Part shown: piece after piece, positions 1 through 54,561 of the stretch
Numbering within the stretch: the stretch's first letter is position 1
Layout of the letters: each line of letters starts with the position of its first letter
Translations under genes and position numbers: made by a program
Source of the DNA: a bacterium
GTDB lineage: Bacteria; Babelota; Babeliae; Babelales; Vermiphilaceae
NCBI GenBank assembly: GCA_021818945.1
Contig: JAKASV010000006.1
Location: 1-54,561 of the forward strand
DNA: 54,561 nucleotides
Direction of reading: 5' to 3'
Notes under the pieces: generated by a model
What the model was told of the DNA's origin: nothing
The model's database searches: none
What the model saw: the letters and a program-made list of their open reading frames with translations, nothing else

Positions 1-155
1 CTCTTGAAAATAAATATTAATATTTGTAGCATGATTACAAAGCGAATCAATTTTTAAAGATGAAAATGTTTGTTTTTAAGCTATTTAAAATTCAAACTTT
101 TCAGACTTATGGTTGATCAATGGAGGTAATAAGCATTTTTTTAGAATGGCATACG

Positions 156-1893
156 ATGTCACAAATTGAGCTCCGTGATTACCAGCTTGAAGCCCTTCAG
201 ATTGTTCAAAAAGAATACAAGTTAAAGATCCGTAAGCAACTTATTGTTTTACCTACTGGAACGGGTAAGACCATAATCTTTGCTGCCATAGCAAAGCATT
301 TTAACAAACGCACACTGATATTGGCTCATAGAGATGAACTTATCCAACAAGCAGCTTCCAAGATAAAACTCTATTGGCCAGAGGCTGACATCGGTATTGT
401 TAAAGCGGATCTTGCCGAATACGATCATCAGATTGTAGTAGGAAGTGTACAGTCATGCATGTACAAGAAACGCATTAAGAGGCTCAAAGAACAGGACTTT
501 CAGATTCTCATCGTTGATGAAGCCCATCATGTTGCTGCTAATTCATACCAAAGAATCATCAAGAAACTGGGCTTCATGCGTAATACTGGCAAGAAGCTTT
601 TACTTGGATTTACAGCGACGCCTGAGCGAGCTGATAATCTTGGCCTTGGTGATACCTTCCAAAAGATAGTATTCATGCGTTCTGTGGCAACTATGATTAC
701 GCAAGGGTATCTGTGTCCAGTATCAGCACGTAGGTGTCTCACGTCTGTATCACTGGATGGAATTCGCACACAACATGGTGATTTCCAGGTAGGTGATCTG
801 GCAACAGCAGTCAACGTGCAAGGACGTAATGAGTTCATATAGTAGATAAGTACCAGCTCTATGGAACGGATTGTAAAGCAGTGGCTTTCTGTGTTGATGT
901 TCAGCACTGTCATGATCTAGCTAAAAGCTTCAATGACCGTGGTATTATAACCAAAGCCGTATGGGGTGCCATGGATCTTGATGAGCGTAGACAAACACTT
1001 GCCAAGCTTAAAAGCGGTGACATCAAAGTCTGTACTTCTTGTGGGGTATTAACGGAAGGCTTTGATGAACCAAGTATCAATTGCATACTCATGGCAAGAC
1101 CAACGAAATCGCGCGGCCTATACATACACAGTGTATAGGCCGCGGCTTAAGAACTGATATGGGCAAATCTGATTGTCTTGTATTAGATTTTGCAGACCAG
1201 GGACATGATCTTAACTCGGTTATGACATTGCACAATACTATGCCAGAGATCATCGAAGTTTCCGAACAGGAAAAACAACAACTCAAAGAAAAAACTGACA
1301 AGCAAAGCAATGTACCAGTCATTGAAGTCTATGATGGGCAGTTCGACATACTTGGACGAGCTGCGTTCTTATGGGTTGATATTGGCGATGTGAGTATTCG
1401 TTAATGGATGACGCTTATCACGAGATAGTCTTATCGCCATGCACTGATGGCAAGTATATTGCTGCTCTATGGCACAATGTTGCACCAACAAAGATACTGG
1501 ATCATCTGCTGCCATTGGATTATGCACGAGGGGTATGCGAAGACTATGCACGGCAATATCTAGAGATAAAGTACTGCGAATCAACCAGCCTACTCTATAG
1601 TACGAATAGATTGGCTCCAACTGATAAACAGATAAAGCTGCTTGAAAAGTATGGGTATCTCCGCTGACAATATGAGCAAGTCACAGGCTGCTATTGCAAT
1701 AAGACAATATCATGCATTGCATAACAAGCAGCTGCGCCAGCATGCTGCTGATCCTATAACTGATAAGCAGAAATATTACTTAGAGAGTCAGGGGATTCGT
1801 ACTGATGGGATGAACAAAACAGAGGCTATGAAGAAAATTGCACTATTGAAACATGGCATACGTCCAGCGAGTATACAACCTGTAAGTATATAA
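156..1893 (+). pseudogene. Superfamily II DEAD/DEAH-box helicase, broken by four frameshifts
   Basis: The pieces read in order as one SF2 (SSL2/phage-type) DNA or RNA helicase. Frame one has the Walker A motif LPTGTGKT, the Walker B motif VDEAHH and motif III GFTATPER. Frame two has the helicase C domain through MARPTKSRGLY, and frame three resumes with motif VI QCIGRGLR. Two short C-terminal pieces carry two related segments beginning TDKQIKLLEKYG and TDKQKYYLESQG, a duplicated helical tail. The breaks lie near 840 (2 extra nt restores EFI-VDKY), 1124 (2 extra nt between Tyr and Thr-Gln-Cys), about 1395-1404 (stop overlapping ATG) and 1650 (one extra G in GGG). Met at 156 is preferred over 120 because homology starts at SQIELRDYQ. 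Neighbouring long genes are intact, so real decay is more likely than sequencing error, though the latter is not excluded. Confidence 0.85.
1112..1144. repeat. Perfect 13-bp inverted repeat inside the helicase pseudogene
   Basis: CGCGGCCTATACA (1112-1124) is followed after 7 nt by its exact reverse complement TGTATAGGCCGCG (1132-1144). It is GC-rich compared with its surroundings and spans the frameshift just before helicase motif VI. Part of it encodes the conserved GRGLR residues, so it may be a by-product of coding sequence; slippage at the hairpin could explain the 2-nt insertion in its loop side. Confidence 0.7.
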
Positions 1894-1923
1894 TGTTCTA
1901 TTCGAGCAAACTAATTTTTTTTA

Positions 1924-2394
1924 CTATATTTGAGCTACTTTAAAAAAACATTTAAGCATGCCTGTAGTATATGTGGCATAATGAACAGGCGTTAGTCCTT
2001 GTCTATTTTTTTGGGATGCATTGGCGCCAAAGGCTAACAAGTATATAACCATTGTTTGGTGAGCGCGGGTATTACCTCTGGCAGCATAATGAAGAGCGGT
2101 CTCGCCCATCTTGTCAGTTGCATTAACTGATGCCCCATTTTTGATGAGTTGTAAAAATGTTAGCAGATCTACATTGATGATCGCTGATAATAATGATTGG
2201 TTGAGTTTTTGAAATTTGTCTATTTCAGGCGATGGGTCTTCATAGGCAGGAACGTGTGAATGAGTCAAATATCTGTTTGCCTCAAATGGTGTACTTTGTG
2301 GCGCACCAGCTCCGCTTGGCTCATAAATAACACTTGAAATATAGAAAGTACATAGCGATATTGATAGTAGAGTAAATTTTATTAAGCTATTCAT
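1924..2394 (-). CDS. Exported ankyrin-repeat protein
   Basis: This is a 156-residue protein with an N-terminal hydrophobic signal segment (residues about 4-23). A short linker of about 50 residues follows, then two to three ankyrin repeats (residues about 68-150). Diagnostic ankyrin strings are GASVNATDKMGETALHYAA and GANASQKNRQGLTPVHYA, with the usual TALHYAA/TPVHYA helix starts. Ankyrin repeats bind proteins, and in host-associated bacteria such exported copies are often effectors or envelope interaction modules, but no target can be inferred here. The gene converges on the broken helicase gene with about 30 nt between their ends. The fold is certain; the role is unknown. Confidence 0.85.
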   Translation of the reverse strand: MNSLIKFTLLSISLCTFYISSVIYEPSGAGAPQSTPFEANRYLTHSHVPAYEDPSPEIDKFQKLNQSLLSAIINVDLLTFLQLIKNGASVNATDKMGETALHYAARGNTRAHQTMVIYLLAFGANASQKNRQGLTPVHYATYTTGMLKCFFKVAQI

Positions 2395-2725
2395 ATTAAA
2401 CTTTTAGTTTTTAAATAATATTAATTTTCTGAATTGTTATAATGATGAATAAATTATAATAATTGTCAAGATAGTTTCTTTTTGAAAAGATAATTTAATA
2501 AATTTGCATGTGATGTACATTTACAAGAGAAGATATATTTTTTAAAAAATTGCCAAGGGGATAAAAGTATAGTCTAGATGATAAATTTATTACTTTTTGG
2601 GCTAATTGTTGTTTTTTGTTTTTGACATTCCTTAAGCTACGTAATAGGGACAGTATATTGTATGTAGTTTAGATTTTATCCGCATACATTATGCAAAAAA
2701 AAGGTTAAGGGCAGGGGGGTGTGCA
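2395..2725. promoter_or_regulatory. AT-rich divergent intergenic region with a candidate lon promoter
   Basis: No gene is visible in these 331 bases. A good sigma70-type promoter points toward lon: TTGACA at 2632-2637, a 16-nt spacer and TATATT at 2654-2659, which would give a leader of about 60 nt. No CIRCE-like inverted repeat was seen, so heat-shock control is not apparent. The ankyrin gene is transcribed away from the other end. Confidence 0.5.
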
Positions 2726-5092
2726 ATGAAGACTATACAGACGAATGACAGCCAGCAAGAGTCACGTGAAATGCTTCATGTGATTCCGACTATGGATGTT
2801 GTCGTCTTTCCCCATATGTTAGTACCATTACTAATACTGGATGAGCGGATCATCAAGGGGGTTCGGGCGGCGCTTGATTCGTCGAAGACAGTGCTTTTGC
2901 TTGCTGCAAAAAAGCAGTCTGATAGTCAAACTACCATAGGGACGGAGGACTTATATCCCATTGGTACCGTGGCTTCTATTATGCGGCTTATTAATATTCC
3001 TGAAGGAGGGGTTAAGGTTCTCGTGCAAGGGCTTGCAAAAGCACGGGTGTACGAATTATTAGCAAATGAGGATGGTATACAAGCAGCTATTGAACGAATA
3101 GATTTGAGTTATGATCCAACAGATGTAGAAATTGTGGCCCAGATTAACAATATAAAAAGTGTTGCAGAAAAGATGGCTGCGGCGGGTCAATTTTTTAGCC
3201 CCGATTTTTATTCTATTATCTCGAGGATGCAAGAACCGGAAAAAATTACTGACTTTGTGATTTCTCATTTGAACTTGACAGTTGAACAAGGACAGAAACT
3301 TCTTGAAGTTTCATCGATGAATCAATTTCTTGAATCCATCTATCAGTATCTGTGCCGTGAGCTTGAAGTGGCTGAACTTGAGGAAGGAATAAAGAACCGG
3401 GCTCGTGAATCGATGAATAAGGCTCAAAAAGAATTTTATTTGCGCGAGCAGATCCGTGCTATCAAAAATGAACTGGGCGAAGATGACGCTGAAGAAATCG
3501 ATGGATATCGAACGCGGCTAGAAAAAATATTGATGACGGAAGAGGTGCGAACTGAAGTTATGCGGCAGATCCATAGGCTTGAGCGAATGGCCCCCGATTC
3601 AATGGAGGCGGGTGTTTTGCGTACCTATCTAGATTGGGTTATTGCATTGCCTTGGGGAACATTTACTGAAGACAATCTTGATATTAAGCGAGCTAAAGAG
3701 ATTCTCGATACTGATCACTATGGACTTAAAGAGGTTAAAGAACGTATTTTGGACTTTATATCCGTATGTAATTTAAAGATGGATGGGGCATCGCCTATTT
3801 TATGCTTTATTGGTCCTCCAGGCACAGGAAAGACATCTTTAGGACAATCGATTGCACGTTGTTTGAATAGAAAATATGTGCGCATTTCATTAGGTGGTGT
3901 CAAAGATGAAGCTGAAATTCGAGGTCATAGACGGACCTATGTAGGCGCTTTACCCGGACGATTTATTCAGGGGATTCGTAAAGCTGGGTCATCTAATCCT
4001 GTGGTCGTTATAGATGAACTTGATAAAATAGGTGCAGATTTTAGGGGTGATCCATCATCAGCAATGCTCGAGGTTTTAGATCCGCAACAGAATAAGGCTT
4101 TTTATGATAACTATCTTGGTGTACCTTTTGATCTTTCTAAGGTTATGTTCATAGCAACGGCTAATAATCTTGAGACTATTTCTGGACCATTACGCGATCG
4201 TATGGAGATTATTGAGCTGTCCGGATACACACTCGATGAGAAACTGGCTATTGCTAAGCAATATTTGATATCTCGTGGCATTCATGATTCAGGGCTAGAG
4301 AATCATCATCTAGAAATACCTGAAGAGGTTCTTACTGATCTTGTAGTTAATTATACCAGAGAATCAGGTGTACGCGAGCTTGAGCGTCTTATTCATAAAC
4401 TGTGCTCAAAAGTTGCTAGATCTATTGTGCAAGAAAATAAGATAATTACATTCAATAGCAATACTCTTGAACAACACCTGGGTCCGCGTAAATTTCTTTA
4501 TGATGAAGTACAACATGAAGATCAGGTTGGTATCAGTAATGGTCTTGCCTGGACACCATGCGGTGGTGAGATGATTCGCATTGAAGCTGTTTTAATGTCA
4601 GGTCAGGGCAAGTTGATTTTGACTGGTCATCTGGGTGATATCATGAAAGAATCGGCGCAGGCTGCACTTAGTTATGCGCGTGCACACGCCAAAGAATTTA
4701 ATATTCAGGACGATATATTTACGACGCATGACCTGCATATTCATGTTCCTGCAGGAGCTGTTCCAAAGGACGGTCCATCAGCAGGAATCACCATGCTGAC
4801 ATCGATTCTTTCTGCATTTACTCAGCGTCCGATCAATGCTACATATGCTATGACTGGAGAGCTTAATTTGAGTGGCGAAGTGATGCCGATCGGTGGCATT
4901 AAAGAGAAAATATTAGCTGCTAAGCGAAACAATGTGTCGCATATAATTTTGCCGCTCAAAAACAAACATGATCTTTTGGGTATGGAAGAGATAACTAAAG
5001 ATATAGATGTTATCTGGGTACATCATGCTAATGAAGTCATGGAACGTGTATTGTTACCTAACGGTAAACGAAAAACGATGCGGCAACATTAA
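2726..5092 (+). CDS. lon: ATP-dependent endopeptidase Lon
   Basis: Lon is a cytosolic AAA+ serine protease that degrades misfolded and regulatory proteins. The 788-residue product has the LON substrate-binding domain (about 15-210), a helical linker, the AAA+ module with Walker A GPPGTGKT (363-370) and a Walker B region VVIDELDKI, and the peptidase domain. The catalytic Ser685 lies in PKDGPSAG and the catalytic Lys728 in GGIKEK; the 43-residue spacing equals that of E. coli S679/K722. Length is normal for LonA. The ATG is preceded by a G-rich ribosome-binding stretch. The PfkB kinase starts 2 nt after its stop, so the two are probably cotranscribed. Confidence 0.98.
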   Translation: MKTIQTNDSQQESREMLHVIPTMDVVVFPHMLVPLLILDERIIKGVRAALDSSKTVLLLAAKKQSDSQTTIGTEDLYPIGTVASIMRLINIPEGGVKVLVQGLAKARVYELLANEDGIQAAIERIDLSYDPTDVEIVAQINNIKSVAEKMAAAGQFFSPDFYSIISRMQEPEKITDFVISHLNLTVEQGQKLLEVSSMNQFLESIYQYLCRELEVAELEEGIKNRARESMNKAQKEFYLREQIRAIKNELGEDDAEEIDGYRTRLEKILMTEEVRTEVMRQIHRLERMAPDSMEAGVLRTYLDWVIALPWGTFTEDNLDIKRAKEILDTDHYGLKEVKERILDFISVCNLKMDGASPILCFIGPPGTGKTSLGQSIARCLNRKYVRISLGGVKDEAEIRGHRRTYVGALPGRFIQGIRKAGSSNPVVVIDELDKIGADFRGDPSSAMLEVLDPQQNKAFYDNYLGVPFDLSKVMFIATANNLETISGPLRDRMEIIELSGYTLDEKLAIAKQYLISRGIHDSGLENHHLEIPEEVLTDLVVNYTRESGVRELERLIHKLCSKVARSIVQENKIITFNSNTLEQHLGPRKFLYDEVQHEDQVGISNGLAWTPCGGEMIRIEAVLMSGQGKLILTGHLGDIMKESAQAALSYARAHAKEFNIQDDIFTTHDLHIHVPAGAVPKDGPSAGITMLTSILSAFTQRPINATYAMTGELNLSGEVMPIGGIKEKILAAKRNNVSHIILPLKNKHDLLGMEEITKDIDVIWVHHANEVMERVLLPNGKRKTMRQH

Positions 5093-5094
5093 TT

Positions 5095-6204
5095 ATGAAA
5101 CATATATTGACCATTGGGGGAGCTACTAAGGATATTTTTATAACCTACCAGCAGGCACAGATGTTCGATCTGTACCTACACGAAGGCAGGCGCTCCTTCT
5201 TGATATTTGAAGATGGAAAAAAGGTAGAAGTTGAAGCTCTCGAGTACCATACGGGCGGAGGAGCGACAAACACAGCAGTCGGTTTTCGTCGCCTTGGGCA
5301 CGAGGTTTCTGCATTTTTTAAAATCGGTCATGATCAAGAAGGAGTGTATGTTATCCAATCATTACAAACTAATCAGGTAGACACCTGCCTAGCTATTATT
5401 ACAGATAGCGCGCCAACAGCAACATCATTTATTATTCCGACTGAGGGTGGCGATCGCGTTGTCCTTGTTTATCGTGGTGCAAATCTTACTTTAAAAGTTG
5501 ATGAAATACCTGACGATGCTCTAAAAACAACAGATCTTGTCTACATAACATCATTAAGTGGTAGGTCGGGAGATCTTTTGTTGCCTATAGTACAGCGTGC
5601 GAAAGAATATAACAAGGAGGTGGCTGTCAATCCAGGTACAAGTCAACTGACAGTAGGTACGAAAATTTTATGCCAATCGCTTTCGTTTATAGATATTCTT
5701 ATTCTCAATTGTTCTGAAGCAAGATGCTGTATGGCGGCTATGGTTCAAGAAGATCGCGAACTACAGGTAAAAATGCTTACTATCAAAGAACAGCAGCACA
5801 TGGAAAATATGCCTGGTCTTTTACAATCCCCAATAACTCATCAAGGATTGTGTTTTGGATTGCGTACATTTTTTCAAGAGGTTCATGCACGAGGTCCAAA
5901 GCTTATCGTCGTTACCAATGGCAAAGAAGGTGTTTATGTTTCCAATAAAGAGAATATCTTTTTCCATCCAAGTCTTGCGGTGCCTGTGATTAGTACCCTT
6001 GGTGCCGGCGATGCATTTGGATCTGGCTTTGTAGGTATGCATGCCTATGGAGCGTCAATAGAAGATTCTATACGGGCAGGTATGCTCAATAGTGCATCAG
6101 TTATCGGTCATGTTGGAGCAAAAACAGGCTTAATGCATAAAGATGAGATGCAAAAACAGCTAGAAGCAATTGTTAAAGGATTGTTGCAAGAATATCAGGC
6201 TTAA
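5095..6204 (+). CDS. PfkB-family carbohydrate or nucleoside kinase
   Basis: This 369-residue protein has the ribokinase fold. An N-terminal glycine-rich GGGATNTAVGFRRLG substrate-binding segment is followed by a central ATP-grasping region with VTNGKEGVYV. The PfkB signature 2, STLGAGDAFGSGFVG, places the catalytic base at Asp306. Family members phosphorylate ribose, fructose, adenosine or 2-keto-3-deoxygluconate; the substrate cannot be read from motifs alone. A segment of about 50 residues around 205-255, with MAAMVQEDRELQVKM, looks like an insertion relative to ribokinase. The start lies 2 nt after the lon stop codon, so translation is probably coupled, which is an unusual partner for lon. 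Confidence 0.9.
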   Translation: MKHILTIGGATKDIFITYQQAQMFDLYLHEGRRSFLIFEDGKKVEVEALEYHTGGGATNTAVGFRRLGHEVSAFFKIGHDQEGVYVIQSLQTNQVDTCLAIITDSAPTATSFIIPTEGGDRVVLVYRGANLTLKVDEIPDDALKTTDLVYITSLSGRSGDLLLPIVQRAKEYNKEVAVNPGTSQLTVGTKILCQSLSFIDILILNCSEARCCMAAMVQEDRELQVKMLTIKEQQHMENMPGLLQSPITHQGLCFGLRTFFQEVHARGPKLIVVTNGKEGVYVSNKENIFFHPSLAVPVISTLGAGDAFGSGFVGMHAYGASIEDSIRAGMLNSASVIGHVGAKTGLMHKDEMQKQLEAIVKGLLQEYQA

Positions 6205-6315
6205 AAATGGTTAATCAGTGCTTAGCAACAGCCTTTTTTGACCTAGGTGCTCGCTATAACTTTTTCTAGGACAAAATTATCTTGGTATGAGCTTTCGGAG
6301 TAGATATTAATTTAA

Positions 6316-6350
6316 CAAGAGGGTAAGCATATCTAACTCTTACCTTCTTG
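6316..6350. other. 12-bp hairpin between convergent genes, possible weak terminator
   Basis: CAAGAGGGTAAG (6316-6327) pairs with CTTACCTTCTTG (6339-6350) through one G-T wobble and an 11-nt loop. It lies between the ends of the PfkB gene (+) and the next hypothetical gene (-), where a two-way terminator would be expected. Neither side has a strong T-run, so the call is tentative. Confidence 0.4.
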
Positions 6351-6390
6351 CGCATGAATGGTATTCAGCTTTTTTATTCAGTAACAGAAT

Positions 6391-6810
6391 CTAAGCGATT
6401 TCGCGATGAGCAATTTCTGGCATCAATTCGAACCACAGATTAATTTGGAATGTTGTGAAATCCCATATTCCCTTAAAATAACGGTAATGCAGGGTATGTG
6501 GATCCTTTATGACAAAAATAACTGATCCTTCAGTTGTGCAAGTATGTTGGTTTTTTGGTCGATAAGTATGTATGTAGATTTTTTCAACATGCTCGAAGTT
6601 TGGTCCACATAATCTGATTCCCGTATCATTTATGCATCGCATATTCTGGTCGCGAGAAGCCATCTTCTGATGAACTGATGTCTTTAAGAGAAACTTTCTT
6701 AAATATTGAGAGAAAGTTTGTCTTTGTTGACGCATATAGGTAAGTTCATCGGCTGTAATAAAAGCAGGTAAGAAACGGTAGGGCAAATGTGGCTGTTGGT
6801 TCTTCATCAT
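6391..6810 (-). CDS. Hypothetical protein, 139 residues
   Basis: I do not recognise this family. The product has no signal peptide or membrane segment. It is rich in aromatic residues, His and Arg in its second half (HTYRPKNQHTC, HYRYFKGIWDF) and has an amphipathic N-terminal third. The start is supported by AGGAA about 7 nt upstream of a double ATG. It stands alone between convergent PfkB and divergent pgi. The composition is ordinary for the region, so it is probably a real lineage-specific cytosolic protein. Confidence 0.6.
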   Translation of the reverse strand: MMKNQQPHLPYRFLPAFITADELTYMRQQRQTFSQYLRKFLLKTSVHQKMASRDQNMRCINDTGIRLCGPNFEHVEKIYIHTYRPKNQHTCTTEGSVIFVIKDPHTLHYRYFKGIWDFTTFQINLWFELMPEIAHREIA

Positions 6811-7134
6811 TATGTATTCCTGAGGGTATTATAATATATAAGGCACGTTATCTTGAGCGATAATCAATTAAAAAAATTATTGTAATGCTATAAAGCTTTT
6901 TATTATATTATTTTAATACAAATAATAAATTTGTCAAAATTTTTATAATACATTGATCTCGTATGGTCAATATTGGTCTTTCCACTTGTATATGTTTATT
7001 AGTATGTATTAAGCTTTGTAGGATATAATGCATGCCCACATGTTGTATTGCAATTACATATGTACAGATAAGATTATATGAAATAACGTATGACCTTTAA
7101 GTATTGAATGTATATCTAAAAAGAGGCTTGATCG
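6811..7134. promoter_or_regulatory. AT-rich intergenic region upstream of pgi
   Basis: No coding sequence is visible in these 324 bases. A perfect TATAAT (7024-7029) about 105 nt before pgi could be a -10 box, but no convincing -35 hexamer lies 16-18 nt upstream. The ribosome-binding site for pgi is AAGAGG, 8 nt before its ATG. Confidence 0.35.
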
Positions 7135-8445
7135 ATGAATTGGTTAGATATTTCTTTTGATGGTTGCAAAGTTGGATATGAAGAAATGCTATCTATTGCA
7201 AAACGTTGTTCACCTATCGTTGATAGATTAATTGAGGCGCGCAAATTAGGTTATGACTCTCAATATGCTGCAATCAACTTGCCCTTTGATACGTCTTTGC
7301 AGGGTCAAATTTTTGAATTAATTGATAAGATAAGAATTCATAATCCTGCCATGCTTATTATTATTGGAATAGGTGGATCAAATCTAGGGACTAAAGCTGT
7401 TCAAGAGGCTTTAGGGTGCACAGGGCCCTCCAAGGCTCGAATGCCTGTCTATTATGTCGATACCATTGATCCTGATATGGTAGCTCAGGTTTATGAGTCT
7501 GCTGAAAAAACATTACAATGTGGGCGCATGGTTCTAATTAATATTGTTACAAAGTCGGGAACAACGACCGAGACTATAGCAAATGGGGTAATATTTATAG
7601 AATTAGTCAAGCGATATTATCCGACACGATATCATGATTGCATTGTAGTGACAACTGATACAGGATCAAGCTTGTATGATGTTGCAATGCAAGAGAGCTT
7701 TCAAGTTTTATCAGTGCCGCCAATGGTTGGGGGGCGTTATTCTGTTTTTTCTGCAGTTGGACTATTCCCATTGGCAGTAATGGGAATTGACATACGAGCT
7801 CTTGCACGCGGTGCTGCATACTTTATTGATGAATTTTTCAGAGAGCCTTTGCCAGAAAATAAGGCAGCTCAAAGCGCTGCGATATTATATGCTTTGTATA
7901 ACCGTGATTTTGTAATCCATAATTTTTTTGCATTTTCTATAGACCTTTACGCTCTTGGCCTGTGGTATAGGCAGCTCATGGCAGAAAGCTTAGGTAAAGA
8001 ATACAACCTTAAGGGTGAACGGGTTAATGTCGGAATCACACCCATGGTATCTATTGGCAGTACAGATCTTCACTCAATAGTAGAATTGCATCTTGGAGGT
8101 CCGCGCAATACATCGACTACTTTTATTAATGTTTCATCAACATATACCCAGATAAAAGTGCCAGAATATGAACCATTTGAGCGACTTGTTCCAAACATTC
8201 AAGGCAAATCACTGAGTACAATTATGGAGGCAATTCTTGAAGGAACAAAACATGCGTATACTCTTGCCAATCGGCCTTTTGTGTCTGTGACATTGAAGGA
8301 CAAATCTGCTTTTACTATAGGCCAATTTATGCAATGGAAAATGTTAGAAATTATCCTGCTGGGGTATCTATTTGGTATAGATCCCTTTACACAACCACAA
8401 GTTGAATTGTATAAAAAAAAGACACGAGATTTGTTGGCCCAATAA
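7135..8445 (+). CDS. pgi: Glucose-6-phosphate isomerase
   Basis: Interconverts glucose 6-phosphate and fructose 6-phosphate in the cytosol. The 436-residue length matches the short Bacillus/Thermotoga-like form rather than the ~550-residue E. coli type. Visible motifs are the phosphate-binding IIIGIGGSNLGTKA near the N-terminus, KSGTTTET for the sugar phosphate, the signature VGGRYSVFSAVG, and GITPMVSIGSTDLHS with the catalytic-region histidine. The ATG follows AAGAGG. zwf and gnd lie directly downstream, so this enzyme probably feeds glucose 6-phosphate into the oxidative pentose phosphate branch or returns fructose 6-phosphate from it. Confidence 0.97.
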   Translation: MNWLDISFDGCKVGYEEMLSIAKRCSPIVDRLIEARKLGYDSQYAAINLPFDTSLQGQIFELIDKIRIHNPAMLIIIGIGGSNLGTKAVQEALGCTGPSKARMPVYYVDTIDPDMVAQVYESAEKTLQCGRMVLINIVTKSGTTTETIANGVIFIELVKRYYPTRYHDCIVVTTDTGSSLYDVAMQESFQVLSVPPMVGGRYSVFSAVGLFPLAVMGIDIRALARGAAYFIDEFFREPLPENKAAQSAAILYALYNRDFVIHNFFAFSIDLYALGLWYRQLMAESLGKEYNLKGERVNVGITPMVSIGSTDLHSIVELHLGGPRNTSTTFINVSSTYTQIKVPEYEPFERLVPNIQGKSLSTIMEAILEGTKHAYTLANRPFVSVTLKDKSAFTIGQFMQWKMLEIILLGYLFGIDPFTQPQVELYKKKTRDLLAQ

Positions 8446-8585
8446 TAAAGCCTTTCTTTCACTTTGTCTTATTATAATGTAACTTGTTGCAAGTAAGTAT
8501 TTAAAAGCATTAATCTCAATAATGACGGATACAACCATCATGAATGGGTTTAATTGAAGATCGTTCACAGAGAAAGTTTAAAAAG

Positions 8586-9974
8586 ATGAATGATTGTACG
8601 ATCATTATTATTGGGATAACAGGAGATTTAGCTAGACGCAAATTAATCCCTGCTTTGTATAAATTGATAGCCTTAGGCAAGCTCGACAAGTTTCTGATTA
8701 TTGGTGCTGCTAAAGAAGATACACGTATAGATCAGATATTAGATGGCGCTAAACATTTTATTCACCCAGTTGATGAAGCTGTTTGGAATTTGTTGCGCTC
8801 TTCAATTCATTATATTCGTGTTGATGCTGTACAAGAGCATGATTTTTTTGCTTTGCATGAATTTGTTTCTCGTCTTGAACATTCATGTAACATGGCTGGC
8901 AATCGACTGCTCTATTGTTCAACGGCTGCAGATTTATTTTGTCCGATCACAGAGAATGCTGTAAAAACCGGGTTAATAAAGCGAGGCTCTGGTCAACTCT
9001 GGAATAGAGTTGTCTACGAAAAACCTTTTGGCTATGATCTACGTTCGGCTCATGCTATTAACAGCTGCATTTGTCGGTTACTTGAAGATGAACAGATCTA
9101 TCGAATTGATCATTATCTTACTGAGCAAATTGTTAGTAGTATAGCACTGGTTCGCTTTACTAATTCAGTCTTTGAGCCACTATGGAACAATCGTTATATA
9201 TCGCAGGTTCAAATTATCTTGAATGAAAAACTCTGTGTAGGTAACCGGGGTGGTTATTATGATAAATATGGTGCGCTCAAAGATATGCTCCAAAACCATA
9301 TGCTTGAACTTTTAGCCCTTATTGGTATGGAAGCGCCAAAAGAATTGACCGGTGAGCAGATTCGTGCCGAACGTTCTAAGGTTCTCAAACAGGTGCACGT
9401 GGTTGATGCATTGATAGCTCAATACAATGGCTATCAACAAGAACCTTATGTTCGCCCGAATTCACCGACTGAGACTTTTGCGGCTGCACATCTCATGATC
9501 GATAATCCTCGATGGGCCGGTGTTCCGTTCTTTCTAAAAACGGGAAAGTGTCTTGATAAAAAGGACACTGCGATTCATATTCAATTTAAACATGTTGACT
9601 GTTTATTGACGCAAAAATGTCCGAGTGAACCGAATTATTTAACTATACAAGTAACTCCGAATCCATCATTCTTTCTCACGCTTAACGTAAAAAAGCCTGG
9701 ATTTGTTCAAGAGGTGATGCCAGTTCGCATGGAATTCTGTCATAACTGTATATTCAAAGAAGGTACGGTAGAATCCTATGAAGTAATTTTCGATGAAGTC
9801 ATACGCGGCGAACACTCGGTATCAGTGCGCTTTGATGAGATTGAACATGCATGGAAGATAATCGATACGATCAATGATATGAAGCTTCCTTTGTATTATT
9901 ATGAACGGGCAAGTCATGGCCCGAATGAAATGGAACAGTTTGAATTCAAACATGGCATGAGGTGGCGCGCATGA
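8586..9974 (+). CDS. zwf: Glucose-6-phosphate 1-dehydrogenase with altered active-site signature
   Basis: Oxidises glucose 6-phosphate to 6-phosphogluconolactone with NAD(P)+. The Rossmann motif is GITGDLARRKL at the N-terminus, followed by VYEKPFG, the RIDHYL signature, KYGALKDMLQNHMLEL with the catalytic-base histidine, and FFLKTGK. The canonical signature is RIDHYLGKE; here it reads RIDHYLTEQ, so the conserved substrate-binding lysine is Glu180. ATG 8586 is chosen over ATG 8544 because AGAGAAAG sits upstream and family homology starts at the second Met; this gives 462 residues. The stop overlaps the gnd start (ATGA), so the two are translationally coupled. Activity may be altered by the Lys loss. 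Confidence 0.93.
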   Translation: MNDCTIIIIGITGDLARRKLIPALYKLIALGKLDKFLIIGAAKEDTRIDQILDGAKHFIHPVDEAVWNLLRSSIHYIRVDAVQEHDFFALHEFVSRLEHSCNMAGNRLLYCSTAADLFCPITENAVKTGLIKRGSGQLWNRVVYEKPFGYDLRSAHAINSCICRLLEDEQIYRIDHYLTEQIVSSIALVRFTNSVFEPLWNNRYISQVQIILNEKLCVGNRGGYYDKYGALKDMLQNHMLELLALIGMEAPKELTGEQIRAERSKVLKQVHVVDALIAQYNGYQQEPYVRPNSPTETFAAAHLMIDNPRWAGVPFFLKTGKCLDKKDTAIHIQFKHVDCLLTQKCPSEPNYLTIQVTPNPSFFLTLNVKKPGFVQEVMPVRMEFCHNCIFKEGTVESYEVIFDEVIRGEHSVSVRFDEIEHAWKIIDTINDMKLPLYYYERASHGPNEMEQFEFKHGMRWRA

Positions 9975-10873
9975 AGATAGGATTGATAGGATTAGGCAAA
10001 ATTGGCTCATCCGTAGCACAAAGACTTATTAATGCTGGTCATAGTGTAATAGGTTTTGACGTGGACCAAGTGGCTTGTAAACGGGCACTAGATATAGGTG
10101 TTATGATAGTTCCGAGTGCAGCCCAAGTAGCTCAACAAGCCCGTACTATTTGGCTTTTTTTACCTGCTGGCTCTATCATTGATCAGGCTATCAGTGAACT
10201 TATCCCTCATTTGAAAAAGGGTGATATTCTCATTGATGGAGGGAATAGCAAGTATACAGATTCTATGACGCGTGCGCGCATGCTTGGGTCTTTTAATGTC
10301 TTTTTTATTGATTGTGGAACTTCTGGGGGATTACAAGGTCTTGGTAACGGCTTTTGTCTTATGATTGGTGGCGATGAGGCAATTTACACAAAAATTCGGC
10401 CCATGCTGCAGGATGTAGCTACCCAGGGGGGTCTTGGCTACGTCGGTCCTTCAGGGACAGGCCATTATGTTAAGATGGTTCATAATGCGATTGAATATGG
10501 GGTCTTGCAGGCCTATGCAGAAGGGATGCAGCTGCTCAAAGAGGGTAGTTTTAAGGATTCTCAAGTAGACCTTGAAGAAATTACACGAATATGGCAACAT
10601 GGATCTGTTATCAGATCTTGGATTTTAGAATTATTGCATGCAATTTTGGAACGTGATCAGGAACTTCAGAAAATCATTGGTGAAATTGATGAAACAGGAA
10701 CTGGCCGCTGGGCCGTCGAAGAAGCAAAAAAAAGTGGCGTCCCAGTGCCGGTTATAGAAGAATCTGTCAAGATACGTGCTCTGTCTTTGCAAACTGGTGG
10801 CAATTATGCTACGAAAATAATTGCCTTGCTACGTCATGAGTTTGGAGGTCATCCATACAAGAAAAAGCATTGA
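9971..10873 (+). CDS. gnd: 6-phosphogluconate dehydrogenase, decarboxylating (short form)
   Basis: Converts 6-phosphogluconate to ribulose 5-phosphate and CO2 with NAD(P)+ reduction. The protein has about 300 residues, as in the short GndA/YqeC-type enzymes rather than the ~470-residue dimeric form. Motifs are the Rossmann start KIGLIGLGKIGSSVA, the substrate loop IDGGNSKYTDS, DCGTSGGLQG, and GTGHYVKMVHNAIEYG with the catalytic lysine. The ATG sits inside the zwf stop (ATGA) and follows a GAGGTGG ribosome-binding site; a GTG nine bases earlier is less likely. The product supplies pentose phosphate for the transketolase encoded at 17.5 kb. Confidence 0.95.
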   Translation: MKIGLIGLGKIGSSVAQRLINAGHSVIGFDVDQVACKRALDIGVMIVPSAAQVAQQARTIWLFLPAGSIIDQAISELIPHLKKGDILIDGGNSKYTDSMTRARMLGSFNVFFIDCGTSGGLQGLGNGFCLMIGGDEAIYTKIRPMLQDVATQGGLGYVGPSGTGHYVKMVHNAIEYGVLQAYAEGMQLLKEGSFKDSQVDLEEITRIWQHGSVIRSWILELLHAILERDQELQKIIGEIDETGTGRWAVEEAKKSGVPVPVIEESVKIRALSLQTGGNYATKIIALLRHEFGGHPYKKKH

Positions 10874-10910
10874 CATTGCGATACAATCGGTAAGTTGTAG
10901 TGGGAGGTAT

Positions 10911-11537
10911 ATGGAAATTATTGATATCAGCTGGCCGATCAGCGAACAAATGACGCGATATAAAAATAAAAGTGTTATCCAACTGCAGACCATTAAAACA
11001 TTTGATCACGATAAGGTACGTCAGACGAGCATTCTGATGGATTCACACACTGGAACGCATGTTGAGGCTCAAGCACATTTCATGCATGATGGCATTACAA
11101 CGGACAAAATTGGGTTGCAACAATATTGTGGTCGTTGCTCAGTTATAGACATGACGTTTGTCGGAGATTCTATTACCGATGAACATTTGTCTCTTGTTCA
11201 CATTGAGCCCAATTCTATACTATTATTCAAAACAACTAATAGCGAACTCGAGGATAATGCTCCTTTTGATTCTAATTATGTCTATCTTTCAGAATCTGGA
11301 GCCGCTTATCTATCCGAAAAGCAAGTCAACGCAGTAGGAATTGATTATTTAGGTATCGAAAGATCTCAAGAAGCTCATATAACGCATCGCACATTGATGG
11401 AAAACAATATCGTTATTATAGAGGGCTTGCGTTTGCGTAAGGTACATGCGGGTAATTATTTTTTTATCTGCTTGCCGCTAGCTTTTGTTGGTATCGAGGC
11501 TGCTCCTGCAAGGGCGATACTTTTTGAAGATTTTTAA
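10911..11537 (+). CDS. Cyclase-family (kynurenine formamidase-like) metal-dependent hydrolase
   Basis: This 208-residue protein belongs to the cyclase/KynB fold, whose members hydrolyse amides or lactones using divalent metals. The metal-binding motif appears as HTGTHVEAQAH (residues 46-56), a variant of HxGTHxDxPxH in which Asp is Glu and Pro is Gln. A second conserved segment is AVGIDYLGIER, and the C-terminal IIEGLRL region is typical of the family. The ATG follows GGGAGG with ideal spacing. It starts 37 nt after gnd and is probably in the same transcript. A role on a sugar lactone would fit that position, but this is only inferred. The substrate is unknown. Confidence 0.85.
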   Translation: MEIIDISWPISEQMTRYKNKSVIQLQTIKTFDHDKVRQTSILMDSHTGTHVEAQAHFMHDGITTDKIGLQQYCGRCSVIDMTFVGDSITDEHLSLVHIEPNSILLFKTTNSELEDNAPFDSNYVYLSESGAAYLSEKQVNAVGIDYLGIERSQEAHITHRTLMENNIVIIEGLRLRKVHAGNYFFICLPLAFVGIEAAPARAILFEDF

Positions 11538-11547
11538 AAAAAGATAA

Positions 11548-11577
11548 GGCCCTAAGCAGAGTACAGTACTTAACGCC
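11548..11577. terminator. Imperfect bidirectional terminator-like hairpin
   Basis: GGCCCTAAG (11548-11556) pairs with CTTAACGCC (11569-11577) through seven Watson-Crick pairs, one G-T wobble and one mismatch. A T-rich stretch follows on both strands: TCTCTTTTATTATTT on plus and a run of T just beyond on minus. It lies between the cyclase gene (+) and the end of the minus-strand exported-protein cluster. Confidence 0.45.
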
Positions 11578-11603
11578 TCTCTTTTATTATTTATGCAATC
11601 TTA

Positions 11604-11703
11604 TTAGTATTCATCATTACTACCGCCATGAAATCCTCCACTTCCCCTTGCAAATAATGGGCTTGTGATTGCACATAGTAAAACGAATGGTATGATCGAT
11701 CAT
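11604..11703 (-). pseudogene. Tiny exported glycine-rich peptide gene broken by a 4-bp duplication
   Basis: On the minus strand a ribosome-binding site (CAGGAGAG) is followed by ATGATC-GATC-ATACCA. Removing one copy of the duplicated GATC gives a 31-residue frame with signal peptide MIIPFVLLCAITSPLFA and mature part RGSGGFHGGSNDEY. As it stands the ATG frame runs instead into an unrelated short read. The tail resembles the ARGGGGGGHGGGG start of the large glycine-rich protein in the same cluster. The gene is too short for standard gene callers, so the call rests on the signal-like sequence and the exact repair by one 4-nt unit. Confidence 0.5.
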
Positions 11704-11760
11704 ATTAAATTTATTTATTGTCTCTCCTGTTTTGATCATTAGTTCAAAGTTAATTAATAG

Positions 11761-12162
11761 TTAGTATGCAAGCTCTTTTGCCTGTTCTGCCATAGCATCT
11801 ACATCTACTTCTTCATCTTCTTCTAATGTGATAGCTTCTGTTTTTATTTCTGTTGGTTTGGCAGCTTCAGGCTTGATTACAGGTTTTGCTATTTCCTCTT
11901 TAGGCTGTGTCACTTCTTCTTTGACTGTCACAACCTCTTCTTTCTGTAAAACAGGTTTAGGAGTTTCACCTATCACTTTAGCCGGTGCAGTTACCACATC
12001 TTTGACAACTTCAGTTGGTGCTGTAAATACATCTTTTACCACTGTTGCCGTAGCTTCAACTGCTTTTACGGGTGCTTCAACAACCTTTTGTAAAAGACCA
12101 GCTTGCATTATTCCACTTACAATTAACAGGGCAATTGTTAATGATATTAATAAAGTTTTCAT
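11761..12162 (-). CDS. Exported Val/Pro/Glu/Lys-rich low-complexity protein
   Basis: The 133-residue product begins MKTLLISLTIALLIVSGIMQAG, a clean signal peptide. The mature part repeats short units such as KVVEAPVKAVEA, KDVFTAPTEVV and KDVVTAPAKVIG, followed by a Pro/Lys/Glu stretch (QPKEEIAKPVIKPEAAKPTE) and an acidic tail. This looks like an extended or coiled periplasmic spacer protein; no family was recognised. The start is the ATG with GAAAGGAAAAACG upstream; a longer frame reaching 12261 lacks a ribosome-binding site and would bury the signal. It is the last intact gene of a minus-strand set of exported proteins. Confidence 0.75.
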   Translation of the reverse strand: MKTLLISLTIALLIVSGIMQAGLLQKVVEAPVKAVEATATVVKDVFTAPTEVVKDVVTAPAKVIGETPKPVLQKEEVVTVKEEVTQPKEEIAKPVIKPEAAKPTEIKTEAITLEEDEEVDVDAMAEQAKELAY

Positions 12163-12196
12163 CGTTTTTCCTTTCTTTCTTTTGATTACTTTGGTT

Positions 12197-12236
12197 GATT
12201 CGCTGGTTGGCAGGGGGGGAGCCAACTCAGCGAATC
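12197..12236. other. Strong 15-bp hairpin between two exported-protein genes
   Basis: GATTCGCTGGTTGGC (12197-12211) pairs with GCCAACTCAGCGAATC (12221-12236) with a single bulged base and a loop of A, seven Gs and A. On the minus strand it lies between the stop of the glycine-rich gene and the start of the Val/Pro-rich gene. There is no T-run, so it is not a classic terminator; it could be an RNA processing or stability element, or an attenuating leader. Confidence 0.6.
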
Positions 12237-12262
12237 GGAATATATCTATTAATGTACACATT

Positions 12263-12299
12263 CATTTCAAATAACTAACGTACATTTCAAATAACTAAC
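12263..12299. repeat. Two direct copies of a 17-bp sequence, period 20
   Basis: CATTTCAAATAACTAAC occurs at 12263-12279 and again, unchanged, at 12283-12299, immediately next to the stop codon of the glycine-rich gene. It looks like a recent tandem duplication in the 3-prime untranslated region. Confidence 0.8.
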
Positions 12300-13520
12300 T
12301 TACTGAATTATTACACTTCCCTCTTGATCGAGCTGTACCGCTATATTATTGGTTAGTGATCTGATTTTTGCTTGATAGCCATTAGGGAAGGTTACTTTAA
12401 ACTCACCTGTACCATATTGCATGAGGTTTGCTGTATCACCACTTGGTATATCGACTTCATCAGAACCGTCTCCATTGGAAACAGTTATGGTATATTGAGT
12501 ATCGTTTCTAATATGCCACCAAGGTTGATCCAGTACTTGTTGGCCATCGGTTTCTATATATGGAGTTGTGTAATACATGTCATCCCACCAGCCCCAGCCT
12601 ACGCCAGGATACCAGCTATAATAACCCCATCCAGGCCAGAATAATCCAGGAGTAAACCAAGGCCAATAACCAAGTCCCCAGCCCCAGTCGCCCCACCATC
12701 CACGGTGTCCACCCCAGCCGCGACCATAGTTTCCTCGGCCCCAATTATTGCTATGCCAATTTTGTCCATGCCAACCGCCCGGTCTATTGCCATCACCATG
12801 TCCCGGTCCAAATTGTCCTGGTCTTCCAGATCTACCTCCCGGACGTCCTCCAGGTCTTCCACCTATTCCAGGATGACCGCTAGGTCCAACACCAGCTCTT
12901 GCACCAGGCCTACCGCTAGGGCCGCCTGATCTCAGGCCCGCTGCAGGACGACCACTAGGTCCAACACCAGTTCGGCCACCAGGGGTTGCTCCAGATCTAC
13001 CTGCTTGGCCACCCGGTCTAATGCCTGCACCGGGGCCCACTCTGGGACGACCACTAGGTCCAACATTAGGTCGTCCACCAGGGGTTACCCCAGGTCTAGC
13101 GCCTGCTCCAGGCCGTATTCCAGGCCTACCTCCTGGTCGAGCTCCAGGTCTTCCAGTTGGCCTCATGCCAGCGCGGCCGCCTGCCATTCCAGGTCTGCCT
13201 ATCGATCTACCGACAAAACCTCTTTGACCGCGGGCTCCACCGCGTATACCTGTTGCGCTACCGCGAATACCGCCAGTCCCACGAAATCCAGGGCCACCTC
13301 TCATCCCGCCACTTCTCATGCCTGATGGGCCTCGCATGCCGCCTCCTCCGCGAAAGCCGCCACCCCGAATTCCGCCTCCACCTCTAAATCCACCACCTCC
13401 GCCGCGCATACCACCGCCACCGCCATGTCCACCCCCACCGCCCCCGCGGGCGATAAGTAGTATAGGAGCTACAATGAGGGCTCCCGTTATGCCTATGATT
13501 ATTATTAATTTCTTATTCAT
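12300..13520 (-). CDS. Exported Gly/Arg/Pro-rich repeat protein with Trp/Tyr-rich middle
   Basis: This 406-residue protein starts with a signal segment (MNKKLIIIIGITGALIVAPI). Four zones follow: a GGGG/FRGGGG/MRGG stretch (about 25-100), a collagen-like but irregular PGGRPG/VGPSGRP zone (about 105-250), a Trp/Gly/Tyr-rich zone (WGRGNYGRGWGG to YSWYPGVGWGWW, about 255-320), and a folded-looking C-terminal domain (about 330-406) with strands such as YTITVSNGDGS and FKVTFPNGYQAKI. The gene is far more GC-rich than its neighbours. Imperfect 99-bp DNA repeats encode part of the third zone. It could be a surface or matrix protein; no known family was recognised. The start has GGAG upstream. Confidence 0.8.
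   Translation of the reverse strand: MNKKLIIIIGITGALIVAPILLIARGGGGGGHGGGGGMRGGGGGFRGGGGIRGGGFRGGGGMRGPSGMRSGGMRGGPGFRGTGGIRGSATGIRGGARGQRGFVGRSIGRPGMAGGRAGMRPTGRPGARPGGRPGIRPGAGARPGVTPGGRPNVGPSGRPRVGPGAGIRPGGQAGRSGATPGGRTGVGPSGRPAAGLRSGGPSGRPGARAGVGPSGHPGIGGRPGGRPGGRSGRPGQFGPGHGDGNRPGGWHGQNWHSNNWGRGNYGRGWGGHRGWWGDWGWGLGYWPWFTPGLFWPGWGYYSWYPGVGWGWWDDMYYTTPYIETDGQQVLDQPWWHIRNDTQYTITVSNGDGSDEVDIPSGDTANLMQYGTGEFKVTFPNGYQAKIRSLTNNIAVQLDQEGSVIIQ
12946..13099. repeat. Imperfect 99-bp tandem repeats coding VGPSGRP-type units
   Basis: The stretch starting GGACGACCACTAGGTCCAAC at 12946 recurs at 13045, exactly 99 bp (33 codons) later, with the following bases also largely conserved (both continue to CCACCAGGGGTT). 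A diverged third copy lies near 12870. Such repeats can expand or contract by recombination and change protein length between strains. Confidence 0.7.
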
Positions 13521-13536
13521 TGTATTTCTCCGATTT

Positions 13537-13818
13537 TTACATCTCTTCTACAGAGCTGTTAGCACATGATCCTTTATCTAGATCAGCAAGGCCCATTTGT
13601 TTAATGAGGGCTTCCTGTTCTTCTTGTGTTAAAGGTTTAGGCTCTTTCTCTGATACATTACCCTCTTGAATGTCTGACATAACAGGTTGAACTTCCTGTT
13701 GTGTTTGTATGATTGATTTTGGCATTATCCTCATGAGTGGTTGACTTTTTTCAGCTCTCAACAGAGATATACAACTTATAAGTGAACCGATAAGAAGTAT
13801 TGATATACTTGTTTTCAT
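13537..13818 (-). CDS. Small exported protein, 93 residues
   Basis: The signal peptide MKTSISILLIGSLISCISLLRA is followed by a short, polar, Gln/Glu/Pro-rich mature chain with TQEEQEALIKQMGLADL near the end. No family was recognised. A strong AAAGAAAGGAAATA ribosome-binding site precedes the ATG, and the stop lies 16 nt before the start of the glycine-rich gene, so the two are almost certainly cotranscribed. The Cys in the signal region (LISCIS) does not make a convincing lipobox. Confidence 0.7.
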   Translation of the reverse strand: MKTSISILLIGSLISCISLLRAEKSQPLMRIMPKSIIQTQQEVQPVMSDIQEGNVSEKEPKPLTQEEQEALIKQMGLADLDKGSCANSSVEEM

Positions 13819-13899
13819 TATTTCCTTTCTTTTTTTATTATTAAAATTATTAAATCAACTACTTTTTCCATCTTCTAAATATTTTTTAGGCATGGTGAG

Positions 13900-14301
13900 T
13901 CATCCTTTCTTCTTGTATTCTTTAAATGATGTTTCTTTGTCGCTGATTAACTTGTCTGCAGATTTTATTTGTTCCGGGCTTAACAGGTTTTTATGTGTTT
14001 TTTCTTGACGGTTCTTGATTTCATTTGTGATAGCTTTCAAGAGAGCTACTTTGAAAATTGGCAGTTGGCTTATAGATGTATTAGCAACGTCTTTTGTTGC
14101 TTCTTTAAAGGTTTTTTGCAAACGGCTGAATTCTTCTTTGTATTTTTGTACGAGTTCTTGATCAGACATTTTAGGAATCATTGCTTTATAAACTACTAAT
14201 TCTTCTTGTGGTAATGTTATGCAATAGATATTATTGCTCAGAAATAGAAACAAAAAAGCTAAGCCACTTACTGACACTATGCGATATACAAAACCTTTCA
14301 T
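13900..14301 (-). CDS. Small exported helical protein
   Basis: The 133-residue product begins MKGFVYRIVSVSGLAFLFLFLS, a signal peptide that ends near NNIYCIT. The mature chain is helical and charged (DQELVQKYKEEFSRLQKTFKEA and later KNRQEKTHKNLL), with no recognised domain. ATG 14301 is preferred because GGAG lies 6 nt upstream; an ATG 21 bases earlier would place the charged SKKGVN before the signal. It is the first gene of the minus-strand exported cluster and is followed 81 nt later by the 93-residue gene. Confidence 0.7.
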   Translation of the reverse strand: MKGFVYRIVSVSGLAFLFLFLSNNIYCITLPQEELVVYKAMIPKMSDQELVQKYKEEFSRLQKTFKEATKDVANTSISQLPIFKVALLKAITNEIKNRQEKTHKNLLSPEQIKSADKLISDKETSFKEYKKKG

Positions 14302-14443
14302 ATTCACTCCTTTTTTACTCATTTAAAAGAGGTTAACTAACCGAACACCATAAAAGCTAATTATATAATAGAAAATTATTATAAAAAAAATCAAGATTTT
14401 ATATATTTTATGTAAAAAATCGAAATTTTATCTCTCTTGATCT

Positions 14444-14472
14444 AAAAAACTTGCATAATTTGGTATGCAAGT
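14444..14472 (-). terminator. Rho-independent terminator after the NfeD-like gene
   Basis: ACTTGCATA (14449-14457) and TATGCAAGT (14464-14472) form a perfect 9-bp stem with a 6-nt loop. Read on the minus strand, the stem ends in a run of six T. It lies 64 nt after the stop of the broken NfeD-like gene. Confidence 0.65.
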
Positions 14473-14535
14473 CATTTAATAGTTAAAATTTGCCTTAGTA
14501 AGCAAGTTGATACCTTGGCAGCAAGATTATGATGC

Positions 14536-14804
14536 TTATTTAACTAAAAAGATCGCTTTATAGGCAAAAACTAATAGCAGAAAAATCGCCACAACAAAGA
14601 AAATGCAAAAACCAATAAAAGCTATAAGAGAGCTTATTAAAAAGCAAATTCCTTGAATGATAATGGACTCTGTCCAGACACTCACAAGAGCAATAATGCC
14701 TGCTCCGCACGAAAATGGAAGAAAGAAAAAAGTCCGGGATGGCCTACTTCTGCCAAAAGAAAAAAGATCGAAAGGCTGACCCACAAAAATGGATGTATGT
14801 TCAT
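14536..14804 (-). pseudogene. NfeD-like small membrane protein, frameshifted in a homopolymer
   Basis: ATG 14804 opens MNIHPFLWVSLSIFFLLAEVGHPGLF, which closely resembles the first membrane helix of NfeD-family proteins (FxLxxxLLxxEL-xPGxF). The frame then leaves the family, while the next frame continues FFFLPFSCGAGIIALVSVW and two further hydrophobic segments. Adding one T to the run of six (plus-strand A6 near 14732-14737) joins both halves into 89 residues. The soluble OB-fold domain usual at the C-terminus is missing, so even the repaired form is a membrane-only variant. A phase-variable tract or a sequencing error are alternatives to true decay. Confidence 0.6.
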
Positions 14805-15002
14805 ACGATTATCCTAATTGTTGGTTAATTTGTTTAAAAAAAGCTTATACTCGACCAGTGGTAAAAGCAATCAGATATCGCTGAATTTTCGACATGGGCC
14901 GTTTGACATGCAAAAGCATGATAAGTACTCTTGAAAGTAAATAAGTAAATCCATAATTATACGTAAAAATAGAGGTTAAAAACCAGGCTGAAGGGATTAT
15001 TG

Positions 15003-15494
15003 ATGAAAACACTGTATTTGTTTTTATGCAGTATCTTTATCTATACATCTGTTGCCATGAGTATGGAAAGTAGTGCAGGAAAAAAACCATTTGAGCTTAA
15101 AATGTTAGAGATAAAGAGAAGGCCGAAAGGGTCAAAGGATCGTCGATTACCAAGTCTAAGAGCCTCATGCTCACATGTTGGCATTGTTAAAATGAGTCAA
15201 GATACATCATATCTAAAAGATTTTGCAACTCACTGCAAGAGATATCTTACTCTCAAGACTGCTGGCTCAAAGTTTGGGCGACATATAGGAGCTATTGTTG
15301 GTATGTGTGCATTTGGTCTTGGAATTTTATATGCATGGACAAAGCTAAAACCTGCAAGAACGATTCAACATGCTTCAAAAGTTCTATCGATGGCAGTCGA
15401 GGTTCGATTTGTTACCGGACTGATTAAGCGTTTTACGGCAAGATTTTGGCATAAGGCTGGTGAACTTGGATTATCTCCAGCTCGAATTTTTTGA
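15003..15494 (+). CDS. Exported or membrane protein of unknown function
   Basis: This 163-residue protein has a signal peptide (MKTLYLFLCSIFIYTSVAMS), a basic middle (KRRPKGSKDRRLPSLRA) and one likely transmembrane segment (HIGAIVGMCAFGLGILYAW, about 98-116). The C-terminal tail is basic (LIKRFTARFWHKAG). No family was recognised. The ATG is preceded by AAGGG at good distance; a TTG three bases earlier is unlikely. Its last 130 bp overlap the 3-prime end of the convergent ComEC-like gene, which is unusual for this otherwise well-spaced region. Confidence 0.65.
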   Translation: MKTLYLFLCSIFIYTSVAMSMESSAGKKPFELKMLEIKRRPKGSKDRRLPSLRASCSHVGIVKMSQDTSYLKDFATHCKRYLTLKTAGSKFGRHIGAIVGMCAFGLGILYAWTKLKPARTIQHASKVLSMAVEVRFVTGLIKRFTARFWHKAGELGLSPARIF

Positions 15495-16477
15495 GACCGG
15501 TTCTTTTTTAGAAGCTTTTGGCTTGAAATGTCAACGAGGTGCCCCTTTATGGCCCCTGAAATATGCCATGCTTGGTAGTTAATCTCTTTGCTGTAGATCG
15601 TCTGGGGTTGAGGGGTTATCGTTAGCTTGTCTAGACCAATTTCGATATCCATCTCATGAGATAATCTGATAATCTCTATGTTGTTAATACGGATGATCTC
15701 CATTAACTTCGCATAGGCTCGCCGTTGTCCCGCTGACATTTTCCCCCTCCATAGTGGCATATAGATTTTTTGAACCATGCATGTTGTACATAATGCCCTT
15801 AATGCCTCAAATGTGAGTTGACTTGGTTGTAAAACAATAAGATGTGAAATAGTTGTTTGTCCTGTTAATGTCACTATTGTAGGAATAAGAGTAAATTCTA
15901 CCCACGAAGCTGATGAGATGTTGGCTCCTAGGAGTCCAGGGTCGATTACTATGGTCTGGTTATTGACATACAATATGTTGATATGTCCGCGATTGCAAGT
16001 GATTGTTGTTATAGGCACTGGCTTGCAGGTGTATTTTAGATAGGTTCCAAACATAACTGAAAGTCCTAGGAGACATCCAATGCTTGCAAAGGGGGTGCGG
16101 GTTTTTTTGCAACAAAAAATGAAAGCAGTTGATAGCGGGAGTGCAAAAAGTATCCATAAAGGAGGTTTTGCAAAACCCATAAGCCAGCATTGTGTCCCAA
16201 GACCTAGAAAGTAATGAAAAGCGTGACTAGTTTTTGTGAGCCCATACACGAAAAATTGATGGGGAATATGTAAAATTTGGCAGAAAAAAATCAAAGAGGA
16301 TAAAAAGAGAAAAGCTGTCAACAAGGGATGAAACAGTATATTCCCAATGGGTGAAGCTACCGAGATGGGTAGCCCCCAATAGGCCAAGATAGGCCCACTT
16401 ATAAGAGTTAAATACAACTGCAACTGAATACTGCGTACAAGCCAATGTGCTGCACGATTTAATTTAGAATAATCCAT
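15365..16477 (-). CDS. Reduced ComEC/Rec2-like membrane protein
   Basis: The 370-residue product starts with at least five hydrophobic segments (about 20-150), including PISVASPIGNILFHPLLTAFLFL, which matches the end of the ComEC competence-channel domain. Residues about 165-290 resemble the ComEC metallo-beta-lactamase-like domain (ILYVNNQTIVIDPG, ISHLIVLQPSQ). The N-terminal half of ComEC is absent, and the HxHxDH metal site expected after the SHL segment is replaced by LQPSQLTFEAL, so hydrolase activity is unlikely. The last 40 or so residues lie antisense to the neighbouring gene and look arbitrary. It may be a relict or a repurposed fragment of DNA-uptake machinery. Confidence 0.6.
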   Translation of the reverse strand: MDYSKLNRAAHWLVRSIQLQLYLTLISGPILAYWGLPISVASPIGNILFHPLLTAFLFLSSLIFFCQILHIPHQFFVYGLTKTSHAFHYFLGLGTQCWLMGFAKPPLWILFALPLSTAFIFCCKKTRTPFASIGCLLGLSVMFGTYLKYTCKPVPITTITCNRGHINILYVNNQTIVIDPGLLGANISSASWVEFTLIPTIVTLTGQTTISHLIVLQPSQLTFEALRALCTTCMVQKIYMPLWRGKMSAGQRRAYAKLMEIIRINNIEIIRLSHEMDIEIGLDKLTITPQPQTIYSKEINYQAWHISGAIKGHLVDISSQKLLKKNRSQKIRAGDNPSSPALCQNLAVKRLISPVTNRTSTAIDRTFEAC

Positions 16478-16545
16478 GCAACTACTATACAGAAAAATAG
16501 TTTTTTGTCAGTCAATCATGGATAAATGGAGCTAGTTTATAAAAA

Positions 16546-16584
16546 AATAGAAATCGGAGCTTTTTTAAGGCTCCGATTTCTATT
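16546..16584 (-). terminator. Rho-independent terminator of the RRM gene
   Basis: A perfect 15-bp stem (16546-16560 with 16570-16584, core AGAAATCGGAGC) has a 9-nt loop. On the minus strand it is followed by a run of T (plus-strand A7). It sits 24 nt after the stop of the RNA-binding protein gene and also separates it from the ComEC-like gene downstream. Confidence 0.9.
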
Positions 16585-16607
16585 GACTTTAATCAAATAA
16601 TATTCGA

Positions 16608-16910
16608 TTAAAAGCGTCTGCCGCCTCTGTCGCCACCACGAGGTGAGAAAGAACGGGCAGGACGTTCAGCACGGGGTTCGGCCTTGGTGACGCGTAATGC
16701 ACGGCCATCAAGTTCTGTGCCATTCAAGCCTTCAATTGCTTGATCAGCTTCTGCGTCATTTGACATTTCAATGAAAGCAAATCCACGGGATTTACCAGTC
16801 ATTTTGTCCATAATGATGCGGGAGCTTACAACGCTGCCGAACTGTTCAAATAATTGCTTGAGGCTTTCTTCTGTTGTGCCAAAAGCAAGATTTCCTACGT
16901 AAATATTCAT
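16608..16910 (-). CDS. RRM-domain RNA-binding protein
   Basis: The 100-residue protein is a single RNA recognition motif with a short Arg/Gly tail, like the glycine-rich RNA-binding proteins of cyanobacteria and other bacteria. RNP2 is IYVGNL (3-8) and RNP1 is KSRGFAFIEM (about 40-49), both with the aromatic residues that stack on RNA. The tail RPARSFSPRGGDRGGRRF is basic. ATG 16910 is chosen because the RRM starts there and AGGG precedes it; the upstream part of the open frame has no domain. It is monocistronic, with its own terminator. It probably binds single-stranded RNA and may act in cold or stress adaptation, as relatives do. Confidence 0.95.
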   Translation of the reverse strand: MNIYVGNLAFGTTEESLKQLFEQFGSVVSSRIIMDKMTGKSRGFAFIEMSNDAEADQAIEGLNGTELDGRALRVTKAEPRAERPARSFSPRGGDRGGRRF

Positions 16911-17222
16911 AGGGTACCCTAAAAAAAAATTATAAAGATATACATACAAGCGAGACAAGCATGCCAGATTTTTTGCTGGGACTTTGGTACTCACTGCCTT
17001 TATTGTACACTCAAAAATGCTTATTGTCAATTTTTCAATCAGATTAATTTCATTTTTTGTTTGAGCTTTATAGATCGTCACATAGCTTTATACTGGTACA
17101 AAGCTTTAGTTTTGGCAGTAAGATCATGTGTAATATTGATAATTGCGTTAGGTATGTCCGATGTGTTATCGTGTAAACGGTGGATTGTTAGAGTGCCTTT
17201 AATGGTAAAAAGGAGCATAGAT
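16911..17222. other. Intergenic region between RRM gene and small basic gene
   Basis: About 310 bases carry the leader of the RRM gene on the minus strand. On plus, an open frame extends upstream of the small basic protein to TTG 17061, encoding a hydrophobic stretch (KALVLAVRSCVILIIALG). That stretch could be a membrane segment of a longer product, but no ribosome-binding site supports the upstream starts. Confidence 0.3.
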
Positions 17223-17408
17223 TTGAAGATAAAAAAACGTCTAGATCAGTGGTGGGATAAAAGTCGTGAATCTCGCAGGCGCATGAGAGGATATTGGAAG
17301 AATGTGATGGCCTCAACTCAGGAAAAACTTTCTCGTGGAGCTTCAGTCATAGTTCGCCTTATTCCTTTTGCGCGCAAGGAAAATTGGCGTCGTAAAGATA
17401 AACGTTAG
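17223..17408 (+). CDS. Small basic protein, TTG start
   Basis: A 61-residue, very basic product (KIKKRLDQWWDKSRESRRRMRGYWKN, ending FARKENWRRKDKR) follows an AAAAGGAG ribosome-binding site 8 nt upstream of a TTG codon. The charge and size suggest nucleic-acid or membrane binding, but no family was recognised. An in-frame ATG at 17202 or 17151, or a TTG at 17061 adding a hydrophobic segment, are alternative starts. The transketolase gene begins about 130 nt downstream on the same strand. Confidence 0.45.
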   Translation: MKIKKRLDQWWDKSRESRRRMRGYWKNVMASTQEKLSRGASVIVRLIPFARKENWRRKDKR

Positions 17409-17540
17409 GGTCTGTTTTAGCCCATAACAATAAAACTTAGATTATCCTGGGATAGATTTCACTTGGGTAATAGTGTTGCTTTGTCATAAGCAAGAATGGC
17501 TCAATATCTTAAGGATATGGAGAATGATTAAAGGAGTGTA

Positions 17541-19403
17541 ATGAACCAGCTGAAACTATTTTTAGAATATAAAGCTTATAAATTAAGACTTGAGTCTCTT
17601 GTCATGACAGCTAAAGCCGGGTCAGGGCATCCGACATCATGTCTCTCAGCTGCTGATCTTGTGGCAGCCATTTTTTTTTATGCTATGCAGTTTGAGCCGC
17701 GAAATTTTAATAATCCAGATAATGATCGTTTTATTTTGTCTAAAGGTCATGCTGCTCCATTGCTCTACGCCGCATGGAAAGAACTAGGCCTTTTAACAGA
17801 AAATGAGCTCTATACCTATAGGCAGTTCGGCTCAACGCTTGAAGGTCATCCGACTCGACGATTTGCATTTGCAGAAGTCGCAACCGGATCTTTGGGCATG
17901 GGTCTTTCTATTGGTGCAGGTATAGCACTTAGTGCCCTTGCCGATAAACGCGAGTTCAATACCTATGTTTTACTCGGTGATAGTGAGTTGACTGAAGGGT
18001 CAATATGGGAAGCTGCTGAACTAGCCTCGTATAATAAACTCCATAATCTCATAGCAATTGCCGACTGTAATAGATTAGGTCAAACAGGTGAAACGATTCA
18101 TGGTTATCACATGGAGCGATACAGTGCAAAATTTGAGGCTTTTGGGTGGCATACGATTATTATTGATGGCCATGATATGACTCAGATAATGGGGGCGCTT
18201 GATAAGGCCCGTCATGAAAAGCATCCTACCATCATTTTGGCAAAAACTATTAAAGGATATGGCATATCCGAGGTAGAAAACAAGAATGGCTATCATGGCA
18301 AAGCCTTCGTGCAAACCGATATGGATTCTATCTTAAAGGAGCTTGATCAACGATTTGCTCATGCTGCTTCTTATAAATCAGATTTTGAATGGAAGCCTCA
18401 CATTCCTAAAAAAGCTATTGAGGATTCTCAATCATGTGTTGGAGTATCAGTTGATGAGCCAGTTTATAAGATGGCACAAATGGTTGCAACGCGTAAAGCA
18501 TATGGACAGGCTCTTGCTGCTATCGGTAAATCGTGTAAACAGGTTGTTAGTCTGGATGCTGAAGTTAAGAATTCTACCTATGCTCAGCTTTTTGAAGAAG
18601 TTTATCCAGATAGATTCTTTCAATGCTTTATTGCTGAACAAAACATGGTAGGTATGGGGATTGGTTTCGAGTCGCGTGGCAAAATTCCTTTTATTTCAAC
18701 CTTTGCTGCCTTTTTTTCTCGAGCATATGATCAGCTGCGTATGGCGGCTATAGGGACCGCTCCTTTGCGTTGTTGTGGGTCACATGCAGGTGTTTCTATT
18801 GGTCAAGATGGGCCTTCGCAGATGGGGCTTGAAGATATTGCCCTTATGAGTGCATTGCCAAATTCCGTAGTCCTGTATCCAGGAGATGCAGTGAGTACCT
18901 ATCACTTGGTACAACAAATGCTTGAATATAATCAGGGGATCAGTTATTTAAGAACAACGCGCCCTGAGACACCAGTGATCTATAATAACACCGAAGAATT
19001 TCACATAGGAGGTTGTAAGGTCCTGCGCTCTACAGATCATGATAAAGTGTGTATTGTCGCAGCTGGAATTACATTATTTCAAGCGCTTAAAGCAGCAGAT
19101 CAGTTGATATCTGAAGGGTTAGCAGTTTCAGTGATCGATCTTTATAGTATTAAACCGCTCGACAGAGAAACTTTGTTGAAAGTAGCGCATTCATCAGGAA
19201 ATAAGGTAGTTACCGTTGAAGATCATTATCTGCAGGGTGGTATAGGAGAGCAGATCTGCTATGCATTGCGTAACGAAAACATTAAAATTTCATGCTTAGC
19301 GGTCACTGAGTTGCCTCGCTCAGGAAAACCTGAAGAACTTCTTGCATGGGCGGGAATAGACTCAGCCTCAATTATAAAGACTGTTAAGAATTTAGCAAAA
19401 TAA
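17541..19403 (+). CDS. tkt: Transketolase (short, eukaryote-like form)
   Basis: Transfers two-carbon ketol units between sugar phosphates in the non-oxidative pentose phosphate pathway, using thiamine diphosphate. At 620 residues it has the length of the animal/short bacterial type. Motifs are SGHPTSCLSAAD and SKGHAAPLLYA at the N-terminus, the ThDP/Mg motif GDSELTEGSIWEAAELASYN followed by DCNRLGQTG, the pyrimidine domain with IAEQNMVGMGIGF, and the C-terminal domain ending with VEDHYLQGGIGEQI. NRLGQ-[ST] is characteristic of this subgroup. AAAGGAGTGTA precedes the ATG. It would use ribulose-5-phosphate products made downstream of gnd. No transaldolase is seen in the window. Confidence 0.96.
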   Translation: MNQLKLFLEYKAYKLRLESLVMTAKAGSGHPTSCLSAADLVAAIFFYAMQFEPRNFNNPDNDRFILSKGHAAPLLYAAWKELGLLTENELYTYRQFGSTLEGHPTRRFAFAEVATGSLGMGLSIGAGIALSALADKREFNTYVLLGDSELTEGSIWEAAELASYNKLHNLIAIADCNRLGQTGETIHGYHMERYSAKFEAFGWHTIIIDGHDMTQIMGALDKARHEKHPTIILAKTIKGYGISEVENKNGYHGKAFVQTDMDSILKELDQRFAHAASYKSDFEWKPHIPKKAIEDSQSCVGVSVDEPVYKMAQMVATRKAYGQALAAIGKSCKQVVSLDAEVKNSTYAQLFEEVYPDRFFQCFIAEQNMVGMGIGFESRGKIPFISTFAAFFSRAYDQLRMAAIGTAPLRCCGSHAGVSIGQDGPSQMGLEDIALMSALPNSVVLYPGDAVSTYHLVQQMLEYNQGISYLRTTRPETPVIYNNTEEFHIGGCKVLRSTDHDKVCIVAAGITLFQALKAADQLISEGLAVSVIDLYSIKPLDRETLLKVAHSSGNKVVTVEDHYLQGGIGEQICYALRNENIKISCLAVTELPRSGKPEELLAWAGIDSASIIKTVKNLAK

Positions 19404-19413
19404 GTTTAGAAGC

Positions 19414-19524
19414 CTAACCATGAGCGATAACAAACTGTGCAACGTCTAGACGCATGTGCATAGAGTTATTAAACCATGGGGCTAACGTGGCAATATCAAA
19501 TGCTTCTGGATCAAATGCACTTGC
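19414..19524 (-). pseudogene. Possible C-terminal coding remnant
   Basis: On the minus strand a 36-codon stretch with protein-like composition ends in TAG: ASAFDPEAFDIATLAPWF then NNSMHMRLDVAQFVIAHG. It is closed upstream by an in-frame TGA and has no start codon. It may be the tail of a lost gene between tkt and the hydrolase pair. The source family is unrecognised, and chance is possible. Confidence 0.25.
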
Positions 19525-19596
19525 TCATAAACCTGAAATATGGATGAACAGTTATTGAGCTTATTTGAAGATCTAGCAATAGTGATGCCTTAAGTC

Positions 19597-20568
19597 TTAG
19601 AGGTAAGAACTAGGTATTGGTAACTCAATATGTTCATGAGGCCCACCTGTGCGATAGCACTTTGCTTGTGGAGGGCGTCTGCCATTTGTGTACACAGAAA
19701 GCATAAATCGCGTATTTTCTGATAGCAGTGCCTGTTGAGGGAGTTTGTCCATCCACTCATGTAGCTGATCAATTATGGCAGGCAATATGGTGAGCATTGG
19801 TCTATCATCGAATTGTAAATGTTGACATGCCGTACCATTAATTTTTGTCTTTATTTGCATAAGATTCTGACTTGGATTGAATCGTTGGCCTGAAAATAAT
19901 GAGTGCGTGCAGCTATCATGGTATATCCCTTGAGGATCTATAATTTGAGCTATATCTATAGTTGAATAAAGACTAAAAACTCGTTTAAATAAGGGCGATC
20001 TTACATAGTCTTTATTTTTGTCTTGTACGGGTGTTGCCAGCAATATGAGTTCATCAATTTCAATCATGTTATTGGTAACTGCGGCTAAGTTGAGTGCTAC
20101 ATTTCCTCCATGGCTATGGGCTATAATGCGTACCCTTGGCTTTATGCCATGAGACATCTTATAGGTATTTAGAAGTTTTAGAAGCTCAGTATGTAACGTT
20201 ATTGCCTCCTGCTGACGCACACCAAAATCCATAGTTCCAGGCCAACTGAAAATATAAAAGTTATCTAAAGGGAATTTGATTGAATCAGCTTTAACTAAGA
20301 TGTTAGCAGTTTCTGCAAGTTTATTATGGGGGTCGAAAAGAGTGAGGCTTTTAAGCCCTAGGTTATAGGTATTGTTACCAAAAGGGCGTGCGCCATGTAT
20401 CCAGACTGAAATAGTTGGGACTTGTTGATTGGTGTATTTTGAGGCACTTATCACTTGATGGTTAGTAAAATAAAGCTTCCGTCTAAAAAAATTCTTTTGA
20501 TGAGAACATCCTGGCAAAAGGATGCATAAGACCATTGATACTATTAATGGCAGAAATTGTTGTTTCAT
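19597..20568 (-). CDS. Lipoprotein with alpha/beta-hydrolase fold (copy 2 of a tandem pair)
   Basis: The lipobox LLPGC puts the acylated Cys at residue 21, so the mature protein is probably membrane-anchored. SVWIHGARPFG resembles the oxyanion segment of alpha/beta hydrolases, and RIIAHSHGGNVALNLA is the nucleophile elbow with Ser152; DELILLATPVQ follows as the next core strand. This suggests a lipase- or esterase-like enzyme, substrate unknown. It is a clear paralogue of the gene just upstream, matching it along the whole length (HSHGGNVALNLA, DELILLA, DIAQIIDPQGIY versus DLLQIVDPQGLY). The ATG overlaps the upstream stop as ATGA; an ATG 6 bases earlier is possible. Confidence 0.8.
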   Translation of the reverse strand: MKQQFLPLIVSMVLCILLPGCSHQKNFFRRKLYFTNHQVISASKYTNQQVPTISVWIHGARPFGNNTYNLGLKSLTLFDPHNKLAETANILVKADSIKFPLDNFYIFSWPGTMDFGVRQQEAITLHTELLKLLNTYKMSHGIKPRVRIIAHSHGGNVALNLAAVTNNMIEIDELILLATPVQDKNKDYVRSPLFKRVFSLYSTIDIAQIIDPQGIYHDSCTHSLFSGQRFNPSQNLMQIKTKINGTACQHLQFDDRPMLTILPAIIDQLHEWMDKLPQQALLSENTRFMLSVYTNGRRPPQAKCYRTGGPHEHIELPIPSSYL

Positions 20569-21503
20569 AGGCATTTTTTATGGCGATGTTTTTTAGTCTG
20601 TTGTGTATAAATTGCAAGAATATGCTGATCATGCTCATCGAAAGCCTGGCAATTACAGGCAAGTTTGTCATGAAATGTGCGCATGTGTTGAATTATCTGT
20701 GGGAGCATTGAAATGAGCCTGATGCGAATAAAATCTGAGTGGAATAAAGCATGTCCATTTAGCTTTAATTTGACTTGGGTAATGTTGTCTTGTACGGGGA
20801 ACCGTCTTTGTGAAAACAACGGACGATCGCCATCATGGGGATATAAGCCTTGCGGGTCGACAATCTGAAGCAAATCTAAAGAAGAATAGATGACAAATAC
20901 TTCTTTAAAGAGAGAATCTTTAATGTATGGGGCTGTTTCTTCCTGAACGGGACACGCTAGTAAAATGAGTTCATCAATATTTAGAGGACAGTCATCTTTT
21001 ATTTTTGCCAAATTGAGGGCAACATTGCCACCGTGGCTATGGGTAATGAGGCGTATTTTTGGTTTTTTATGATGATCTAGTTCATATGCTTTTATTACCT
21101 GCTTGAGTTGAGTATAAAGATTTTTGGCAGCCTCTACGCGCTCTTGAAAGCCCAATGCTCCGGACCAACCAAACAGAAACATATAACCGCTTCCGTATTG
21201 TACAGGGTCAGCGGATGATAAGGTATCAGCAATAGTTCTTAAATGGTATTGCCCATCAAATGAAGAGGCTTTAATCAGACCATTTGGTGTATGAAATATC
21301 CGAGGTAATATTGCACGGGGGGTGAGTTTTGTTCCGTGAATCCATACAGTGATATATTCGCAGGGCTCATTCATTGCAGGTTTATTACAAAGATTGCTCG
21401 CTATTGGTATTTTTATATATAATTTCTCACGAATTAATTTGGTTCTTTTGCATCCAGCAAAAAATAAAATCGATAGCAAAGCTATCAGATAACGATTGCG
21501 CAT
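20565..21503 (-). CDS. Lipoprotein with alpha/beta-hydrolase fold (copy 1 of a tandem pair)
   Basis: The signal peptide ends in lipobox FFAGC (Cys18). The protein has ITVWIHGTKLTPRA near residue 51, the nucleophile elbow RLITHSHGGNVALNLA with Ser156, and DELILLACPVQE. The elbow is HSHGG preceded by Thr or Ala instead of the usual Gly, as in the sister protein. At 312 residues it is similar in size to its neighbour. The two genes overlap by four bases and must be cotranslated. Because both are exported lipoproteins, they may act on envelope lipids or on molecules taken from outside. The fold is well supported; the activity is inferred. Confidence 0.8.
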   Translation of the reverse strand: MRNRYLIALLSILFFAGCKRTKLIREKLYIKIPIASNLCNKPAMNEPCEYITVWIHGTKLTPRAILPRIFHTPNGLIKASSFDGQYHLRTIADTLSSADPVQYGSGYMFLFGWSGALGFQERVEAAKNLYTQLKQVIKAYELDHHKKPKIRLITHSHGGNVALNLAKIKDDCPLNIDELILLACPVQEETAPYIKDSLFKEVFVIYSSLDLLQIVDPQGLYPHDGDRPLFSQRRFPVQDNITQVKLKLNGHALFHSDFIRIRLISMLPQIIQHMRTFHDKLACNCQAFDEHDQHILAIYTQQTKKHRHKKCL

Positions 21504-21643
21504 CTAAACCCCCTAATTACTAAAAAATTCATTTTTACTAGTATATACTATTTTGATTCTCGACAAAAAAGGTGGTAGATTGAAACCTTTTGTGATATTC
21601 GTAAAATAAGAAAAGATGGTTGATTTATTTAAAAAGGAAAGAT

Positions 21644-22417
21644 ATGAACAAAAAATCTTTTCTATTTGTAGCAAATTGGAAGATGGTATTAACGGCTCAA
21701 CAGTCAATGAACTATTGCCAAGAGCATATTTCTGACATGACTAAACTTTCAGAAGCTACAGGCAACAGTATTGTATTGTGTCCATCTTTCCCCATGATTG
21801 GTGCGGTCAATTATTTAACTATAGATACCCCCATTACTCTTGGAGCACAAAGCTGTAGTTCATTTGCTCCCGGGGCATACACAGGAGAAGTTTCGGCAAT
21901 TTCATTGGCCGAATTTGGATGTAAATACTGCATTGTAGGTCATAGCGAGCGGCGACACTATTGTCATGAAACAGATGAGGACATTGCCCGCAAAGTAAGA
22001 CATTGTTTGCTTGCAGGTATGGCTCCTATTTTGTGCATCGGTGAAGTTGAAGATGAAGCGATTGTGATCAAAACAGCTTCCATACTTGATGAGCAGTTAA
22101 GCTTGCTGAGCGACTATGTAATTGATTTGGGGATTAATGAGACTAGAACTATATGGATTGCCTATGAGCCAGTATGGGCTATTGGTACGGGTAGGTTGCC
22201 GGATTCGCATTATTTGCATGAGATTTATGATATGCTAGAACCAATAGTCTCAAAAAGGGTTCCGCAGGGCTTTACCATTCGCTATTTATATGGCGGCAGT
22301 CTTACTGAAGAAAATATTGAATCTATAACCAATATTGGAACTATCGATGGATTTTTGGTTGGGGGTTCAAGTTTAGATTTTCAAAAATTCAAGAATATGA
22401 TATCTTTATGTGTATGA
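21644..22417 (+). CDS. tpiA: Triosephosphate isomerase
   Basis: Interconverts dihydroxyacetone phosphate and glyceraldehyde 3-phosphate. The 257-residue TIM barrel has ANWKM with Asn11 and Lys13, the electrophile His100 in VGHSERR, the catalytic base Glu175 in AYEPVWAIGTG and the phosphate loop YGGSLTEENI (usually YGGSV). The ATG at 21644 is chosen because AAAAAGGAAAG lies before it and the family starts here. It leads an operon-like series with secG, mlaE and mlaF, all with short gaps. The tpiA-secG neighbourhood is common in bacteria. Confidence 0.97.
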   Translation: MNKKSFLFVANWKMVLTAQQSMNYCQEHISDMTKLSEATGNSIVLCPSFPMIGAVNYLTIDTPITLGAQSCSSFAPGAYTGEVSAISLAEFGCKYCIVGHSERRHYCHETDEDIARKVRHCLLAGMAPILCIGEVEDEAIVIKTASILDEQLSLLSDYVIDLGINETRTIWIAYEPVWAIGTGRLPDSHYLHEIYDMLEPIVSKRVPQGFTIRYLYGGSLTEENIESITNIGTIDGFLVGGSSLDFQKFKNMISLCV

Positions 22418-22454
22418 AACTATATTTGTTGTGCCTAAAATACGGAGTAGAATT

Positions 22455-22832
22455 ATGTTAATAGGCTTATTAACCACATTATTAGTCATCGATGGATTAT
22501 TTCTTGTCTTATTTGTTTTGATTCAAAAAGGTAAGGGCAATATGGGACTTGGAGCCCTTGGTGGGGGCGCCCAAACGTTATTTGGCGGTTCAGGAGGCCA
22601 AGATCTATTCCAGAAGATTACCTGGGTACTGGGGGGTATTTTTATGGCTGGTTCTTTAGGTTTGTCGATCTTAAAGTCTAGGGGAACAGAACTCGGTGAC
22701 TATATGTCTAAACCTGCCCGGCCAGTCATACCTATGTCCCGCATGGCCCAAAAAGCTCCACAAAGCCAACCAGCACAACAAGAAGCTCCTGCGAGCAAAG
22801 CTCAAACAGGAGATGCTAAACAGGCCAAATAA
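22455..22832 (+). CDS. secG: Protein translocase subunit SecG
   Basis: SecG is the small partner of the SecYE channel in the inner membrane. This 125-residue copy has the first helix LIGLLTTLLVIDGLFLVLFVLIQ, the conserved cytosolic loop KGKGNMGLGALGGGAQTLFGG and a second helix WVLGGIFMAGSLGLSIL. An Ala/Gln/Pro-rich tail (about 40 residues) makes it longer than the minimal form, as in several proteobacteria. GGAG precedes ATG 22455; the open frame upstream overlaps the tpiA stop and is not needed. Confidence 0.93.
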   Translation: MLIGLLTTLLVIDGLFLVLFVLIQKGKGNMGLGALGGGAQTLFGGSGGQDLFQKITWVLGGIFMAGSLGLSILKSRGTELGDYMSKPARPVIPMSRMAQKAPQSQPAQQEAPASKAQTGDAKQAK

Positions 22833-22835
22833 GTC

Positions 22836-23624
22836 ATGTCGCATATGATTATAAGGCTTATTCAGTCTATTGGTTCATATGCGATAGATATGTGCGCAGG
22901 CCTTGGTAAATTTTCACTTTTTATAATCGAAACTGTGCGGGTTGTTTGTACGACAAGACCTAAATATACACAAATAATAGATCAAATGTATCGTATAGGA
23001 GTCCAGTCATTTAGTATAACAGCACTCACGGGCTCATTTGCAGGCATGGTCTTTGCATTACAAAGTTATGTAGGTTTTTCACGGTTTGGTGGCGAGCAAT
23101 TTATTGGACTTGTTGTAGCCTTAGGTATTATTAGGGAATTGGGGCCTGTCATGACCGGCCTGATGGTTACCGGGCGTGCTGGTTCTGCAATTGCTGCTGA
23201 GATTGCCACCATGCATGTAACCGAGCAGATAGATGCTTTGCGTACATTGCGCATAAACGTGTTTCAGTACCTTATTATTCCACGAATCCTTGCAGGTACT
23301 ATAATATTTCCATTTTTGACCTTGTTTGCCATGATCTGTGGAATTGTAGGTGGTTACCTTATCTGTGTTCATGTTCTTTCTTTGAGTGCTGAGGATTATG
23401 TAAACAGTATTACAACATATGTTGAACTGTCAGATATTATCGGTGGGCTTATCAAAGCAACTGCTTTTGGATTTATTTTGACTCTGAATGGTACCTATAA
23501 AGGATATACAACGGGCGGAGGTGCGCGAGGTGTCGGTATCGCTACTACCCAAAGCGTGGTTTCTAGTTCTGTGATGATTCTTATTTCTAACTATTTTTTG
23601 ACTAAACTTCTAGAACGGCTATAA
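22836..23624 (+). CDS. mlaE: MlaE-type lipid ABC transporter permease
   Basis: This 262-residue membrane protein belongs to the MlaE/YrbE permease family, which works with MlaF and an MCE protein to move phospholipids between the two membranes. Family marks are SFAGMVFALQSYVGFSRFG, the conserved ELGPVMTGLMVTGRAGSAIAAE loop and MHVTEQIDALRTLRIN, followed by three or more hydrophobic segments and the GGARGVGIATTQSVV motif near the end. The start is 3 nt after the secG stop. The ATPase gene follows after 13 nt. No MCE (MlaD) gene lies next to it in this window. Confidence 0.95.
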   Translation: MSHMIIRLIQSIGSYAIDMCAGLGKFSLFIIETVRVVCTTRPKYTQIIDQMYRIGVQSFSITALTGSFAGMVFALQSYVGFSRFGGEQFIGLVVALGIIRELGPVMTGLMVTGRAGSAIAAEIATMHVTEQIDALRTLRINVFQYLIIPRILAGTIIFPFLTLFAMICGIVGGYLICVHVLSLSAEDYVNSITTYVELSDIIGGLIKATAFGFILTLNGTYKGYTTGGGARGVGIATTQSVVSSSVMILISNYFLTKLLERL

Positions 23625-23637
23625 ACAAGGATACTTT

Positions 23638-24393
23638 GTGATAAGAATAGTCGACCTTTGCAAACAGTTCGGTGAGCACTGGGTAACTCATGGAGTCAGT
23701 ATGGATATTCCTGAAGGGTGTATGACAGTTATTATAGGTCCTTCGGGAGAAGGGAAATCGGTACTTCTGAAACAAATTATTGGACTTATCAAGCCGACTT
23801 CTGGACATATTTATATCCATGGGATTGATATCACCAAGCAGTCACATCGAGAACTTGAAAGTAGTGTTACAAAAATAGGGTATGTGTTCCAGTTTGCAGC
23901 ACTGTTAGATTCACTTAACGTTTTTGAAAATATTGCCATCACTTTGCTTGAAAATGGCATGTCTGTAGAGGAAGCAAAACCTATTGTTAAAGAAAAATTA
24001 AGACTAGTTAATTTGGATGAAAAAATTCTTTTTTCCTATCCTTCAGACTTGTCAGGTGGTATGAAAAAAAGAGTAGGGCTTGCAAGAACATTAGTTACAG
24101 ATCCTGATATTATTCTCTATGATGAACCCACTACAGGCTTAGATCCTATAACGTCACGCATAATTCACGAACTTATGCGTGACATGCAAAAACGGCTTTC
24201 CTTAACATCTGTTGTCGTAAGTCACGACCTGAGTATTTTTGAATATGCAGAGTATGTAGCTTTATTGATTGGGGGCCAAATTCGTTATTTTGGTCAGGCA
24301 AAAACAATCTGGGAGTGTCAAGATCCATGGGTCTACCAATTTGTTCGAGGATTAACAGATGGTCCAATTACCAATGGAACTAATGGTTCATAA
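23638..24393 (+). CDS. mlaF: MlaF-type lipid ABC transporter ATP-binding protein
   Basis: The 251-residue ATPase powers the neighbouring MlaE permease. Walker A is GPSGEGKS, the signature is LSGGMKKRVGLAR, with the KKR typical of Mla/Ttg2A ATPases, Walker B is DIILYDEPTTGLDP, and the switch histidine is in VVSHDLSIFEYA. The start is GTG, in agreement with the family N-terminus IRIVDLCKQFG. It is the last gene of the tpiA-secG-mlaE-mlaF run, which is followed by a palindrome at 24427-24442. Confidence 0.95.
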   Translation: MIRIVDLCKQFGEHWVTHGVSMDIPEGCMTVIIGPSGEGKSVLLKQIIGLIKPTSGHIYIHGIDITKQSHRELESSVTKIGYVFQFAALLDSLNVFENIAITLLENGMSVEEAKPIVKEKLRLVNLDEKILFSYPSDLSGGMKKRVGLARTLVTDPDIILYDEPTTGLDPITSRIIHELMRDMQKRLSLTSVVVSHDLSIFEYAEYVALLIGGQIRYFGQAKTIWECQDPWVYQFVRGLTDGPITNGTNGS

Positions 24394-24414
24394 TCAATGA
24401 ATAGGTAATTTTAG

Positions 24415-24448
24415 GACTACTATCAAAAAAGCATATGCTTTTAAGTAG
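24415..24448. other. Palindrome and nested repeats after mlaF, possible terminator
   Basis: The perfect 16-bp palindrome AAAAGCATATGCTTTT (24427-24442) is flanked by ACTACT and AGTAGT, which can extend the hairpin with a few unpaired bases. It lies about 30 nt after the mlaF stop, where the operon should end. No clear T-run follows beyond the stem, so it could also be a protein-binding site. Confidence 0.4.
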
Positions 24449-24538
24449 TAATTAAACAGATGTACACTAAAAACTAGAAGGATGTTGATCTGTTCTACTG
24501 CTATGTCTGTTGCTGCTACAAAAAAGGAGATTATGAAT

Positions 24539-25531
24539 ATGTCAGCTTTGTATAAAGTTCTTTTGTTTATCGGGCTGTGTATTTCAGCTTTTGCTTATCT
24601 GTCAGCCAAGTCAGATGATTTTCGGTATCAGCTTATAAAAAAAGTCTTAGATCAATATGAACGGCCGTTTACGATGATTGATGTTGGCGCTTGTGATGGT
24701 TATTATTCCTTAAGAGCTGCACAGGACTATAATGACTCAGTTTTTGTAATGCTTGAGGGTGATGCGATACCATCATTATTTGGTACGCGGTTGCATGAGA
24801 TTTGTATGCTTAATCATGATCTTCATAATATTATTTTTCTCAAAAGGGCAGTCGAGATAGCTGATATACAAAGGTTAGGCGAGTGTGAGCATTTTGATGT
24901 GGTGCTAGCTTTGAATGTTATGGATCGCGTAGAAAAAGATTGGCGAACCTTTCTTGATAGTATAATTAATCTAGGTGAGCACATATTTATTGAAACCTCT
25001 GATAAAGAAATAAAAGGAGATCTTACAAGGTGTGGGGCAATCCTGATTGCGAGTATGCACAATAGGCGTAAATCTTGGTTGTTTTTGTTTAAAAGAAAAA
25101 AAGAATACTTGCGACGAAGGACATGGCTAAGCGTATATTCTTTTTCAAGCTGTTATATAGAAAGCAGCTTTTCTGATAAAAAACTCATAAAATCGATGCC
25201 TGATGTTACCAATAAAAATATTGCATCAGATTGGCTTCCAGGTATAAATTTACTGACCTTTAAAATGTACTCTGGGGCTTATCCTGCAACCATAACATTA
25301 CAAAAAGCTGCTGATAAAATTAAAAATGTATTGCACAGCGATTGGCGGCCTTATAATATGATAATTCAAGGAGATCGGCTAGCTCTGATTGATTTTTATG
25401 ATCCAAGGCGCGAGGGTAAGGAAACTAAGTTTACACCAAAAAGAGCAGTTTTGTTGAAATTAATGGATGTTTGGCTTGCCATGACAAATACCAAGAGTAT
25501 CGAATCTTTTTATCTGCACAAATTTTTATAA
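24539..25531 (+). CDS. Membrane-anchored methyltransferase-like protein
   Basis: The 330-residue product has an N-terminal hydrophobic anchor (YKVLLFIGLCISAFAYLS). MIDVGACDGYYSLRAA (about residues 45-60) looks like methyltransferase motif I, and HFDVVLALNVMDRV like motif IV. The rest has no recognised domain apart from a C-terminal basic and aromatic section. An ATG in AAAAGGAGATTATGAATATG is used; the second ATG has better spacing, and the first at 24533 or an upstream ATG at 24482 are possible. If exported, SAM would be unavailable, so the catalytic part is more likely cytosolic with a membrane tether, or the fold has lost activity. Confidence 0.6.
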   Translation: MSALYKVLLFIGLCISAFAYLSAKSDDFRYQLIKKVLDQYERPFTMIDVGACDGYYSLRAAQDYNDSVFVMLEGDAIPSLFGTRLHEICMLNHDLHNIIFLKRAVEIADIQRLGECEHFDVVLALNVMDRVEKDWRTFLDSIINLGEHIFIETSDKEIKGDLTRCGAILIASMHNRRKSWLFLFKRKKEYLRRRTWLSVYSFSSCYIESSFSDKKLIKSMPDVTNKNIASDWLPGINLLTFKMYSGAYPATITLQKAADKIKNVLHSDWRPYNMIIQGDRLALIDFYDPRREGKETKFTPKRAVLLKLMDVWLAMTNTKSIESFYLHKFL

Positions 25532-25623
25532 AAGATTCAAATATTCGACAAACTATCCAGAGCCCTGTAAGCTACATTTTATGTATTCTATTGTGCTTTC
25601 TATAATTTTATGGAGACTGTTGC

Positions 25624-26940
25624 GTGTCAAAAGAAGATAAGCTATCGCTGCCAGCAGCGATTTTAATTAATCTTAACATTATGCTCGGTGCAGGTGTTTT
25701 CATCAATACAGTAAAGCTTTCAAAATGGGCAGGCGTGCTTGGCTGTTTAATGTATCCGCTCATTGGGTTATTGATGCTACCGCTTATCATTTCAATCGCA
25801 AAATTGGTGAACGTATATCCTGATGCAGGTTTTTATGGCTATGGAGCTAAAGCAATTCACCCATTTGTTGGGTTTTTTAGTTCATGGGCTTATTTTACAG
25901 GTAAACTTGCCTCCGCAATGCTTATGATCCATGTCTCGCTGTCTCTCGTTCATCAGATTGTGCCAATAGTACAAGATATTCCTGTTATTGTGCTTGATTT
26001 AGTAGTTCTTTTTACCTTTATTCTCCTAAATATGCTTAATGTACAAACAGGTGGTCGGATTCAAGTGTGGTTTATGTCACTCAAAATCATTCCCATCTTT
26101 TTTTCGATCTTTGCTGGGCTATATCTCTTTTCTTGGCGCAATTATGCGTTAGTTAATATGCACTGGGAGGGTGTTCCATCAACATTGCCGCTGGTACTGT
26201 ATGCAGCCACCGGTTTTGAGGCGGCCTGCTCGCTCAGTTGTAAAATTAAAGATGCTCATCGCAATGGTCCTTTAGCAATCTTTATATCATACGGAATTAT
26301 GATTGCCATTGCTTTTACCTATCAGCTTGCCTTTTATGGTGCTATGGGTAACTCTTTGGCAGCTTTACAAGAATATACTGGAATATTTCCTTTATTATTG
26401 GGCACTTTAATGCCTGGATATACAGCGCTTGCAACAACCATACAAGCCGTATTGTATTTGGCTATTGCAGCTTCAGCTTTAGGATCAGGTTATGGTATTT
26501 TATTCAGTAATCCATGGAATTTGTATGCAATGGCTCGCTATGGCCATATTTGTTTTCAATCAACTTTTACTTATCTCAACAGGTATGGATTACCAATTTG
26601 GTGTATTATTACTGAAGGAGTTCTCTGTACGTTGTATCTTTTAGTTACGCAGGGAGATACACTCTCATTACAACAAACCAGTGCTTTGGCTTGTTCGATT
26701 GCCTACACGGTTAGTGTTGTGGCGCTGATTTCTCTTGTATTTTGGCGACGAACGGTGAACATTCAGTGTTGGATTCCTATATTGGCTCTTTTTAACTGTC
26801 TCATTCTTATCGGTTCGTGTGTTCGTAATTTCATATTGTTTGGCATTCATCCATTGCTTTTATTTACAACCCTGCTTGTTTTAGGGGTTATCATGTTCAT
26901 GTATACTTGGAAAAGCCGAGTTATTCAAACAAACTCATAA
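25624..26940 (+). CDS. APC-superfamily amino acid permease
   Basis: The 438-residue protein has about 12 hydrophobic segments. The first, INLNIMLGAGVFINTVKLSKWAG, contains the GxGxF-type substrate-binding break of the amino acid/polyamine/cation family. Conserved glycine-rich features also follow in helix 3 (GFFSSWAYFTGKLASAML) and helix 6 (LPLVLYAATGFEAACSLS). It probably imports amino acids by proton symport or exchange, an expected need in a host-dependent bacterium. The start is GTG with GGAGA upstream. It stands alone between the methyltransferase-like gene and convergent mraY. The substrate cannot be deduced. Confidence 0.9.
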   Translation: MSKEDKLSLPAAILINLNIMLGAGVFINTVKLSKWAGVLGCLMYPLIGLLMLPLIISIAKLVNVYPDAGFYGYGAKAIHPFVGFFSSWAYFTGKLASAMLMIHVSLSLVHQIVPIVQDIPVIVLDLVVLFTFILLNMLNVQTGGRIQVWFMSLKIIPIFFSIFAGLYLFSWRNYALVNMHWEGVPSTLPLVLYAATGFEAACSLSCKIKDAHRNGPLAIFISYGIMIAIAFTYQLAFYGAMGNSLAALQEYTGIFPLLLGTLMPGYTALATTIQAVLYLAIAASALGSGYGILFSNPWNLYAMARYGHICFQSTFTYLNRYGLPIWCIITEGVLCTLYLLVTQGDTLSLQQTSALACSIAYTVSVVALISLVFWRRTVNIQCWIPILALFNCLILIGSCVRNFILFGIHPLLLFTTLLVLGVIMFMYTWKSRVIQTNS

Positions 26941-27021
26941 ATTTTTAGTGCTTGTGCAAAGATCTGCCGAGTTAAAGACTTAGTATAATCAGTATAAATT
27001 TAAGCTTATAGGTTTGTTTTT

Positions 27022-28086
27022 TTAGCGAATTTTTAAAGTAATAAGTGACACCATACAAAGAACAATCGAGATGATAATAAAGCGAGTCGTAATCTTTGTT
27101 TCACTTAGGCCTTCAAGCTCAAAATGATGGTGAATAGGTGCCATTTTAAAGATCCTTTTTCCCCGATATTTAAATGATAAGACTTGAAGCATCACAGACA
27201 CTGTTTCGATGACAAAAACCCCACCAGAAACAACAAGCAATAGTTCTTGTTTTGACATGAGTGCCATCAGAGCCAAAGCAGCGCCAAGAGAAAGAGATCC
27301 TACATCGCCCATAAAAATCTGGGCAGGATGAGCATTGAACCACAAAAAACCAAGTACCGCACCGATAAGAGCTCCACTAATAACGGTTATTTCTGGGTTA
27401 TTGGTAAAAGGAATGTGTAAATACGCAGCAATAATAAAATGGCTTGATGCATAACACAGAAATGCAAAAAGGGCTAAGTTGGGTAATAGTACACCACTAG
27501 CAAGTCCATCGAGCCCATCTGTTAAGTTAACAGCATTACTAGTAGCCAGAAGTACAAACATTATCCAAAATATAAAAAACCAACCAAGATTAGGATGAAA
27601 GTTTTTTAAGAAAGGAAAGCATATACTGGTAGAAACTGTCAAAGTGGAAACAAGCAACAAAGCAATTATGAATGAAAAAGCAATTTGCATAAACCATTTT
27701 TGTTTAGCAGTTATGCCTTTTCTCTTTGTTATTTTTTTCCAGTCATCCCAAAATCCTATTGCTCCAAAAAGAAGTATGCCAAGTAGAAACAACCATACAT
27801 GAAGTTTTGCAAGGTTGCACCATATCAAACTGGTAAAAAAAACGATAGCTAGGATCAAAAGGCCACCCATTGTCGGAATATTGTTTTTTGTTTTGTGCCG
27901 TTCTGGTGTGTATTCACGAACTTGGCTTGCAAAATATTCTTGGGATTTTTTTATGAACCAATTGCCAATAAGCAAGGATACTAGCAGTGATGTAAGTAAC
28001 GAAGCTATGGTGCGAAAACTAATGTAATGAACAATATTAAATGCAGAAATAGATTGCTGAAGATAAGTTGCTATATGATAAAACAT
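27022..28086 (-). CDS. mraY: Phospho-N-acetylmuramoyl-pentapeptide transferase
   Basis: MraY makes lipid I by moving phospho-MurNAc-pentapeptide to undecaprenyl phosphate at the inner face of the cytoplasmic membrane. Family motifs are IPTMGGLLIL, NAVNLTDGLDGLASGV with the catalytic Asp pair region, FLWFNAHPAQIFMGDVGSLS and the MAPIHHHFELEGLSE loop. Ten or so hydrophobic segments are visible in 354 residues, the usual size. ATG 28086 fits the family start (MFYHIATYL); the upstream TTG is unnecessary. It is separated from other mur genes, which normally sit together, so the dcw cluster is broken up in this genome. Confidence 0.96.
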   Translation of the reverse strand: MFYHIATYLQQSISAFNIVHYISFRTIASLLTSLLVSLLIGNWFIKKSQEYFASQVREYTPERHKTKNNIPTMGGLLILAIVFFTSLIWCNLAKLHVWLFLLGILLFGAIGFWDDWKKITKRKGITAKQKWFMQIAFSFIIALLLVSTLTVSTSICFPFLKNFHPNLGWFFIFWIMFVLLATSNAVNLTDGLDGLASGVLLPNLALFAFLCYASSHFIIAAYLHIPFTNNPEITVISGALIGAVLGFLWFNAHPAQIFMGDVGSLSLGAALALMALMSKQELLLVVSGGVFVIETVSVMLQVLSFKYRGKRIFKMAPIHHHFELEGLSETKITTRFIIISIVLCMVSLITLKIR

Positions 28087-28431
28087 AGATACTTTCGACC
28101 TGAGCGGTTGCAAAAAAATGTAACTACTTTATGATATCTCATACGAGTATACAAGTCCATTCTAGTGAGTGTTTTCTGAGCCATTTGACTGTCAGATTGA
28201 GTTTATCTAAACTGAATGATACTTATAGTTGATAGTACTAAGGAGCATTTTATTAGCAATATGCTTTTCGGTAGCGCAGAAAATATGGAGAGTTATTATT
28301 GTACCTTGAATTATCGCAAACAGTTGGTATGCATATATTGTCTGTATATATGTACCAGCAACTTTTCAATGGGCAATACTACGTATGGTTTTTTGCGTTG
28401 AATTTCCATAATAATGTTGAGAGGTATACGA
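28087..28431. promoter_or_regulatory. Intergenic region with candidate promoter for the exported helical protein
   Basis: No convincing gene is seen in these 345 bases; short open frames here have no ribosome-binding site. TTGACT (28185-28190), a 17-nt spacer and TAAACT (28208-28213) form a possible sigma70 promoter pointing to the gene at 28432. An isolated TAAGGAG at about 28240 has no standard start codon at the right distance. Confidence 0.35.
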
Positions 28432-29127
28432 ATGAACTTTTTATCGGTCAAAAAGAATGTTTTGTCATTACTTGCCCTTAGTTGTTTATTTGCGCAAAGC
28501 ATGATGGTAAGTGGCAGAAATAATGCTGCATTTAAAGAAGAAGAACGTGCCTATGTTCATAAGCTGGCAAATGAAATAGAAGACATGTTTGAGTTTTTTA
28601 GAGTAAACATTTCAAAATTTATTGATCCCTGTGATCATACACCGTATCGCCAACTTGCTGTAGCATTAAGCGATAAAATTGCTGAATTTGAACAACATGT
28701 CATGACAACATTGGCGAAAAAACTTGTTGAAGCAAAATCAAAAAATACTGAAGTCTTTCAACAAAGTATCTGCATTGTGCAAGAGGTTCTTACTGATTTT
28801 TTAACAAAGCTCAATGTTCTTCGAAATATTCTTGTAAAGCCCGAATATCTTAATGCTCATGATGGTATACAAGCTATCAAGCTTGCAAAAGAACTAGAAA
28901 AGTATTGTAAAGATCTTTTAGATGGCAAAATAATTGCTCAGCTTGAAGCCAAAATCGATACAGTATACAATTTGGTTTCCGGTGTCTCTGAGCAATCACT
29001 GTCGGAACGTCTTAAAGAAATAAAAAATATCCTTAAGAATCTTAAGGGTGCATCTATGCAGAAAAAATCTGGAAGTGAATTGAAAGTTGTTAACGGTATA
29101 ACTGCCAAAATCAGACATAACAAATAA
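28432..29127 (+). CDS. Exported alpha-helical protein of unknown function
   Basis: The 231-residue protein begins with a signal peptide (MNFLSVKKNVLSLLALSCLFAQSMMVSG). The mature chain is predicted to be nearly all helix, with heptad-like stretches (VHKLANEIEDMFEFFRVN, ERLKEIKNILKNLKG) and few glycines or prolines. No family was recognised. GAGAGG precedes ATG 28432; an ATG six codons earlier would add charged residues before the signal. It is followed by a strong terminator, so it is monocistronic. Confidence 0.75.
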   Translation: MNFLSVKKNVLSLLALSCLFAQSMMVSGRNNAAFKEEERAYVHKLANEIEDMFEFFRVNISKFIDPCDHTPYRQLAVALSDKIAEFEQHVMTTLAKKLVEAKSKNTEVFQQSICIVQEVLTDFLTKLNVLRNILVKPEYLNAHDGIQAIKLAKELEKYCKDLLDGKIIAQLEAKIDTVYNLVSGVSEQSLSERLKEIKNILKNLKGASMQKKSGSELKVVNGITAKIRHNK

Positions 29128-29220
29128 TGAAGGTTATATATTGTTACCAATAATGGGGAAATGGAGGTTTCCTGCGCTATTTAGCTTTATTAATCATTCT
29201 TAATGATGATATATGAATAT

Positions 29221-29260
29221 ACCGAGGTACATGTTTTCAACAGTGCCTCGGTTTTTTTTC
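29221..29260 (+). terminator. Rho-independent terminator after the exported helical protein
   Basis: ACCGAGGTAC (29221-29230) pairs with GTGCCTCGGT (29243-29252) through one G-T wobble, with a 12-nt loop and eight Ts directly after. It ends just before the stop of the convergent dcd gene. Confidence 0.9.
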
Positions 29261-29266
29261 TTAGAA

Positions 29267-29791
29267 TCATTTTTTCTCTTGCAATTCTTTATAAAGATAG
29301 CTTGGTTGTGTATCTGTGCTTGCTTTATATTTAGTGCTATACAGTTCGTATGTGCCTACAATTTCCTGAAAGTATATCTGACATATCTGAATATCCGGAT
29401 AAATTCGTACCTGTTGTGTTGCTACTAATTCCAGTGTCCAGTAACCTGAAGAACCAACATTTCCAAGTCCGGCACTTACATGCACAAAAAGTCCAAGACG
29501 CGCTATTGATGAGCGACCTTCAAGTATGGGGACATAATAATCTGAACTTGTATATTCTACTGTTCGCGCCAAATAGACCCGACCAGGTTGTAAGACAATT
29601 CCGGTTTTGGGAATCACTAGTTTTTCGGTTTTGTTTTCATGTTTCATATCTATGATTGAATTAGTATAAATCAGAAGCTCATTATGCAAAGTCAAGTTAT
29701 AACTGTTTGGGTTGAGCTGGTTGATAGAAAATGGTTCGATAATAATCTCATGTCCGAGTTTTGATTGAATTTCTTTGCCAGACAAAATCAT
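29267..29791 (-). CDS. dcd: dCTP deaminase
   Basis: The 174-residue protein matches the Dcd/dUTPase trimer family, which deaminates dCTP to dUTP for thymidylate synthesis. Visible features are LNPNSYNLTLHNELL near the N-terminus (usual S-x-D-L-x-L), LEGRSSIARLGLFVHVSAG with the conserved serines and arginine at the subunit interface, and GYWTLELVATQ carrying the catalytic Glu in TLEL. The segment between these, GLGNVGSSG, replaces the usual IDPGFxG, so it is somewhat divergent. It stands alone, divergent from the MoxR gene. Confidence 0.88.
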   Translation of the reverse strand: MILSGKEIQSKLGHEIIIEPFSINQLNPNSYNLTLHNELLIYTNSIIDMKHENKTEKLVIPKTGIVLQPGRVYLARTVEYTSSDYYVPILEGRSSIARLGLFVHVSAGLGNVGSSGYWTLELVATQQVRIYPDIQICQIYFQEIVGTYELYSTKYKASTDTQPSYLYKELQEKK

Positions 29792-29892
29792 AAATTCCTT
29801 TCTAAGTATTGTCAGAAATTAATACTCTTGATACAATATCCATGCACTTATCGTACGATGGCGTGGTCATATAGTATAAGGATGAACTACCC

Positions 29893-30879
29893 ATGGATGT
29901 CAATCCAAATAAAAATATAATTGATGAAATAAAAGAAGAGAGTTTACGGTTTCAGGGTCTGGCGGTTGAAGTTTCAAAGGTAATTGTAGGCCAAAAAGAG
30001 GTCATCGATTTCATTTTGAATGCTATTTTATGTAATGGACATATTCTATTAGAAGGTGTGCCGGGTATTGCTAAAACAACCATGATTAAAGCGATGGCTA
30101 AGGCTCTCGGGCTGCATTTTAATCGTATTCAATTTACACCGGATCTATTGCCAGCAGATTTAATTGGTACACTCATTTACAACCCTAAAATGCAAGAATT
30201 TGAAACAAAAAAAGGACCAATTTTTGCCAATCTTATTCTAGCTGATGAAATCAATCGTGCTCCTGCAAAAGTTCAATCAGCTCTTCTTGAAGCTATGCAG
30301 GAACATCAGGTTACCATTGGATCAAATACCTTTAAACTTGCAGAGCCTTTTTTAGTTTTTGCAACGCAAAATCCGATAGAACAGGAAGGGACATATCGGT
30401 TACCAGAAGCCCAGGTTGATCGTTTTATGTTTAAACTGCTTGTCCATTATCCAAGCCTTAAAGAAGAACATGAAATCGTAAAACGTTCTTTATCACTTGA
30501 TAGTATTTCAAAGTTGCTTTCGAAAGAAGATATTGAACGTGCGCAAGAACTTGTATCACGTGTATATATGGACGAAAAAATTATTGATTATATCGTTAAT
30601 ATAGTCTTTGCTACGCGCGAGCCAGCTAATTTTCAACTCAAGGAATTGCATCCTCTTATTTTGTATGGTGTTTCGCCGCGAGCAACTCTGGCATTATTTG
30701 GTGCATCAAAGGCGCATGCATTCTTAAAGCGTCGTCATTTTGTTACTCCCGATGATGTAAAGGCAGTATGTCCAGCAATTTTGCGTCACCGTCTTGTGCT
30801 CACCTATGATGCAGAAGCAGAAAATGTCAAGCCCGATGCAATTATACAAAAAATTTTGAACACGGTACCAACTCCATGA
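29893..30879 (+). CDS. MoxR-family AAA+ ATPase
   Basis: MoxR ATPases are cytosolic chaperone-like machines that help assemble or activate protein complexes. The 328-residue protein has Walker A EGVPGIAKTT, Walker B LILADEINRAPAKVQSALLEAMQE, sensor 1 ATQNPIEQEGTYRLPEAQVDRF and the lid domain with GVSPRATLAL. Typical partners (DUF58 and von Willebrand factor proteins) do not follow here; a secretion-type cluster does, beginning about 115 nt downstream. Whether it serves that cluster is an inference from position only. Confidence 0.95.
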   Translation: MDVNPNKNIIDEIKEESLRFQGLAVEVSKVIVGQKEVIDFILNAILCNGHILLEGVPGIAKTTMIKAMAKALGLHFNRIQFTPDLLPADLIGTLIYNPKMQEFETKKGPIFANLILADEINRAPAKVQSALLEAMQEHQVTIGSNTFKLAEPFLVFATQNPIEQEGTYRLPEAQVDRFMFKLLVHYPSLKEEHEIVKRSLSLDSISKLLSKEDIERAQELVSRVYMDEKIIDYIVNIVFATREPANFQLKELHPLILYGVSPRATLALFGASKAHAFLKRRHFVTPDDVKAVCPAILRHRLVLTYDAEAENVKPDAIIQKILNTVPTP

Positions 30880-30933
30880 TGCATGATATTCTTCAGATAC
30901 AAGTTATTATTCTAAAGCATGCTCGATTCGTGC

Positions 30934-30963
30934 TTGACAAATTTCTTATATGGGGGGTATTGT
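30934..30963 (+). promoter_or_regulatory. Candidate promoter of the secretion-type cluster
   Basis: A consensus TTGACA (30934-30939) is followed after 18 nt by TATTGT (30958-30963), which matches four of six -10 bases. The resulting leader would be about 25 nt before the GspC-like gene. It would separate the cluster from MoxR, although readthrough is possible. Confidence 0.45.
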
Positions 30964-30993
30964 GGAAAAGTATACTAAAAAAGGGAAGGCTTG

Positions 30994-32103
30994 ATGAAAC
31001 AGCCAGTATGGATCCTCAATAGTTCTTTGCTGTTATTATTAGGTATTGTGGGCTTGTTTATTTTGGCTTCGCGAGAAAGAGTTCCCTCACGACAGGTAAT
31101 TAGTCCAGAACCGGCAGCAGTTGAAGTAAGTGCCGAACGGCCAACCATCAGCAGCAAAAAAATATGGGAAAAAGATTTGTTCGGTACGATTATTGTAGTA
31201 CCTCCGGCAAAGCCAACAGATCTTGTACCAGAAATGCCACCTGCCCCCGTAGCGAGACCACCAATTGTTCCTGCAATGCCGACTCCTGTTTTTTTACCAC
31301 CGCTCAATGTAACATTAAAAGGGATCGTAACTGTTTCGCATGATGAATCGAGGAACCGCGCCATTATTGCAGACAACAAAACAACTCAGGAAGGAGTTTA
31401 TAAGACAGGAGATACAATCGAAGATGCTCAATTAATGCGCATATTCTCTAATAAAGTTGTGCTCGTACGTTCTAATGGTCAACAAGAAGTGCTTTATCTC
31501 AGAGAAAAAGATGCTAAAACTGATCCTATGTTTGCTGTACTGAGTGGTTGGGCTGATATAGTACATGAAGTACGTCCTACTGAATATACCATTGATCCTG
31601 TATTGTTTGCAGATCGTGTTAAAAGTCTTGCGCAATTTATCGATATTTTTGACCTAACAACAGTATATAAAAAAGGTCAAAATGTAGGATGTCGTATAGG
31701 TAACCTTGAAAAAGATTCGCTTGGCATACTCCTTGGTTTCCAACTAGGTGATATTATTGTGCGGATCAACAATATTCCTGCAACTGACACGGCTCATCGA
31801 TTAAAAATATATAAAGAATTGACTAAATTACCTATTGAGGGGAAACAGATTGTTGTTGAATTTCTTCGTCGCAAGCAGCCAATGTCTATACACATAACGT
31901 TGGAACAAATAAGACCAAAGCCAACCTTAGAAAATATTAAAAAAGTTCCAGTTATTCCACAAACTGCTGAAGATGTGAAAGAAAAAGAATTGAGAACGTT
32001 ACGCGAAAAATTTAATTTTGCTCCAACGTTACAAGAGATACGAGAACGGGAACGGACACATATGGTACAACCAGAAAAAGCGGAAAAACCCGAGCATAGT
32101 TGA
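30994..32103 (+). CDS. GspC-like inner-membrane protein of a type II secretion-type system
   Basis: The 369-residue protein has one N-terminal transmembrane helix (SSLLLLLGIVGLFILA), a proline-rich periplasmic linker (about 60-100), an HR-like domain with VTLKGIVTVSHDES and GVYKTGDTIEDAQLMRIFSNKVVLVR (about 103-160), and a PDZ-like domain (about 225-310, GILLGFQLGDIIVRINNIPATDT). In type II systems GspC links the inner-membrane platform to the secretin. GspC is always next to gspD, as here. ATG 30994 is used in place of the adjoining TTG. The tail is charged and overlaps the secretin gene region. Confidence 0.85.
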   Translation: MKQPVWILNSSLLLLLGIVGLFILASRERVPSRQVISPEPAAVEVSAERPTISSKKIWEKDLFGTIIVVPPAKPTDLVPEMPPAPVARPPIVPAMPTPVFLPPLNVTLKGIVTVSHDESRNRAIIADNKTTQEGVYKTGDTIEDAQLMRIFSNKVVLVRSNGQQEVLYLREKDAKTDPMFAVLSGWADIVHEVRPTEYTIDPVLFADRVKSLAQFIDIFDLTTVYKKGQNVGCRIGNLEKDSLGILLGFQLGDIIVRINNIPATDTAHRLKIYKELTKLPIEGKQIVVEFLRRKQPMSIHITLEQIRPKPTLENIKKVPVIPQTAEDVKEKELRTLREKFNFAPTLQEIRERERTHMVQPEKAEKPEHS

Positions 32104-32111
32104 GTAAACGT

Positions 32112-34940
32112 ATGAATAGATTAAAAAAAATTGAATCCTTTTGTGTTGCAAGTTTATGTGCATTGCAGCTTTGTGGTCAAGGTCCTGTAGCGGTAGAAAA
32201 TAAAGCTGTGGGTGCCAAAGTAACTGAGGAGAAGCAAAATCTGCAACCTTCGCCTGTAGCTTTTCCTGTGCCCGACCAACCACCGCAACCATCTATGGTA
32301 CCTCAAGAATTGACAATGCCCCAAGACTTGTTGCCATCGGCTGGACCGTCAGTTGAGGAGGTTCAAAAAGTTCAGACAGTAGAACCAGAGGTACCAGTAA
32401 TAGAAATGCCACAATCACCAAAGCCTACCGCCCCTTCTGTACCTATCACACGAATATTGCCACCAAAATCACGAGTGCCTCAACAAGAGCAAGGACAGTC
32501 ACCACAAACTAAAGTCTCATTAGATGAACAACAAGCAGGGTCGAAGTTCGCTATGCGCTCAGACCATCTTCATGATGATTCAGCTGCATTAGAGAATCTT
32601 GCCGTTCGCTCACACGATGTCAAAAAACATCTCAGCGTTCCTCCTCCAGATGAAGATGATGAGCGTATTGATTTTCAATTCGAGAATACCGATCTAAAGA
32701 ATGTTATTCAGCAAGTTGGAGACCTGTTTAATGTAACATTCGTTACAGATGATATTATTAATCCTCTGCCCCAAGGAGCTGCTGCAACCACCGGCAGCAA
32801 AATATCCTTCAGAACTCAAAAATCTATGACAAAAAAACAGGCCTGGAATATGTTTTTGAGTTTCTTGGATATTGCAGGGTTTGCTGTTGTACCAGAGAAA
32901 TCACCACGCAGATATCGCATTGTTGCATTGCAAAAAGCGCTGAAAGCGGCAGAACCTGTTTATATTGGGGTTGATCCGGTAACGTTGCCCGATAATGATC
33001 AAATTATACGGTTCGTTTATTTTGTAGAAAATGGCAATATGGCGGTCATACAAAGTGTTGTTAATAAGTTACGTAGTTCAACATCAGATCTAGTATCGTT
33101 GGGTGATGCAAAGGCGTTTATTTTAACTGATAAGTCATATAATATCAAAACGCTTATGGTAATTGTCAAAGAGCTTGATCGTGTGAGTATGCCCCAATCG
33201 ATGTCTGTAATGAAATTATATCGTGCAGATGCCAAAGATGTAAAAGCATTATTTGATCAATTAATGGGGACCGAAGAAAGCAAGCAACAGCCGATGTTTA
33301 TGCCGCCGCGCCAACAACCAACGGCCCTGTATTTTGCTGCCAACACACGCTTGATAGCGGAACCAAGAACCAATTCACTTATTATTCTTGGTACACCAGA
33401 ATCGATCGAAAAAATAGAAAATTTTATTCGTAAAAATGTTGATAAAGATCCTGATACGCCTCATTCACCACTCTTTTATTATGATTTAAAATTTGCTGAT
33501 GCTCGAACGGTCAAAAAAATTCTTGAGGATACTGTTGGCAAATTTGGTACAGATACTGAAGCAGGAAAAGTCGGAGGTATTCGTGGTATTGATAAGTATA
33601 TAAGACCGATGGCTTTCATCGATGATCCTGCAACTAATCGTATTATAATGAAAGGTGATTATCAGGATTATATCATGGTAAAAGATCTGATTGCCCAAAT
33701 CGATCAACCTCAACCACAAGCTGCAATTGAAGTTTTAGTACTTTTAGTCAGCTGGTCTAAAATCAAACAGTTGGGTACGCAGATTAGAAATTATATGAAA
33801 GCTTGTGGAGGCTTTGGTTCAGAGAACATTCAGTTCCAGACTTCTGGGCTTGCAGGAAATAGTGGTATTGTGGAGCGACGAAAACCGAATGGTAGTACTG
33901 AATCTACTATACCGAATCGTCTTATGGGTAACCTTTTGGATCTTGTCACGGGATTAGCTTCCGGTAATACAATCATAACGCTTGGTCGTGATATATTCGG
34001 TGTCTGGGGTATCATTCAAATGCTCGAGAGCTTCGTAGCAGCAGAAACTGTAGCTAACCCATTCTTATTAGCTGCGAATAAGCAGAAAGCTGTCGTAGAA
34101 GTTGGTGAAATCCGTCGTGTTATCACATCTGAAATTGTACAAAATGCGAGCCAATCAACACCAACATTTGATGATATGAAAGCAACATTAAAAGTTGAAG
34201 TCACCCCACAGATAAATTCAGATGGTATGATCACGCTTGATATTCTTGTGTCAATTGTTAACTTTTTAGCTGGCTCAACTGCTGAAACCGTGGCACAAGA
34301 GACACGAGAAATCACCACTAAGGCAATTGTTACAGATCGTGAAGTTTTAGCTCTAGGTGGGTTGATAAGAAACAACTCGAATCAGAATCTCGCCAAAGTA
34401 CCGTTACTTAGTGATGTGCCATTGTTGGGTTGGCTATTCAAAAATGAAAGTAGGACCGATCAACGGGATTGCTTGCTGATTCTTTTCTCAACTCAAATTA
34501 TAGATCCATTGTCTCCTACCGCTGCAGCCAGATTTACCCGGCATCATATTGATGATTATTATGGTACGTTGGATACGATGATACATACATCCGAACGACG
34601 GGATCCTATCTATAGAATGTTCTTTAAGGAAGATCCAAAGAGTGTTGGCAATCGTGTACAAGACTTTATCTTTGAAAAACCAAAAAAACGTACAAAAAAG
34701 GCACAGGCTGAGCTGGAAGAACTTAAAAAAGAACATCCTGTTCTTGCCGATCAACCGGAAGTTTTGGAAACTTTTGTTTCTAAAAAGGAAAAATTAAAAG
34801 AAAAGAACGTAGTGAAAATACCTGTGACAGAAGAAGTAAAGCAGGCACCAATGAATGCTGTGGCAAATAATAATGCAAGCAAACGCCGAGCCAAGGTGTC
34901 ATTAACTCATGATATACTTGATAATCAGGAAATGGCATGA
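32112..34940 (+). CDS. Secretin, GspD-like (copy 1)
   Basis: A 942-residue outer-membrane channel subunit. After a signal region comes a proline/glutamine-rich stretch (about 25-185). The N0-type domain starts near 187 (DFQFENTDLKNVIQQVGDLF), N1-N3-like repeats follow (NSLIILGTPESIEKIENFI; TNRIIMKGDYQDYIMVKDLI), and the secretin core includes VEVGEIRRVITSEIV near 662 and VLALGGLIRNNSNQNLAKVPLLSDVPLLGWLF. A charged C-terminal extension includes RDPIYRMFFKEDP at about 830. Canonical GspD is about 650-700 residues, so this form is enlarged at both ends. The start overlaps the GspC stop closely; the stop overlaps the next start (ATGA). Confidence 0.93.
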   Translation: MNRLKKIESFCVASLCALQLCGQGPVAVENKAVGAKVTEEKQNLQPSPVAFPVPDQPPQPSMVPQELTMPQDLLPSAGPSVEEVQKVQTVEPEVPVIEMPQSPKPTAPSVPITRILPPKSRVPQQEQGQSPQTKVSLDEQQAGSKFAMRSDHLHDDSAALENLAVRSHDVKKHLSVPPPDEDDERIDFQFENTDLKNVIQQVGDLFNVTFVTDDIINPLPQGAAATTGSKISFRTQKSMTKKQAWNMFLSFLDIAGFAVVPEKSPRRYRIVALQKALKAAEPVYIGVDPVTLPDNDQIIRFVYFVENGNMAVIQSVVNKLRSSTSDLVSLGDAKAFILTDKSYNIKTLMVIVKELDRVSMPQSMSVMKLYRADAKDVKALFDQLMGTEESKQQPMFMPPRQQPTALYFAANTRLIAEPRTNSLIILGTPESIEKIENFIRKNVDKDPDTPHSPLFYYDLKFADARTVKKILEDTVGKFGTDTEAGKVGGIRGIDKYIRPMAFIDDPATNRIIMKGDYQDYIMVKDLIAQIDQPQPQAAIEVLVLLVSWSKIKQLGTQIRNYMKACGGFGSENIQFQTSGLAGNSGIVERRKPNGSTESTIPNRLMGNLLDLVTGLASGNTIITLGRDIFGVWGIIQMLESFVAAETVANPFLLAANKQKAVVEVGEIRRVITSEIVQNASQSTPTFDDMKATLKVEVTPQINSDGMITLDILVSIVNFLAGSTAETVAQETREITTKAIVTDREVLALGGLIRNNSNQNLAKVPLLSDVPLLGWLFKNESRTDQRDCLLILFSTQIIDPLSPTAAARFTRHHIDDYYGTLDTMIHTSERRDPIYRMFFKEDPKSVGNRVQDFIFEKPKKRTKKAQAELEELKKEHPVLADQPEVLETFVSKKEKLKEKNVVKIPVTEEVKQAPMNAVANNNASKRRAKVSLTHDILDNQEMA

Positions 34941-36547
34941 TAAAAAATATTTTTATTCCAGAATCCATCGGTGATTATTATGTATTTCCAAAACGTATCC
35001 TGAGTTTTGATATTGGAAGAACCTATGTTCATGCTGTGCAAGTGTATCTTAAGGGACGCACCATGCGCATCGAAAAATTTCTTGAAGAAAAAATTGAACC
35101 GGGTACTGCTGCAACTCTTCCGGATCGCACTGCTGATGCAATAAAAAATATTGCGGCCCATGCAGATCAATATCATGCTCTGTATGCAGCGATTAATAGT
35201 TCAGTTGTGGTTTTTAAAGAGCTTGCCTTACCTTTTTTAGAGTATGAAAAAATCAAGATGGTTCTCAACTATGAGGTTGAGCCATTGTTGCCATTTGCTG
35301 GTGCGCATGCGGTGATAGATTTTATTATTACCAAACAAAATATAGAAGAAAAAAAATCGACAATATTGGTTGCTGCAGTACTTAAGGAGCATTTAGCGCA
35401 ATATCTTAGTTTGTTTGGCACTGCAGGAATAGATCCTCAGGTCGTCACTCTTGATTTATTTGCACTTTATGGACTTTATAAGAGTATCCCTGAATACGCC
35501 AATGAAGCGGATAACGTTGTGCTTATTGATTTTGGTGTACATGCAACGCGTATAGCTTTTATTAACAATGGACAGCTCAAATATATAAGAACACTGTCTA
35601 AAGGGCTCATACATATAGCAAAAATGATGAGTGATGAACTTAAAATTCAGCCATCTGATGCTATGGAACAGATTATGCGATTCGGGCTGGAGCATCAAGA
35701 AGATTCTACGTATAATACAGTCATGACGCGTGTGCTGACGACATTTTGGAGCGAAATAGATTTTACCATCCGATCGTTCTCAACGCTGGTAGGCCAAGAA
35801 GTTATGACAAAAATACTTCTTCTTGGTAGAGGATCTGAAATTAAAGATATTTGTCGTTTTATAACAACTGTGTTTAATAAGCAATGTGCATTGTTTTCTG
35901 TAATATCTTTATTGCAGGATTCAAAAATTGTTGTGTCCAGTGTTAATCATGTGCCGCGCTCACATTTTATTTGCCTTAGTTCAGTGTTTCCGTCAAAGAT
36001 TACCAATCGTTTTAATTTGTTAAGTGGTGATTTTGCTCCCTCAGATAAAGGATTATTTAATAAACAAATTATTGTAGGGATAACCTTATTATCTTTACTG
36101 TTTTGCGCTCTCTTGTTTTCGACATTTTGGCGGCTCCATTCGCTAAAAGCTGAGCTGAGAGCTTCTAATCAGCAGGCGGTATCCGCATTGAAAGACCGCT
36201 TTAAGGGAATTAAGGGTTCTGTATTAAATGGTGTTATGAATGAGGCACAAAATCAATTAAATAAACAAGAACAAGCAGTAGCCTTTTTGGATCCTTCCAA
36301 ACCATCAATGCTGGAATATCTTTTGGAATTGACTAATAAAATAGACAAGAAAGAAACAGGTCTGAAAATTGAAAGTCTTGTCATTGAAGGTGACAAGATG
36401 CGACTGAAGGCAAGAGTTCGGGATTTTCCTGCATTAAAAATACTTGAAAAGAATCTTCACGATTCAAAGATGTTTGAATTTCAACCACTCGATAGTCTTG
36501 ATTTTGATCGCGAGATTACCTTAGTACCACAGGCCGGGGAAGTATAA
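34937..36547 (+). CDS. PilM/GspL-like actin-fold protein with membrane anchor
   Basis: The 536-residue protein has an N-terminal actin-like domain (about 18-340): ILSFDIGRTYVHAVQVYL, AAINSSVVVFKELALPF, VVLIDFGVHATRIAFINN and ILLLGRGSEIKDICRFI are the phosphate and adenosine segments of PilM/GspL. A transmembrane helix (about 377-398, IVGITLLSLLFCALLFSTFW) and a periplasmic coiled region follow, ending in a PilN-like ferredoxin fold (GLKIESLVIEGDKMRLKARV). It thus combines PilM and PilN parts, as GspL does. It overlaps the secretin stop by four bases and abuts the PilO-like gene. Confidence 0.88.
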   Translation: MIKNIFIPESIGDYYVFPKRILSFDIGRTYVHAVQVYLKGRTMRIEKFLEEKIEPGTAATLPDRTADAIKNIAAHADQYHALYAAINSSVVVFKELALPFLEYEKIKMVLNYEVEPLLPFAGAHAVIDFIITKQNIEEKKSTILVAAVLKEHLAQYLSLFGTAGIDPQVVTLDLFALYGLYKSIPEYANEADNVVLIDFGVHATRIAFINNGQLKYIRTLSKGLIHIAKMMSDELKIQPSDAMEQIMRFGLEHQEDSTYNTVMTRVLTTFWSEIDFTIRSFSTLVGQEVMTKILLLGRGSEIKDICRFITTVFNKQCALFSVISLLQDSKIVVSSVNHVPRSHFICLSSVFPSKITNRFNLLSGDFAPSDKGLFNKQIIVGITLLSLLFCALLFSTFWRLHSLKAELRASNQQAVSALKDRFKGIKGSVLNGVMNEAQNQLNKQEQAVAFLDPSKPSMLEYLLELTNKIDKKETGLKIESLVIEGDKMRLKARVRDFPALKILEKNLHDSKMFEFQPLDSLDFDREITLVPQAGEV

Positions 36548-37105
36548 ATGGAATATTTTGACAAATTAAAAGCTAAACTCGAGACGCTTGATGAAAAGCA
36601 ATTTTACACCTATGTCTTTGGAGCTTTGGGTCTGCTATTATTGATTATTTCGTTCATAGTATTTTATTATTATAGGTCTGCACATTATTATAATCGTCAG
36701 CTTAAAGATCTTAATAATATGAGATCTGGCCAAATCAGACAAATTTTAACCAAGGCGGGTCAAATAAAAAAGCAGAAAGAAAAACTTGATGCAATGCTTG
36801 CGCAAGATCCTGAATTTAAGTTAACCGGATATCTTGAAACAGTCCTTGCAAAGTTGAATCTCAGTGAACGAAAAGATATTAGTCAGTCCCCTCGATATAT
36901 CGAGATTGATGATAAATATACCGAAAATGAACTTGAATTTACTTTGAATGATATCAACATGAAACAACTTGTTGAGTTTTTGGCTGCTATTGAAAGTAAT
37001 CGACGAGTCTATACTAAAAAATTGGAAATAACAAAATCAAAGACAACGCAAAGCAGCTTGGAAGTGCATATTACAATTGCAACGTTGTTTCCTAAAGTGA
37101 CATAA
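36548..37105 (+). CDS. PilO/GspM-like inner-membrane protein
   Basis: The 185-residue protein has one transmembrane helix (about 19-42, FGALGLLLLIISFIVFYYY), a periplasmic coiled coil (RQLKDLNNMRSGQIRQILTK, KKQKEKLDAMLAQ) and a C-terminal ferredoxin-like fold (ELEFTLNDINMKQLVEFLAAIE to KKLEITKS). This is the layout of GspM and PilO, the partners of GspL and PilN. It starts one base after the preceding stop codon. The order C-D-L-M matches part of a type II secretion operon. Confidence 0.82.
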   Translation: MEYFDKLKAKLETLDEKQFYTYVFGALGLLLLIISFIVFYYYRSAHYYNRQLKDLNNMRSGQIRQILTKAGQIKKQKEKLDAMLAQDPEFKLTGYLETVLAKLNLSERKDISQSPRYIEIDDKYTENELEFTLNDINMKQLVEFLAAIESNRRVYTKKLEITKSKTTQSSLEVHITIATLFPKVT

Positions 37106-37131
37106 TGTAACAGACAGATGGGACGGACTTT

Positions 37132-39900
37132 ATGAATAGAATGCGAATCAAGAATTCCTACGTTATTTTGGGTAGTTTATGTATGAGCTCGATGCTCATT
37201 GCAGCAATGGCAAATGTGGAGAACTCAGCTACACAAAATGTCCCATTGGACCGTAGATCAGACAAACAAATTAAAAAATCATCACTTAAAAAAAAGAATT
37301 TTTCCTTTAAATTTACTGATGAAAATCTGATAGACGTTATTAATATTGTGGCAGAAAAAAAAGGCGCGAATGTATTATTGCCGACTGGTGCCAGTGCTAT
37401 AAATGCCAAAGTAACTATTGCAATTGAAGAAAAAATGTCTATTGACAAGGCTTGGAAATTTTTAATACAAGTTTTAGATATAGCCGGCTATAGCGTTATT
37501 CCACGATCAGGTATGTTCGAGGTAGTTAAAACCACACCAGATGTTGCTCGAGAACCATTACCTATCTATATAGGGGTGCCATGGGAACAGATTCCAGATA
37601 CGGACCAACGGATTCGCTGTGTATTTTATTTGAGTAATATTAAAGTTCCCGGCGATCCGCCAGAGCCGGAAAATGAGCTATATAAGGTTATAACTGGACT
37701 TATGCCAAATGGCCAGACTGGATTGCAAGATCCGCTTTCACCTAGGCTGGCATTCGATCCTGTTACCAATGCGCTTATCATTGCAGAACGTGCAAGTATT
37801 GTGCGTTCGATTATGCAAATAGTTACTGCTCTTGATACAACAGGTTTTAAAGAAAAAATTGAGATGCTTACACTCTTTAATACAGTGGCATCAGATGTAA
37901 GACAGATATTTGATAAGATAATGGCACCTCCGACACGACCACTTTATGGGCTTGATACACGTAAAGCAACTACAGAAGCAACCTATTTTTCAAAGTTTGT
38001 GCGTATTATTGAATATGGACGACTCAATATGCTCATTATTGTGGGCCGTGAGCAGGCGGTTGATCGAGTTAGAGATTTTATTCTAAAATATATTGATGTG
38101 GCTCAAGATACAGGGCAATCGGTCTTTCATACCTATGCATTGCAATATCTGGATGCAGCAGATTTTTCACTAATCTTGCAAAATATCGTTAAGTCTTCAC
38201 TTACTGGAGGAACTGGTCAATCATATGCGGAAGGTCCTCAGCAGCAAAAAGGTGGTACCGAACGTATGTTTGAAGGTGTGTGCATCACGCATGACAGACC
38301 GGCAGAGGCCGGTGTTTCTGCAGGTGGTACAGGTCCTGAAGCTACCGCAGAGGCTGTCTATTATGGTGGAAATCGATTAATTATTGCAGCACGTCAAGAT
38401 GACTGGTTGCGTATAAAAAAATTATGTGAAGAACTGGACACACCTCAACCACAAGTCATTATTGAAGTTCTTGTAGCAGATCTGACGCTTGATGATACGC
38501 GAACTATTGCTTCTATGTTGCGTAATCCTCTAACCGTTCCGCTTATTGGTGATGTCCAATTTCAATCTGCACAACTTGCAAGAGGTATTCTTGTTAATGA
38601 TCTTGATCTAAATGATGGACTTTCTCCGGCTACTGTTGGTCTTGATAATATTAATCATAGTAATGATGTTGATATTCTTAAAGATGCATATAATAATAGT
38701 AAACCGCCAGTTCCACTAACTACCGAAACACCTGAAGCCACTAATCAAAGTATTGTATCGGCGGCGGCACCAGGGACTATGGCAGTTTCATTGATTGATC
38801 CATGCACCAAAAAAGTATGGAGCTTATTAGAAATTCAGAATGTACTCACGGATCGACAAGTGCTTTCTAACCCACATATTATTGCGGTTAATAATAAGCA
38901 AACAAAATTAGTGATTGGTGAGTCTCGATTGGTCAAGGATGCTGCCGTTGGTAACCAGGGTGGTAACGCGACACTTCCACGAAAAAATATTAAGGCAAAT
39001 TTAGTACTTAATATTAAACCGCGCATCTGTCTTTCGCCTGATGGTGATCCCGCTAATGATACAATCCAGCTGGGGATTGTTGTAGATATTGATGACTTCC
39101 AGACTGTTAATTTTACTATCAGTACACCTGAAAATCCTGAAGCTGCAAACAGATTTACCAGGCATGTGGTCACGAGTGCACAGGTACGTAACCGGGAAGT
39201 TATTCCCATTGGCGGCTTGATAAGACGCGAAGCGAGTCAGACTGCATCAGAGACACCTATTTTGGGAAAAATTCCGATTATCGGTTATTTTTTCAAAAAT
39301 AGAAATGGTATTGCAGTGGATACCAATTTAACCGTATTTTTATGTCCTACCGTGGTTCGACCACGGCTGCGACGTGGTGGTATAGATCGGTATACCAGAG
39401 ATTATGTAAAATTAACAAAGCGATATGCTCAAGAAGGCCAGTTATTTGATTCGCTCAAAGATCCTGTCACACGATGGTTCTTTAATACAGAATCAGATGT
39501 TATTGATACGGTCAATGACTTTTTATCTAATGATGAGTTAAAAAAAGATAAAGAGCTCAGAATTTTGACAAAGCGTTCAAAAATAAGGCAAGAGGCACAC
39601 CAACAACGAATTGCAAAAGAACAAGAATATCTTGAAAAGCGAGCAATACCAGAAGAGCCGCGGGCGATGAATGAGATTGTGTCTACGCCGGTCAGTCAGT
39701 TACATGAGGCAGAAAAATTATCGATGCCTGCGCCTGAGCTGAATGCTGAAATGTTAGAGTCCAAACCGATTCAGGAGGCATGCAGGCAAACAATGCTTCT
39801 TGCTTCTCAAAAAGAACAGGTATTGGACGATAAAGAGGCCAGACTAAAATCGCTCATAAAGGACGAAGAAAATCCGCTCCATCAATGTATGCCGGCGTGA
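37132..39900 (+). CDS. Second secretin-like protein (copy 2)
   Basis: The 922-residue protein has an N-terminal signal-like segment and an N0-type domain (about 56, FSFKFTDENLIDVINIVAEKK). N1-N3-like modules follow (TNALIIAERASIVRSIMQIV; NRLIIAARQDDWLRIKKLCEEL), then a secretin core with VLSNPHIIAVNNKQTKLVIG and VIPIGGLIRREASQTASETPILGKIPIIGYFF. The C-terminal extension has KDPVTRWFFNTES at about 777, like RDPIYRMFFKEDP of the first secretin. The two are distant paralogues. An insertion of about 100 residues (around 470-570) sits before the core. It may form a mixed or alternative channel, or be specialised for other substrates. Confidence 0.88.
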   Translation: MNRMRIKNSYVILGSLCMSSMLIAAMANVENSATQNVPLDRRSDKQIKKSSLKKKNFSFKFTDENLIDVINIVAEKKGANVLLPTGASAINAKVTIAIEEKMSIDKAWKFLIQVLDIAGYSVIPRSGMFEVVKTTPDVAREPLPIYIGVPWEQIPDTDQRIRCVFYLSNIKVPGDPPEPENELYKVITGLMPNGQTGLQDPLSPRLAFDPVTNALIIAERASIVRSIMQIVTALDTTGFKEKIEMLTLFNTVASDVRQIFDKIMAPPTRPLYGLDTRKATTEATYFSKFVRIIEYGRLNMLIIVGREQAVDRVRDFILKYIDVAQDTGQSVFHTYALQYLDAADFSLILQNIVKSSLTGGTGQSYAEGPQQQKGGTERMFEGVCITHDRPAEAGVSAGGTGPEATAEAVYYGGNRLIIAARQDDWLRIKKLCEELDTPQPQVIIEVLVADLTLDDTRTIASMLRNPLTVPLIGDVQFQSAQLARGILVNDLDLNDGLSPATVGLDNINHSNDVDILKDAYNNSKPPVPLTTETPEATNQSIVSAAAPGTMAVSLIDPCTKKVWSLLEIQNVLTDRQVLSNPHIIAVNNKQTKLVIGESRLVKDAAVGNQGGNATLPRKNIKANLVLNIKPRICLSPDGDPANDTIQLGIVVDIDDFQTVNFTISTPENPEAANRFTRHVVTSAQVRNREVIPIGGLIRREASQTASETPILGKIPIIGYFFKNRNGIAVDTNLTVFLCPTVVRPRLRRGGIDRYTRDYVKLTKRYAQEGQLFDSLKDPVTRWFFNTESDVIDTVNDFLSNDELKKDKELRILTKRSKIRQEAHQQRIAKEQEYLEKRAIPEEPRAMNEIVSTPVSQLHEAEKLSMPAPELNAEMLESKPIQEACRQTMLLASQKEQVLDDKEARLKSLIKDEENPLHQCMPA

Positions 39901-39948
39901 TTTTTAATGACAATTGTCGTTGTAGCATGATAAACGGCAGTTATATAT

Positions 39949-41208
39949 TCAGATCCCCATAAGTGATCGGGCAAGATTATCTTCTATGCGTAGTACTTGG
40001 TTGTATTTTGATATACACTCTCCGCGTGTAAATCCACCAGCTTTTAATTGACGTGCATTGGTGCCGATAGCAAAATCGGCAATAAACGTATCCTCTGTTT
40101 CGCCCGAGCGATGCGATGCTATGGTATTGAAGCCATGATTTTTGCAAAGAAGTACCGCTTGAAGACTTTCAGACACGGTCCCAATCTGATTAGGTTTAAT
40201 AATTGCCGCATTGGCAAGCCCATGTTCAATACCCATGGCGATGCGTGACGGATTACTCGCGAAGATATCGTCACCAACAATTTGTAATGAATCACCTAAC
40301 TGTTTTTCCATAGCGATCCATCCGTCAGTATCATCTTCTGCCATTCCATCTTCAATCGAGTAAATTGGATACTTTGTAATAAACTGCGCATATCGATCAA
40401 TAAGTTCTTGTGAGCTTAATTCTATTCCGTCATTCCATCTATAGGTTCCGGTTTCTATACTATAAAGGTGAGATGCAGCAATATCTAATGCAATAGTGAA
40501 CTGTTCTTTTGGCTTATAACCAGATTTGATAATAGCCTCCATCAAAAGATCAAATGCTTGAAACTCATCTGAAAAATCTAACACATACCCACCCTCAATG
40601 CCCGTGCATAGTCGTAGACCACGATCAAAAATGAGTGATTTTAATGTTTGATTAACAAGGCAAGTCGCTTCACAGGCAGATCTACAACTGGAAAAACCCA
40701 TGGGGACTAACATTATTTCTTGAATGACCAAATTGCTGTCAGCATGCAAACCACCATTTATGATGTTGAACATGGTATATGGTATTGTTACAGAATCAAA
40801 ATTACAAAGACGTGCAAGAAACTCGTATAGTTGCATATCCAATGATATGGCTTGTGCTTTTGCCATGGCAATACTTACAGCTAATATCGTATTAGCTCCC
40901 AAATATGATTTATCTTGCGTTCCATCAAGAGCAATCATCTTGATGTCCATATCAATGAGATTCGGTTCTTTATTAATAAATTCAGGTCCTATAATGGTTT
41001 CTAGATGTTCGACCGCTTTGCGAACTCCGAGGCCCATAACTCGTGTACCCCCATCATATAATGGTTTAGCCTCATACTTGCTACACGATGTGCCTGATGG
41101 AACTTGTGAGCGTACGATAATTTTTTCATCGAGAACTATTTCGCATTCGATGGTTGGCAATCCCCGAGAATCATAAATCTCTCTACCAATGATACGCGTA
41201 ATAAGCAT
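39949..41208 (-). CDS. eno: Enolase (divergent)
   Basis: Converts 2-phosphoglycerate to phosphoenolpyruvate. The 419-residue length is normal. Catalytic positions by comparison with yeast are kept: Ser in PSGTS, the His in INGGLHADS, Glu in QEIM and in GIEGG, the metal ligands in DIAAS, SIEDGMAEDD and VGDDIF, Lys in IIKPNQIGT, and SHRSGETEDTF and QLKAG. Several otherwise invariant spots differ: DSRGLPT instead of DSRGNPT, SCSKYEA instead of STGxxEA, and TRGECISKYN instead of SRSERxAKYN. It therefore looks active but unusually derived. It is the distal gene of a minus-strand stretch. Confidence 0.95.
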   Translation of the reverse strand: MLITRIIGREIYDSRGLPTIECEIVLDEKIIVRSQVPSGTSCSKYEAKPLYDGGTRVMGLGVRKAVEHLETIIGPEFINKEPNLIDMDIKMIALDGTQDKSYLGANTILAVSIAMAKAQAISLDMQLYEFLARLCNFDSVTIPYTMFNIINGGLHADSNLVIQEIMLVPMGFSSCRSACEATCLVNQTLKSLIFDRGLRLCTGIEGGYVLDFSDEFQAFDLLMEAIIKSGYKPKEQFTIALDIAASHLYSIETGTYRWNDGIELSSQELIDRYAQFITKYPIYSIEDGMAEDDTDGWIAMEKQLGDSLQIVGDDIFASNPSRIAMGIEHGLANAAIIKPNQIGTVSESLQAVLLCKNHGFNTIASHRSGETEDTFIADFAIGTNARQLKAGGFTRGECISKYNQVLRIEDNLARSLMGI

Positions 41209-41225
41209 TCTTTCCCTTTTTCTAT

Positions 41226-41834
41226 TTATTTGTCCTTAAGAATTTTTATAATCGCTTTACCGAATGCTTGTGCTGAATTTGGCCCATCGGCTGTGATAAT
41301 GTTCCCATCTGTCACAACAGGTTGTTTATTGTATATAACCTGATACTGTTTAAAAATGTCGTCTAATTTATTATCATCATTCCAACCGGTAGCTTTTTTA
41401 CCTTCTAGTATTCCGGCTTTTGCCAAAATGCGCGGTGAATAGCAAATTGCTCCTATAGCTTTACCTGACGAATATGCATTGCGCATTGTTGAGTATATCA
41501 GTTGGGTATCAAGTTCTGCATGTGCGCCAGGTCCTCCAATAATAAAAATGCCGTCATATTTTTTGTAATCAAATTTGTTGAGTACTTTATCAACGAGGGT
41601 TCGAGTGCCATCGGTTGCATATGCATACCCGCTTTTTGGACTCACCGTTATTACATTAAATCCAGCTTGATTGAGAACACGTTTGGTATCTTTATACTCT
41701 ACTGGTTGGTAGTCTTTAGACGCGACAATGAGAACAATTTGCCTTTTATGGTTTCTGATTGCTTTTTCAAATTTCTCAGAGGATACACAGGTTAATGATA
41801 TCATCAAACATCCAAAGCATGCTTTATAATTCAT
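41226..41834 (-). CDS. Exported DJ-1/PfpI-family protein (copy 3)
   Basis: The 202-residue product starts with a signal-like segment (YKACFGCLMISLTCVSS) and then the class-I glutamine-amidotransferase-like fold: QIVLIVASKDYQPVEYKDT, GIFIIGGPGAHAELD and the nucleophile elbow AIGAICYSPRILAKAG with Cys131. Members act as glyoxalases, deglycases, proteases or stress sensors; which applies here is not visible. It is the third of three tandem paralogues and lies 17 nt from enolase. Its periplasmic location is predicted only from the signal sequence. Confidence 0.85.
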   Translation of the reverse strand: MNYKACFGCLMISLTCVSSEKFEKAIRNHKRQIVLIVASKDYQPVEYKDTKRVLNQAGFNVITVSPKSGYAYATDGTRTLVDKVLNKFDYKKYDGIFIIGGPGAHAELDTQLIYSTMRNAYSSGKAIGAICYSPRILAKAGILEGKKATGWNDDNKLDDIFKQYQVIYNKQPVVTDGNIITADGPNSAQAFGKAIIKILKDK

Positions 41835-41887
41835 GAATATGTCCCTTAGATTGTAATTGCGCTAAACTATGTTTATCAGTTAATCGG

Positions 41888-50403: not shown

Positions 50404-51639
50404 ATGATACACGTAAGATCTTTAGCCATCAGTTTAATGTTACTTCTTACCAGTTCCTGTTTTGGAATGGTATTTGATAATCGGTTTTTACCGTTGATGC
50501 AGCGAGCCTGGATTGCACCAGATGATGGCCGCTCACATTTGTCGACCAATCTTTTTGCTGTGACCGCTTCAAATGCTTATAACAAATTTGGTGATCAAGT
50601 ACCTTTACCAGAAATATTTGGGCCTTTTGATCTTGGATTATTAGCAAAAGCGATGGTACAACTTAATTATCAGGAGCCTATTAAGAGTGAATGGCAAGGA
50701 GCTATTATTCCTTGGGTACTACAAGGCAAATTGCAGGGTCAAGGGCTTGATGTTGAATGGCAAAAGGCATTCAACTGCTATGTCTCCCTAGGAGGTTCCT
50801 TCATGCTCCTGAGATTAAATTCCTGGTATGAATTTTTACTCGATGAAAAGGATGATAATTTTACTATGCGACGTGGTCTGAAGCATGGAGATGCTGAAGA
50901 ATTAGAAGAATTAAGACGATCTATTTTGCAAAAGCTAGGATTTTGTGGTGACCATTCTCATGAGCGGGGTATAGGTGACATAGATTTATACCTACGTTTT
51001 GGCAATTACTGGGAATATGAACTCAAATTTCGGAGCATCCAGGCTGGAGGGCGTTTAGGAATTTTAATACCTACAGCCAAGCCACGAAATATTCACTATC
51101 CTGCTTCTATCCCTTTTGGGGGTGATAGACATTGGGGTATTTATGGTGCTATCGATGCAATCTTTGAGCTTAAAGAAGATTGGAAAGTCGGTATCTATCT
51201 GCGAGCAAACAAACGATTTTCGCGAGTTTCATGTCAACGAGTACCAATCTGTTGTGAACCAGACAATTTTGGTGCTTTGCAGGCTGATGTTAATGTGCGA
51301 CCAGGGGTAACAGTTGTGGCTAGCCCTTTTGTGTCATTTGAATGCCTGCGGGATGGGTTTGGCATTCGTGGATATTATACGCTAACAAAGCATTGGAGAG
51401 ATAAGTGGAACTTACACAGATCATCGTCAACTTCAGATCTTAAAGAGCTTTGTAATAGAACTGCTTGGGGTTCAGATTATTTTTCGATTAATGTTTTTTA
51501 TGATTTTGGAAAAGTGAAACCTGATCGTATTGTATATCCGATACTCACCTTTTGCTGGGATATTCCAAGCAATGTGCTTATCGCGAATACAGTTGCAAAA
51601 ACGAATAGGATTTCGCTTGGTGTTGAAGTTGCCTTTTAA
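50404..51639 (+). CDS. Probable outer-membrane beta-barrel protein
   Basis: The 411-residue protein has a signal peptide (VRSLAISLMLLLTSSCFGM) and a mature part made of alternating hydrophobic/polar strands with aromatic belts, for example WEYELKFRSIQAGGRLGIL, HWGIYGAIDAIFELKEDWKVGIYLRAN and VFYDFGKV. It ends in RISLGVEVAF, the terminal-aromatic beta-strand that the BAM complex recognises. No specific porin family was recognised. AGGA is placed before the ATG. It is followed 9 nt later by the frame of mreB, so the two may be cotranscribed. Confidence 0.75.
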   Translation: MIHVRSLAISLMLLLTSSCFGMVFDNRFLPLMQRAWIAPDDGRSHLSTNLFAVTASNAYNKFGDQVPLPEIFGPFDLGLLAKAMVQLNYQEPIKSEWQGAIIPWVLQGKLQGQGLDVEWQKAFNCYVSLGGSFMLLRLNSWYEFLLDEKDDNFTMRRGLKHGDAEELEELRRSILQKLGFCGDHSHERGIGDIDLYLRFGNYWEYELKFRSIQAGGRLGILIPTAKPRNIHYPASIPFGGDRHWGIYGAIDAIFELKEDWKVGIYLRANKRFSRVSCQRVPICCEPDNFGALQADVNVRPGVTVVASPFVSFECLRDGFGIRGYYTLTKHWRDKWNLHRSSSTSDLKELCNRTAWGSDYFSINVFYDFGKVKPDRIVYPILTFCWDIPSNVLIANTVAKTNRISLGVEVAF

Positions 51640-51663
51640 CAGATTGATATGCAGGTGCTCACT

Positions 51664-52707
51664 ATGAAGTTTTTACCAGCAAAGAAGTTGTTCAGTTTTT
51701 TTTCAAATGATTTAGCAATAGATTTAGGGACAGCTAATACGGTTGTATACGTACGAAAGGGTGGCATTGTTTTGAATGAACCATCGGTTGTTGCGGTTAA
51801 ACTTGGCACCAATCAAGTATTAGCTGCAGGACGTGCAGCTAAAGAGATGCTTGGCAAAACACCTGAAAGCATTGTTGCATGCAGACCTATGCGTGATGGT
51901 GTAATAGCAAACTTTGAATTAACAGAAAGTATGCTGCGCTATTTTATACGGCTTGTTCATAATGATCGAAAAACTCTTATAAAGCCTCGTATGATAATCG
52001 GGGTCCCTTCGGGTATCACTGAAGTTGAAAAACGTGCTGTTAAAGATTCTGCGATGCAAGCAGGGGCTCAAAAAGTTTATACCGTAATTGAGCCTATGGC
52101 GGCTGCCATTGGAGCAGGTCTTCCGGTTCAAGAGCCATCAGGTAATATGATAATTGATATTGGTGGCGGTACAACCGAAGTTGCAGTTATCTCGCTAAAA
52201 TCGGTCGTATTTTGTCGCTCTATTCGTGTAGGTGGCGATGAAATGGATATGGCTATTGTTCAGTACGTTAAACGTAAATATAATTTGCTCATTGGCGAGC
52301 GCACTGCTGAAAGTATCAAGATCGAAATCGGTTCAGCCTTATTAACACCAGATGCAGCACATCAGTCAATTGAAGTTAAAGGTCGCGATCTTGTCTCAGG
52401 TGTTCCTAAAACAATTAAACTGTCCAGTCAAGAAGTTAATGAGGCGCTCATCGAAACGATTGCCAGCATAGTTGATGTTGTTCGTGTGGCTCTTGAAAAT
52501 ACCCCACCAGAATTGTCCTCTGATCTTGTTGATCGTGGTATCACCATGGCCGGTGGTGGTTCCTTGCTCAAGGGTTTAGCAGGACTTATTTCGCGAGAAA
52601 CGGGATTGCCTGTTCAGGTTGCAGAAGATCCACTGTTCTGCGTTGTAAAGGGAATTGGTAGAATGTTAGAAAATCTGGATTTCTTTAAAGATGCACTCAT
52701 GGAGTAA
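51664..52707 (+). CDS. mreB: Rod shape-determining protein MreB
   Basis: The actin homologue that guides lateral cell-wall synthesis on the inner membrane. The 347-residue product has the phosphate-1 motif LAIDLGTANTVVYV, EPSVVAV, GVPSGITEVEKRAV, VIEPMAAAIGAGLPV, phosphate-2 MIIDIGGGTTEVAVIS and the adenosine motif GITMAGGGSLLKGL. ATG 51664 has AGGTG six nt upstream and fits the family start; ATG 51649 adds five residues without a ribosome-binding site. With mraY and glmU it shows that peptidoglycan and elongation machinery are kept. rsmA follows after two bases. Confidence 0.96.
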   Translation: MKFLPAKKLFSFFSNDLAIDLGTANTVVYVRKGGIVLNEPSVVAVKLGTNQVLAAGRAAKEMLGKTPESIVACRPMRDGVIANFELTESMLRYFIRLVHNDRKTLIKPRMIIGVPSGITEVEKRAVKDSAMQAGAQKVYTVIEPMAAAIGAGLPVQEPSGNMIIDIGGGTTEVAVISLKSVVFCRSIRVGGDEMDMAIVQYVKRKYNLLIGERTAESIKIEIGSALLTPDAAHQSIEVKGRDLVSGVPKTIKLSSQEVNEALIETIASIVDVVRVALENTPPELSSDLVDRGITMAGGGSLLKGLAGLISRETGLPVQVAEDPLFCVVKGIGRMLENLDFFKDALME

Positions 52708-52709
52708 GA

Positions 52710-53498
52710 TTGAAAAAGCATGGACATGCGCAGGGTATAGCGCTAAAAAAAAGCTATGGACAACATTTTTTACGCAATGATAGTATTGCGCAAAAAATTG
52801 TGATGGCTGTTGATCTTACTGATACCAGTTCGGTATTTGAGATCGGATGCGGCGATGGTGCATTAACTCGAGTGATCTTACAAAGTAAACTTGCACGTCT
52901 ATGGATTTTTGAAATTGATCCAGAATGGGCAGCCTTGGTAAAAAAAAGGCTGCCTGATCCTCGTATGCAGATCTTTGTAGAAGATATTTTAACAGTAGAT
53001 TTTTCACGCTTTGAGCTCTACAAACCCTGGATATTATTGGCAAACTTGCCCTATCAAATTACTTTTCCAATTTTATATAAGCTCCAAGAACATAGGCACC
53101 TGCTACAAGAAGGTGTTATTATGATTCAAGAGGAAGTAGCAAAAAAAATTGTTACGACTCATGGTCGCGGTTACGGCTTTGTGTCACTCTTTTTTCAGCA
53201 TTATTTTGAACTTAAGCTTCTTGATAAAATTTCGCCTTCATCTTTTTATCCCCCACCTAAAGTTTTTTCGCGCTTATTATATGTAAAACCAAAAAAAGAT
53301 CTGATTACAATTCCAGACGAAAATAATTTTTGGGAATTTGTTCGCGCATGTTTCAAGCAGCCTCGACGTACGTTAAAGAATAATTTGACTCAAAAACATT
53401 ACGATCTCGCTAAGATTTCTGATGATGTTCTTGCACTCAGAGCACAGCAGATGAATATCGAAGACCTTCTCAAAGTCTGGAATATAATACGATTGTAG
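52710..53498 (+). CDS. rsmA: 16S rRNA (adenine-N6,N6)-dimethyltransferase RsmA/KsgA, TTG start
   Basis: Dimethylates A1518 and A1519 of 16S rRNA with SAM during small-subunit maturation. The protein of about 262 residues starts KKSYGQHFLRNDSIAQKI; motif I is FEIGCGDGALTRVIL, motif IV is the catalytic NLPYQITFPIL, and PKVFSRLLYVKP is the conserved C-terminal edge. The only in-frame initiator near the family start is TTG, preceded by GGAG six nt upstream. It is 2 nt from mreB, hence cotranscribed. Length is normal. Confidence 0.94.
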   Translation: MKKHGHAQGIALKKSYGQHFLRNDSIAQKIVMAVDLTDTSSVFEIGCGDGALTRVILQSKLARLWIFEIDPEWAALVKKRLPDPRMQIFVEDILTVDFSRFELYKPWILLANLPYQITFPILYKLQEHRHLLQEGVIMIQEEVAKKIVTTHGRGYGFVSLFFQHYFELKLLDKISPSSFYPPPKVFSRLLYVKPKKDLITIPDENNFWEFVRACFKQPRRTLKNNLTQKHYDLAKISDDVLALRAQQMNIEDLLKVWNIIRL

Positions 53499-53534
53499 AT
53501 TTTTTCTTGTGAATTATACATCCCTTCTGATACG

Positions 53535-53933
53535 ATGACACCAAAGATGCTGAATCGCGGGGGGGCTGTGATTTTACAAAAACGAAGTGGCATGTTCATC
53601 GGACTTATCATTACCATACTTGGATTTTCTGTGATATCGCAGGAATCACAAGCATTTCTTGGTCTTGATCTTGATAATATACTATTTAAATATTCTCTTA
53701 AAACAGCCACCTATTCTGTACGGCTTGCTTGTAAAAGTCTCATGAAATATCCCAAAATGATTGCTGTTATTCTTTCTATATATTTTTATAAAGAGATTTT
53801 AGGTATTGCAAAAAATAAAGTTGGTCAAATAGTGGGAGAATTTCCAGAAATAAGTTGTATAGCAGGTCTTTGTGTATTATTTTATGCAAGTACGTATTTG
53901 GATGCAGATGAAGGACGATCTGCTGAGGGTTAA
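53535..53933 (+). CDS. Small exported or membrane protein
   Basis: A 132-residue product with a signal-like hydrophobic segment (MFIGLIITILGFSVISQESQA) and one or two more hydrophobic stretches (MIAVILSIYFYKEILGIA; ISCIAGLCVLFYASTYL). No family was recognised. The start is uncertain: ATG 53535 gives an N-terminal extension, GTG 53568 follows a run of seven Gs and gives the basic n-region of a signal peptide, and ATG 53592 opens the hydrophobic part directly. Its stop is 3 nt from that of the convergent next gene. Confidence 0.6.
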   Translation: MTPKMLNRGGAVILQKRSGMFIGLIITILGFSVISQESQAFLGLDLDNILFKYSLKTATYSVRLACKSLMKYPKMIAVILSIYFYKEILGIAKNKVGQIVGEFPEISCIAGLCVLFYASTYLDADEGRSAEG

Positions 53934-53936
53934 AAA

Positions 53937-54350
53937 TTATCGTGATATTGGATCTACTATTCGTGTTGCTCCGCTAGGTTTTATTATCGTAAGTCTCAAA
54001 GGTCTATCACCAGTTTTGGAAAATATGAGCTTAATATTGGCGCTCAAAGCAGTTTGAGAGAAGGCCCACGTTGTGGGTTCACCGGTTGCACCACGCACTT
54101 CTATGGTTATATTTTTTGTTATGTCTTTATCTGAATAGTCTTCAAGAAAGATAGAGCGCGTTTGTTTAGGAATTAGTCTTTCGATTTGGGGCCTTTTGTA
54201 TATCATCGAGTCAAAATATAAGATTAATGTTTTGAATGTATCGTTCGTTACCGTAATACGGTTAGAAGATGTTATTGATGATGAATAAACTATACTAGCT
54301 GTTAAGCTTGCAAGTGATAGAGTAAAAATTAAAAGTCTTGGGTAATTCAC
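53937..54350 (-). CDS. Small exported beta-rich protein, GTG start
   Basis: The 137-residue product has a signal peptide (MNYPRLLIFTLSLASLTASIVYS) and a beta-rich mature part (NRITVTNDTFKTLILYFDS, KNITIEVRGATGE, IKLIFSKTGDRPLRLTI). A strong AGGAGG four nt before a GTG fixes the start. The ITVTNDT-polar-hydrophobic pattern loosely recalls the C-terminal domain of the glycine-rich protein (WHIRNDTQYTITVSN), which could mean a shared fold. No known family was recognised. Confidence 0.65.
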   Translation of the reverse strand: MNYPRLLIFTLSLASLTASIVYSSSITSSNRITVTNDTFKTLILYFDSMIYKRPQIERLIPKQTRSIFLEDYSDKDITKNITIEVRGATGEPTTWAFSQTALSANIKLIFSKTGDRPLRLTIIKPSGATRIVDPISR

Positions 54351-54561
54351 AAATCCTCCTTTTTGTTAATAAATATTATTTCAATCCGCTATCTATTTAA
54401 TTTTATATTAGAAAATAAAATTACTATAAGTCAAGTAACTACTCAAAAAGTGTAGGAATCTGACTACGCTAGGTCTTGAATAAGCAATTTATAATGATTA
54501 ATTAGATCCGTACTTTTTTTTCAAATTACCCGTGTCCAGTTTAATAGGGGTCAGTATAGTT

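Follow-up and report, generated by a model that had tools for sequence, protein, structure and literature searches.

The gene cluster analysed here, which lies in a stretch of 54,561 nucleotides (the window), is almost certainly, as judged from its sequence, the outer-membrane and linking half of one type II secretion system (T2SS) whose genes are dispersed over the genome of a member of Dependentiae (TM6). Its two tandem secretin genes (gspD1 and gspD2, encoding D1 and D2) are a conserved variant of the T2SS found throughout this phylum. It is probable that both secretins serve this single T2SS; how they are arranged in the outer membrane is less certain and is considered below.

Gene content of the window and of the genome

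The five genes, in the order gspC–gspD1–gspL–gspM–gspD2, run in the same direction, and neighbouring genes overlap or are at most 26 bases apart (Table 1). The coordinates and the order were given correctly in the sequence-only reading of this DNA, where the genes were described as GspC-like, secretin, PilM/GspL-like, PilO/GspM-like and second secretin. The gspC frame starts with TTG at position 30991, and the ATG at 30994 is the probable start. GspC also matched the NCBIfam model GspC_delta (84 bits, below the cut-off of that model), and its PDZ domain was weak (Pfam, E = 0.003). The start of gspL overlaps the stop of gspD1. In 52 of the 60 phylum loci, the MoxR gene directly precedes gspC, and it is absent from several loci with ample flank; it is a common neighbour and not a fixed part of the system.

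Table 1. Features of the secretin operon and its upstream neighbour (positions in the window)
Feature	Positions	Strand	Evidence
MoxR-family AAA+ ATPase	29893..30879	+	Pfam AAA_3, E = 2e-65
Promoter-like site before gspC, TTGACA-18-TATTGT	30934..30963	+	10/12 consensus matches; weak, such sites being little above chance across the region
gspC-like (TM, HR-type region, PDZ)	30991..32103	+	T2SSC, E = 2e-9, above cut-off
gspD1, secretin 1, 946 aa	32100..34940	+	Pfam; NCBIfam type_II_gspD, 251 bits; best profile match is a solved GspD
N0 domain of D1	32676..32897	+	PF21305, E = 8e-11; aligned to ETEC GspD N0
Secretin core of D1 with gate motif	34023..34502	+	PF00263, E = 3e-33
D1 C-terminal motif D-P-I-x-x-x-F-F	34602..34625	+	Alignments; common to D1 and D2
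gspL, PilM-like cytoplasmic part and periplasmic part	34937..36547	+	PilM_2, E = 4e-21; GspL profile, 42 bits
gspM/pilO-like	36548..37105	+	T2SSM, E = 0.004, below cut-off (weak); position kept in 60 loci
gspD2, secretin 2, 922 aa	37132..39900	+	type_II_gspD, 222 bits; best profile match is a solved GspD
N0 domain of D2	37309..37518	+	PF21305, E = 2e-7; weak match to solved GspD N0
Secretin core of D2 with gate motif	38851..39360	+	PF00263, E = 7e-26
D2 C-terminal motif D-P-V-x-R-W-F-F	39460..39483	+	Alignments

D1 and D2 each keep the signal peptide, N0–N3 and the core in full. The Pfam Secretin scores were 115 and 91 bits for the two proteins (cut-off, 27.5), so neither lacks the secretin core, an outcome that had been named as fatal to the pair; the Secretin_N repeats (N1–N3) and the GspD N0 domain were also recognised by Pfam in each. 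Thus, a GspD-type secretin with N0, which is a criterion for a T2SS, is present twice. Both proteins scored higher with the GspD model than with the PilQ model (251 vs 142 bits for D1; 222 vs 77 bits for D2). No AMIN domain was matched in either secretin with Pfam, and the PilP lipoprotein and a separate PilN were not found in the operon (Pfam and gene list). A solved GspD ranked first for both D1 and D2 in the profile and fold searches; the structure models, made for single chains, were poor (pTM 0.37), and the fold matches give modest support only. The two secretins are enlarged, as the sequence-only reading had said: D1 by a low-complexity stretch of about 165 aa before N0 and a C-terminal tail, and D2 by a low-confidence loop of about 110 aa and a C-terminal tail.

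That reading had also put forward an undescribed system lacking an ATPase and pseudopilins. Within the window this absence was confirmed, since no E, F or N-methyl pilin gene was found with the profile searches; genome-wide it does not hold, because GspE, F, G–K and O are encoded elsewhere in the source genome (1.25 Mb, 61 contigs, 95% complete). The absence thus describes the window and not the organism. Contig C48 carries GspF-G-H-I-J-K in one gene string followed by an MlaD-domain gene; its F gene is a T2SSF match, its G gene matches T2SSG (E = 2e-15) and is accompanied by three more N-methyl pseudopilins, and its GspK-like gene, with no Pfam match, was recognised by position and N-terminus. 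A full GspE (MshEN and T2SSE ATPase) is encoded on contig C55, a second GspE/PilB-type ATPase, whose MshEN domain is encoded by a gene of its own, on C44, a second F gene on C20, one prepilin peptidase (Peptidase_A24) on C53, and additional pilin genes on C29, C17 and C21. A profile search of the genome found no third secretin, D1 and D2 being the only ones. The genome contains a dispersed T2SS and a second, partial type IV filament system. The E–K genes adjoin neither secretin gene, and gspD2 is in the same gene string as gspD1; complete E–K genes paired with one secretin only, with separate transcription of the second, had been proposed as evidence against the pair, and the gene arrangement does not point to this. 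The weak or silent Pfam results for GspM and GspK count against the assignment to a T2SS.

Conservation and divergence of the secretin pair

The phylum sample consisted of 101 Dependentiae genomes, of which 68 were near-complete, and 60 loci were fetched from 60 genomes; in a genome scan with a closer alignment of D1 proteins, the named relatives were Candidatus Dependentiae / Babeliales. For 36 of the 60 loci, the search list had shown both secretins beforehand, and the other 24 were fetched from the position of one secretin; the tandem pair was present in all 24. Secretins were found in 96 of the 101 genomes, and in 66 of the 68 near-complete ones; all 66 had at least two and none had one. 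Single-secretin genomes numbered only two among the 101 (87% and 70% complete). The order C-D1-L-M-D2 was observed in 60/60 loci (one locus begins inside D1 at a contig end), with a typical spacing of −4 bases for D1-L, −4 for L-M and 0 to 20 for M-D2. One secretin gene is usual but not strictly defining for a T2SS; here, there were two in every locus. Some Dependentiae families have a third, PilQ-like secretin, and these lineages still keep D1 and D2. Outside the phylum, one secretin per locus was found in 26 loci (flanks of at most 10 kb a side), and the comparison, a small sample, also took in 13 genomes; an Omnitrophota genome has short secretins in tandem.

In the phylogenetic trees, D1 and D2 formed one clade (support, 100), to which neither GspD from outside the phylum nor the PilQ-like third secretin belongs. 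The best explanation is a duplication of the secretin gene no later than the base of the phylum, after which both copies stayed in the operon, one on each side of gspL-gspM. In the larger tree, D2 of the families f6, f13, f16, f17 and f19 (the f6 group) falls on the D1 side (support, 98); in the smaller tree, all D2 are in one group (support, 85). The two trees disagree, and there may have been one duplication, two duplications or a later replacement. With a strict pattern, a C-terminal motif of the D-P-I-x-x-W-F-F type was found in most D1 and D2, 63–72 residues past the point where the gate motif starts, and in 0/43 comparison secretins.

Each copy is conserved throughout the phylum and has signatures of its own, and the mean identity between D1 and D2 is about 30%. 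By region, the identity in most of the phylum is 25% for N0, 29% for N1–N3 and 32% for the core; in the f6 group, the N0 domains are 49% identical. This divergence of N0 would fit either differing contacts with the one GspC or two sorts of ring. The core identity between D1 and D2 is 0.315 within a genome and 0.298 between genomes; strong gene conversion was rejected, because the within-genome value is only slightly higher.

Arrangement and function of the two secretins

In the proposed mechanism, the operon would supply the outer-membrane and linking half of the machine (GspC, GspD, GspL and GspM), and the motor and piston half (the ATPase E, the platform F, the pseudopilins G–K and the prepilin peptidase) would be supplied from elsewhere in the genome. 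Proteins would be carried by Sec into the periplasm, from which the pseudopilus would push them through an outer-membrane channel requiring both secretins. D1 and D2 may co-assemble into one mixed ring, whose two kinds of N0 would contact the single GspC differently; N0 docks to GspC in known T2SS (PMC3169554). We infer such a mixed ring, rather than two rings, only weakly, at not quite an even chance. Of the sequence-only reading, the two complete secretins in one operon and the idea of a mixed channel or a specialised machine still hold and gain strength from conservation throughout the phylum. Three observations favour the mixed ring: no near-complete genome has been left with a single copy, the gene overlaps look like translational coupling, and the evolutionary distances of D1 and D2 are more tightly tied (correlation, 0.92; partial, 0.67) than those of the other operon gene pairs (partial, 0.29 or less), although the paralogy of D1 and D2 confounds this comparison. 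The GspD rings known so far are homomeric and mostly have 15 subunits, so strict alternation of D1 and D2 would need an even number, which counts against a mixed ring.

An obligately hetero-oligomeric channel in which only one kind of N0 docks to GspC is, in our estimation, unlikely. If it were true, it would be a natural answer to the mismatch between the secretin ring of 12–15 subunits and the platform, which is thought to be six-fold. If the ring is mixed, the two distinguishable N0 domains could show how many secretin subunits contact GspC, a question of stoichiometry that has been discussed (PMC3169554).

The main alternative, nearly as likely as the mixed ring and likewise below even odds, is that D1 and D2 form separate homomeric rings, each used for its own substrates or stages, with a common platform and pseudopilus, as the additional GspCD pair XphA-XqhA does with the Xcp system of Pseudomonas aeruginosa. 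Each protein has a complete signal peptide, N0–N3 and core, the N0 domains have diverged between the copies, D2 alone has been duplicated again in two genomes (G004 and G011), and there is a known hybrid secreton that uses an alternative secretin (PMC6567927). However, alternative channels would be expected to be lost singly at times, whereas no near-complete genome has just one; D1 and D2 are always in one tightly spaced operon; and this operon has one GspC gene, unlike the Pseudomonas case, in which the alternative secretin brings its own GspC. The N0 residues that face GspC in the ETEC structure are similar between D1 and D2 of the f6 group, whereas for most of the phylum they are not; this comparison of sequences does not decide between the mixed ring and two rings.

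It is improbable that D2 is instead the secretin of a second type IV filament (a pilus or DNA uptake system) merely located in the T2SS operon. The present genome, in which a further ATPase, a further F and several additional pilins occur without a third secretin, could be read in this manner, as could the position of D2 after PilM/PilO-like genes, which resembles that of PilQ in pilMNOPQ. However, 19 near-complete genomes have exactly two secretins and one F gene, that is, D2 is kept without a second F. One of the genomes, G024, consists of a single contig of 1.17 Mb; its one strong E is accompanied by a single F1-G-H-I-J-K operon and a complete C-D1-L-M-D2 operon, and outside F1-G-H-I-J-K it yielded no N-methyl pilin. 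Conversely, in G088 (97% complete), the only F is of the second type (36% identity to the C20 F and 28% to the C48 F) and there is one N-methyl pilin; no secretin, F1 or GspG–K was found in this genome. Since D2 is kept without a second F and both secretins are lost in G088, which retains one, both secretins go with the T2SS. Moreover, D1 and D2 are still present where a separate PilQ-like secretin exists, and D2 fits GspD much better than PilQ (scores above). Note that in another genome (G017) F-G-H-I-J is present but no secretin was found, an assembly gap being one possible cause. This pattern of gene gain and loss indicates that the partner of D2 is very probably this T2SS rather than another pilus.

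Plain redundancy, with a tandem duplicate retained by chance or for dosage, would accord with the further tandem copies in G004, G011 and G042 and with the tandem secretins of the Omnitrophota genome; it is nonetheless very improbable, given the low identity of the copies, the signatures conserved in each throughout the phylum, and the fact that near-complete reduced genomes of about 1 Mb are never down to one. An undescribed two-secretin machine working with no ATPase or pseudopilus, to which the lack of E, F and pseudopilins in the window had pointed, is scarcely credible: these genes occur at other places in this genome and also in relatives, and G088 lacks the operon along with F1 and G–K.

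We thus return to a T2SS served by both secretins. That both copies are kept in every operon sampled suggests that the exit channel may need two different gate proteins, and the retention of the pair in a whole phylum with reduced genomes implies that each copy has an essential task.

Relation to published work and known systems

Dependentiae (once TM6) are bacterial parasites of protists. The T2SS is reported as the only secretion system found in Babela massiliensis (PMC4378268), and in Chromulinavorax, for which a derived pulD channel for pili was described, 44% of the proteins have signal sequences (PMC6561590). With the T2SS as the sole secretion system of Babela and a large Sec-routed share reported for relatives, the T2SS is a likely way for these parasites to reach their protist hosts; from the published work on relatives we infer that the exported proteins may be host-directed. 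The T2SS in this phylum is thus already known, and the sequence-only reading was mistaken in regarding the system as undescribed. For the phylum-wide secretin pair, no report was found in the accessible literature (most subscription journals being outside its scope), which is not proof of novelty; the word 'secretin' is absent from the main text of PMC4378268, and its accessible passages do not mention a pair.

Compared with the T2SS of Klebsiella (Pul) and Vibrio cholerae (Eps), the system shares the secretin plan of N0, N1–N3, core and gate, a GspC with HR and PDZ, GspL and a putative GspM, and the presence of E, F, G–K and O in the genome. It differs in having two secretins per operon, the order C-D-L-M-D, a machine split over several contigs, and secretins of more than 900 aa with a common C-terminal motif. 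The T2SS of Babela massiliensis and TM6SC1 (PMC4378268) belongs to the same phylum. The type IVa pilus operon pilMNOPQ likewise has genes for PilM- and PilO-like proteins followed by a secretin gene; here, however, the secretins are of the GspD type, GspC takes the place of PilP, and the PilQ-like third secretin that some Dependentiae have forms its own clade and is encoded elsewhere. In the Xcp/XphA-XqhA hybrid secreton of Pseudomonas aeruginosa (PaQa), one T2SS platform is likewise combined with two secretins; there, the second secretin has its own GspC, lies outside the xcp locus and is differently controlled (PMC6567927), whereas in Dependentiae a single gspC and both secretin genes are held in one operon that is conserved phylum-wide.

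Genes beside the type II secretion operon and in the window

In the window's genome and in G024 (Dependentiae, single contig), the gene encoding an MlaD-domain protein lies after GspK, and it is a conserved neighbour of the type II secretion system operon in these two genomes. There was also a PilA-like pilin that weakly matches FG-GAP close to its C-terminus. The positions of these genes, of other genes in the window and of the secretin stretches are listed below.

Coordinates of the features described in this part
Feature	Stretch	Coordinates	Strand
DJ-1/PfpI-family genes, three in tandem	window	41226-43041	-
SurA/parvulin-like genes, two adjoining, a few kb downstream of the secretins	window	43199-45425	+
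MlaD-domain protein genes	L014; L171	1392-2981; 4282-5880	
PilA-like pilin	L017	1439-1915	
G042 secretin array	L111	6986-18101	
Noda2021 D1 (AP025250.1)	L141	9674-12246	
G110 tandem secretins (contig C68)	L181	2240-5543	

Tandem and interrupted secretin genes

Additional tandem copies of the GspD-type secretins D1 and D2 were found in the Dependentiae genome G042, in which the order is D1-D1-L-M-D2-D2 (L and M, GspL and GspM), and a D2-D2 tandem was present in G004 (L105) and G011 (L106). In the complete genome of Dependentiae bacterium Noda2021, D1 was divided between a frame of 440 aa and one of 417 aa that overlap by 4 bases, and similar breaks were seen in D1 of G058 (L081) and D2 of G057 (L090); these three breaks may represent split genes, decay or sequencing error.

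Secretins outside Dependentiae

The Omnitrophota genome G110 gave eight secretin matches, and two short secretins (584 and 512 aa) were arranged in tandem on one of its contigs. The Planctomycete secretin reading frames were ~4,400-4,500 aa long (L144, L155) and scored several hundred bits against the Dependentiae secretin profile.
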